A DNA stretch of 37,977 bases, taken from positions 1 to 37,977 of the forward strand of contig CAKZML010000254.1 in the NCBI GenBank assembly GCA_937128475.1, in the 5' to 3' direction. Position numbers and translations under genes: made by a program. The first letter of the stretch is position 1. Each line of letters starts with the position of its first letter. Positions 1-37,977 of this stretch are shown here, one piece after another. Below the pieces are notes generated by a model. The model searched no databases. It had not been told where the DNA came from and worked only from the letters and a program-made list of their open reading frames with translations. This stretch comes from an uncultured Chromatiales bacterium (GTDB taxonomy: Bacteria > Pseudomonadota > Gammaproteobacteria > Steroidobacterales > BM003).

Positions 1-2
1 CT

Positions 3-1883
3 TTAGTCTTCCAGCAAGAAGCTCCGCAGCTGCTCCGAACGGGTCGGATGGCGCAGCTTGCGCAGTGCCTTGGCCTCGATCTGTCGGATGCGCTCCCTGG
101 TGACATCGAACTGTTTGCCGACTTCCTCGAGGGTGTGGTCGGTGTTCATGTCGATGCCAAAACGCATCCGAAGAACCTTGGCTTCCCGGGGTGTCAGTCC
201 AGCCAACACGCCGTGAGTGGCCTCTTTCAGGCCTTCGCCTGTGGCGGCGTCGATGGGTGAGGCCTCATTGACGTTTTCAATGAAATCGCCCAGGTGTGAA
301 TCTTCATCATCACCAATCGGGGTTTCCATGGAAATCGGTTCCTTGGCAATCTTCAGCACCTTGCGAACCTTGTCCTCGGGCATTTCCATGCGCTCGGCCA
401 GTTCTTCGGGCTGGGGCTCACGACCCATTTCCTGAAGCATCTGCCGAGAAATGCGATTCAGCTTGTTGATGGTTTCGATCATGTGCACTGGAATACGGAT
501 GGTGCGGGCCTGGTCAGCGATGGAACGCGTGATGGCCTGCCTGATCCACCAGGTGGCGTAGGTCGAGAACTTGTAGCCGCGACGGTACTCAAACTTGTCG
601 ACAGCCTTCATCAAGCCGATGTTGCCTTCCTGAATCAGGTCCAGGAACTGCAAGCCACGGTTGGTGTATTTCTTGGCGATGGAAATCACCAGGCGAAGGT
701 TGGCTTCCACCATTTCCTTCTTGGCGCGACGTGCCTTGGCTTCGCCAATCGACATCTGCCGGTTGATTTCCTTGATTTCGTTGATCGTCAGCTGGCTATC
801 CAGCTCAATGCGGATCAGCTTTTTCTGCGCGCGAACGATGTCTTCTTTCAGCTTGGCCAGGACCGAGGAATGCTTACGCTTGGCGCGGATGTGCTTTTCC
901 ACCCACTCAAGGTTGGTCTCGTTCTTCGGGAAGCTGGCGATGAAGTCCTTGCGGGGCATACCGGCGGTACGCACGCACAACTGCATCACGGTACGTTCTT
1001 GCTCGCGAATGCTTGCCACGTAGCCGCGAAGGTTGATTATCATCAACTCAAACAGCTTCGGCGACAGCTTGAGCTGCATCAGCTCATCAATCAAAGCTTC
1101 CCGGGCCTTGCGGGTCTTTTCAGACTGGGTGCCGAGAGTTTCAATTGCCGCGGTGGATTTCTTGTACAGGCGCGCGATGGTCTTGAATCGACGCTCGACT
1201 TCCTCCGGATCGGGGCCGGTGTTTGCCGGTGTTTCATCTTCGTCGTCCGAATCATCGTCGTCATCGTCGTCATCGTCGTCGCTGTCTGATTTGCTATCGC
1301 TGCTGTTCTTCTCAGCGACCACCACCGGCGGGGGCGGGGGCGCTTCTTCCTCGTTGGGATCGATGAATCCCACGACCAGGTCGGCCAGGCGGCCTTCGCC
1401 TGCCCTGACCGGGGCATATTCGCCCAGGATCAGGTCAAATGTGGGCGGGAACAGGCCAACGGCACTCTTTACCTGGTTCAGGCCTTCCTCAATGCGCTTG
1501 GCAATGCGGATTTCGCCTTCCCGGGTCAACAACTCCACCGTGCCCATTTCGCGCATGTACATGCGCACGGGGTCGGTGGTGCGTCCGAACTCACTATCAA
1601 CCGTGGCTAGTGCCTCGGCGGCCTCTTCGGCATCGTCGTCGTCATCAGCCACCGCGTTTTCAGACAGGATCAGCGAATCCGTCTCAGGGGCTTTCTCGTA
1701 TACGGTGATGCCCATGTCATTGATCATGTTGACAATATCTTCGATCTGTTCAGGATCGACGATGTCGTTGGGCAAGTGGTCGTTTACTTCGCCATAGGTC
1801 AAATAGCCTTGCTCTTTGCCTTTGGCAATAAGAAGCTTCAGCTGGGACTGGCGGGTATTAGTGCTGGGGTTGTTCTCGCTCAA
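3..1883 (-). CDS. rpoD: RNA polymerase primary sigma factor RpoD (sigma-70)
   Basis: Housekeeping sigma factor that directs core RNA polymerase to -35/-10 promoters. The 626-aa product has every sigma-70 region in order: region 1.1 near the N terminus ([22 protein letters not shown]), region 1.2 ([14 protein letters not shown], about residue 100), a long acidic non-conserved region with a run of ten Asp, region 2 ([20 protein letters not shown] and [12 protein letters not shown], about 390-450), and the region 4 helix-turn-helix ([19 protein letters not shown]) at the C terminus. The track ORF runs 51 residues further upstream into dnaG, but that part is unlike any RpoD. I choose TTG at 1883 because it directly precedes the conserved N terminus and has AGAGG 10 nt upstream. 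It is the last gene of rpsU-yqeY-dnaG-rpoD, 67 bp after dnaG. Identity is certain; the start codon is inferred. Confidence 0.96.
1252..1281. repeat. 9-bp tandem repeat coding poly-Asp in rpoD
   Basis: Three perfect copies of TCATCGTCG followed by a partial TCG (plus-strand reading) encode the ten consecutive aspartates of the RpoD non-conserved region. The flanking sequence is also Asp/Ser/Glu rich. Such an in-frame repeat could change length by slippage without breaking the gene. Confidence 0.9.
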
Positions 1884-1950
1884 GGTTTCAAATCCTCTGG
1901 AGCCGGACAAAACAATCAGACAGTTTAGCAAAAGATTGCATAAATTTCCA

Positions 1951-3714
1951 TCAATCGGTGACTTGAGTCGAGGTGGATCGCAGGGCCAGCAGCTCCCGTA
2001 GCTCCTGCTTTTCTGCGGGGTCCAGCCCGGTGTCACTCGATTTCTTCAACAGCCAGTCGGTGCGCTGGTCAGGTCCGGACTCTCTGACCAGTTTATCGAT
2101 GCTGTGCTTCAATTCCATCCCGGCCGCTTCCAGGTCAATGAGTAACTCTCCGCTGGCCAGTTTCCCCAGGTGCGGTGCTTCGGGCTCTTCACGCCAGCGC
2201 TCCAAAAGTCCCGCAGTGCTTATATTGGGGTTGTTTTTGCAGTCTTCAAGTAAAGAGCTCAGCAGGGAAATGCCCTTTTTTTCGACCAGCTTAAGTTGTG
2301 GTGACACTTCTATGGTTGCCGCAGCGCTGGGATAGTGCAGCGCCAGTTCAAGCGCCCGACGAACCAAATTGCTTCGCCCCAGGGTTGCCGCCTGTTGTAC
2401 CGGGGTTGCCGATTTAGCCTGGGGCCGGGTTTGTTCGAAAATCAGGCCCGACAGGCGTTCAGGGGCCATGCCCACGTGATTGGCTAATTCGTCCAGCAGC
2501 AGTTCCCGGTAAATACCCATGGGAATGCGGTTGAGCAGGGGGCGTGCAAGCTCTGCCAATTGCGCCCGCCCGTCCACGCTATCCATGGAGTCCACCTGGC
2601 TTTCCAGTTCCTGGACCAGGAACTGGGACAAGGGCAGGGCCTGGGCAAGGCGCTCCTCGAAGGCGGCGGCGCCGATGCTTTGGACCAGGGTGTCCGGATC
2701 CTCGCCCTCGGGCAGGAACATGAAACGGATTTGCCTACCTTCGCGTAACACGCTGAGGCTGTTTTCCAGGGCTCGCCAGGCGGCTCGCAGACCCGCCTTG
2801 TCACCATCGAAGCAGAACACGACCTCGTTGCACACTCGAAAAAGGCGGCGAAGATGGTCAGGCGTGGTGGCGGTTCCCAGGGTGGCAACGGCGTAGCGAA
2901 TGCCTTTCTGGGCAAGGCTGGCCACATCCATATAGCCTTCGACAACCAGCAACCTGGGGATATCCCTCAGGGCCTGGCGCGCCTCATACAGGCCATACAG
3001 TTCCTGCCCCTTGTGGAAAACAGGGGTTTCCGGGGAATTCAGATATTTTGGCTCGCCCTGGTCTAACACTCGTCCGCCGAATGCGATAACCCGGCCTCGG
3101 GAGTCCCTGATGGGGAACATGACCCTGTCCCGGAAACGGTCGTATTCGCGCCCATCGTCCTTGCGGATAATCATGCCGGACTCAAGCAGGCCGTCCCGAT
3201 CACTGCTGGATCGGCCCAGCAGGTTCAGCAAGGTGTCCCAGCCCTGGGGCGCATATCCGATATTGAAGTCCCGGGCGGTTCGCCCGTCCAGACCTCTTTG
3301 CTTCAGGTATTCCTTGGCCCGTTCACTGGTTTTCATCTGCTCCCAGTAAAAGTCCGCGGCCCGGGTCAGCAGGGTGTACAGGTCGGCGTTGCTCTTTTCG
3401 TCCTTGCCGCCTTCTTCCCGGGGAACCTCGATGCCCAGGCTTCCAGCCAGGGCCTCGATGGCATCCACGAACTCCATGTGCTCGTATTCCATGAGGAAGC
3501 CCAGGGCGGTGCCATGGGCGCCGCAACCGAAGCAGTGGAAAAACTGCTTGCCGGGACTGACGGTGAATGAGGGGGTTTTCTCGCCGTGAAAGGGGCACAG
3601 CCCTTTGAACTCCCTGCCTGCCTTTTTTAAAGGCATACGGCTGCTTATCACCTCGACAATGTCTGCCCTGGCGATCAAGTCATCAATAAAATGCTGGGGA
3701 ATTCGGCCGGCCAT
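1951..3714 (-). CDS. dnaG: DNA primase DnaG
   Basis: Synthesises RNA primers for leading- and lagging-strand replication and works with the DnaB helicase. The 587-aa product has the N-terminal CHC2 zinc finger ([15 protein letters not shown], then HCFGCGAHG, about residues 40-68), the central Toprim catalytic domain ([10 protein letters not shown] and [13 protein letters not shown], about 255-315) and a C-terminal helicase-interaction domain of normal length. The track starts at a TTG one codon earlier; the ATG at 3714 gives MAGRIPQ, which matches family N termini. It lies between yqeY and rpoD in the macromolecular-synthesis operon. A hairpin just upstream (3780-3798) could modulate read-through from yqeY. 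Confidence 0.97.
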
Positions 3715-3779
3715 CAAACTCTCGGGTTAACCTCCCGAAAACTATAGCCCGAAATGGGCCGCCTGCAGCCAGTTTATTT

Positions 3780-3798
3780 GGGTCTTACGAGCAGACCC
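3780..3798 (-). promoter_or_regulatory. Hairpin in the yqeY-dnaG intergenic region
   Basis: The perfect 6-bp inverted repeat GGGTCT/AGACCC with a 7-nt loop begins 8 nt after the yqeY stop. No U-tract follows on the minus strand, so it is not a standard intrinsic terminator. It may be an attenuator or RNA-processing site. The E. coli rpsU-dnaG-rpoD operon is known to have internal termination and processing signals; equivalence here is inference. Confidence 0.35.
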
Positions 3799-3806
3799 CC
3801 GGGGAT

Positions 3807-4256
3807 TTAGACTCCCAGGCTGGCTTTTACCCGGGCGCTAACGGTACTCATGTCAGCACGGCCCTGGGCGCGTGACTTCACGATTGCCATGACCTTGCCC
3901 ATGTCACGCATGGATTCGGCACCGCTTTCGCTGATTGCCTCTGCAATCAAGGCGTCAAGCGCTGCCTCGTCCAGAGGTTCGGGCATGTAGACGCTGATGA
4001 CATCGATTTCTTCCTGTTCCCGATCCGCCAGATCTTTACGACCGGCATCGGTGAACTGGCTTAGCGACTCACGCCGCTGCTTCAGCATCTTTTCCAGTAT
4101 CACCAGCACGGATTCGTCATCCACGCTGATGCGCTCGTCGACTTCTTTTTGTTTGATCGCAGCCAATACCATACGGATAGCGCCCAGGCGGCTTTTATCG
4201 CCGGCGCGCATGGCTGTTTTCATATCTTCTGTTATGCGGTCTTTTAATGACGTCAT
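3807..4256 (-). CDS. yqeY: GatB/YqeY domain-containing protein
   Basis: A 149-aa protein of the GatB/YqeY family, which resembles the tRNA-binding C-terminal tail of the GatB amidotransferase subunit. Its exact role in bacteria is not settled. Visible features are the basic helical N terminus (MTSLKDRITEDMKTAMRAGD), the conserved RLGAIRMVLAAIKQKE segment, YMPEPLDE, and a C-terminal GKVMAIVKSRAQGRAD stretch. Length is normal. It sits between rpsU and dnaG, a placement common in gammaproteobacteria. The start is the first ATG after the rpsU-proximal hairpin. I see no clear Shine-Dalgarno sequence, so translation may depend on the hairpin or on coupling. Confidence 0.92.
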   Translation of the reverse strand: MTSLKDRITEDMKTAMRAGDKSRLGAIRMVLAAIKQKEVDERISVDDESVLVILEKMLKQRRESLSQFTDAGRKDLADREQEEIDVISVYMPEPLDEAALDALIAEAISESGAESMRDMGKVMAIVKSRAQGRADMSTVSARVKASLGV

Positions 4257-4265
4257 AGAAGAACA

Positions 4266-4283
4266 GCTGATCTTTCGATCAGC
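4266..4283 (-). promoter_or_regulatory. GNRA-capped hairpin between rpsU and yqeY
   Basis: On the minus strand GCTGATC-GAAA-GATCAGC forms a perfect 7-bp stem with a GAAA tetraloop. It lies 9 nt upstream of the yqeY ATG and downstream of rpsU. No U-run follows. It could stabilise or delimit the abundant rpsU message, or control yqeY translation. Confidence 0.5.
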
Positions 4284-4314
4284 CGCCTAGAATCGAATCG
4301 AGAAACGACTGGAA

Positions 4315-4530
4315 TTAGTACAGGCGCTTATGCTTGGACGTTTCACGGGACAGGCGCTTGGCATGTCTTTTCACGGCAGCAGCTTTTTTACGCTTGCGTT
4401 CCTGGGTCGGCTTCTCGTAAAACTCACGACGGCGTAATTCCGTCAGAATTCCCGCCTTTTCACAGGCACGTTTGAAGCGACGCAGGGCAGCGTCAAAATA
4501 TTCATTTTCCTTAACACGAACGCTAGGCAT
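4315..4530 (-). CDS. rpsU: 30S ribosomal protein bS21
   Basis: Small basic protein of the 30S subunit needed for initiation on natural mRNAs. The 71-aa product has the family pattern throughout: [20 protein letters not shown], a central [19 protein letters not shown] and a Lys/Arg-rich tail ending in KRLY. The track adds ten upstream residues that are not part of the family; ATG at 4530 gives the usual MPSVRV start. It is the first gene of the minus-strand rpsU-yqeY-dnaG-rpoD operon and diverges from tsaD, as in many gammaproteobacteria. Confidence 0.97.
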
Positions 4531-4608
4531 AAGCCTTCTCACCTCACAAAACGGGTTCATAAATTTGTCCGGGCGCGGCGTCCTCTTCCCGGACAGGAAA
4601 GGGCGCGT

Positions 4609-4637
4609 ATACTACCGGCAGGACTGTACAATTGCAA
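4609..4637 (-). promoter_or_regulatory. Candidate sigma-70 promoter for rpsU operon
   Basis: On the minus strand TTGCAA (-35) and TAGTAT (-10) are separated by exactly 17 bp, each matching 4 of 6 consensus bases. The predicted transcript starts about 70 nt before the rpsU ATG. I found no LexA-like CTGT-N8-ACAG site in this gap. Assignment is by pattern only. Confidence 0.4.
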
Positions 4638-4684
4638 AGGTTTTGGTCAGACCCGGCCTGTATTACACCCTGGGAGAGGATTTC

Positions 4685-5710
4685 TTGCGAGTATTGGGAA
4701 TAGAAACGTCTTGTGACGAGACCGGCGTGGCGGTGTACGACAGCGAAAAAGGCCTCATGGCACATGAATTGTACAGCCAGGTCCGCTTGCACGCGGATTT
4801 TGGCGGCGTAGTGCCTGAATTGGCCTCCCGTGACCATGTCAGGAAGCTTGTGCCCCTTATCAAGAGAGTGATGGATGGCTCGGGAAGCGCTCGTGAGGAC
4901 ATAGACGGGATTGCCTATACCTCCGGCCCCGGGCTGATTGGCGCCCTGATGGTGGGGTCCAGTGTGGCCACCGGCCTGGCGCGCTCCTGGGGCGTGCCCG
5001 CGCTGGGCGTGCACCATATGGAGGGACACCTGCTGGCCTCCATGCTGGAAGACCCGGCGCCACAAATGCCATTCGTGGCCCTGCTGGTCTCAGGTGGACA
5101 CAGCATGCTGGTGGAAGTGAAGGCCGTTGGCGAGTATCGGATCTTGGGGGAAACCCTGGATGATGCGGCGGGAGAGGCCTTCGACAAGACCGCGAAATTG
5201 CTGGGATTACCCTATCCCGGGGGGCCCGCGCTGGCCAAGCTGGCGGAAAGTGGCCGATCCGGCGTGTTCGTGTTTCCTCGTCCCATGCTAAACAAGCCCG
5301 GACTGGAGTTCAGCTTTAGTGGTCTGAAGACGGCGGTTGTGATTGCCACTCGTGAACTGGAGATGACCGAGCAAACCCGGGCCGACGTGGCCAGGGGGTT
5401 CCAGGATGCCGTGGTAGATACCCTGGTCGGCAAGACCGTGAAAGCCCTGAAGAAGACCGGACTGAACACCGTGGTGGTGGCCGGTGGTGTGGGTGCCAAC
5501 AGGGCGCTGCGGGAACAGCTTAAAAAGAAAGTTACCGCGATGGGCGGACAGGTTTATTACCCGCGACTGGAGTTTTGCACCGACAATGGCGCAATGATCG
5601 CCTTTGCAGGACACTTGCGTCTTGCAGCCGGCCAGGTGGACGATAACCGCATGCAGGCCAGGGCCCGCTGGCCATTGACCGAGTTGCCGCCACTGACGGC
5701 TAACCGCTAA
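4685..5710 (+). CDS. tsaD: tRNA N6-adenosine threonylcarbamoyltransferase TsaD
   Basis: Transfers the threonylcarbamoyl group from TC-AMP to A37 of ANN-decoding tRNAs (t6A), acting with TsaB and TsaE. The 341-aa product aligns end to end with the family: [18 protein letters not shown] at the N terminus, the metal-binding HHMEGH near residue 110, LVSGGHSML, the [17 protein letters not shown] nucleotide-binding segment and [11 protein letters not shown] near the C terminus. The track ORF begins 71 codons earlier inside the divergent rpsU region, and that extension is not conserved. The start chosen is TTG at 4685, right before RVLGIETS, with a GGGAGAGGA purine-rich site just upstream. It is followed after 22 bp by folB with no plsY between them. 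Confidence 0.96.
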
Positions 5711-5732
5711 TCACCAAAGGAGACGACGCCTT

Positions 5733-6119
5733 ATGCCTGCAACGCAGCAAGCACGAGACATTATTTTTCTCAGCGACCTGAGGGTCCAGACAGTGATCGG
5801 TATCTGGGACTGGGAGCGCGCGATCAAGCAGACGGTCGGTATCGACCTGGAAATGGCCACGGATATTCGCAAGGCTGCCGCATCGGACTCCATCGAGGAC
5901 ACCCTGGATTACAAGAGTGTCGCCAAGCGGATCATTGAATTTGTCGAGCAGTCCAGTTTTCAGCTGGTGGAAACCATGGCCGAGCAGATAGCCGGAATTA
6001 TCATGGATGAATTTGGCGTGCCCTGGGTCAAGGTGAGGCTGAGCAAGCCCGGTGCGATACGAGGCTCCAGGGAAGTCGGAATCCTGATCGAACGAACCCG
6101 GGAGAACGACGATGCCTGA
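5733..6119 (+). CDS. folB: Dihydroneopterin aldolase FolB
   Basis: Cleaves 7,8-dihydroneopterin to 6-hydroxymethyl-7,8-dihydropterin and glycolaldehyde in folate synthesis. The 128-aa product shows the family segments: DLRVQTVIGIWDWER near residue 20, DTLDYKSVAKRI, LVETMAEQIA and VKVRLSKPGAI carrying the catalytic Lys. Length is normal. A good AGGAG site lies upstream of the ATG. It overlaps folK by 8 bp, so the two consecutive pathway steps are probably translationally coupled. Confidence 0.95.
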   Translation: MPATQQARDIIFLSDLRVQTVIGIWDWERAIKQTVGIDLEMATDIRKAAASDSIEDTLDYKSVAKRIIEFVEQSSFQLVETMAEQIAGIIMDEFGVPWVKVRLSKPGAIRGSREVGILIERTRENDDA

Positions 6120-6594
6120 AGTCTTTGTTGGAGTCGGCAGTAATGTCGACCCCGAGATGTACTTCGTCAGGGCCATCAGGGAAATGGACAGGCGCTTCGG
6201 ATTGGTGCGTCGGTCAGCAGTGCTGCGAACCGAGGCGGTGGGCTTCGACGGGGATGCCTTTCTGAACATGGTCGTCAGTTGGCGGACCGATCTGGCACTG
6301 GATGAGCTGATGGCAGCCCTGGGGGAAATCGAGGTTCTGTGCGGCCGGAGCCGCAATGACAAGCGCTTTGGTCCCCGGACCATGGACCTGGACCTGCTGC
6401 TGTATGGCGACGAGATTCATGACACGCCGCCCCTGCCGCGCCCCGAAATTATGGAATATGGATTTGTTCTGGGCCCACTGGCGGAACTTTCTCCCATGAG
6501 AAAGCATCCAACACTGGACAAAACCTTTCAGGATTTGTGGCTGGAGAAGCGTGACGAAATGCCTGCAATGGAAACGGTTTCCATGCCATGGTGA
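6112..6594 (+). CDS. folK: 2-amino-4-hydroxy-6-hydroxymethyldihydropteridine pyrophosphokinase FolK
   Basis: Transfers pyrophosphate from ATP to 6-hydroxymethyl-7,8-dihydropterin, the step after FolB. The 160-aa protein carries the HPPK hallmarks: VFVGVGSNVDPE at the N terminus, the LGEIEVLCGRSR region, and the ATP/Mg-binding GPRTMDLDLLLYGD signature. PRPEIMEYGFVLGPLAELSP follows as expected. The start ATG lies inside the 3' end of folB. It is the last gene of the tsaD-folB-folK run. Confidence 0.95.
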   Translation: MPEVFVGVGSNVDPEMYFVRAIREMDRRFGLVRRSAVLRTEAVGFDGDAFLNMVVSWRTDLALDELMAALGEIEVLCGRSRNDKRFGPRTMDLDLLLYGDEIHDTPPLPRPEIMEYGFVLGPLAELSPMRKHPTLDKTFQDLWLEKRDEMPAMETVSMPW

Positions 6595-6648
6595 GACCCG
6601 AAATCGGTTAAAATAGGCACTTATAGAGATGCCTGGAGTTGGAAGCTT

Positions 6649-8007
6649 ATGAAACGCATAGTTGGCTTGATTTGTACGGTTGGTCTGTTGGCACTCGCAG
6701 GATGCGGTGGCGGCAGTTCAGGCAGCGCTGTAGGGTCCGGGGAGTGCTCTGTCGGCGGACAGAACGCGACCATCAAGGCGACCATGCAGGAATGGTATTT
6801 ATTTGATGATCAGCTCAGGGATTCTGATCCCCTGGCGTTTGATGATATCAATGTGTTTCTTGATGACATGGTCGCGGATGTGATCCCCACCGACCGTTTC
6901 AGTTACGTCTGGTCCCAGCAGGAAGAAGACGAATTTCAATCTGCTTCTTACGCAGGGATGGGATTCAGTTTTCAGGTGCTGCCGGGTAACGATGTGCGCC
7001 TGATGCAGGTATTCGGTGAGTTCCCGGACGAATTGCAGACCCCGGCCTCCACGGCAGGCTTGAAGAGAGGCCTGCGTATTACCGCCATCGACGGCGTATC
7101 CACCGACGATATTATTGCCAACCGCCCTGCCGGAACTACCGAGGTATCGGCGATATCGGATGCCTTCGGTCCCAGGGACCTCGGAGTCACGGTGCAGTTG
7201 GACTATGTGGATCCCCAGGGGGTGACCGGTTCGGCCACCATGACCAAGGAGTACATCCAGTTCTCGACGGTGGCGCTGTACGATGTGTTCAACCTCAATG
7301 GCAGGATCACCGGCTATCTGAATTTCCGGTCTTTTGCCAACCCCTCGTTTGAGGAGTTGAGGCAGGCCTTCCTGGCATTCAATGCCCAGGGCGTCACCAA
7401 CCTGGTAGTGGACGTGCGCTACAACGGTGGCGGTCTTGTCTCGGTGGCGGAATATCTTGGCAACCTGCTGATGGGTGGAGTGGTGCCCGGGAACCTGTTC
7501 TTCCAGGAGGTTTTCAACAGCCAGAATGCCGACCGTGATTTCTCGACTTACTTCAGTGCCCAGACGGATAGCCTGCCAGCCCTGGACAGGGTGGTGTTTA
7601 TCACCACCGGCGGTTCTGCCTCGGCCAGCGAAATGGTGCTCAACGGCATGATTCCCTGGGTGGAGACCGCCTCGGTTGGGTCAACCAGCTACGGCAAGCC
7701 GGTGGGGTCTTACGGGTTTACATTCTGCGACCAGGTCCTCAGGCCGGTGACCTTCAAGGTCGTCAACGGTGAGGGCACCAGCGATTATTTCGATGGCTTC
7801 ACCCCCACCTGCCCGGCTGACGATAATCCGGACTATGCCTTTGGTGATCCCGCAGAAGATTCCCTGGCTGCTGCCCTGACCTGGGTAGAGACCGGTGCCT
7901 GTCCGGTTGCCGGCAAGGGCGTTCCCGCATTGTTGAGCAAGCAGGCTCTAATGCAGGAACAAACTCGCGGTATGAACTACAAGGATGTGGTGCAGAGCTA
8001 CCAGTAG
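6649..8007 (+). CDS. S41-family (C-terminal processing-type) protease lipoprotein
   Basis: Predicted envelope-anchored serine protease. Residues 1-19 are a lipoprotein signal ending in LLALAGC (Cys19), followed by a Gly/Ser linker. A PDZ-like region (about 100-200, including GLKRGLRITAIDG) precedes the S41 core: GYLNFRSFANPSF, VVDVRYNGGG, then TTGGSASASEMVLNG and SYGKPVG. The middle Ser of SASAS and the Lys of YGKPVG are 25 residues apart, the spacing of the Ser/Lys dyad in Tsp (S430/K455), so it is probably active. The substrate is unknown. It stands alone, 54 bp after folK, with its own terminator; a GGAG site precedes the ATG. It is shorter than Tsp/Prc and closer to the standalone S41 lipoproteins of marine gammaproteobacteria (family knowledge). 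Confidence 0.88.
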   Translation: MKRIVGLICTVGLLALAGCGGGSSGSAVGSGECSVGGQNATIKATMQEWYLFDDQLRDSDPLAFDDINVFLDDMVADVIPTDRFSYVWSQQEEDEFQSASYAGMGFSFQVLPGNDVRLMQVFGEFPDELQTPASTAGLKRGLRITAIDGVSTDDIIANRPAGTTEVSAISDAFGPRDLGVTVQLDYVDPQGVTGSATMTKEYIQFSTVALYDVFNLNGRITGYLNFRSFANPSFEELRQAFLAFNAQGVTNLVVDVRYNGGGLVSVAEYLGNLLMGGVVPGNLFFQEVFNSQNADRDFSTYFSAQTDSLPALDRVVFITTGGSASASEMVLNGMIPWVETASVGSTSYGKPVGSYGFTFCDQVLRPVTFKVVNGEGTSDYFDGFTPTCPADDNPDYAFGDPAEDSLAAALTWVETGACPVAGKGVPALLSKQALMQEQTRGMNYKDVVQSYQ

Positions 8008-8028
8008 TTCTTGAGACTGACGATGGAA

Positions 8029-8054
8029 AGGGGTGCTTCGGCGCCCCTTTTTTT
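8029..8054 (+). terminator. Intrinsic terminator after the S41 protease gene
   Basis: AGGGGTGC-TTCG-GCGCCCCT forms an 8-bp stem with one G-U wobble and a UUCG tetraloop, followed by a run of T. It sits 22 bp after the stop codon and just before the end of the convergent reductase gene. Confidence 0.93.
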
Positions 8055-8065
8055 ATGGGTGACTT

Positions 8066-8815
8066 TTACCAGCCCAGGCTGCGTCCACCGTCCACCGCCA
8101 GGACCTGGCCGGTGATATAGGGGGCGGCAGAAATGTAGAACAACGCGGTTTGGGCGATGTCCTCGGGTGTCCCACTGCGGGCCAGGGGAATTTGCTTGAT
8201 GATTTGCGCTTGGTCTTCCGGATCCATCCGGGCTTCGGGCCAGAGTATGGCGCCGGGGGCAATGGCATTGACCCGGACCTCGGGCCCCAGTTCCTTGGCC
8301 AGGCTCAGGGTGAGCATGGACAGTCCGGCCTTGGCGATGCAGTAAACAGTGTGCTGGCCCAGGGGCCGTCGGCCATGGATATCCGCCATGTTCAGGATCA
8401 TGCCCTGGCTTTTTTTCAGTGCCGGGGCCAGGGCCTGGGCAAGAAAGAACGGCGCCTTGAGATTACTTCCCAGCAAGTCATCCCATTGCTCTTCGGTAAC
8501 CGTGCCCACCGGGGTGGGATAGAAACTGCTGGCGTTGTTAATCAGTACATCCAGTCCACCGAAGGCCTGTTCTGCCTCCCTGGCAACCCGCGCAAGGTCT
8601 TTGGTATCCAGCAGATCGGCCTGCAGCAGTGCCACAGAATCTGGTCGATCCGCTGTCAGTTCTTCCGCCAGCGCCTGTGCCTGTGCTGCGGAATTGCGAT
8701 AGTGCAGGACCAGCCTGGCCCCATTGGCGTGGAAGGTGCGCGCCATGGCGGCGCCTATCCGCTTGGCCCCGCCAGTAATAAATATGGTCTTGTTCTGTAG
8801 TGCCTGGTTAGTCAT
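8066..8815 (-). CDS. Pteridine reductase (SDR family, FolM/PTR1-like)
   Basis: NADPH-dependent short-chain reductase of 249 aa. The cofactor-binding motif TGGAKRIG matches the TGxxxRxG variant typical of pteridine reductases rather than the usual SDR TGxxxGxG. NNAS, the catalytic YCIAK (YxxxK) and VNAIAPGAI are in their expected places. Likely reaction: reduction of dihydropterin or dihydrofolate, which fits the nearby folB-folK. The track adds 24 upstream residues; ATG at 8815 (MTNQALQNKTIFITGG) gives the normal SDR N terminus. It converges with the S41 gene and diverges from the methyltransferase. Substrate specificity is inferred from the motif and context. Confidence 0.88.
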   Translation of the reverse strand: MTNQALQNKTIFITGGAKRIGAAMARTFHANGARLVLHYRNSAAQAQALAEELTADRPDSVALLQADLLDTKDLARVAREAEQAFGGLDVLINNASSFYPTPVGTVTEEQWDDLLGSNLKAPFFLAQALAPALKKSQGMILNMADIHGRRPLGQHTVYCIAKAGLSMLTLSLAKELGPEVRVNAIAPGAILWPEARMDPEDQAQIIKQIPLARSGTPEDIAQTALFYISAAPYITGQVLAVDGGRSLGW

Positions 8816-8862
8816 TGGCCCGTCCTGGACATGGCGATTGATACTGGGCGGGGCAGTCCGAG

Positions 8863-8891
8863 CCTGTTGCCGACTCACCCCTGGCAACAGG
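8863..8891. repeat. Perfect 9-bp inverted repeat between divergent genes
   Basis: CCTGTTGCC and GGCAACAGG are perfect inverted copies separated by 11 bp, in the 166-bp gap between the pteridine reductase and methyltransferase genes. The geometry suits a dimeric regulator operator or a hairpin at the reductase 5' end. No U-tract follows. Confidence 0.6.
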
Positions 8892-8930
8892 ATAGCAGCA
8901 TGGTCGTCCAGGATCGCGAATCTGGAATAA

Positions 8931-8943
8931 GCCTGTTACAGGC
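8931..8943. repeat. Second palindrome sharing the CCTGTT half-site
   Basis: GCCTGT-T-ACAGGC is a 6+1+6 palindrome 40 bp downstream of the first inverted repeat and 39 bp before the methyltransferase start. Its CCTGTT half repeats the left arm of the 8863-8891 dyad. Confidence 0.5.
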
Positions 8944-8981
8944 AGTAGAGTACCCAGCCAGTTACCAGTCGATTCAGGCCC

Positions 8982-10187
8982 ATGACCGTGCGCGACAAAT
9001 CAAGCCAGCAGAATTCGAGTCCGGATTTGCCGCCGCCGGATGGCGACGCCCTGGCCCACAGTCAAAAACTCGACGCCCATATCCGCCAGCTGATTGAGCA
9101 ATCAGGGGGGTGGATAAGTTTCGCCCGGTTCATGGAACTGGCCCTGTATGCACCGGGCCTGGGGTATTACAGCGCCGGTGCCGCGAAGTTCGGTAAAGAA
9201 GGAGACTTCGTAACTGCCCCGGAAATTTCCCCGCTGTTTTCCCGTTGTCTCGCGGGCCAGCTCTGCGAGGTCCTGGAGCAAACAGGTGGTGGCGATGTGT
9301 TGGAACTGGGAGCCGGCTCCGGGGTCATGGCTGCGGATATTCTCAGGCAAATGGACACCCGGGACTGTCTTCCCGATGAGTACCTGATCCTGGAGGTCAG
9401 TGCGGATCTGCGGCGGCGCCAGCAGGATTTCTTGTCCGAGGCTGTGCCTGAATTGGTCCAGCGGGTGCGCTGGCTGGATGCGTTGCCGGAAAATTTTGTA
9501 GGGGCGATTGTTGCCAATGAGGTGATGGACGCCTTGCCGGTGGAGCGAATTCGCGCAGCTGCTGAAGGGCTTCAGGTTCAGGGTGTCGTTGCCGCAGACG
9601 AAGGCTTCGCCTGGCAGGACAGGCCAGCAACTGATGAGTTGATCGCAGATTGGGAGGCGGTTTGTGGGGACCTTCCGCAACCGCCGGACCCGGGATTTGA
9701 ATCGGAACTGTGTCGGCAACTTGGCCCCTGGGTCGGAGCACTGGCCGGCGCGTTGCAGCGGGGCGTGATACTGCTGATCGACTATGGTTTGCCCCGGTCC
9801 CAGTACTATCACCCGGAACGCAGTGACGGAACGCTGCTTTGTCATTATCGCCACCGGGCCCACCCGGACCCTTTGCGGTTTGCGGGAATCCAGGACATCA
9901 CCGCCTGGGTGGATTTCACCCGTGCCGCGGAGGCCGCGGTGGATAATGACCTGGAGGTGATGGGCTTTTCGACCCAGGCCCATTTCCTGATGGCCGCAGG
10001 CTTGCAGCAAATCCTTGAGCAGGTGCCCGCCGGTAGCACTCAACGCAGCGTTGAGCTGGCAAGCCAGGTTAGAAAGTTGACCTTGCCAGGTGAGATGGGA
10101 GAGCGATTCAAGGTGATCGGCATGTCTCGTGATGTGGATCACTGCCTGTCAGGATTTGCCCTGCGGGACCTGACCCATACACTGTAA
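8982..10187 (+). CDS. Class I SAM-dependent methyltransferase, MidA/NDUFAF7 family
   Basis: A 401-aa protein of the COG1565 family. The mitochondrial member NDUFAF7 methylates an arginine of complex I; bacterial targets are not established. Visible marks are the N-terminal helix segment (ISFARFMELALYAPGLGYYS), the GDFVTAPEISPLFSR motif, the SAM-binding VLELGAGSGVMAADIL around residue 107, VANEVMDALPVERI after it, and LLIDYGLPRSQYYHPERSDG with GTLLCHYRHRAH further on. These are diagnostic of the family. It starts at an ATG with only a weak ribosome site. It diverges from the pteridine reductase and precedes uppP by about 100 bp. An NDUFA9-like gene lies 8 kb away, but no complex I genes are in the window. 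Confidence 0.9.
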   Translation: MTVRDKSSQQNSSPDLPPPDGDALAHSQKLDAHIRQLIEQSGGWISFARFMELALYAPGLGYYSAGAAKFGKEGDFVTAPEISPLFSRCLAGQLCEVLEQTGGGDVLELGAGSGVMAADILRQMDTRDCLPDEYLILEVSADLRRRQQDFLSEAVPELVQRVRWLDALPENFVGAIVANEVMDALPVERIRAAAEGLQVQGVVAADEGFAWQDRPATDELIADWEAVCGDLPQPPDPGFESELCRQLGPWVGALAGALQRGVILLIDYGLPRSQYYHPERSDGTLLCHYRHRAHPDPLRFAGIQDITAWVDFTRAAEAAVDNDLEVMGFSTQAHFLMAAGLQQILEQVPAGSTQRSVELASQVRKLTLPGEMGERFKVIGMSRDVDHCLSGFALRDLTHTL

Positions 10188-10289
10188 GAACGAATTGCTG
10201 GACGTGAAGTTGGATATGCTTCGCGTCATTGAGAAGTATTTAGGGTAATCTGCGGCCAAACGCCGCGACCAGGGGAGTACCGACCGCGC

Positions 10290-11084
10290 ATGGATACCTT
10301 ACACGCCGTATTGCTGGCGTTGCTCCAGGGGCTGACTGAGTTCCTGCCTATCTCGAGTTCCGGCCACCTTATCCTGGTGCCCAGGTTCCTGGGTTGGCCG
10401 GACCAGGGACTGGCCTTTGACGTTGCGGTACACGTGGGAACCCTGACTGCGGTTTTGCTGTATTTCAGGCAGGACGTGCAAAAACTTACCCGTTCCTGGC
10501 TGGCTTCCTTGTTTACCCGTCGGCTGGATGAACATTCCCGCCTGGCCTGGGGAGTGTTGCTGGGAACGATCCCGGTCGGCCTGGTTGGACTGGCCATGAG
10601 TGATGTGGTGTCCACCGCCTTGCGTGATCCCAGGGTGATTGCCGCCACAACCATCGGCTTCGGCCTGCTGCTGGGTGCGGCGGATTTCCTGGGCAAGCGT
10701 TCCCGGGACGAGCACAGTCTTACTCTGAAAGATGTCATGTTGATCGGTGTTGCCCAGGCCATGGCCCTGGTGCCGGGAACCTCCCGTTCGGGTATTACTA
10801 TGACCGCAGCATTGTTGCTGGGCCTGACCCGTGAAGCCGCGGCCCGTTTTTCCTTTTTGTTATCCATTCCGGTGATCGTCCTGGCCGGCGGTCTTGAGGG
10901 GCTGGAACTGTTGCACTCCACCTCTGCCGTAGACTGGAATGCGATTTTCCTGGGCACCGCCGTGTCTGCGGTCAGCGCCTACCTGTGCATTCACTTCTTT
11001 CTGAAGTTGATTGGGCGAGCCGGCATGTGGCCATTTGTTATTTACAGGCTACTGTTGGGCGTTGCTATTATCGCTGTCCTCTAG
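10290..11084 (+). CDS. uppP: Undecaprenyl-diphosphatase UppP (BacA)
   Basis: Integral inner-membrane phosphatase that recycles undecaprenyl diphosphate to the monophosphate lipid carrier for peptidoglycan and other glycans. The 264-aa product has the family active-site motifs: GLTEFLPISSSGHL near residue 15-28 and ALVPGTSRSGITMTAAL near 160-175, and about eight hydrophobic segments. Length is standard. A GGGGAG sequence lies upstream of the ATG. No clear hairpin terminator follows, although TTTTTT occurs just after the stop. Confidence 0.96.
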   Translation: MDTLHAVLLALLQGLTEFLPISSSGHLILVPRFLGWPDQGLAFDVAVHVGTLTAVLLYFRQDVQKLTRSWLASLFTRRLDEHSRLAWGVLLGTIPVGLVGLAMSDVVSTALRDPRVIAATTIGFGLLLGAADFLGKRSRDEHSLTLKDVMLIGVAQAMALVPGTSRSGITMTAALLLGLTREAAARFSFLLSIPVIVLAGGLEGLELLHSTSAVDWNAIFLGTAVSAVSAYLCIHFFLKLIGRAGMWPFVIYRLLLGVAIIAVL

Positions 11085-11503
11085 CCCGGATTTTTTAGCG
11101 CAAGACGTGGCGTTGGTGATCGTGTTTCAGGGCCTTTCGCTTGGGAGGCTTCTCCTCTGGCGTGTTGGCGAAAATCAGCTTTTTCAGTAACTTGCATGGT
11201 GCTTTCCAAAGCGGCTTCGGCAATTACGAATTGGCCAAAGTGTCAAGATAGCTTATTGATTTGCATAGTTTATTAGAATTGTCTTATATTCTATAACGAG
11301 TCTCAGACTGCGTCTGGATACCGTGTGTTTCGCCAGGCTCCCCACAAGGATGGTGGAGGTGCCCCGGGGTGAAGAGCCCAAAAGATGTAAGTTTATGGCT
11401 GAAATTCTTCCAGTCGTGCCCGCTTGACTGTGGCGGGGACGGGTTGCTTGTATTTGGTGTTAGCGATTTCTACACATCGCCCAGCGTTGGAGAAAAAAGA
11501 AAA
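11085..11503 (+). other. 419-bp non-coding region: tolC promoter and long leader
   Basis: No convincing gene is present. The first part is featureless apart from TTTTTT just after uppP. It is followed by an AT-rich stretch with the candidate promoter (11261-11290) and then a leader of about 205 nt. The leader holds a small dyad CAGAC-TGC-GTCTG (11304-11316) and a GC-rich segment. I compared it by eye with FMN, TPP, c-di-GMP and cobalamin riboswitch cores and found no match. The track ORF starting at 11369 extends into this leader but is only the tolC frame without a start signal. Confidence 0.5.
11261..11290 (+). promoter_or_regulatory. Candidate sigma-70 promoter for the efflux operon
   Basis: TTGCAT (-35) and TATATT (-10, 5 of 6 matches) are separated by 18 bp inside a strongly AT-rich patch. 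Transcription would begin near 11297, leaving about 205 nt before the tolC ATG. Confidence 0.45.
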
Positions 11504-12829
11504 ATGAAACGCCTGTTCAACCTGGCTACCAGGGCCGATGCTTTGCTCGCCGGTTCCCTGTCCGTGTGTTTGTTTTTGTCGGCCGGTGCCGGTCAGGCAG
11601 AGACCTTGAGTGAAGCATGGCAGATTGCCATGGAGCGGGACCTGACTTTGCTTTCCGCCAATTCCCGGGTTGAGGCCGCAGAGGCTGACCTGGCTGCAGC
11701 GAAGGCCCAGCGTTATCCCATTCTGTCGGCCTCCGGCACTGTCATGACGATGGACGAGACGCCGGCATTTGATTTCGGCGCCGCGGGAATCCCGGTGCAG
11801 CTGCCCTTGTATGAGGGATCCACAGTAGTGACCTCGGATGCACGGGTCACCGTACCGCTGTTTACCTCGGGCGCCCTGAGCCACGGTATCGCCGCGGCAG
11901 AGGGTGGATTGGGGTCCAGCAAGTTCCAGGCGCTTTCGGTGGCCATGGATACCAGGCTGTCGGTGGCCGACGCCTACATCGGCGTGCTGCGAGCGGACAG
12001 CAACCTTCAGATTGCTGACAGCAATCTGCGAAGTCTCACCGCCCATGCGGCAGACGTGAAGGATATGTTCAGTGCGGGACTGGTGCCGCGCAATGACCAC
12101 CTTTCAGCCCAGGTTGCGCTTGCCGATGCCCAGCAGCGTCAACTCCAGGCGACCAACCACCTGGACCTTGCCAGGGCGGCCTACAACCGGGGGCTGGACA
12201 GGCCCCTGGACACGCAAGTCATCCTGGAGAACAAGACGCCGGTGGTGCAAATCGATTTCCCTGCTGCGGACCTGGAGGCGCTGACCGCCATGGCCCTGGA
12301 GCGGCGTCCGGAATTGGGTGGGATGGATGAAGGCGCGGTGGCGCTGCGTGCCCAGGCGGATGCGACCAAGGCGCGGGGCTTGCCCCAGGTTGCCTTGACC
12401 GGCGGCTATACCTATATGGAAAACCAGTTCCTCAACCAGGAGGACTACTGGATGGTCGGCGTGGGTGTGCGCTGGGATTTGTTTGACAGCGGGCGCACCC
12501 GCCATGCTGCAGACGCCCTGTCTCGTCGTGCCCGGGCCCTGAGCCAGAATCGCCGCAACATGGAAGGCGTCGTTGCCCTGCAAGTGCGCCAGTCGTGGCT
12601 GGACCTGTCCGAGTCCCGGCAACGCCTGAAGGTGGTTGCCAGGTCGGTTGAGCAGTCCGAGGAAAACCTGAAAGTTGTGCGGGACCGCTATCGCAATGGT
12701 GAGGGCACCAATACCGATGTGCTGGGCGCCCAGGCCCTGAGCAACCTGAGTAAGCAAAATTATGACAACGCCCGATACGACATTGAACTGTCGCGTATCA
12801 GGTTGGCCCGGGCCGTGGGCCTGCTTTGA
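11504..12829 (+). CDS. TolC-family outer-membrane efflux protein
   Basis: Outer-membrane channel of a tripartite efflux pump. The 441-aa mature-plus-signal product starts with a Sec signal (MKRLFNLATRADALL to GAGQA) followed by ETLSEAWQIAMERDLTLLSA, the classic TolC/OEP repeat start, with the second OEP repeat beginning around ALTAMALERRPEL. GVGVRWDLFDSG and VVRDRYRNGEGTNTDVL are typical OEP features. The track ORF begins 45 codons upstream without a ribosome site; ATG at 11504 with GGAG 11 nt upstream and an immediate signal peptide is preferred. It is the first gene of a TolC-MFP-RND operon, 14 bp before the next start. Exported substrates cannot be told from sequence. Confidence 0.92.
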   Translation: MKRLFNLATRADALLAGSLSVCLFLSAGAGQAETLSEAWQIAMERDLTLLSANSRVEAAEADLAAAKAQRYPILSASGTVMTMDETPAFDFGAAGIPVQLPLYEGSTVVTSDARVTVPLFTSGALSHGIAAAEGGLGSSKFQALSVAMDTRLSVADAYIGVLRADSNLQIADSNLRSLTAHAADVKDMFSAGLVPRNDHLSAQVALADAQQRQLQATNHLDLARAAYNRGLDRPLDTQVILENKTPVVQIDFPAADLEALTAMALERRPELGGMDEGAVALRAQADATKARGLPQVALTGGYTYMENQFLNQEDYWMVGVGVRWDLFDSGRTRHAADALSRRARALSQNRRNMEGVVALQVRQSWLDLSESRQRLKVVARSVEQSEENLKVVRDRYRNGEGTNTDVLGAQALSNLSKQNYDNARYDIELSRIRLARAVGLL

Positions 12830-12843
12830 ACATGGAGAACAAG

Positions 12844-13932
12844 ATGAGTTTGTCATTTAACCACCGCCGCCTCGGCATTAGCCGTCGCCCCCTGAGTTTG
12901 CTCGGAGCGCTGGGTCTGATCCTGGCCAGTGGTGCCGCCTTCGCTGCCGATTACCCCTTCGCGCTGTCCGGCGCGGAATACGAGGTTGCGCCCAGGGAAC
13001 GCATTTGGGACGGAACGGTGGAAGCGGTAAACGAGGCGACCGTCTCTGCCCAGACGGCAGGCCGGGTAACCAGCATCCTGGTGGATGTGAACGATTTCGT
13101 GGAAGCCGGTGAAGTTCTGATTCGATTGACTGACACCGAGCAACGCTCTGCCCTGAAATCTGCCCAGGCGAATCTGCTGGGGGCCGAGGCCAGGGCCGCG
13201 GAAGCTGCCGCGGACTTCGCCAGGATTGAAGATATGTTCAAGAACGAGACGGTCTCACGCGCCCGAATGGACCAGGCCAAGGCGAATAACGAGTCGGCCA
13301 AGGCCAGTGCGGCATCTGCGCGTGCCGGGGTAACTGCGGCTCGTGAGCAATTGGATTACACCGTCATCCGTGCCCCCTACGCCGGGATTGTTTCCAGGCG
13401 CCTGGTGGAAGCCGGGGAGAGTGTTGGACCTGGGCAGCCGCTGATGACCGGGCTTTCACTGCAGCAATTGCGGGTCAATGTAGATGTGCCCCAGGGCATG
13501 ATCGACTCGGTTCGCCAGATCGGCAAGGCAGTGGTGCATTACGGTGACATCGACATCGCCGCCGAGAGCATCACCTTTTTTCCGGTCGCTGATGCGGCGA
13601 GCAACACCTTCCGGGTTCGTGTGAATCTTCCCCAGACCGATGTGGTGTTATACCCGGGCATGTTCGTAAAAGTGGGTTTTGTCGTGGGTGAAACCCAGCG
13701 CCTGCTTATTCCAGTCAGCGCCCTGGTGCGCCGCAGTGAACTGACCGCCGTCTATGTGGCGGATGGCCGCGGAGGCATAGGCCTGCGGCAAGTGCGGCTT
13801 GGACACACTTACGGTGATCGATTGGAAATTCTGGCCGGCCTGGATGAAGGCGAGCAAGTGGCACTGGATCCGGTGCAGGCAGGAATTTACCTGAAGCATA
13901 GTCGGGGCCAGGGAGCCGACCATGAGCAATGA
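12844..13932 (+). CDS. RND efflux periplasmic adaptor (membrane fusion protein)
   Basis: Links the inner-membrane RND pump with the TolC channel. The 362-aa product has an N-terminal Sec-type signal (SLLGALGLILASGAAFA), then a beta-barrel/lipoyl/hairpin arrangement: VEAVNEATVSAQTAGRVTSI (lipoyl half), an Ala/Glu-rich coiled-coil hairpin (about 90-160) and the second lipoyl half YTVIRAPYAGIVSRRLVEAG. There is no lipobox, so it is probably held by the uncleaved signal or is free. ATG at 12844 is chosen over TTG 12826 and ATG 12832 because GGAG lies 6 nt before it. It overlaps the RND gene by 11 bp. Confidence 0.93.
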   Translation: MSLSFNHRRLGISRRPLSLLGALGLILASGAAFAADYPFALSGAEYEVAPRERIWDGTVEAVNEATVSAQTAGRVTSILVDVNDFVEAGEVLIRLTDTEQRSALKSAQANLLGAEARAAEAAADFARIEDMFKNETVSRARMDQAKANNESAKASAASARAGVTAAREQLDYTVIRAPYAGIVSRRLVEAGESVGPGQPLMTGLSLQQLRVNVDVPQGMIDSVRQIGKAVVHYGDIDIAAESITFFPVADAASNTFRVRVNLPQTDVVLYPGMFVKVGFVVGETQRLLIPVSALVRRSELTAVYVADGRGGIGLRQVRLGHTYGDRLEILAGLDEGEQVALDPVQAGIYLKHSRGQGADHEQ

Positions 13933-16900
13933 TTCGAAGCTCGGTTTTTCCGGTCGCCTTGCGGCAAAGTTTCAGGATTCCCCGATAACGCCGCTGCTGG
14001 CTATTACCGGGTTGTTGCTGGGTCTGTTTGCCTCGGGTGTTACGCCTCGCGAGGAAGAGCCCCAGATTAACGTGACCTTTGCGAATATCTTTGTTCCCTT
14101 CCCTGGCGCCAGCGCGGTAGAGGTGGAGAACCTGGTATCGGGACGGATGGAGCAGATCCTGGCCGAGGTAGAGGGCGTCGAGCACACCTATTCGGTTTCC
14201 AGGCCTGGAATGTCCATCCTCACCGTGCAGTTTGAAGTGGGGCAGCTGCGCACACCTGCCATTGTGCGACTGTACAACGCCGTGCAGTCCAACGATAACT
14301 GGCGGGCCCCGGGGCTGGGAATCATGCAGCCCTTGATCAAGCCCAAGGGCATTGATGATGTGCCTATCGTATCGGTAACCCTGTGGACCGAGGACCAGGA
14401 ATTTGGCGCCCAGGAACTACAGCGGGTGGCGCATAGCATTGAGGCAGAGATCAAGCGTGTCCCCGGCACCCGGGATGTTTACACCATTGGTGGGCCTGAC
14501 GATGTGGTGCACGTGGAACTGGATTCCCAGGCCATGGCTGGCTACAACATGTCTCTGGACGCCTTGCGTGGCGCCCTGGCCATGGGCAACGTGGTGCAGC
14601 ATGCCGGCGCGCTGGTTGCAGACAACCGGCAGATTCCGGTTACTGCAGGAACATTCCTGTCCAGCGCATCGGATATTGCCGAGCTGGTGGTAGGGGTTTT
14701 TGATGGCAAGCCCGTGTACTTGTCGGATGTTGCCCGGATCAGTGCGGGACCAGATCAGCCCGAGCAATTTGTTCGCTTTGGAACCGGCCCCAGTGCCGCT
14801 GAGAAAAACCTGGCCCAGGGCATCCATGCACCGGCAGTCACCCTGGCCATTGCCAAGAAACCCGGCACCAATGCCGTGGATATTGCCCAGCAGGTTATCC
14901 AGCGAGTGGAACAACTCAAGGGCGTGATGATTCCGGATCACGTGATGACCACTATCACCCGGAACTACGGACAGACCGCCGATGACAAGGCCAGCAAGCT
15001 GATACAGAAACTCATCTTTGCCACCGCCTCGGTGGTACTGCTGATCGGCTTCACCCTGGGATGGCGTGAGGCCGTGGTGGTAGGCGCCGCAGTGGTTCTC
15101 ACCCTGGCACTAACCTTGTTCGCGTCCTGGGCGTGGGGATTCACCATTAACCGGGTGTCCTTGTTCGCGTTGATATTTTCCATAGGCATCCTGGTGGACG
15201 ATGCCATCGTGGTGGTGGAGAACACCCACCGGCACATGATGCTCGGCGCCAAGAGCATCCGGGAGGCGATTCCGCCTGCGGTTGATGAGGTGGGTGGGCC
15301 GACCATCCTGGCTACCTTCACCGTGATTGCCGCCTTGCTGCCCATGGCATTTGTGTCAGGCCTGATGGGTCCGTACATGAGTCCTATTCCCATCAACGCC
15401 AGTGCCGGTATGGTCCTGTCGTTGGCGGTGGCGCTGACGGTCACGCCCTGGCTGAGCAATCACTTGCTCGGTGGCGGCCATGCTGGCACCCACGTGGAAG
15501 ACAAGCTGCAGAATAAACTGGATGCCTTGTTCAGAAAGGTGATGGGCCCGCTGCTTCGGGGCAAGGCCGGATCCGCTTCCCGCAAGCGCCTGTTCCTGGG
15601 TGTGCTGGTCGCCATCTTCGTGGCGATTGGCCTGGCCGGGGTCAAGCTGGTGGTGATGAAGATGCTGCCCTTCGACAACAAGTCCGAGTTCCAGGTGGTG
15701 GTGGATATGCCCGAGGGAGTCTCCCTTGAGCAGACCTCACGGGTACTGGACGAACTGGGCAAATATTTGCGCACAGTGCCCGAGGTGACCGACTTCCAGG
15801 TATACGCAGGCACGGCCTCGCCGATTAACTTTAACGGCCTGGTGCGTCAGTACTACCTGCGTGAGGGTGCCAACGTGGGTGACATCCAGGTGAACTTGCA
15901 GGACAAGCACAACCGCAGTCGCTCAAGCCATGAAATTGCCCTGGATGTGCGGGGACCACTGGTGGAAATCGGCACCGCCCTGGGTGCCTCGGTGAAGGTC
16001 GTTGAGGTGCCGCCGGGACCGCCGGTACAGGCGCCACTGGTTGCCGAGGTGTATGGGCCGGATTATGCGGGCCAGCTAAAGGTGGCAGGCGCATTGCGGG
16101 AATTATTTTCCAGCACGCCGGACATTGTGGATGTGGACGATAGCGTTGAAGCGGATGCGCCGAGACTGGTGATCGAGGTGGATCGCAACAAGGCTGCCTT
16201 GCTGGGCGTGAGCCAGGCCCAGGTCGCTGATGTCCTGTCGGTGGCCCTGGGTGGCCAGGACGTGGGCTACGTTCACCAGGGAACAGAGAAATACCCGATA
16301 CCCGTGCGACTTGAGTTGCCGGTGGCGGACAAGGCCCAGCTGGACAGCGTGATGATGTTGCGTGTGGCCTCCAACACTGGACACCTTGTGCCTCTCTCAG
16401 AAGTCGTCACGGTGCGCGAGGGCTTGTGGGAGAAGACCATCTATCACAAGGACCTGTTGCCGGTGGTGTTTGTTACCGGTGATATGGCCGGTGACCTGGA
16501 CAGCCCCCTGTACGGCATGATGGATATTTCCTCAGCCATTGTTGAGCAAAACACCGGTGGTGTGGATCTGGAACAGCGGTACATTACCCAGCCGGAGGAT
16601 CCCTACTATTACAGTGTGAAGTGGGATGGTGAGTGGCAGATTACTTACGAGACATTCCGTGACATGGGACTGGCGTATTCGGTTGGTCTGATACTGATTT
16701 ACCTGCTGGTAGTGGGTCAGTTCCGATCCTATTCGGTGCCCCTGATTATCATGGCGCCGATACCGCTGACCATTATCGGGGTGATGCCGGGGCATGCCTT
16801 GCTGGGCGCCCAGTTCACCGCGACATCCATGATTGGAATGATTGCCCTGGCGGGAATTATCGTCCGGAATTCCATCTTGCTGGTGGACTTTATTGATCAA

Positions 16901-17149
16901 GAATACGCGCGAGGTATCGCCTTCGAGGAGGCCATTATTCGTGCCGGCGCGGTGCGCGCAAAACCGATAGTCCTGACCGGTCTGGCCGCCATGATGGGTG
17001 CTTTCTTTATCCTGGATGATCCGATTTTCAACGGTCTGGCGATTTCCCTGATATTCGGCATCCTGGTGTCCACGGTGTTAACCCTGGTGCTGATACCGGT
17101 GCTGTATTACGCGAGTCGTTACAAGACCCTGGAGAGCACTTCCGGGTAA
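13922..17149 (+). CDS. RND-family efflux transporter permease (AcrB/HAE1-like)
   Basis: A 1075-aa proton-driven inner-membrane pump. Two RND halves are visible, each with a large periplasmic loop after the first helix, then helices 2-6 and 8-12. TM4 carries the proton-relay pair in GILVDDAIVVVEN, aligned with Asp407/408 of AcrB. TM10 reads GIIVRNSILLVDF, so the position of AcrB Lys940 is Arg. The signatures are of the hydrophobe/amphiphile class, not the metal (CusA-like) class. The start overlaps the adaptor 3' end, indicating translational coupling. It ends 15 bp before the convergent cca; no terminator hairpin is obvious there. Substrates are not predictable. Confidence 0.94.
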   Translation: MSNDSKLGFSGRLAAKFQDSPITPLLAITGLLLGLFASGVTPREEEPQINVTFANIFVPFPGASAVEVENLVSGRMEQILAEVEGVEHTYSVSRPGMSILTVQFEVGQLRTPAIVRLYNAVQSNDNWRAPGLGIMQPLIKPKGIDDVPIVSVTLWTEDQEFGAQELQRVAHSIEAEIKRVPGTRDVYTIGGPDDVVHVELDSQAMAGYNMSLDALRGALAMGNVVQHAGALVADNRQIPVTAGTFLSSASDIAELVVGVFDGKPVYLSDVARISAGPDQPEQFVRFGTGPSAAEKNLAQGIHAPAVTLAIAKKPGTNAVDIAQQVIQRVEQLKGVMIPDHVMTTITRNYGQTADDKASKLIQKLIFATASVVLLIGFTLGWREAVVVGAAVVLTLALTLFASWAWGFTINRVSLFALIFSIGILVDDAIVVVENTHRHMMLGAKSIREAIPPAVDEVGGPTILATFTVIAALLPMAFVSGLMGPYMSPIPINASAGMVLSLAVALTVTPWLSNHLLGGGHAGTHVEDKLQNKLDALFRKVMGPLLRGKAGSASRKRLFLGVLVAIFVAIGLAGVKLVVMKMLPFDNKSEFQVVVDMPEGVSLEQTSRVLDELGKYLRTVPEVTDFQVYAGTASPINFNGLVRQYYLREGANVGDIQVNLQDKHNRSRSSHEIALDVRGPLVEIGTALGASVKVVEVPPGPPVQAPLVAEVYGPDYAGQLKVAGALRELFSSTPDIVDVDDSVEADAPRLVIEVDRNKAALLGVSQAQVADVLSVALGGQDVGYVHQGTEKYPIPVRLELPVADKAQLDSVMMLRVASNTGHLVPLSEVVTVREGLWEKTIYHKDLLPVVFVTGDMAGDLDSPLYGMMDISSAIVEQNTGGVDLEQRYITQPEDPYYYSVKWDGEWQITYETFRDMGLAYSVGLILIYLLVVGQFRSYSVPLIIMAPIPLTIIGVMPGHALLGAQFTATSMIGMIALAGIIVRNSILLVDFIDQEYARGIAFEEAIIRAGAVRAKPIVLTGLAAMMGAFFILDDPIFNGLAISLIFGILVSTVLTLVLIPVLYYASRYKTLESTSG

Positions 17150-17164
17150 TCGCTAAGGAAGGGT

Positions 17165-18385
17165 TTAGCTGGAGCGCTGGCGGCCGATGGCCAGTTGGCG
17201 CTCCAGTCTGAGTTTTTCACCAATCTGGCGACCACTCAGGCCTTCCAGATCCAGGTCGGACGCGTTCACTGCGGCGGCGGCCTGATAGGCCTGGCGCAGC
17301 ATATCGGCCTGGGGATAGGGCTGGTCTTCCAGTCCGGTACGGCCCCGGGCGTCTGCTTCACACGCACGTACAAATCCTTCCAGAACCTCGGGACGGCGAA
17401 AGCAGTCCAGGTCCTCAAGCAAACCCAATACCGTGGCATCCTTGAGTTGGCTCATGCGATGGCATTTCCCGTGTAGCTCCGCGACCTTCACTCCCAGGTC
17501 TCTGAACTGATTCGGGATCTTCAGTCGCTGGGACATTTCCCGAACCAGGCGGGCGCCGCGCTGCTCGTGACCCGGGTGACTGGGCCAGCGATCCGGCGGC
17601 GTGGTGGCCTTGCCCAGGTCATGCACCAGGGCGGCAAACCGCACTACCGGGTCTTCGGACAGGCTTGCTGCCTGGGCGAGCACCATCAGTGTGTGAACGC
17701 CGGTGTCGATTTCCGGGTGCCATTTTGCTGGCTGGGGCACCCCATACAGCGCGTCAATTTCGGGGAACAGGACCGCCAGTGCGCCGCAATCCCGCAAGGC
17801 CTGGAAGTACAGTTGCGGCATGGCTTCGCCAAGGGCTCTCTCGGTTTCCTGCCAGACTCGCTCCGGCACCAGGTTGGCCATTTCGCCGCTGGCAGCCAGT
17901 TCCGCCATCAACTGCCGGGTTTCATCCGCAATGTAAAAACCCAGGGGCGCGAACCTGGCCAGGAAGCGGGCCACCCGCAGCACCCGCAGGGGGTCTTCGG
18001 CGAAGGCCGGTGAGACATGGCGCAGCACGCGCTCTTCCAGGTCACGCTGGCCGCCATAGGGATCTACCAGCTGTTGCTGGTCGTCCATTGCCATGGCGTT
18101 GATGGTCAGGTCTCGCCGCAGCAAGTCCTCTTCCAGGGTGACATCCGGCGAGGCATGCACTTCAAACCCGTAATAGCCCGAACCGCTTTTACGCTCGGTG
18201 CGCGCCAGGGCGTACTCTTCCGAGTTCTTTGGATGAAGGAATACCGGGAAATCCTTGCCGACCTTGCGGAAGCCCAGTTCCAGCATCTGTTCCACGCTGC
18301 CGCCCACGACCACCCAGTCGCGCTCCTTGATCGGGAGTTCGAGCAGTTTGTCGCGCACAGCGCCGCCTACAAGGTACGTATCCAT
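17165..18385 (-). CDS. cca: Multifunctional CCA tRNA nucleotidyltransferase
   Basis: Adds or repairs the 3' CCA of tRNAs without a template. The 406-aa product has the class II nucleotidyltransferase head ([24 protein letters not shown]), [12 protein letters not shown], the [16 protein letters not shown] neck and a C-terminal HD domain (HTLMVLAQA and [14 protein letters not shown]) typical of the gammaproteobacterial multifunctional enzyme with phosphohydrolase activity. ATG at 18385 fits the family N terminus. In Pseudomonas cca lies right after folB-folK; here it is over 10 kb further downstream, and the next gene, 57 bp upstream of its start, is an NDUFA9-like gene on the same strand. Confidence 0.96.
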
Positions 18386-18442
18386 GGGGCCATTGTGCCT
18401 CAGGCTCGAATCCTTGTCCCGACCGGGAGAATCCCGGGAGGT

Positions 18443-19408
18443 TTAGTTGCCTCGCCCGGCACCTTTGCGGAATTCATCCAGGTTGGCCTGAAGCTTGTTA
18501 GCGCCAAGATAAGTAGGCGCGATGACGTCCAGCGACCTGGGAGTGATGCCCAGTCGGCCAAGACCGTTTTTGTCACAGATGCTGTTCAGGGTCAGGGACC
18601 GGTAGTTGTCCATGCTGAACGGCTTTCCGGGAAGCAATTCCATCACCCTGGCCTGGGCCCGAGCCAGGTTGTCGGGTAAGCCGACGATCTTGCGCTTCAC
18701 GCCGATCTGCTTGGCCACAAAGGACACCAGTTCTCTCAGGGAATACACCTGGGGGCCGCAAAGCTGGAAGGTCTCGCCATGGGTGCGGGGGTTGTTCAGG
18801 CAGCGACGAAAAGCCTCGCTGACGTCACCGATGTACACCGGTGCGAAACGTGCGTTGGGACGCGCCAGGGGAAAAAACAGCGGGACCGAGCGCAGTAAAT
18901 CCGCGAATCGATTGGTGAAGGAATCTCCCCGGCCAAAAATTACCGAGGGCTGGAAGATTGTCCAATGCAGGTCTGGTCCGGCAGCGCGCACCGCTTTTTC
19001 TGCCTTGCCCTTGGTGCGCAGGTACACGCTGGGGCCTTTTTCGGCATCGGCTTTAAGGGAGCTCATATGCAGCAGACGTTTTACGCCGGCTTTTTCACAG
19101 GCCGCCACAACTTTTTCGGCCAACTCGCTGTGAGCACTGTCGAAGGAATTACCTTGTCCGCGGAACTCGTTGAGGATGCCTACCAGGTTGATGACCACGT
19201 CTACATCCTGGAAAAGGGTCTCCAGGGTCTGTGGGTCATGGATGTCGGCGGTAACTTCGCTGACCGTGGGCAGCACCAGCAGATCGCGATTGCGCTCGCG
19301 GTTCCTGGTAGGCAGCACCAGGCGATGTCCGTCACTGGCGAGTTTGGTTGTCAGGTTGTGTCCGACAAATCCGGTGCCGCCAAGAATGCATATCGAATGC
19401 TTGCTCAT
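18443..19408 (-). CDS. NAD(P)-binding atypical SDR, complex I NDUFA9-like
   Basis: A 321-aa Rossmann-fold protein of the atypical SDR group related to the mitochondrial complex I accessory subunit NDUFA9. The nucleotide-binding motif ILGGTGFVGHNL is at the N terminus; DVVINLVGIL, LLHMSSLKA and YLRTKGKAEKAV follow, with a Tyr/Lys pair of SDR type, then WTIFQPSVIFGRGDSF and FAPVYIGDVSEAF. Bacterial homologues are often annotated as epimerases or NADH dehydrogenase-like, but their reaction is not established. The track ORF has 14 extra residues; ATG at 19408 with GGA upstream gives MSKHSICILGG. It is probably co-transcribed with cca. Confidence 0.85.
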   Translation of the reverse strand: MSKHSICILGGTGFVGHNLTTKLASDGHRLVLPTRNRERNRDLLVLPTVSEVTADIHDPQTLETLFQDVDVVINLVGILNEFRGQGNSFDSAHSELAEKVVAACEKAGVKRLLHMSSLKADAEKGPSVYLRTKGKAEKAVRAAGPDLHWTIFQPSVIFGRGDSFTNRFADLLRSVPLFFPLARPNARFAPVYIGDVSEAFRRCLNNPRTHGETFQLCGPQVYSLRELVSFVAKQIGVKRKIVGLPDNLARAQARVMELLPGKPFSMDNYRSLTLNSICDKNGLGRLGITPRSLDVIAPTYLGANKLQANLDEFRKGAGRGN

Positions 19409-19521
19409 GTTTTTCCGTTGGTAGGTAGTCGAAAAATCAGTATGCGCCAAAAAAAACGCCGCTAGCTGCAGGTCGTGAATTATAGAGTCAGCGAGCCCGT
19501 ATGTCAGGCTCTGGGGCCGGT

Positions 19522-21519
19522 CTAGTGACTGCCGGATTCACCCCGTGGCTGCACGAGCAGGCGGGCCTGGAGCTGGGCCGCGGAGGGTATGGGGGTCAGC
19601 ACGTCGGACAATCGGGTGCCTTGGCGTTCCAGGCGCCAGGAGAAAATGGCCTGGCTTTCCAGCACACGGCGCACGTAGTTCCTGGTTTCCCTGTAGGGCA
19701 GGGTCTCTATCCAGATATCAGCGGGAACCGACCCGGTGGCGGGCAGCCAACTGCTGACCCGGTTTGGTCCGGCGTTATAGGCAGCGGTGGACAGCACCTG
19801 GTGGCTGCCGAAGCGGGCCTGCATCTTCTCCAGGTAGCGGGTGCCCAGTTGAATGTTGGTGTCCGGGTCCAGCAGGCTTCCGCTGCTGGTATAGCGAATC
19901 TGGAATTCCCTGGCGGTTGCCGCTCCGGTGGCGGGCATCAGCTGCATGAGCCCCAGCGCGCCGGCCCGTGATTTCACGTCCGGCATGAACAGGCTTTCAC
20001 TGCGCGCGATTCCCATGGCCCAGTTCACGCTGATGCCGGCCTGGTCCGAGGATGTCTTGAATAACTCGAAGAACGCCGGTGGATAACGCAGTTCCAGGTC
20101 GTCGTAAAGGCGCTGGCGAGCTGCGGTGGCGATGGCCCGGGAGTGCCACCCCATGCGATGGGCAAGGATGGATGCCTGTATTTGCTCGGTGGGGGAGAGT
20201 TTCCGGATAACCTCATCCCATTCCTGTCGGCCGCGGGTGTATAGCCCTGTGGCGAACAATTCTCCGGCCCGGAACAGTTCCTGTTTCCCGGCCAGTTCTT
20301 CCAGCAAAAGTTCATCGGCAGGCGTGTTCCGGTGAGAGAACGCATAGGGCAGGCCCAGGGTATCGGCTGCCATGAATCCGTAATAACTACGTTGCTGGGC
20401 CAGGGCCATTAGCGCCTGGGTAGCCTGGTCGTTTTTACCCGCGTTCTGCATCGCACGGGCTCCCCAGTATTGCCACACATCCTCACGAGCCAGTTTGTCC
20501 GGCATGGCGGCAATCGCACGGCTTACGCTTGGCCAGTCACCCAGGTACAGGGCGGCCCGCGCCCACCATTCCAGGCTGTCCTCATCATGAAAGTCCACAG
20601 GCAGCCTGGCCATGCGCTGCATGCTGTTGGGCTGCATATTCTGGGCGGACCAGAATGCGATCTTCCTCTCCATCCCGGCGCGTTGAGCATCGCTGAAACT
20701 GAAGTGCTTCCGGTATTTTTTCTTCCAGAGTTTCTGGGCGGCATCCGGGTCGCGTCGTGCGAGGCGCTCAAGGCCGTCCAGGATCAGCGAACGGGCGCGC
20801 TCGGAATTCTTGAAGTGTTGCTTGGCCAGTTCACGCCCGGGGTCGCTGGCGATGCGCTTGTACAGGTCCGCCAGGGCTTGCTCGGACTCGGTCAGGGAGC
20901 CGGCCAGGTAATCGGCTAACTGGAAATTGCGCTCGGCCAGGGCCAGCGACAGTCTTTTCCGGTACCTGGCGCTGTCGAGCACTTTCTCACCGGCCAGCCA
21001 GCGAAATAGCGGATCACATTGCTTGGGTTGGCTGTGGCCCACCGTCCAGAGTTTCAGGGCGGGTTCAATCTGTGTCGTTGACTCTCCGGTTTTCAGTCTT
21101 GCGAGTACCGCCTGGCAGTGCAGGGCAGCGTCACTGCCGTTAGCGTAAAAGCCCTGGTATTGATCAAGGAATTCCGACCAGCGCTGTTCTGTGTACAGAC
21201 GCTGTATCCAGCGCGAGCGCAATCTGGAGGAGGCATAAAGCGAGGGGTGGTGTTCCAGGTAGGCCTCAATCTCCGGGTGGGGCACATCGGCGATGCTCGC
21301 GGCCAACCATGCGCCGCGCAGATCATCGCGCAGGGGATAGCTCTCCAGCACAGGCAGTTCTGGCTCCACCCGGGACCAGTCCCCGCGTTCGGCGGCATGC
21401 AAGGCGCGCACGAATGCCTCCCGCTGGTCCTGCAGGGACGGCGAATCGGCCAATCCCGCGTTGGCGGCGAAACAGGTGGCCAGGCAAAAAAATGTAATCA
21501 GTAAAACGTTGCGCATCAT
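19522..21519 (-). CDS. Soluble lytic murein transglycosylase (Slt70-like)
   Basis: Periplasmic enzyme that cleaves glycan strands of peptidoglycan to 1,6-anhydro-muropeptides. The 665-aa product starts with a Sec signal (MMRNVLLITFFCLATCFAANA). A long alpha-helical superhelical U/L domain follows, and the C-terminal SLT catalytic domain is clear: GIARSESLF with the catalytic Glu, then RAGALGLMQLMPATG, AAYNAGPNRV and the ETLPYRETRNYVRRV segment. Length and domain order match the Slt70 family. It is on the minus strand upstream of the NDUFA9-like gene and diverges from the TauE-like permease. Confidence 0.94.
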   Translation of the reverse strand: MMRNVLLITFFCLATCFAANAGLADSPSLQDQREAFVRALHAAERGDWSRVEPELPVLESYPLRDDLRGAWLAASIADVPHPEIEAYLEHHPSLYASSRLRSRWIQRLYTEQRWSEFLDQYQGFYANGSDAALHCQAVLARLKTGESTTQIEPALKLWTVGHSQPKQCDPLFRWLAGEKVLDSARYRKRLSLALAERNFQLADYLAGSLTESEQALADLYKRIASDPGRELAKQHFKNSERARSLILDGLERLARRDPDAAQKLWKKKYRKHFSFSDAQRAGMERKIAFWSAQNMQPNSMQRMARLPVDFHDEDSLEWWARAALYLGDWPSVSRAIAAMPDKLAREDVWQYWGARAMQNAGKNDQATQALMALAQQRSYYGFMAADTLGLPYAFSHRNTPADELLLEELAGKQELFRAGELFATGLYTRGRQEWDEVIRKLSPTEQIQASILAHRMGWHSRAIATAARQRLYDDLELRYPPAFFELFKTSSDQAGISVNWAMGIARSESLFMPDVKSRAGALGLMQLMPATGAATAREFQIRYTSSGSLLDPDTNIQLGTRYLEKMQARFGSHQVLSTAAYNAGPNRVSSWLPATGSVPADIWIETLPYRETRNYVRRVLESQAIFSWRLERQGTRLSDVLTPIPSAAQLQARLLVQPRGESGSH

Positions 21520-21605
21520 GAGTGAGCTTAAGCCACGACTTGTAAGAGTGCGAGGACCTGCCAGAATACTGGCTTATTGGTCTTGGCCGGGACGAGGAGA
21601 AATCG

Positions 21606-22412
21606 GTGGATTGGATAATGCTCGCGAGCTTCCCCGTCCTGGGTCTATTCGCTGGTGTGCTGGCCGGGATGTTCGGTATTGGTGGCGGGCTGGTTATCGT
21701 TCCCGTCCTGGTGCTGGTTTTCGGCTATTACGACCTGGCCCCTGACCACCGAATGCACCTGGCTATTGGCACTTCGCTGGGGACCATTATATTCACTTCT
21801 GTCTCTTCATTGCTTGCCCATCATCGCAAGCGAGCAGTGTTGTGGCCCACGGTGCGCCGACTGGTGCCGGGAATCCTGGCTGGCGGACTGCTGGGCGCAG
21901 CCATTGCCGATTCGGTCACCAACAGGGCCCTGGGTGGCGTATTCGGTCTGTTTGTGGTGACCATATCCCTTTACATGGTCATCGGTCGGCGACCCGAGGC
22001 TCATGGGCAATTGCCTGGCTGGCCGGGGCATGTCCTGGCCGGATTGCTGATCGGAACGGTCTCCGCCATGACCGGCATCGGCGGTGGTGCGGTGACTAAC
22101 CCGTTCTTGCTCTGGCGGGGCGTGAATATTCGCAATTCTGTTGCCACCTCGGCAGCCTGCACCCTGCCAGTCGCCCTGGCATCCGCCACGGGTTTTTTGT
22201 TCGCCGGACTGGGTGCCGGTGATCTGCCTGCCGGGGCAACCGGTTATATCTACTGGCCCGCGGTGGCGGGTATCACCCTGGGCAGTGTATTGACTGCCCC
22301 CCTGGGCGCCCACTTCGCCCATACCATGCCGGTGGAACAGTTGCGGCGGGGGTTTGCCGTGCTCCTGGTGTTTGTCGGCGCCCGCATGTTGTGGAGAAGC
22401 TTCTTTTATTGA
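21606..22412 (+). CDS. TauE/SafE-family sulfite exporter-like permease
   Basis: A 268-aa membrane protein with about eight hydrophobic segments and both diagnostic family repeats: AGVLAGMFGIGGGLVIVPVL near the N terminus and LIGTVSAMTGIGGGAVTNPFL in the second half. Family members are linked to export or uptake of sulfite, sulfoacetate and other organic anions; specificity cannot be told here. It starts at GTG 21606, supported by GAGGAG 6 nt upstream. It is a single-gene unit ending at a bidirectional terminator. Confidence 0.9.
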   Translation: MDWIMLASFPVLGLFAGVLAGMFGIGGGLVIVPVLVLVFGYYDLAPDHRMHLAIGTSLGTIIFTSVSSLLAHHRKRAVLWPTVRRLVPGILAGGLLGAAIADSVTNRALGGVFGLFVVTISLYMVIGRRPEAHGQLPGWPGHVLAGLLIGTVSAMTGIGGGAVTNPFLLWRGVNIRNSVATSAACTLPVALASATGFLFAGLGAGDLPAGATGYIYWPAVAGITLGSVLTAPLGAHFAHTMPVEQLRRGFAVLLVFVGARMLWRSFFY

Positions 22413-22416
22413 GGCA

Positions 22417-22447
22417 AAAAAAAGCCCGGCCGAAGCCAGGCTTTTTT
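22417..22447. terminator. Bidirectional intrinsic terminator
   Basis: AGCCCGGC-CGAA-GCCAGGCT forms a stem with one mismatch and a CGAA loop. It has an A-run on the left and a T-run on the right. It separates the convergent TauE-like (+) and degQ-like (-) genes, so it can serve both strands. Confidence 0.9.
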
Positions 22448-22462
22448 CCCTGGTGACCCGGT

Positions 22463-23812
22463 TTAGCGAATGACCAGCACGATGCTGCGATTTGCCCGTC
22501 GCAATTGCAGCAACAGGGAGTTTGCATCGCTGGCCGCCTCGGCCAGTTCCTCGGTAGTAGTGACTCGCTGCCGGTTAACTCGCAGGATCAGGTCGTTGGG
22601 CCGCAGGCCGTTGGCGAATGCCGGGCTACCTTGTTCAACAGCACTGACCTGTACGCCCTGTGAGCCATCGTAAGCGGCGCTCTCTGGTGTGACGGTCTCG
22701 AAACTGGCGCCTGCCAGGCCCGGATGAACATCCCCGGCGCTGACCGGTCCGGCAGCTGACTGGCCCAGCTTGGCGGTGACAGTGCGTTGCTTGCCATCAC
22801 GTAGCAAGACGATCTTCACCGATTCCCCGGCACCGTGCATACCAATGCGCAGGCGCAGGGATGCGGCATCGGTGACCGCTTCGCCATTCACTGACAGCAC
22901 CACGTCGCCGGGTTCCAGGCCAGCTTTCTCGGCCGCCGACCCAGGCATGACCTGGGAGACCAGGGCGCCGCCAGAGGTGTTTAGCTTCAGGCTTTTGGCC
23001 AGGTCCGGGTCTATGCTTTGCACGCTCACTCCCAGCAGGCCCCGCCGCACCTCGCCGAACTCCAGGATTTGCTCCAGCACGCTGCGGACCATATTGGAGG
23101 GGATGGCGAAACCGATGCCGACGCTGCCACCTGAGTTGGAAATAATGGCTGAATTGATACCCAGTAGTTGGCCTTTGAGGTCGATCAGCGCGCCACCTGA
23201 GTTACCCATGTTGATGGCTGCGTCTGTCTGGATGAAGTCTTCGTAGTTCTCGTTGTTCAGGCCGGAACGTCCCAGGGCGCTGATGATCCCGGAGGTCACC
23301 GTATGCTGTAGCCCAAACGGGTTGCCGATGGCGACCACAAAATCTCCCACCCGCGCTGCACTGGAGTCCGCGATGGGGATTTCGTGAAGGTTATCGGGAT
23401 CCACTTTCAACACGGCGATGTCGGACAGCGGGTCGCTGCCAATGACTGTGGCATCCAGGGTTCGCTTGTCCAGCAGGGTGATTCGAATTCGGTCTGCCCG
23501 GTCCACAACATGGTGATTGGTCAGGATGTAGCCGTTTTTCGCATCTACGATCACACCTGAACCGCCGCCACGAAATTCCCGGTTCTGGCATTGGGGAAAC
23601 TGGCTGAAAAAAGGATCCGAGCACATTGGGTGCGCCGGTCCGGCCTGGCCCATGACCGCGATATTCACTACGGCGGGTGAAACCCGCTCGACCAGCGGCG
23701 CCAGCGTAGGTAGCGCCTGGCCGTCGACAAAGGCAGGCAGCGTTGCGCTGGCCAGATTGCTGAAACTGGTCAGAACCACGGCGACCAGCAGGCTTCGTAG
23801 GGTAATAGTCAT
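22463..23812 (-). CDS. degQ: Periplasmic serine protease, DegQ/MucD (HtrA) family
   Basis: Envelope quality-control protease/chaperone of 449 aa. After a signal peptide (LLVAVVLTSFSNLASA) comes the trypsin-like domain with the triad His101 (LTNHHVV), Asp131 (LSDIAVLKV) and Ser205 (NMGNSGGAL), then two PDZ domains (LLGVSVQSIDPDLA onward and GVQVSAVEQGSPA onward). Two cysteines in CSDPFFSQFPQC sit in the loop where DegP has a redox-sensitive pair. The length fits DegQ/MucD rather than the longer DegP. No sigma-E operon genes (rpoE, rseA/B) are next to it. A candidate sigma-E-type promoter lies upstream. The gene symbol is by family; DegQ against MucD cannot be decided here. Confidence 0.93.
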   Translation of the reverse strand: MTITLRSLLVAVVLTSFSNLASATLPAFVDGQALPTLAPLVERVSPAVVNIAVMGQAGPAHPMCSDPFFSQFPQCQNREFRGGGSGVIVDAKNGYILTNHHVVDRADRIRITLLDKRTLDATVIGSDPLSDIAVLKVDPDNLHEIPIADSSAARVGDFVVAIGNPFGLQHTVTSGIISALGRSGLNNENYEDFIQTDAAINMGNSGGALIDLKGQLLGINSAIISNSGGSVGIGFAIPSNMVRSVLEQILEFGEVRRGLLGVSVQSIDPDLAKSLKLNTSGGALVSQVMPGSAAEKAGLEPGDVVLSVNGEAVTDAASLRLRIGMHGAGESVKIVLLRDGKQRTVTAKLGQSAAGPVSAGDVHPGLAGASFETVTPESAAYDGSQGVQVSAVEQGSPAFANGLRPNDLILRVNRQRVTTTEELAEAASDANSLLLQLRRANRSIVLVIR

Positions 23813-23870
23813 CAGGATTTACCGCCTTTGAAAATTTTTTAAAATAGGGTTTTCCATGCAGTGGGTAGTA

Positions 23871-23898
23871 GTAGACCCGACAATTGCCCGCCGGTTCC
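23871..23898 (-). promoter_or_regulatory. Candidate sigma-E-type promoter for the degQ-like gene
   Basis: On the minus strand GGAACCG lies 16 bp before TCTAC. The consensus is GGAACTT-N16-TCTGA, so the spacing is exact, the -35 is 5 of 7 and the -10 is partial. The transcript would start about 50 nt before the ATG. Envelope-stress control fits the protein; the match is suggestive only. Confidence 0.33.
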
Positions 23899-24003
23899 AC
23901 TTCCGCTACCGCTGACCGTTGCGCTGAATGCGCCAGATTGTCCACCTACTCTGGGGTTGTCGGCGAGATTTTCAAGCACCTGGTGCCCTGTTTTTCGCTG
24001 CCC

Positions 24004-24034
24004 TGTGGACAAATTGTGGGTAATTTGTGGAAAA
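24004..24034. promoter_or_regulatory. Three DnaA-box-like 9-mers phased at 11 bp
   Basis: TGTGGACAA (24004), TGTGGGTAA (24015) and TGTGGAAAA (24026) start exactly 11 bp apart in one orientation. The DnaA box is TGTGGATAA (TTATCCACA), relaxed TGTGNAWAA. The third copy fits the relaxed consensus; the other two differ at one position. They lie upstream of the nrdJ genes, 7 bp from NrdR box 1. DnaA regulation of ribonucleotide reductase promoters is known in E. coli (nrdAB). Confidence 0.5.
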
Positions 24035-24041
24035 CAGGTGA

Positions 24042-24057
24042 ACACAAGATATTGTGC
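24042..24057. promoter_or_regulatory. NrdR box 1
   Basis: ACACAAGATATTGTGC matches 14 of 16 positions of the NrdR-box pattern ACACWATATATWGTGT. NrdR is the ATP/dATP-sensing repressor of ribonucleotide reductase genes. It lies 315 bp upstream of the nrdJa ATG and right after the DnaA-box-like array. Confidence 0.65.
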
Positions 24058-24104
24058 TGAAGTATCTTTGACTTAAGCCGTGAAAATTCAATGCTGATTT
24101 TAGC

Positions 24105-24132
24105 TTGATTTTGTAAGTCATTGTTTTATATA
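24105..24132 (+). promoter_or_regulatory. Candidate upstream promoter for nrdJ
   Basis: TTGATT and TATATA are separated by 16 bp in an AT-rich stretch downstream of NrdR box 1. It is the weaker-spaced of two tandem candidates upstream of nrdJa. Confidence 0.3.
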
Positions 24133-24166
24133 GACTAAGTCAATAGCATCTAATTATGTTCAAGTC

Positions 24167-24195
24167 TTGACATCCGAGCGCTCTGGGAATAGTCT
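24167..24195 (+). promoter_or_regulatory. Candidate downstream promoter for nrdJ
   Basis: A perfect -35 TTGACA is followed after 17 bp by TAGTCT, a 3-of-6 match to the -10 consensus. The predicted start, about 24202, is just ahead of NrdR box 2, which would suit repression by steric block. Confidence 0.45.
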
Positions 24196-24205
24196 TTTCC
24201 CTCGA

Positions 24206-24221
24206 ACACAACATCTTGTGT
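24206..24221. promoter_or_regulatory. NrdR box 2
   Basis: ACACAACATCTTGTGT has perfect 6-bp arms (ACACAA/TTGTGT) and matches 14 of 16 positions of the NrdR-box pattern. It lies at the predicted start of the TTGACA promoter. Box starts are 164 bp apart, unlike the usual closely paired NrdR boxes. Confidence 0.7.
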
Positions 24222-24246
24222 TTCCCGAATCGAGAATCAAAGCACG

Positions 24247-24273
24247 GGGATCCAAAAGGATCTTTGGTATCCC
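24247..24273 (+). promoter_or_regulatory. Leader hairpin with alternative fold upstream of nrdJa
   Basis: GGGATCCAAA pairs with TTTGG-T-ATCCC, giving 10 bp with a single bulged T and a 6-nt loop. An internal alternative, GATCC-AAAA-GGATC, is mutually exclusive with it. It lies in the predicted 5' untranslated leader, 84 nt before the ATG. No B12-riboswitch core is seen. Confidence 0.45.
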
Positions 24274-24356
24274 TTGCGCTAATAAAAATCGAATTCAGGG
24301 GGGCGTGAGAGTCGTATAAATAGCAGTACATGCATTTCTGGGGGCGTCGGGCTGCA

Positions 24357-26507
24357 ATGAAAATCGCTGAAGAATTAGTAAATACGGGGGTGTCTGACAT
24401 CTCTTTTCAAGCTGCATCACTTGATATCTGGGATAAAAAATATCGCCTCAAGGCGAAAGATGGTCAAAACGTCGACGACACCATTGAGGACACCTATGAG
24501 CGTGTCGCCAGGGCGCTTGCCGATGTGGAAGCACCGGAAAAGCGTGAGGAATGGTATGAGCGTTTCGTTTGGGCGCTGAGCCAGGGAGCTATTCCCGCAG
24601 GCCGCATCATGTCCAACGCCGGGGCCCAGGACCACAAGCCTGCGACCTCCACCATTAACTGCACCGTCTCGGGCACTATCCGGGATTCCATGCATGACAT
24701 CCTGGACAAGGTTCATGAGGCTGGACTGACCTTGAAGGCCGGTTGCGGTATTGGTTACGAGTTTTCCACCCTGCGTCCCAAGGGCGCGTACGTATCCGGC
24801 GCCGGAGCCTATACCTCAGGCCCGCTGTCCTTCATGGATATCTACGACAAGATGTGCTTCACCGTGTCATCGGCCGGTGGTCGCAGAGGCGCCCAGATGG
24901 GCACTTTCGACGTGGGCCATCCAGATGCCATCGAGTTTATTCGCGCCAAGCGCGAGGACGGTCGCCTGCGCCAGTTCAACCTGTCGTTGCTGGTGACCGA
25001 TGGCTTTATGAAGGCTGTCAAAGACGACGCCGACTGGCCCCTGGCCTTTCCGGTGAGTCATGAAGAAGTGGATGAGGATAGTCTGAACCTGGCCGATCCC
25101 AGTTCAGTGATCTGGCGAGAATGGCCCAATCATGACAAGTCTTACGTCATCGATGATGCTGGCCTGGTGGCTTGCAAGGTTTACAAGACCCTGCCTGCCC
25201 GTCGCATCTGGGATGTCATCATGTCCTCGACCTACGATTACGCGGAGCCGGGCTTCGTGCTGATCGACAAGGTCAACGAAATGAACAACAACTGGTGGTG
25301 CGAAAATATCCGTGCCACGAATCCTTGCGGCGAACAGCCGCTGCCTCCCTACGGCTCATGTCTGCTGGGTTCAGTGAACCTGACCCGTTTCGTGGTCAAC
25401 CCGTTCACCGAAGAGGCTTACTTTGACTGGGATGAGTACCGCAAGGTCGTGAAGGTATTCACTCGCATGCTGGACAACGTGGTGGAGATCAACGGTCTGC
25501 CCCTGGGTCGTCAGCGCGACGAGATTAACCGCAAGCGCCGTCATGGCATGGGTTTCCTGGGACTGGGTTCTACCGTCACCATGTTGACCATGAAGTACGG
25601 AAGCGCCGGTTCGGTGGAGTTCACTGAGAAGGTCGCCCGTGAAATGGCGCTGGCTGGTTGGGAAGCTTCCCTGGAACTGTCACGTGAGAAGGGTCCTGCG
25701 CCGATTATGACCGAAGAGTTCACGGTCACCGGCGACATGATGCGCAAGCGTCCGGAAATGAAGGATGACGGCATCCAGGTTGGCGACAAGCTGCCCGGCC
25801 GTTTGCTGCACGCCCGTTACAGTCGTTACATGCAGCGGGTAGCCGAGCAGGCTCCCGAGTTGGTGGCTGAACTGTCCGAGGTGGGCGCGCGCTTCACCCA
25901 TCACAGTTCCATTGCACCGACCGGCACGATTTCCCTGTCACTGGCCAATAACGCCAGTAACGGCATCGAGCCCAGCTTCGCTCATCATTATTTCCGTAAT
26001 GTGATTCGTGAGGGACGCAAGACCAAGGAGAAGGTGGACGTATTTTCCTTCGAGTTGCTTGCCTACCGTGAAATGATTAATGAGCAGGCCTCTTCGGACG
26101 CAGGCACTGACGTTAACAGCCTGCCTGAGTATTTCATTACTGCTGATGAGGTCAATCCGACACAGCATGTGGACATCCAGGCCGCAGCCCAGAAGTGGGT
26201 GGATTCCTCGATTTCCAAGACCGCCAATGTACCCACGGCGTTCCCGTACGAGGACTTCAAGAACATCTATATGTATGCCTACGAACAGGGTCTGAAGGGA
26301 TGCACGACATTCCGTTTCAACCCCGAGGCATTCCAGGGCGTGCTGGTTAAGGCTAACGACCTGAAGAACACGACCTATGTGTTCACCCTGGATGACGGTA
26401 CCGAGCTTAAGCTCAAGGGTGACGAAGAAGTCGAATACGATGGTGAGATCCATACAGCGGCGAATTTGTTTGACGCGATTAAAGAGGGTTACTACGGGAA
26501 GTTCTAG
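24357..26507 (+). CDS. nrdJ: Class II (B12-dependent) ribonucleoside-diphosphate reductase, large part NrdJa
   Basis: Reduces ribonucleotides to deoxyribonucleotides using adenosylcobalamin, with or without oxygen. The 716-aa product has the RNR fold: YERVARALAD in the N-terminal part, the substrate-site region KPATSTINCTVSG, GCGIGYEFSTLRPKGAYVSG, the catalytic NPCGEQPLPPYGSCLLGSVN loop and the second barrel segment HHSSIAPTGTISLSLANNAS. The C-terminal redox cysteines are absent and supplied by NrdJb, as in Pseudomonas. I see no N-terminal ATP cone. The track begins at ATG 24330 without a ribosome site; ATG 24357 is also weakly supported (GGGGGCG upstream), so the start is uncertain. Control sites lie at 24004-24273. 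Confidence 0.95.
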   Translation: MKIAEELVNTGVSDISFQAASLDIWDKKYRLKAKDGQNVDDTIEDTYERVARALADVEAPEKREEWYERFVWALSQGAIPAGRIMSNAGAQDHKPATSTINCTVSGTIRDSMHDILDKVHEAGLTLKAGCGIGYEFSTLRPKGAYVSGAGAYTSGPLSFMDIYDKMCFTVSSAGGRRGAQMGTFDVGHPDAIEFIRAKREDGRLRQFNLSLLVTDGFMKAVKDDADWPLAFPVSHEEVDEDSLNLADPSSVIWREWPNHDKSYVIDDAGLVACKVYKTLPARRIWDVIMSSTYDYAEPGFVLIDKVNEMNNNWWCENIRATNPCGEQPLPPYGSCLLGSVNLTRFVVNPFTEEAYFDWDEYRKVVKVFTRMLDNVVEINGLPLGRQRDEINRKRRHGMGFLGLGSTVTMLTMKYGSAGSVEFTEKVAREMALAGWEASLELSREKGPAPIMTEEFTVTGDMMRKRPEMKDDGIQVGDKLPGRLLHARYSRYMQRVAEQAPELVAELSEVGARFTHHSSIAPTGTISLSLANNASNGIEPSFAHHYFRNVIREGRKTKEKVDVFSFELLAYREMINEQASSDAGTDVNSLPEYFITADEVNPTQHVDIQAAAQKWVDSSISKTANVPTAFPYEDFKNIYMYAYEQGLKGCTTFRFNPEAFQGVLVKANDLKNTTYVFTLDDGTELKLKGDEEVEYDGEIHTAANLFDAIKEGYYGKF

Positions 26508-26553
26508 GAACGAACCCCAGGTAAGCCCCGGAAAGAGTTAGTCAGGAACAGAC

Positions 26554-26727
26554 ATGTCACCGCTGGAAAAAAAATGGAAGAAACGCGCCGCCGAGGTCAC
26601 CTATGCGGCTGATGATTCCACCACCCGTTGGGCAGGTGCGGTAAGCAACCCGCCCGGCGAGGTGTCCGAACCCAAGGCAGCCCGGCCGAAGAAAATCCAG
26701 TCCGGCAGCCTGAAGCGCATACGGTAA
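26554..26727 (+). CDS. 57-aa basic small protein between nrdJa and nrdJb (hypothetical)
   Basis: This ORF is too short for the track. ATG at 26554 follows AGGA by 7 nt (AGGAACAGACATG) and reads through 57 codons to TAA. The product begins MSPLEKKWKKRAAEVTYAAD, contains STTRWAGAVSNPPGE and ends PKKIQSGSLKRIR, so it is strongly basic at both ends with no membrane segment. It lies 46 bp after nrdJa and 66 bp before nrdJb, on the same strand, so all three are probably on one message. I do not recognise a family. In Pseudomonas nrdJa and nrdJb are nearly adjacent, so the insert is notable. It may be a real accessory protein or a chance ORF. Confidence 0.55.
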   Translation: MSPLEKKWKKRAAEVTYAADDSTTRWAGAVSNPPGEVSEPKAARPKKIQSGSLKRIR

Positions 26728-26793
26728 GTACGCCCACGTAGTCACAAACGGGGATGCTTGCTGAAACAGAGCAACGAGAGAGAACATAGAACT

Positions 26794-27489
26794 ATGACAA
26801 TCAAGATCGATCACAAGATCGTCGGGTACAAGGTGGAGAAGCCTGAGGAAGCGGCTCCCAAGGTTGATACCAAGGCGACTTCCACGGACGGCAAAGTCAT
26901 CCGGATGCACGAAAAGCTCGAGCGTCCCGAGATGCTCATCGGTTCAACCTACAAGGTAAAACCCCCGGTAGCTGACCACGCCATGTACGTCACCATTAAC
27001 GATATATTGCTCAATGAGGGTACGCCCCACGAGAATCGTCGTCCCTTCGAGATTTTTATTAACTCGAAAAACCTGGACCACTACCAGTGGATCGTGGCGC
27101 TGACCCGGATTATCTCCGCCGTCTTCCGTAAGGGTGGGGACTCGACCTTCCTGGTGGAAGAGCTCAAGGCCGTGTTCGATCCCCGTGGTGGATACTGGCA
27201 GCCGGGCGGCACGTTCATGCCCTCCATAATTGCTGAACTGGGATACATCATTGAAAAGCACATGATCAGCATTGGCCTGATCAAGGATAATGTGCTGGAC
27301 GAGCACCAGATGAAACTGGTGAATGAAAAGCGGGCCGAATACGAGGCGTCCATGCAGCAAACCGACGCTTTTGCCGACACCCAGTACCCCGAAGGCGCCC
27401 AGTTGTGTGGCAAGTGCTCCACCGCTGCGGTAATCATGCTGGATGGATGCATGACCTGCCTGAGTTGTGGCGACAGCAAGTGCGGCTAG
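26794..27489 (+). CDS. nrdJ: Class II ribonucleotide reductase small part NrdJb (TSCPD domain, C-terminal cysteines)
   Basis: Provides the C-terminal part of the split B12-dependent reductase. The 231-aa protein starts MTIKIDHKIVGYKVEKPEE, has a TSCPD-type domain in the middle (RRPFEIFINSKNLDHYQWI, ALTRIISAVFRKGGD) and ends in a cysteine cluster (LCGKCSTAAVIMLDGCMTCL then SCGDSKCG) that would shuttle electrons to the NrdJa active site. The track start is a TTG 12 codons upstream; ATG at 26794 fits known NrdJb N termini. The residues continue what single-chain NrdJ has after its barrel, so the split is a domain split, not a frameshift. A terminator follows. Confidence 0.93.
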   Translation: MTIKIDHKIVGYKVEKPEEAAPKVDTKATSTDGKVIRMHEKLERPEMLIGSTYKVKPPVADHAMYVTINDILLNEGTPHENRRPFEIFINSKNLDHYQWIVALTRIISAVFRKGGDSTFLVEELKAVFDPRGGYWQPGGTFMPSIIAELGYIIEKHMISIGLIKDNVLDEHQMKLVNEKRAEYEASMQQTDAFADTQYPEGAQLCGKCSTAAVIMLDGCMTCLSCGDSKCG

Positions 27490-27511
27490 CCCGCCAGCTG
27501 ATGGCCTGAAA

Positions 27512-27540
27512 AGACGCGGCCTGAGGGTCGCGTTTTTTTT
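27512..27540 (+). terminator. Intrinsic terminator after nrdJb
   Basis: GACGCGGCC-TGAG-GGTCGCGTT forms a GC-rich stem with two G-U wobbles and a TGAG loop, followed by T's. It ends the nrdJ unit 22 bp after the nrdJb stop. Confidence 0.9.
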
Positions 27541-27572
27541 GTCCGCCTTAGTAGTTCCCCGGAGAAACCCTG

Positions 27573-27998
27573 ATGACAGACAAGCCCTCCGCTCCCACCA
27601 CAACAGATGCTTTATTGCTGGCGTTTCACGCCGGTGAGCTGGAGCAATTGCCGTTCCTGGGACAGCTGATGGATCGGGATGTCTGGGTAATACTGGACAG
27701 TCCATGGGATGGCCGTTCGGAACTGCCCGAGGGCGCAAAGATGTTGCTGGTGAACGAGGGGGATGAGTCAGAGCATCGCATGTTGGCGCTGTTTTCCACT
27801 CGCAACCTGGCCCAGGAATTCATGCTGGGGGCAGCCGGTTATGAGCACTTGGCCAAGGTTCCCGCCGCCCTGGGAATACTGGCGGTCACCGAGGAGCAGG
27901 GCGCGGTGGTGAATCCCAATCGCGACAATGGCTGTCGCATACCGCCACCGGTGGCGGCGTATCTGCGGCGCTCTATCCAGCGCCAGTTGCGGCACTAG
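27573..27998 (+). CDS. SseB-family-like protein
   Basis: A soluble 141-aa protein resembling the N-terminal domain of SseB (serine-sensitivity enhancing) proteins: an acidic N-terminal LLLAFHAGELEQLPFL, VWVILDSPWDG, an ALFSTRNLAQEFM segment where SseB reads similarly, and GAVVNPNRDNGCRIPP resembling the conserved NP motif near the C terminus. The biochemical role of the family is unknown. It starts at an ATG behind GGAG, between the nrdJb terminator and a convergent SDR gene. The family call is from pattern recall. Confidence 0.55.
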   Translation: MTDKPSAPTTTDALLLAFHAGELEQLPFLGQLMDRDVWVILDSPWDGRSELPEGAKMLLVNEGDESEHRMLALFSTRNLAQEFMLGAAGYEHLAKVPAALGILAVTEEQGAVVNPNRDNGCRIPPPVAAYLRRSIQRQLRH

Positions 27999-28020
27999 AC
28001 TCCCGCCAGGCGCAGGCTTG

Positions 28021-28692
28021 CTACCAGGGAAGTTCCTCGCCATTGGCGTGATAGAACCGGCCGCTGGCTTCCATCCCCAGTTCATCAATTCTCGCTATCA
28101 GCCCACGGGCGGATTCGTCTGCATCGATCAAGCCGCTATGCCGGGTCATTTCCGTGCGCACGTAACCGGGATGCAGGATCAGCACACAGACATCGTCGCC
28201 GGCCAGGTCCCTGGCAAGAGAAACCGCCGCCGAGTTGGCCGCTGACTTGGACATGCGGTAGCCGTAGCTGCCGCCAGAGGTGTTGTCGGCGATGGAGCCC
28301 ATGCGACTGGTGATGATCGCATAGGTGGAACCCTTTGCCAGGCGCGACCGCAAGGCCTGGGCCAGCAGTACCGGGCCCAGCGCATTGACCTTGAACTGAT
28401 CCATGATCTGATCGATGGCCGTGTGGTCAATCTTGCCGAGACTCTGGTTGCTGAGAATTCCGGCATTGTTAATGACCAGGTCCAGTGCCAGGTCCCCAAG
28501 TCGGTTTTGCAGCAGGGCAAGGTCCTCGGGACGGGTGACATCAATGCCGGACTCTATCCGACAGCCCAACTTCTCAAGCTCTGCCGAGGATTTGCGGACC
28601 ACGGCGATGACCTGATCACCACGTTCTGATAGTTGGCGGCACAGTTCCAATCCGATTCCCCGGTTGGCGCCGTTAACTAGTACATGTTTCAT
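28021..28692 (-). CDS. Short-chain dehydrogenase/reductase (C-factor/CsgA-like)
   Basis: A 223-aa SDR with the classical cofactor motif NGANRGIGLEL at the N terminus, NNAGIL in the middle, and the catalytic SYGYRMSKSAAN (YxxxK), followed by HPGYVRTEMTRHSG. The YxxxK and PGYVxTxM arrangement resembles the CsgA/C-factor-type SDRs. The substrate is unknown. The track ORF has 54 extra residues overlapping the divergent lipoprotein gene; ATG at 28692 (MKHVLVNGANRGIG) is the natural start. It converges with the SseB-like gene. Confidence 0.88.
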   Translation of the reverse strand: MKHVLVNGANRGIGLELCRQLSERGDQVIAVVRKSSAELEKLGCRIESGIDVTRPEDLALLQNRLGDLALDLVINNAGILSNQSLGKIDHTAIDQIMDQFKVNALGPVLLAQALRSRLAKGSTYAIITSRMGSIADNTSGGSYGYRMSKSAANSAAVSLARDLAGDDVCVLILHPGYVRTEMTRHSGLIDADESARGLIARIDELGMEASGRFYHANGEELPW

Positions 28693-28766
28693 GCGGGAGG
28701 TTCCTGTCTTGATGTCTAGCCCGTTATAGTAGCGCAACGCAGCGCCTGGCTGCGGGAGATAAATCA

Positions 28767-29144
28767 ATGATCCATATTCGATTGGTAGTGATTGCCCTGG
28801 CTTGCGCCATGCTATTGGGCTGTTCGACTCAGCAGGCCTATTCCGGGGCGGCAAGGCCCGCTGAGGAGGTAGCGCTGATCAAGGGTGATCCCAAGTTCCG
28901 TCTCACCCCGGTGGCTGCCTACCTTCGCAGTGTCGATGACCAGGTCATGGGAGATACCCAGTCCTCGGTCCAGGTATTACCCGGTGAACATGAACTGGTT
29001 GTGGATTGTGTGGTCACAACAAGTGGTGACCGGCAACGTGTCCGGCTGCAGATCGTGGTGAAGGCTGGTGAACGGTATCGACTGGAGCCGCAACTCTCAG
29101 GCGCTAACCAGGTTTGTGACACGGTGCGCATGATCAAGGAATAA
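28767..29144 (+). CDS. Small lipoprotein, function unknown
   Basis: A 125-aa protein starting with a lipoprotein signal (LVVIALACAMLLGC; lipobox LLGC). The mature part is beta-strand rich (SVQVLPGEHELVVDCVVTTS, RVRLQIVVKAGERYRLEPQL), a pattern seen in small envelope proteins with a PEGA-like or immunoglobulin-like fold. Its start has a clear GGGAG. It is 17 bp ahead of the YccF gene and may be co-transcribed with it. No specific function can be given. Confidence 0.82.
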   Translation: MIHIRLVVIALACAMLLGCSTQQAYSGAARPAEEVALIKGDPKFRLTPVAAYLRSVDDQVMGDTQSSVQVLPGEHELVVDCVVTTSGDRQRVRLQIVVKAGERYRLEPQLSGANQVCDTVRMIKE

Positions 29145-29161
29145 GAACAGGGAGACGAAGT

Positions 29162-29569
29162 ATGGGTATTTGGCCAATTCTGGGGAATGTTCTCTGGTTG
29201 GTATGGGGAAGCGGTGTGGCCTGTTTCCTGTTTTGGGGTCTGGCGGGGATTTTGCTGTGTGCAACCGTTATCGGCATTCCGTTTGGCATCGCCGCCTTTC
29301 GTATCGCCATGTTCTCCCTGCTGCCCTTTGGCAATACCCTGGCAGATGCTCAGGAGTTGGGTCAGGAGCGGATTACCGGCACCGGCTTTGCCAACCTGCT
29401 TTGGTTCCTGTTGGCCGGACTGTGGTTGGCGATTTTGCATGTGATCTGGGGCGTGTTTCACTGCCTGACCATCATTGGTATTCCTTTTGGCCTGGCTCAT
29501 TTCAAACTGGCCAGGGTATCCCTCGCCCCCCTGGGTAAGCGCTCGGTGCTGGCCGGAGGGATTGGCTAA
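29162..29569 (+). CDS. yccF: YccF-domain inner-membrane protein
   Basis: A 135-aa membrane protein with two YccF repeats: the first with CATVIGIPFGIAAFRIAMFSLLPFGN, the second with TIIGIPFGLAHFKLARVSLAPLGK. About four hydrophobic segments are visible. The role of the family is not established. ATG at 29162 follows GGAGACGAAGT. Its stop codon overlaps the cysZ start (TAATG), so the two are probably translationally coupled. Confidence 0.9.
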   Translation: MGIWPILGNVLWLVWGSGVACFLFWGLAGILLCATVIGIPFGIAAFRIAMFSLLPFGNTLADAQELGQERITGTGFANLLWFLLAGLWLAILHVIWGVFHCLTIIGIPFGLAHFKLARVSLAPLGKRSVLAGGIG

Positions 29570-30309
29570 TGGTTGGTGATTTTTCCCGGGGCGCCTCCTA
29601 TGCCCTGGGTGGCCTGGGACAGTTGACCAATCCGCTGTTGCGGCGATTTGTCATTATTCCCCTGCTGATCAACTTTCTGCTGTTTGCGGTGGTGATCTGG
29701 GGCGCCAAGGAATTATTCGCGGCCTGGCTGGACAGTATGCTTTCCTGGCTGCCCGACTGGCTTGGCTTTCTGGACTGGCTGCTGTGGCCAATTTTTATCG
29801 TTACGGCAATGTTGATGGTGTTTTACACGTTTACCGTGGTGGCCAATTTGCTGGGTTCCCCCTTCAATGGCCTGCTGTCTGAAAAGGCGGAGCGGGATGT
29901 GTTCAAGGGCGCCGAACTGCCTCACACCGGACCCCTCTGGAAAGAAATACTGCGCGCACCCTGGATCGAAGTCCGCAAGCTGTTGTACGTGGTGTTGTGG
30001 GTGATTCCCTTGCTGCTGCTGTTTTTGATCCCCGGGGTCAATGCTTTTGCTCCGCTGTGCTGGTGGGCATTTGGTGCCTGGATACTGGCGCTGCAATACA
30101 TGGACTATCCCTTGTCCAACCACGGTATTAGTTTGCGGCGGCAGCGGGCCTTGTTGGCCCGGCACCGGCCCCTGGTGCTGGGTTTTGGTTCCGCCGTGCT
30201 GGTGATGACCCTGGTGCCAATCCTGAATTTCGTGGTGATGCCCGCGGCCGTCATCGGCGCCACCTGTATGTGGTCTGAACTGCTTCGTCCCCGGATCGAC
30301 GCAGAGTAG
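29569..30309 (+). CDS. cysZ: Sulfate transporter CysZ
   Basis: A 246-aa inner-membrane protein of the CysZ family, which carries sulfate into the cell for cysteine synthesis. Family marks are GASYALGGLGQLTNPLLRRFVIIPL at the N terminus, NLLGSPFNGLLSEKAE, and ALQYMDYPLSNHGIS late in the sequence; several hydrophobic segments are present. It overlaps yccF by one base at TAATG. No other sulfur assimilation genes are in the window apart from the TauE/SafE-like permease 7 kb upstream, so pathway context is weak. Confidence 0.92.
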   Translation: MVGDFSRGASYALGGLGQLTNPLLRRFVIIPLLINFLLFAVVIWGAKELFAAWLDSMLSWLPDWLGFLDWLLWPIFIVTAMLMVFYTFTVVANLLGSPFNGLLSEKAERDVFKGAELPHTGPLWKEILRAPWIEVRKLLYVVLWVIPLLLLFLIPGVNAFAPLCWWAFGAWILALQYMDYPLSNHGISLRRQRALLARHRPLVLGFGSAVLVMTLVPILNFVVMPAAVIGATCMWSELLRPRIDAE

Positions 30310-30389
30310 GCCTCAAGACCCCCAGTATCCGTTACAATCCCGTGCATTCGCGCCCCATCATCCGGGGCGTCATGACACGGGAGATTTTC

Positions 30390-32066
30390 ATGAAAACCAG
30401 ATTGTCCGTACTGTCGGTATCCGCCCTGCTGGTGCTGGGTGCCTGCGGTAAGCAGCCAGCCGATGCGCCTGCCACCTCAGAGGCCCCCGCAGAGGTGACC
30501 CTGACCGAGAGTCAGCAATACGCCGAGCAGCGGGTGGGCATTTACGCTCCCTTCAAGCTGACCACCGACGTGAGCGAATTCAGTCCTGCCAAGCGGGAAA
30601 TGATCACGTTGCTCATCGAAGCTGCCACCATCATGGATGATCTGTTCTGGCGCCAGGCCTGGGGCGACAAGGCTGCCCTGCTGGATAGCCTGGATCATGA
30701 GCCAAGCCGACGCATGGCGGAGATGAACTATGGTCCCTGGGACCGACTGGCCGGCGACCGCCCATTCATTGACGGCGTGGGTGAGAAGCCCCTGGGCGTA
30801 ACCTTCTATCCCGAAGATATGACCAAGGAAGAGTTCGAGGCTGCTGACCTTGAAGGCAAGGACAGCCTGTACACCATCCTCAAGCGTGACGAGAGCGGCG
30901 CCCTGAAAGTCGTGCCCTATTCACAGGCCTTTGCTCCCGAGCTGACCCGTGCGGCGGGATTGCTGAACCAGGCAGCCGAGCTGGCTGAGGATCCGGGTTT
31001 TGCCAACTACCTGCGTCTGCGTTCACAGGCATTGCTCAGCGATGACTACATGGCCAGCGACATGGCCTGGATGGATATGAAGTCCAACACCGTTGACCTG
31101 GTGTACGGCCCCATCGAGTCCTATGAGGACAAGCTGTTCGGTTACAAGGCCAGCTTCGAAGCCTACGTGCTGATCAAGGACGTGGCCTGGAGCGAGCGCC
31201 TGGCCCGCTATGCGTCGTTCCTGCCGGAACTGCAGGCCGGTCTGCCCGTGCCCGATGCGTACAAGGCCGAGGAGCCGGGTACGGATTCTGATCTGAACGC
31301 CTATGACGTGGTGTATTACGCCGGTGATTGCAATGCCGGATCCAAGACCATCGCCATCAATCTGCCCAATGATGAGACCGTGCAGCTGGCCAAGGGTACC
31401 CGTCGTGTTCAGCTGAAAAATGCCATGCGCGCCAAGTTCGACAACATCCTGGCGCCGATTGCCGATGAGCTCATTGCGGCGGACCAGCGTCGGCACGTTG
31501 TCTTCGATGCCTTCTTCGCCAACACCATGTTCCACGAGGTGGCCCATGGCCTGGGTATCAAGAACACCCTGAACGACAAGGGCCTGGTGCGCACCGCATT
31601 GCGTGACCTGGCCAGCGCCATGGAAGAGGGCAAGGCGGATGTGCTTGGCCTGTACATGATCAAGAGCCTGTACGAAAAGGGCGAGATCAAGGAAGGCGAG
31701 TTGATGGACTACTACGTGACTTTTGTCGCCGGTATCTTCCGCTCGGTTCGTTTCGGTGCCTCCAGTGCCCATGGTCGCGCCAACATGGTCCGTTTTAATT
31801 ACTTCCAGGACCGCGGCGCCTTCAAGCGCGATGAGCAGACCGGTCGTTACAGTGTAGACAAGGCTGCCATGGACGAGTCCATCGCCGGCCTGTCCCGCCT
31901 GATCCTGACCCTCCAGGGAGACGGTGATTACGAGGGCGTGACGGCGATGATGAAGGAGATGGAGTTAATCAGGCCATCACTGCAGTCCGACCTGGATCGG
32001 CTTACCGATGCCAATATTCCTGTGGATATCGTTTTTGAGCAGGGTATAGAGGCGCTGGGTCTTTAA
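30390..32066 (+). CDS. Dipeptidyl-peptidase III-like (M49) zinc metallopeptidase lipoprotein
   Basis: A 558-aa predicted lipoprotein (signal ending VLVLGAC, Cys19). The zinc site HEVAHG (His382, Glu383, His386) and the second motif EEGKADVLGLY (Glu413) match the arrangement of the M49 family, whose eukaryotic members have HELLGH and EECRAE. Here the first motif is HEVAH, i.e. the conventional HEXXH. Likely substrate: oligopeptides in the periplasm or at the cell surface. The track starts 16 codons earlier; ATG 30390 with GGGAG upstream and the signal peptide is chosen. It is a stand-alone unit after cysZ. Length is shorter than eukaryotic DPP III (about 730 aa). Confidence 0.85.
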   Translation: MKTRLSVLSVSALLVLGACGKQPADAPATSEAPAEVTLTESQQYAEQRVGIYAPFKLTTDVSEFSPAKREMITLLIEAATIMDDLFWRQAWGDKAALLDSLDHEPSRRMAEMNYGPWDRLAGDRPFIDGVGEKPLGVTFYPEDMTKEEFEAADLEGKDSLYTILKRDESGALKVVPYSQAFAPELTRAAGLLNQAAELAEDPGFANYLRLRSQALLSDDYMASDMAWMDMKSNTVDLVYGPIESYEDKLFGYKASFEAYVLIKDVAWSERLARYASFLPELQAGLPVPDAYKAEEPGTDSDLNAYDVVYYAGDCNAGSKTIAINLPNDETVQLAKGTRRVQLKNAMRAKFDNILAPIADELIAADQRRHVVFDAFFANTMFHEVAHGLGIKNTLNDKGLVRTALRDLASAMEEGKADVLGLYMIKSLYEKGEIKEGELMDYYVTFVAGIFRSVRFGASSAHGRANMVRFNYFQDRGAFKRDEQTGRYSVDKAAMDESIAGLSRLILTLQGDGDYEGVTAMMKEMELIRPSLQSDLDRLTDANIPVDIVFEQGIEALGL

Positions 32067-32071
32067 AAAAA

Positions 32072-32105
32072 TGAGGCCTCCGTCCTTGCGGGGACGGAGG
32101 CCTCA
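32072..32105 (-). terminator. 14-bp perfect hairpin with U-tract only on the minus strand
   Basis: TGAGGCCTCCGTCC-TTGCGG-GGACGGAGGCCTCA is a perfect 14-bp stem, starting 6 bp after the M49 stop. Seven A's precede it, so on the minus strand the stem is followed by T's as in an intrinsic terminator. No T-run follows on the plus strand. Plus-strand function would be 3'-end protection rather than standard termination. Confidence 0.7.
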
Positions 32106-32195
32106 CCGGTATATTCTGCCAAGTTGCCTCAAACGGAACGTAGTAAATGAGCCGAAGTTTTTCTGCCTGTGCTGGCAGTGTCGAAGGTGAAAGCC

Positions 32196-32735
32196 GTGGC
32201 TGACAGGAATCCAGCCAAGCCAGCCAATCTGCAGCGCCGCACCCTGCTTAGGGGTATGGCGGCGGGTTTGTTGACTACCGGTCTTATGCCGGTCAAGGCC
32301 TCGGCGGCAGAACGTGCCGACCGGGTGGTGGTGCGCAAGGCTCAACGCAAGGTTGAGCTTTACCGGGGCGAAAGAATTATCCGCAGCTTCAAGTGTTCGC
32401 TGGGATTGTCGCCTACCGGCCCCAAGAAACGGGAAGGGGATTTCCGCACTCCAGAGGGCAATTACTATCTGGATACCCGGAACTTCGATAGCGATTATTT
32501 CCTTTCGATTCGCATTTCCTATCCGAATGAGGACGACCAGGTCTGGGCGCAGCAAAACGGCGTGAGTGCTGGCAATTACATCATGATTCACGGCTTGCCC
32601 AACCAGATGGAAAGGCCTCCGTCCTACTACACGAGTCGCGACTGGACTAACGGCTGTATCGCGGTAAGCAACGCCGATATCGTGGAAGTCTGGATGCTGA
32701 CGGATTACCTGACACCTATAGAAATACTGGCCTGA
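32196..32735 (+). CDS. L,D-transpeptidase (YkuD family) with Tat-like signal
   Basis: Predicted periplasmic cross-linking or hydrolytic enzyme of the YkuD/ErfK fold. The core contains KRKVELYRGE-like start residues (KAQRKVELYRG), TPEGNYYLDTRN, IMIHGLPN, and the catalytic-Cys motif TNGCIAVSNAD near the C terminus. The N terminus carries QRRTLLRGMAAGLLTTGLM, a twin-arginine-like RRTLL followed by a hydrophobic stretch and ending AKASA-like (VKASA). The track begins at GTG 32169; I choose GTG 32196 because AAGG lies 8 nt upstream. The 179-aa length is normal for the stand-alone family. It is alone, between the M49 hairpin and small orphan genes. Confidence 0.87.
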   Translation: MADRNPAKPANLQRRTLLRGMAAGLLTTGLMPVKASAAERADRVVVRKAQRKVELYRGERIIRSFKCSLGLSPTGPKKREGDFRTPEGNYYLDTRNFDSDYFLSIRISYPNEDDQVWAQQNGVSAGNYIMIHGLPNQMERPPSYYTSRDWTNGCIAVSNADIVEVWMLTDYLTPIEILA

Positions 32736-32864
32736 TCCGGGCCATTTTCCTTTCGAAAGGCCGATTTTCTCCCCATGCCCCGAGGTTTGCAGGTGTGACC
32801 CAGTTCCTGTGAGTCCTGCACTGTCTTTGCCAGACTAATGTCCAGGTATCAGGAGATAAATCTG

Positions 32865-33080
32865 ATGGAAGGCAAATTTAGCAAGACACTGATCGGCTCC
32901 GGCAGTGGCCCCGTTTCTCCGTCCAATGCTGGCGATAAAGAGGGATGGGAAGCCTATCGACGCTGGCTGGCGCAGGTGTCCACCCCGGGCGCGCGTCCTC
33001 GTAACGAGACTTTATCCCTTTATTCCTGGGCGGGATATCGTGAATGGGTGGCAAAGGTTCGCAAGGAATGGGAAGAATAA
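32865..33080 (+). CDS. 71-aa Trp-rich small protein with internal repeat (hypothetical)
   Basis: Small soluble protein with five Trp. Two segments share a pattern: WEAYRRWLAQV (about 36-46) and WAGYREWVAKV (about 56-66), identical at W, Y, R, W, A and V. The N terminus (MEGKFSKTLIGSGSGPVSPS) looks flexible. ATG 32865 is chosen over the track start (ATG 32838) because AGGAG lies 9 nt before it. No family is recognised. It follows the L,D-transpeptidase by 129 bp on the same strand. It could bind a protein or nucleic-acid partner through the repeats, but no function can be assigned. Confidence 0.6.
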   Translation: MEGKFSKTLIGSGSGPVSPSNAGDKEGWEAYRRWLAQVSTPGARPRNETLSLYSWAGYREWVAKVRKEWEE

Positions 33081-33314
33081 CAGCCCCCACGAGGCGGCGT
33101 GTTGTGCAGCCCCATGGTCTTTCTAAAGCGCCTTTTTTCGTCTAATCCCCAGCAGTAATCCGGCCTGGCTTTCATCTGAAAATTCAATCACTTGCAATAT
33201 GTAAAATCCGGCAAAACCGGAACAAGTTTGCTAACCCGTGAACGCGCTCACATTTCTAATCCAGCATGGCGACTATAGTTACAACTCGGTTGTCCAATCT
33301 ACGGAAATCCAAGA
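33081..33314. other. 234-bp intergenic region between two small orphan genes
   Basis: No RNA gene is recognised. It contains a short dyad TCCGG-CAAAA-CCGGA (33207-33221) and a TATAGT sequence (33273 area) about 40 bp before the next start, without a convincing -35 partner. Confidence 0.3.
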
Positions 33315-33506
33315 GTGAATTACAAAACAAATACAGTTGAATGCTTCGAGTACTACGGCAACGACCTGTTTCCGCTGGAGTGGGTAACCCACGCCATTGA
33401 CGCGGCGCGAACGGTTTTTGATCGTCACTCCGAAATGGATCGGCTAGAGGCCGAACGCCTGGCAAAATTGCGTCCCTCCATGGACTGGTTCTCCAAGGAA
33501 AACTAG
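33315..33506 (+). CDS. 63-aa hypothetical protein
   Basis: Starts at GTG and reads 63 codons. The product has an acidic/aromatic N-terminal half (VECFEYYGNDLFPLEWV) followed by an amphipathic helix (RHSEMDRLEAERLAKLRP) and ends DWFSKEN; no signal peptide or membrane segment is seen. There is only a weak ribosome site. It lies between the Trp-rich small gene and htpG. I do not recognise a family. Codon use looks normal for the window, which slightly favours a real gene. Confidence 0.45.
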   Translation: MNYKTNTVECFEYYGNDLFPLEWVTHAIDAARTVFDRHSEMDRLEAERLAKLRPSMDWFSKEN

Positions 33507-33672
33507 TTCCGTATTATTCGGCCCCCACTTTCGGTGGGCTGGCCGGCAGAGGACGTCGTTGCCCAGGCCCGCGGCCCGGAATTTCGCCGGTGCTGCCCCG
33601 ACTCCTCCATAAAAAACCCCAACAGTTTTTCAGCAAGCGACTGGCGCGCAGCATCTGCCATGCATGGTGGGT

Positions 33673-33700
33673 CTTGAATTTGTCATTGATGGCCCCATCT
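33673..33700 (+). promoter_or_regulatory. Sigma-32 heat-shock promoter of htpG
   Basis: CTTGAAT (-35; consensus CTTGAAA) is followed after 13 bp by CCCCATCT, a perfect fit to the -10 consensus CCCCATNT. The transcript would begin near 33707, about 30 nt before htpG. Confidence 0.88.
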
Positions 33701-33734
33701 CTGGCGTTCCGATGTTGATCATTTAACCAAACGG

Positions 33735-35630
33735 ATGACCATGACTGACAAGACCCAGACCCTCGGCTTCCAGGCCGAAGTTAAGCAATTGCTGCACCTG
33801 ATGATTCATTCCTTGTACAGCAACAAGGAAATCTTCCTCAGGGAACTCATCTCCAATGCCTCGGACGCCCTTGATAAGTTGCGTTTCGAAGCCCTTGAGC
33901 GGCCCGAGTTGCTTGGGCAGCAGACCGATCTCGATATCAAGGTTGAATATGATGCCGAGGCTGGCACCCTTACGGTACGCGACAGTGGTATCGGCATGAG
34001 CCGGGAAGAGGTTATTACCAACCTGGGCACTATCGCCAAATCAGGCACCAGTGAATTTCTCCAGGGTCTGACCGGTGATGGCAAGAAAGACGCCCAGCTA
34101 ATTGGCCAGTTCGGAGTCGGGTTCTATTCCGCGTTTATCGTTGCAGACCGTGTCCAGGTCAACACCCGCAGCGCCCTTGCCGGCGCCGACGAGGGCGTCA
34201 GCTGGGAATCGGACGGAGAGGGTGAATTTTCCATCTCCCCCTTGCAGCGTGAACAGCGTGGAACCGAAGTTATCCTGCATCTCAAGGCCGATGAGAAGGA
34301 GTTCGCCAACGGTTTCCGTTTGCGCTCGCTGGTTCGCAAGTACTCGGACCATATTGCGTTCCCGGTGTTGATGCTCAAGGAAAGTGCTGAAAAGACCGAG
34401 GGTGAGGCTGAATACGAAAGCGTTAATTCCGCCACCGCCCTGTGGACTCGTAGTCGAAGCGATATCAAGGACGAGGAATACACCGAGTTTTACAAGCACA
34501 TCTCTCACGATGTGGAAGTGCCACTGACCTGGAGTCACAACCGGGTTGAAGGCAAGCGGGAATACACCAGCCTGTTGTATGCGCCTTCCCATGCGCCCTT
34601 TGACCTGTGGAACAGGGAATCTCCCCGGGGGCTGAAGTTGTATGTGCAGCGGGTGTTCATCATGGACAACGCCGAACAGTTCCTGCCCCTGTACCTGCGT
34701 TTCATACGCGGCGTGCTCGACAGCAGTGACCTGCCGCTGAATGTCTCCCGGGAGTTGCTGCAGAGTAATCCGGCGGTGGAGGCCATGCGTAATGCGGTCA
34801 CCAAGCGCGCGCTGGATATGCTGGCCAAGTTGGCCCGTGACGATCAGGAAAAATACCAGCTGTTCTGGAACGAATTCGGCCAGGTCCTCAAGGAAGGCAC
34901 GGTGGAAGATGCCGCCAACTCGGAGGCAATTGCCGGGCTGCTTAGATTTGCCACCACCCATGGCGTTGACGCTGTGCAGAACCAGTCCCTGGCCGACTAT
35001 GTGTCACGCATGAAGGAAGGGCAGGAGCATATCTATTACGTGGTGGCTGACAGTCATCACGTGGCTCGCAACAGTCCTCAACTGGAAGGTCTGATCAAGC
35101 GGGATGTGGAAGTGCTCTTGCTTAGCGATCGAATCGACGACTGGCTGGTAACCCACCTGGGTGAGTTCGAGGGTAAGAAATTCAAGGACGTCACCCGGGG
35201 CGACCTGGGCCTGGATGCCATGGAAGACGAAGCCGAGAGGCAGACACGGGAAAAGTCTGCGGAAGAACATCGCGGTGTTCTTGATGGCCTGGCCAAGGCG
35301 TTGGAAGGAAAGGTTGAGTCGGTGCGGGCCAGTTCCCGATTGACCGAATCTCCCGCCTGCCTGGTGGTGGATGAGGATGATATGGGCGCCCAAATGCGTC
35401 GCCTGATGCAGATGGCGGGCCAGGAAGCCCCCGAGGCCTTGCCGATTCTCGAAGTGAACCTGGAGCACCCGTTGGTCCAGCGCCTGGAGTCCGAATCGGA
35501 GTCGGCACGCTTTGATGACCTGGCCGGGGTTCTGCTGGACCAGGCCAATCTTGCCGAGGGTGGACGCCTGGAAGATCCCGCCGGTTTTGTGAAACGCCTG
35601 AACCGACTGCTGCTGGAGCTCTCCAGCTAG
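33735..35630 (+). CDS. htpG: Molecular chaperone HtpG (Hsp90)
   Basis: Cytoplasmic ATP-dependent chaperone of 631 aa (629 from the second ATG). The N-terminal GHKL ATPase is complete: LLHLMIHSLYSNKEIFLREL, NASDALDKLRFEAL, RDSGIGMSREEV and GQFGVGFYSAF. The middle domain has the conserved LPLNVSRELLQ catalytic loop, and the C-terminal dimerisation domain ends LNRLLLELSS. Length is normal. Two in-frame ATGs (33735, 33741) are possible. Expression is very likely heat-induced from the sigma-32 promoter immediately upstream. No dnaK or groEL is in the window. It is followed by two strong hairpins and a lipoprotein gene. Confidence 0.97.
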   Translation: MTMTDKTQTLGFQAEVKQLLHLMIHSLYSNKEIFLRELISNASDALDKLRFEALERPELLGQQTDLDIKVEYDAEAGTLTVRDSGIGMSREEVITNLGTIAKSGTSEFLQGLTGDGKKDAQLIGQFGVGFYSAFIVADRVQVNTRSALAGADEGVSWESDGEGEFSISPLQREQRGTEVILHLKADEKEFANGFRLRSLVRKYSDHIAFPVLMLKESAEKTEGEAEYESVNSATALWTRSRSDIKDEEYTEFYKHISHDVEVPLTWSHNRVEGKREYTSLLYAPSHAPFDLWNRESPRGLKLYVQRVFIMDNAEQFLPLYLRFIRGVLDSSDLPLNVSRELLQSNPAVEAMRNAVTKRALDMLAKLARDDQEKYQLFWNEFGQVLKEGTVEDAANSEAIAGLLRFATTHGVDAVQNQSLADYVSRMKEGQEHIYYVVADSHHVARNSPQLEGLIKRDVEVLLLSDRIDDWLVTHLGEFEGKKFKDVTRGDLGLDAMEDEAERQTREKSAEEHRGVLDGLAKALEGKVESVRASSRLTESPACLVVDEDDMGAQMRRLMQMAGQEAPEALPILEVNLEHPLVQRLESESESARFDDLAGVLLDQANLAEGGRLEDPAGFVKRLNRLLLELSS

Positions 35631-35652
35631 GCTGGTCATTAGTATTGCCATT

Positions 35653-35689
35653 GGGCTGCAGGGGCGGTGTAGACTTGCCCCTTCAGCCC
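35653..35689 (+). repeat. Hairpin 1 downstream of htpG
   Basis: GGGCTGCAGGGGC pairs with GCCCCTTCAGCCC at 12 of 13 positions across an 11-nt loop. It begins 22 bp after the htpG stop. No T-run follows, so a classic terminator is not supported. Confidence 0.6.
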
Positions 35690-35693
35690 AGCG

Positions 35694-35722
35694 GCGGCGC
35701 TTTGATCGAATCAAGGCGCCGC
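35694..35722 (+). repeat. Hairpin 2 downstream of htpG
   Basis: GCGGCGCTTTGAT-CGA-ATCAAGGCGCCGC pairs at all 13 positions including one G-U wobble, with a 3-nt loop. It follows hairpin 1 by 4 bp. No T-run follows. The pair lies 42 nt before the next gene start. Confidence 0.65.
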
Positions 35723-35764
35723 TTACCTGGCGTATATCCTTCTCAAGTGCGACATGGAGTGACC

Positions 35765-36415
35765 GTGACCACCAGCCCTAGAGTCAGCCGGAATATTGTT
35801 CTATTTTTGTTATGCGCCGGGTTGGCAGCCTGCAACCCGATTGCGGTTAAACCTGAGCCGGCAGCAGAGCCAGTGTACGACGCCGGTACCCGACACCCGG
35901 ATGCACCGTTGGAACTGGAACAGTTCGGGCGGCTTGGTGGTCCCTGGGATTGCTCTATCTATTACCTGCAGCAGGATGGCAGTTGGCAGCCTCGCACCGG
36001 CGGCGCACGCTGGACGTTCAGTTACGCCCTGGGCGGCTATGCGATTACCGATATCTGGGAGCCCGAGCCTGATGAGGACTATCCGGGTAGCATCGGCATG
36101 AATATGCGGGTGTTCGACAGCAAGGCCGGATTGTGGCGGATTGCCTGGACCACCGCGGACCAGGCCCGGTTCGACTTGTATGAGGCCAGCGATGAAGATG
36201 GCGACATCATCATGTGGGGCCAGGGTACTGATCACCAGGTCAGGGTGACGTTCTACAACATCAGACCTGAACAGTTCGACTGGAAGTATGAGTTCTCCGC
36301 CTCGGATGACGGAACGTTGTGGACCGAGGTGGCACGAATGAAATGCCTGCGGCCGGGAATGGAACCGGCAGTCCTCAATGGCAGCCCCGCCACGCTAGCT
36401 ACTGGCGAGGAATGA
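35765..36415 (+). CDS. Lipoprotein of unknown function (heme/lipid-binding-like beta fold)
   Basis: A 216-aa product starting at GTG 35765 (GGAG 5 nt upstream; the track start is 40 codons earlier and lacks a signal). The lipoprotein signal ends LCAGLAAC. The mature part has [40 protein letters not shown] and [20 protein letters not shown], an alternating beta pattern that resembles DUF1579-type lipocalin-like domains. That resemblance is from memory and weak. It precedes msrB by 38 bp and may be co-transcribed with msrB and the FKBP gene. Confidence 0.72.
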
Positions 36416-36453
36416 TCCGGGGATCGAGAGGCGAAAGACCAAAGGGAGTAAGC

Positions 36454-36849
36454 ATGGGCGACGAAAAGGAAAAGCGCCGGGAGAACCTGACCCCGGAGCA
36501 ATACAAGGTGACCCAGGAAGCGGCAACCGAAAGGCCCTTCACAGGGGAATACCTGAATCACAAGGAGCAGGGCACATACACCTGCGTGGTCTGCGATGCG
36601 CCGTTATTTGGTTCCGATACCAAGTACGATTCCGGGTCGGGCTGGCCGAGTTTCTGGGGTACAGTGGCCGGTGAGTCGGTAACGGTGAAGCGGGACATCA
36701 GCCTTGGCATGATTCGCGATGAACTGTTGTGCGCAGGCTGCGACGCCCACCTGGGGCACGTGTTTGAGGATGGACCACAGCCTACCGGTTTGCGATATTG
36801 CATAAACTCGGCGTCGCTGGGTTTTCACAAGAACGAGGATAAAGAATGA
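36454..36849 (+). CDS. msrB: Peptide methionine-(R)-S-oxide reductase MsrB
   Basis: Repairs the R epimer of oxidised methionine in proteins. The 131-aa product is a complete MsrB domain: zinc-binding pairs Cys44/Cys47 (CVVC) and Cys93/Cys96 (CAGC), GSGWPSFW, the [10 protein letters not shown] motif and catalytic Cys116 in RYCINSAS. No signal peptide is present, so it is cytoplasmic. The track ORF runs 45 codons upstream into the preceding lipoprotein gene; ATG at 36454 with AGGGAG before it is the proper start. It overlaps the FKBP gene by 4 bp (ATGA), so those two are coupled. Confidence 0.95.
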
Positions 36850-37304
36850 AATTTTCTACCATAGCTGCGGTTCTGGTCATCCTGTTGGGCCTTGGTGGTT
36901 TGGCAGGTTGCGGTGAAAAGACCGTGGAAGCAGTTGGGACGCCAGCGCCCCAGGGAGAGCAGACGATGAATATTGACGTTATACAAACCGGCGAAGGCGA
37001 GGCCATCCAGGCTGGGCAAACCGCAGTGGTTCATTACACCGGCTGGTTGCATGATCCCGCGGCGGAAGATAATCGCGGAGAGAAATTCGACAGCTCCCGG
37101 GATCGCGGACAGTCGTTCAGCTTCCCGTTAGGTGCCGGTCGCGTTATTCGAGGCTGGGATGAAGGGGTTGCCGGCATGCTGGTTGGCGAACGCAGGATTC
37201 TTACGATCCCTGCGGAGATGGGCTATGGGGCTCGAGGTGCTGGCGGCGTTATTCCGCCCAACGCGACGTTGATTTTTGACGTGGAATTGTTGGGGATCAA
37301 GTAA
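36846..37304 (+). CDS. FKBP-type peptidyl-prolyl isomerase, lipoprotein form
   Basis: Catalyses cis-trans isomerisation of X-Pro bonds. The 152-aa product has a lipoprotein signal ending GGLAGC (Cys22), a short linker and one full FKBP domain: [43 protein letters not shown], and the closing [19 protein letters not shown] then FDVELLGIK. An internal ATG at codon 41 (36966) has its own GGGAG 8 nt upstream and would give a 112-aa cytosolic FKBP. The first start also has a GAGG site. It is translationally coupled to msrB, a sensible pairing for protein repair and folding, and is followed by a terminator. Confidence 0.93.
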
Positions 37305-37387
37305 TCGAAAAGACAGGGGGCCGGTTCTGACAGCCGGCCGCCGTTTGCAATATGGGCTTCCGGTTTCGAGACCGGGGTTGCCAGTAA

Positions 37388-37416
37388 AGGCCGGGGTACT
37401 GCCCCGGCCTTTTTTA
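37388..37416. terminator. Bidirectional intrinsic terminator
   Basis: AGGCCGGGG-TACTG-CCCCGGCCT is a perfect 9-bp GC-rich stem flanked by A's on the left and a long T-run on the right. It separates the FKBP gene (+) from the convergent PEBP gene (-). Confidence 0.93.
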
Positions 37417-37977
37417 TTATTTCCAGCGCAGTGCCGGATTCAGGGAATACACGCCGGTCAGGCTCGCGGTGGCCAGAACGTGGCCTTCAATCGCTGTCAG
37501 TACGTCCTGGCCAGTGAAGTTTCCCTCGACCGGGCAGCGCTCCAGATCCGTCGCGAACAAAAGAAAATTATAGTGATGAAGAATCTCGTCATTCCATGGC
37601 GGGCAGGGTCCGTCATAGCCCAGGTAGTCACCGCCCATCTCAGGGTCGCCTGCGAACCAGTTGGTGTAGTCATTCAATCCCTGGCGTGATCCGGCAGGGC
37701 CTGCCGGTTCGCGCTTGCCTTTCGGGGTGATGCCCGAGGATGCGGCGCCTGCGGCTATGCCCGCAGTATCCGGGGGAATGTCTACCATGACCCAGTGATA
37801 AAAATCGCAGCGGGGCAGGGATGCCGGGACAGTGCGTCCTTCCTGGTTTACATCGTCGGGTTTGGTCGGTACATCCGGGTCCACGCATATCAATACCAGC
37901 GAGCGCGTGCCTTCGGGGACGTCCGCGAAACCAAGTTGTGGATTGCGGTTCTCGCCCATCTGGACGTGGCCTTGTTT
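37417..37977 (-). CDS. PEBP-family protein (YbhB/YbcL-like), 5' end cut by window
   Basis: A protein of the phosphatidylethanolamine-binding/Raf-kinase-inhibitor-like family: GENRNPQLGFADVPEGTRS, LICVDPDVP, the ligand-site segment FYHWVMVDIPPD, and YDGPCPPWNDEILHHYNF near the end. The same frame stays open to the window edge (KQGHVQ before the track Met), and families of this type have about 20 more residues before GEN; the true start is therefore outside the window. Function in bacteria is not established. It converges with the FKBP gene. Confidence 0.88.
   Translation of the reverse strand, partial: KQGHVQMGENRNPQLGFADVPEGTRSLVLICVDPDVPTKPDDVNQEGRTVPASLPRCDFYHWVMVDIPPDTAGIAAGAASSGITPKGKREPAGPAGSRQGLNDYTNWFAGDPEMGGDYLGYDGPCPPWNDEILHHYNFLLFATDLERCPVEGNFTGQDVLTAIEGHVLATASLTGVYSLNPALRWK

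Follow-up and report, generated by a model that had tools for sequence, protein, structure and literature searches.

A conserved small-protein gene separates nrdJa from nrdJb in a split class II ribonucleotide reductase locus and may encode an accessory factor of the enzyme

The genes for the two halves of split class II ribonucleotide reductase (RNR), nrdJa and nrdJb, are normally adjacent, so what occupies the 286 nt between them here? The window (the whole 37,977-nt stretch of DNA that was analysed) encodes a NrdJ barrel subunit followed, on one strand, by a separate TSCPD/Cys subunit (TIGR02504, PF02867, PF12637), i.e., a split class II enzyme with the same genes, order and strand as P. 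aeruginosa-type nrdJab. We surveyed nrdJa-nrdJb gaps across the order, 135 distinct ones in all, and read the long ones directly. Their median length was 33 nt and 86 of the 135 measured 1-50 nt, in agreement with the initial annotation, which had called the two genes normally adjacent. Short-gap adjacency is usual, not strictly defining, and is replaced in the window by a gap that holds a small open reading frame (sORF). The features of the locus are as follows.

24042-24057, + strand: NrdR-box-like palindrome 5' of nrdJa, two mismatches to ACACWATATATWGTGT
24206-24221, + strand: second NrdR-box-like palindrome 5' of nrdJa, two mismatches, 164 bp from the first
24330-26507, + strand: nrdJa, catalytic half of split class II RNR (TIGR02504 NrdJ_Z, E = 3e-174; PF02867/PF00317)
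26544-26547, + strand: Shine-Dalgarno-like AGGA, read from the sequence, 6 nt 5' of the sORF ATG
26554-26727, + strand: small-protein gene, 57 aa, pI 10.3, family without known match (dN/dS 0.17-0.33; same-slot orthologues; same-design slot ORFs in other families)
26560-26646, + strand: predicted N-terminal helix, residues 3-31, including W8 and the invariant W26 (AlphaFold pLDDT 80/71/61 across the first 30 residues; W26 invariant in 15 aligned members)
26794-27489, + strand: nrdJb, TSCPD and C-terminal cysteine half of the enzyme, 231 aa (PF12637 TSCPD, E = 4e-8)

An internal ATG at 24357 (MKIAEEL...) may be the start of nrdJa instead of 24330. NrdR-box-like matches numbered two in the window, compared with 0.11 expected; typical NrdR box pairs are spaced closer than the 164 bp seen here. 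nrdJb is near-universal across the order. A search of 16 genomes (genera g1, g2 and g52) found the small subunit of class I RNR (PF00268) in none of them, carriers of the sORF included. These lineages therefore probably rely on split NrdJab as their main aerobic RNR, and DNA precursors seem to be made aerobically by this enzyme in these bacteria.

The sORF reads from an ATG at 26554 to a TAA at 26725-26727, on the strand of nrdJa and nrdJb and in the slot between them. Its product lacks Cys, carries a net charge of +7 and is basic at both termini. The initial annotation had described just such an ORF, basic at both ends, with an AGGA, an ATG and a stop and co-directional with its neighbors, and our reading agrees with it throughout. 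In the two genus-mates the AGGA region is either retained as CAGGAACA (G001) or reads GGGAAC (G002). However, 7.7% of shuffled gaps contained an ATG ORF of equal length by chance alone, so that the ORF by itself is weak evidence and independent support was needed.

Such support came from comparison with relatives. Both genus-mates carry the ORF in the same nrdJa-nrdJb gap (3/3 genomes of genus g1), at 84% and about 50% identity and free of indels; a frame lost from relatives that keep the gap, which had been proposed in advance as grounds for rejecting the gene, was therefore not what we found. The initial annotation had also suggested dN/dS analysis, which yielded 0.17, 0.31 and 0.33 for the sORF frame among the g1 genomes. 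In the closest pair, substitutions at codon positions 1, 2 and 3 numbered 2, 6 and 15, and the other two forward frames contained stops and gave dN/dS of 3.7 and 0.78. Amino-acid changes were fewer than a neutral simulation allows (P = 0.0016 for G001 and 0.0008 for G002), and dN/dS was 0.13-0.5 in pairs from the Woeseiaceae genus g52 and 0.29 in one pair from family f5. Since the frame is intact in the genus-mates, dN/dS is low and substitutions favor third positions, these sequence comparisons indicate that the sORF is almost certainly a genuine protein-coding gene. It was previously unannotated, and the case shows that fast-evolving small genes inside central operons can escape annotation. 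Two other candidates were rejected: an antisense ORF (26557-26910, - strand), whose frame is broken in both relatives, and an RNA element in the gap, for which we found no Rfam match, no repeats and no promoter- or terminator-like site on the + strand.

Similarly designed small basic ORFs occupied the nrdJa-nrdJb slot in 19 genomes belonging to four families of the order. Carriers comprised 3/3 genomes of g1, 8/12 of g52 (family f6), seven f5 genomes from three genera (L224, L226, L227, L230, L235 and L236, plus G099 at a contig end next to nrdJa) and a single f3 genome (L161). Of the eight g52 copies, one is interrupted early by an in-frame TAG and another runs off the end of its contig. Across 396 genomes of the order, all profile matches with E < 1e-5 lay in this slot, making the linkage to split RNR by location strong. 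Beyond the order but within the class, 16 of 105 gaps exceeded 150 nt and none contained an ORF recognisable by eye as this design; a class-wide profile search gave no credible match. The gene is also absent from most relatives, where gaps are about 33 nt, and from 4/12 genomes of g52, and on a tree of NrdJa plus NrdJb its presence and absence required at least seven gains or losses. It is therefore dispensable and has been repeatedly lost or gained. In L228 (f5, G139), a sister of the carrier L230, the gene is absent and a short similar stretch, GQKDFWK, is left in the gap; this could be a decayed remnant. The Woeseiaceae copy with the TAG (G267; L121/L255) carries it at codon 5 while the remaining frame is conserved, and sequencing error, a late start or early decay are all possible explanations.

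Whether the four family sets descend from one gene was considered separately. Profile matches across clades (A1, A2 and A8) are partly circular, as those members were already in the alignment, and we relied on slot and design together with independent profile tests. Comparison of the g52 and g1 alignments by hhalign gave E = 0.0043 with a probability of only 8%, the two matching at the same place near the N-terminus. With a g1-only model, g52 member L053 and f5 member L226 ranked behind 11 and 18 of 20,054 decoys, respectively, and with an f5 plus g52 model the three g1 proteins ranked behind 10, 18 and 35 of 20,054. An f5-only model did not separate other clades' members from decoys, and a whole-genome search of the g1 genomes with the g52 model returned nothing at the slot. 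Because slot and design are identical, and given these profile tests, the sequences point to homology across the four families as the probable origin. Convergence, whereby a tolerant gap gave rise more than once to unrelated ORFs that are real genes in their own clades, would explain why cross-clade searches are so weak, with the best members behind 10-35 decoys and several at background, and why the distribution on the NrdJ tree is patchy, with seven changes. However, convergence would also have to produce the same slot, length, feature polarity and Trp position in each family, the shared N-terminal place of the g1 and g52 alignments, and the LEKW...SSSRW...LKR that f5 L226 has in common with g1, and we regard it as doubtful. 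It concerns origin and is compatible with any functional reading.

Members are 48-64 aa long, with pI 9.5-12 (16 members) and net charge +3 to +11. One Trp, around residue 25-32, is invariant in 15 aligned members, while N-terminal basic/aromatic residues and an LKR-like C-terminus are recurrent, not universal. AlphaFold predicted a single helix for the window protein (residues 3-31, pLDDT falling from 80 to 61) followed by a low-confidence tail, and the modeled architecture is thus an N-terminal basic/aromatic helix with a putatively disordered basic tail. Pfam searches with 15 members gave zero matches at E <= 1, nor were there any in NCBIfam, PADLOC or PDB. The sORF protein has no Pfam similarity to TSCPD that would mark it as a fragment of NrdJb. 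Read-through fusion to NrdJb was rejected, as the two share a frame with a single intervening TAA in G000 and G001 and do not in G002 or g52. AlphaFold of the read-through chain showed no packing or docking (pLDDT < 50 over residues 15-124), a weak test in which only two alignment rows covered the sORF.

What, then, might the protein do? Our best reading is an accessory or regulatory protein that evolves fast, is co-translated and can be dispensed with, and we put the probability that it helps to regulate or assemble split class II RNR at about 0.5. All three genomes of the genus carry it and ORFs of the same design fill the slot in g52, f5 and f3, and the pI of 9.5-12 among 16 members contrasts with that of NrdJa (pI 5.2, net charge -25). 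Purifying selection on the frame, the confinement of order-wide matches to the slot, the f5 and f3 starts that lie against or over the nrdJa stop codon (TTGA, TGATG) and the failure to find a class I small subunit in carriers also favor this reading. nrdJa, the sORF and nrdJb would form a three-gene operon read from one presumed message; operon position alone is no proof of physical interaction. In this model the cationic helix would bind acidic NrdJa, plausibly close to the C-terminal extension of NrdJa that serves as the docking place of NrdJb, and so tune NrdJa-NrdJb pairing or re-reduction, as small disordered proteins tune the yeast enzyme. In P. aeruginosa, NrdJb carries out thiol-disulfide exchange and contacts the C-terminal region of NrdJa (PMC4520616), and the extra C-terminal domain of NrdJa may aid NrdJb binding (PMC9669993). 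Against an accessory role, no NrdJa or NrdJb residue significantly tracked presence of the gene after correction for 1766 tests, close relatives repeatedly lack the gene, the read-through model showed no docking on NrdJb, and the P. aeruginosa enzyme works without such a protein (PMC4520616).

The initial annotation had proposed a small partner that bridges NrdJa and NrdJb or regulates them. A conserved gene tied strictly to the slot fits a partner or regulator; a required bridge is not supported. The P. aeruginosa locus differs from this one in having no third co-directional gene between the halves, and since its NrdJa and NrdJb alone make up an active (NrdJa-NrdJb)2 enzyme (PMC4520616), an essential bridge is unlikely. 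The absence of the gene from most relatives and from some g52 genomes, and the unpacked read-through model, also argue against one. Among the closest known parallels are the yeast RNR inhibitors Sml1, Hug1 and Spd1, of which Hug1 is a small protein acting on RNR (PMC4245953). Like them, the sORF product is small and apparently largely disordered (57 aa, low AlphaFold confidence beyond the helix), and action on RNR is proposed here; unlike them, it is bacterial, belongs with a class II rather than a class I enzyme and has no Pfam match to suggest homology, and their binding is proven whereas we infer that of the sORF product. That these ORFs form a previously undescribed, lineage-restricted protein family spread over four families of a single gammaproteobacterial order and dedicated to regulating B12-dependent RNR at the NrdJa-NrdJb interface as a functional counterpart of Sml1/Hug1, is a quite unlikely, more specific proposal. 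A conserved small protein encoded in the operon would be, to our knowledge, the first protein proposed as a partner of a split class II RNR, none being mentioned in the literature searched, and would allow the control of NrdJa-NrdJb pairing to be studied in a simple assay with three proteins.

NrdR, a repressor with a zinc finger and an ATP-cone that is about 150 aa long, resembles the sORF product in possible RNR regulation, and NrdR-like boxes lie upstream of the nrdJa operon here. The sORF product matches neither zinc finger nor ATP-cone in Pfam or NCBIfam, and the window protein has no Cys.

Among the rivals to an accessory role, the strongest is a real small protein with a job unrelated to RNR, e.g., nucleic-acid or membrane binding, that is made alongside DNA precursors. 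Many such binders have a strongly basic, aromatic-containing helix, and no co-varying sites were found in NrdJ; yet a gene with an independent function should occasionally turn up elsewhere, and no match at E < 1e-5 lay outside the slot in the 396 order genomes, so this is unlikely. Less plausible is a translational spacer, whose translation would lead ribosomes on from nrdJa to nrdJb and fix the stoichiometry of NrdJb, with the encoded peptide of little importance. Some f5 and f3 copies have a start that overlaps the nrdJa stop or almost touches it (TTGA, TGATG), a sequence arrangement that suggests coupled translation, and the intergenic gap is otherwise long. However, purifying selection acts on the amino acids, the Trp/basic design recurs across families, and the 16 gaps of more than 150 nt outside the order show no such ORF by eye, which together make a spacer very unlikely. 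A non-coding or chance ORF, which the 7.7% chance rate and an RNA fold z of -2.6 in one sequence would favor, is largely refuted by the intact frame, low dN/dS, third-position bias and closed alternative forward frames of the closest pair, and is scarcely tenable.

A mobile or phage origin was also rejected, as phage, plasmid and PADLOC searches were empty and PHROGs gave at best a non-significant E of 0.37 for one member only. The nrdJa-nrdJb gap of a Steroidobacteraceae-like MAG (L058, 3763-4000) contains an HNH-endonuclease-like remnant (HHVWPFQRF...LCKRCHDAFH), which hints at past visits of mobile endonucleases to this junction.
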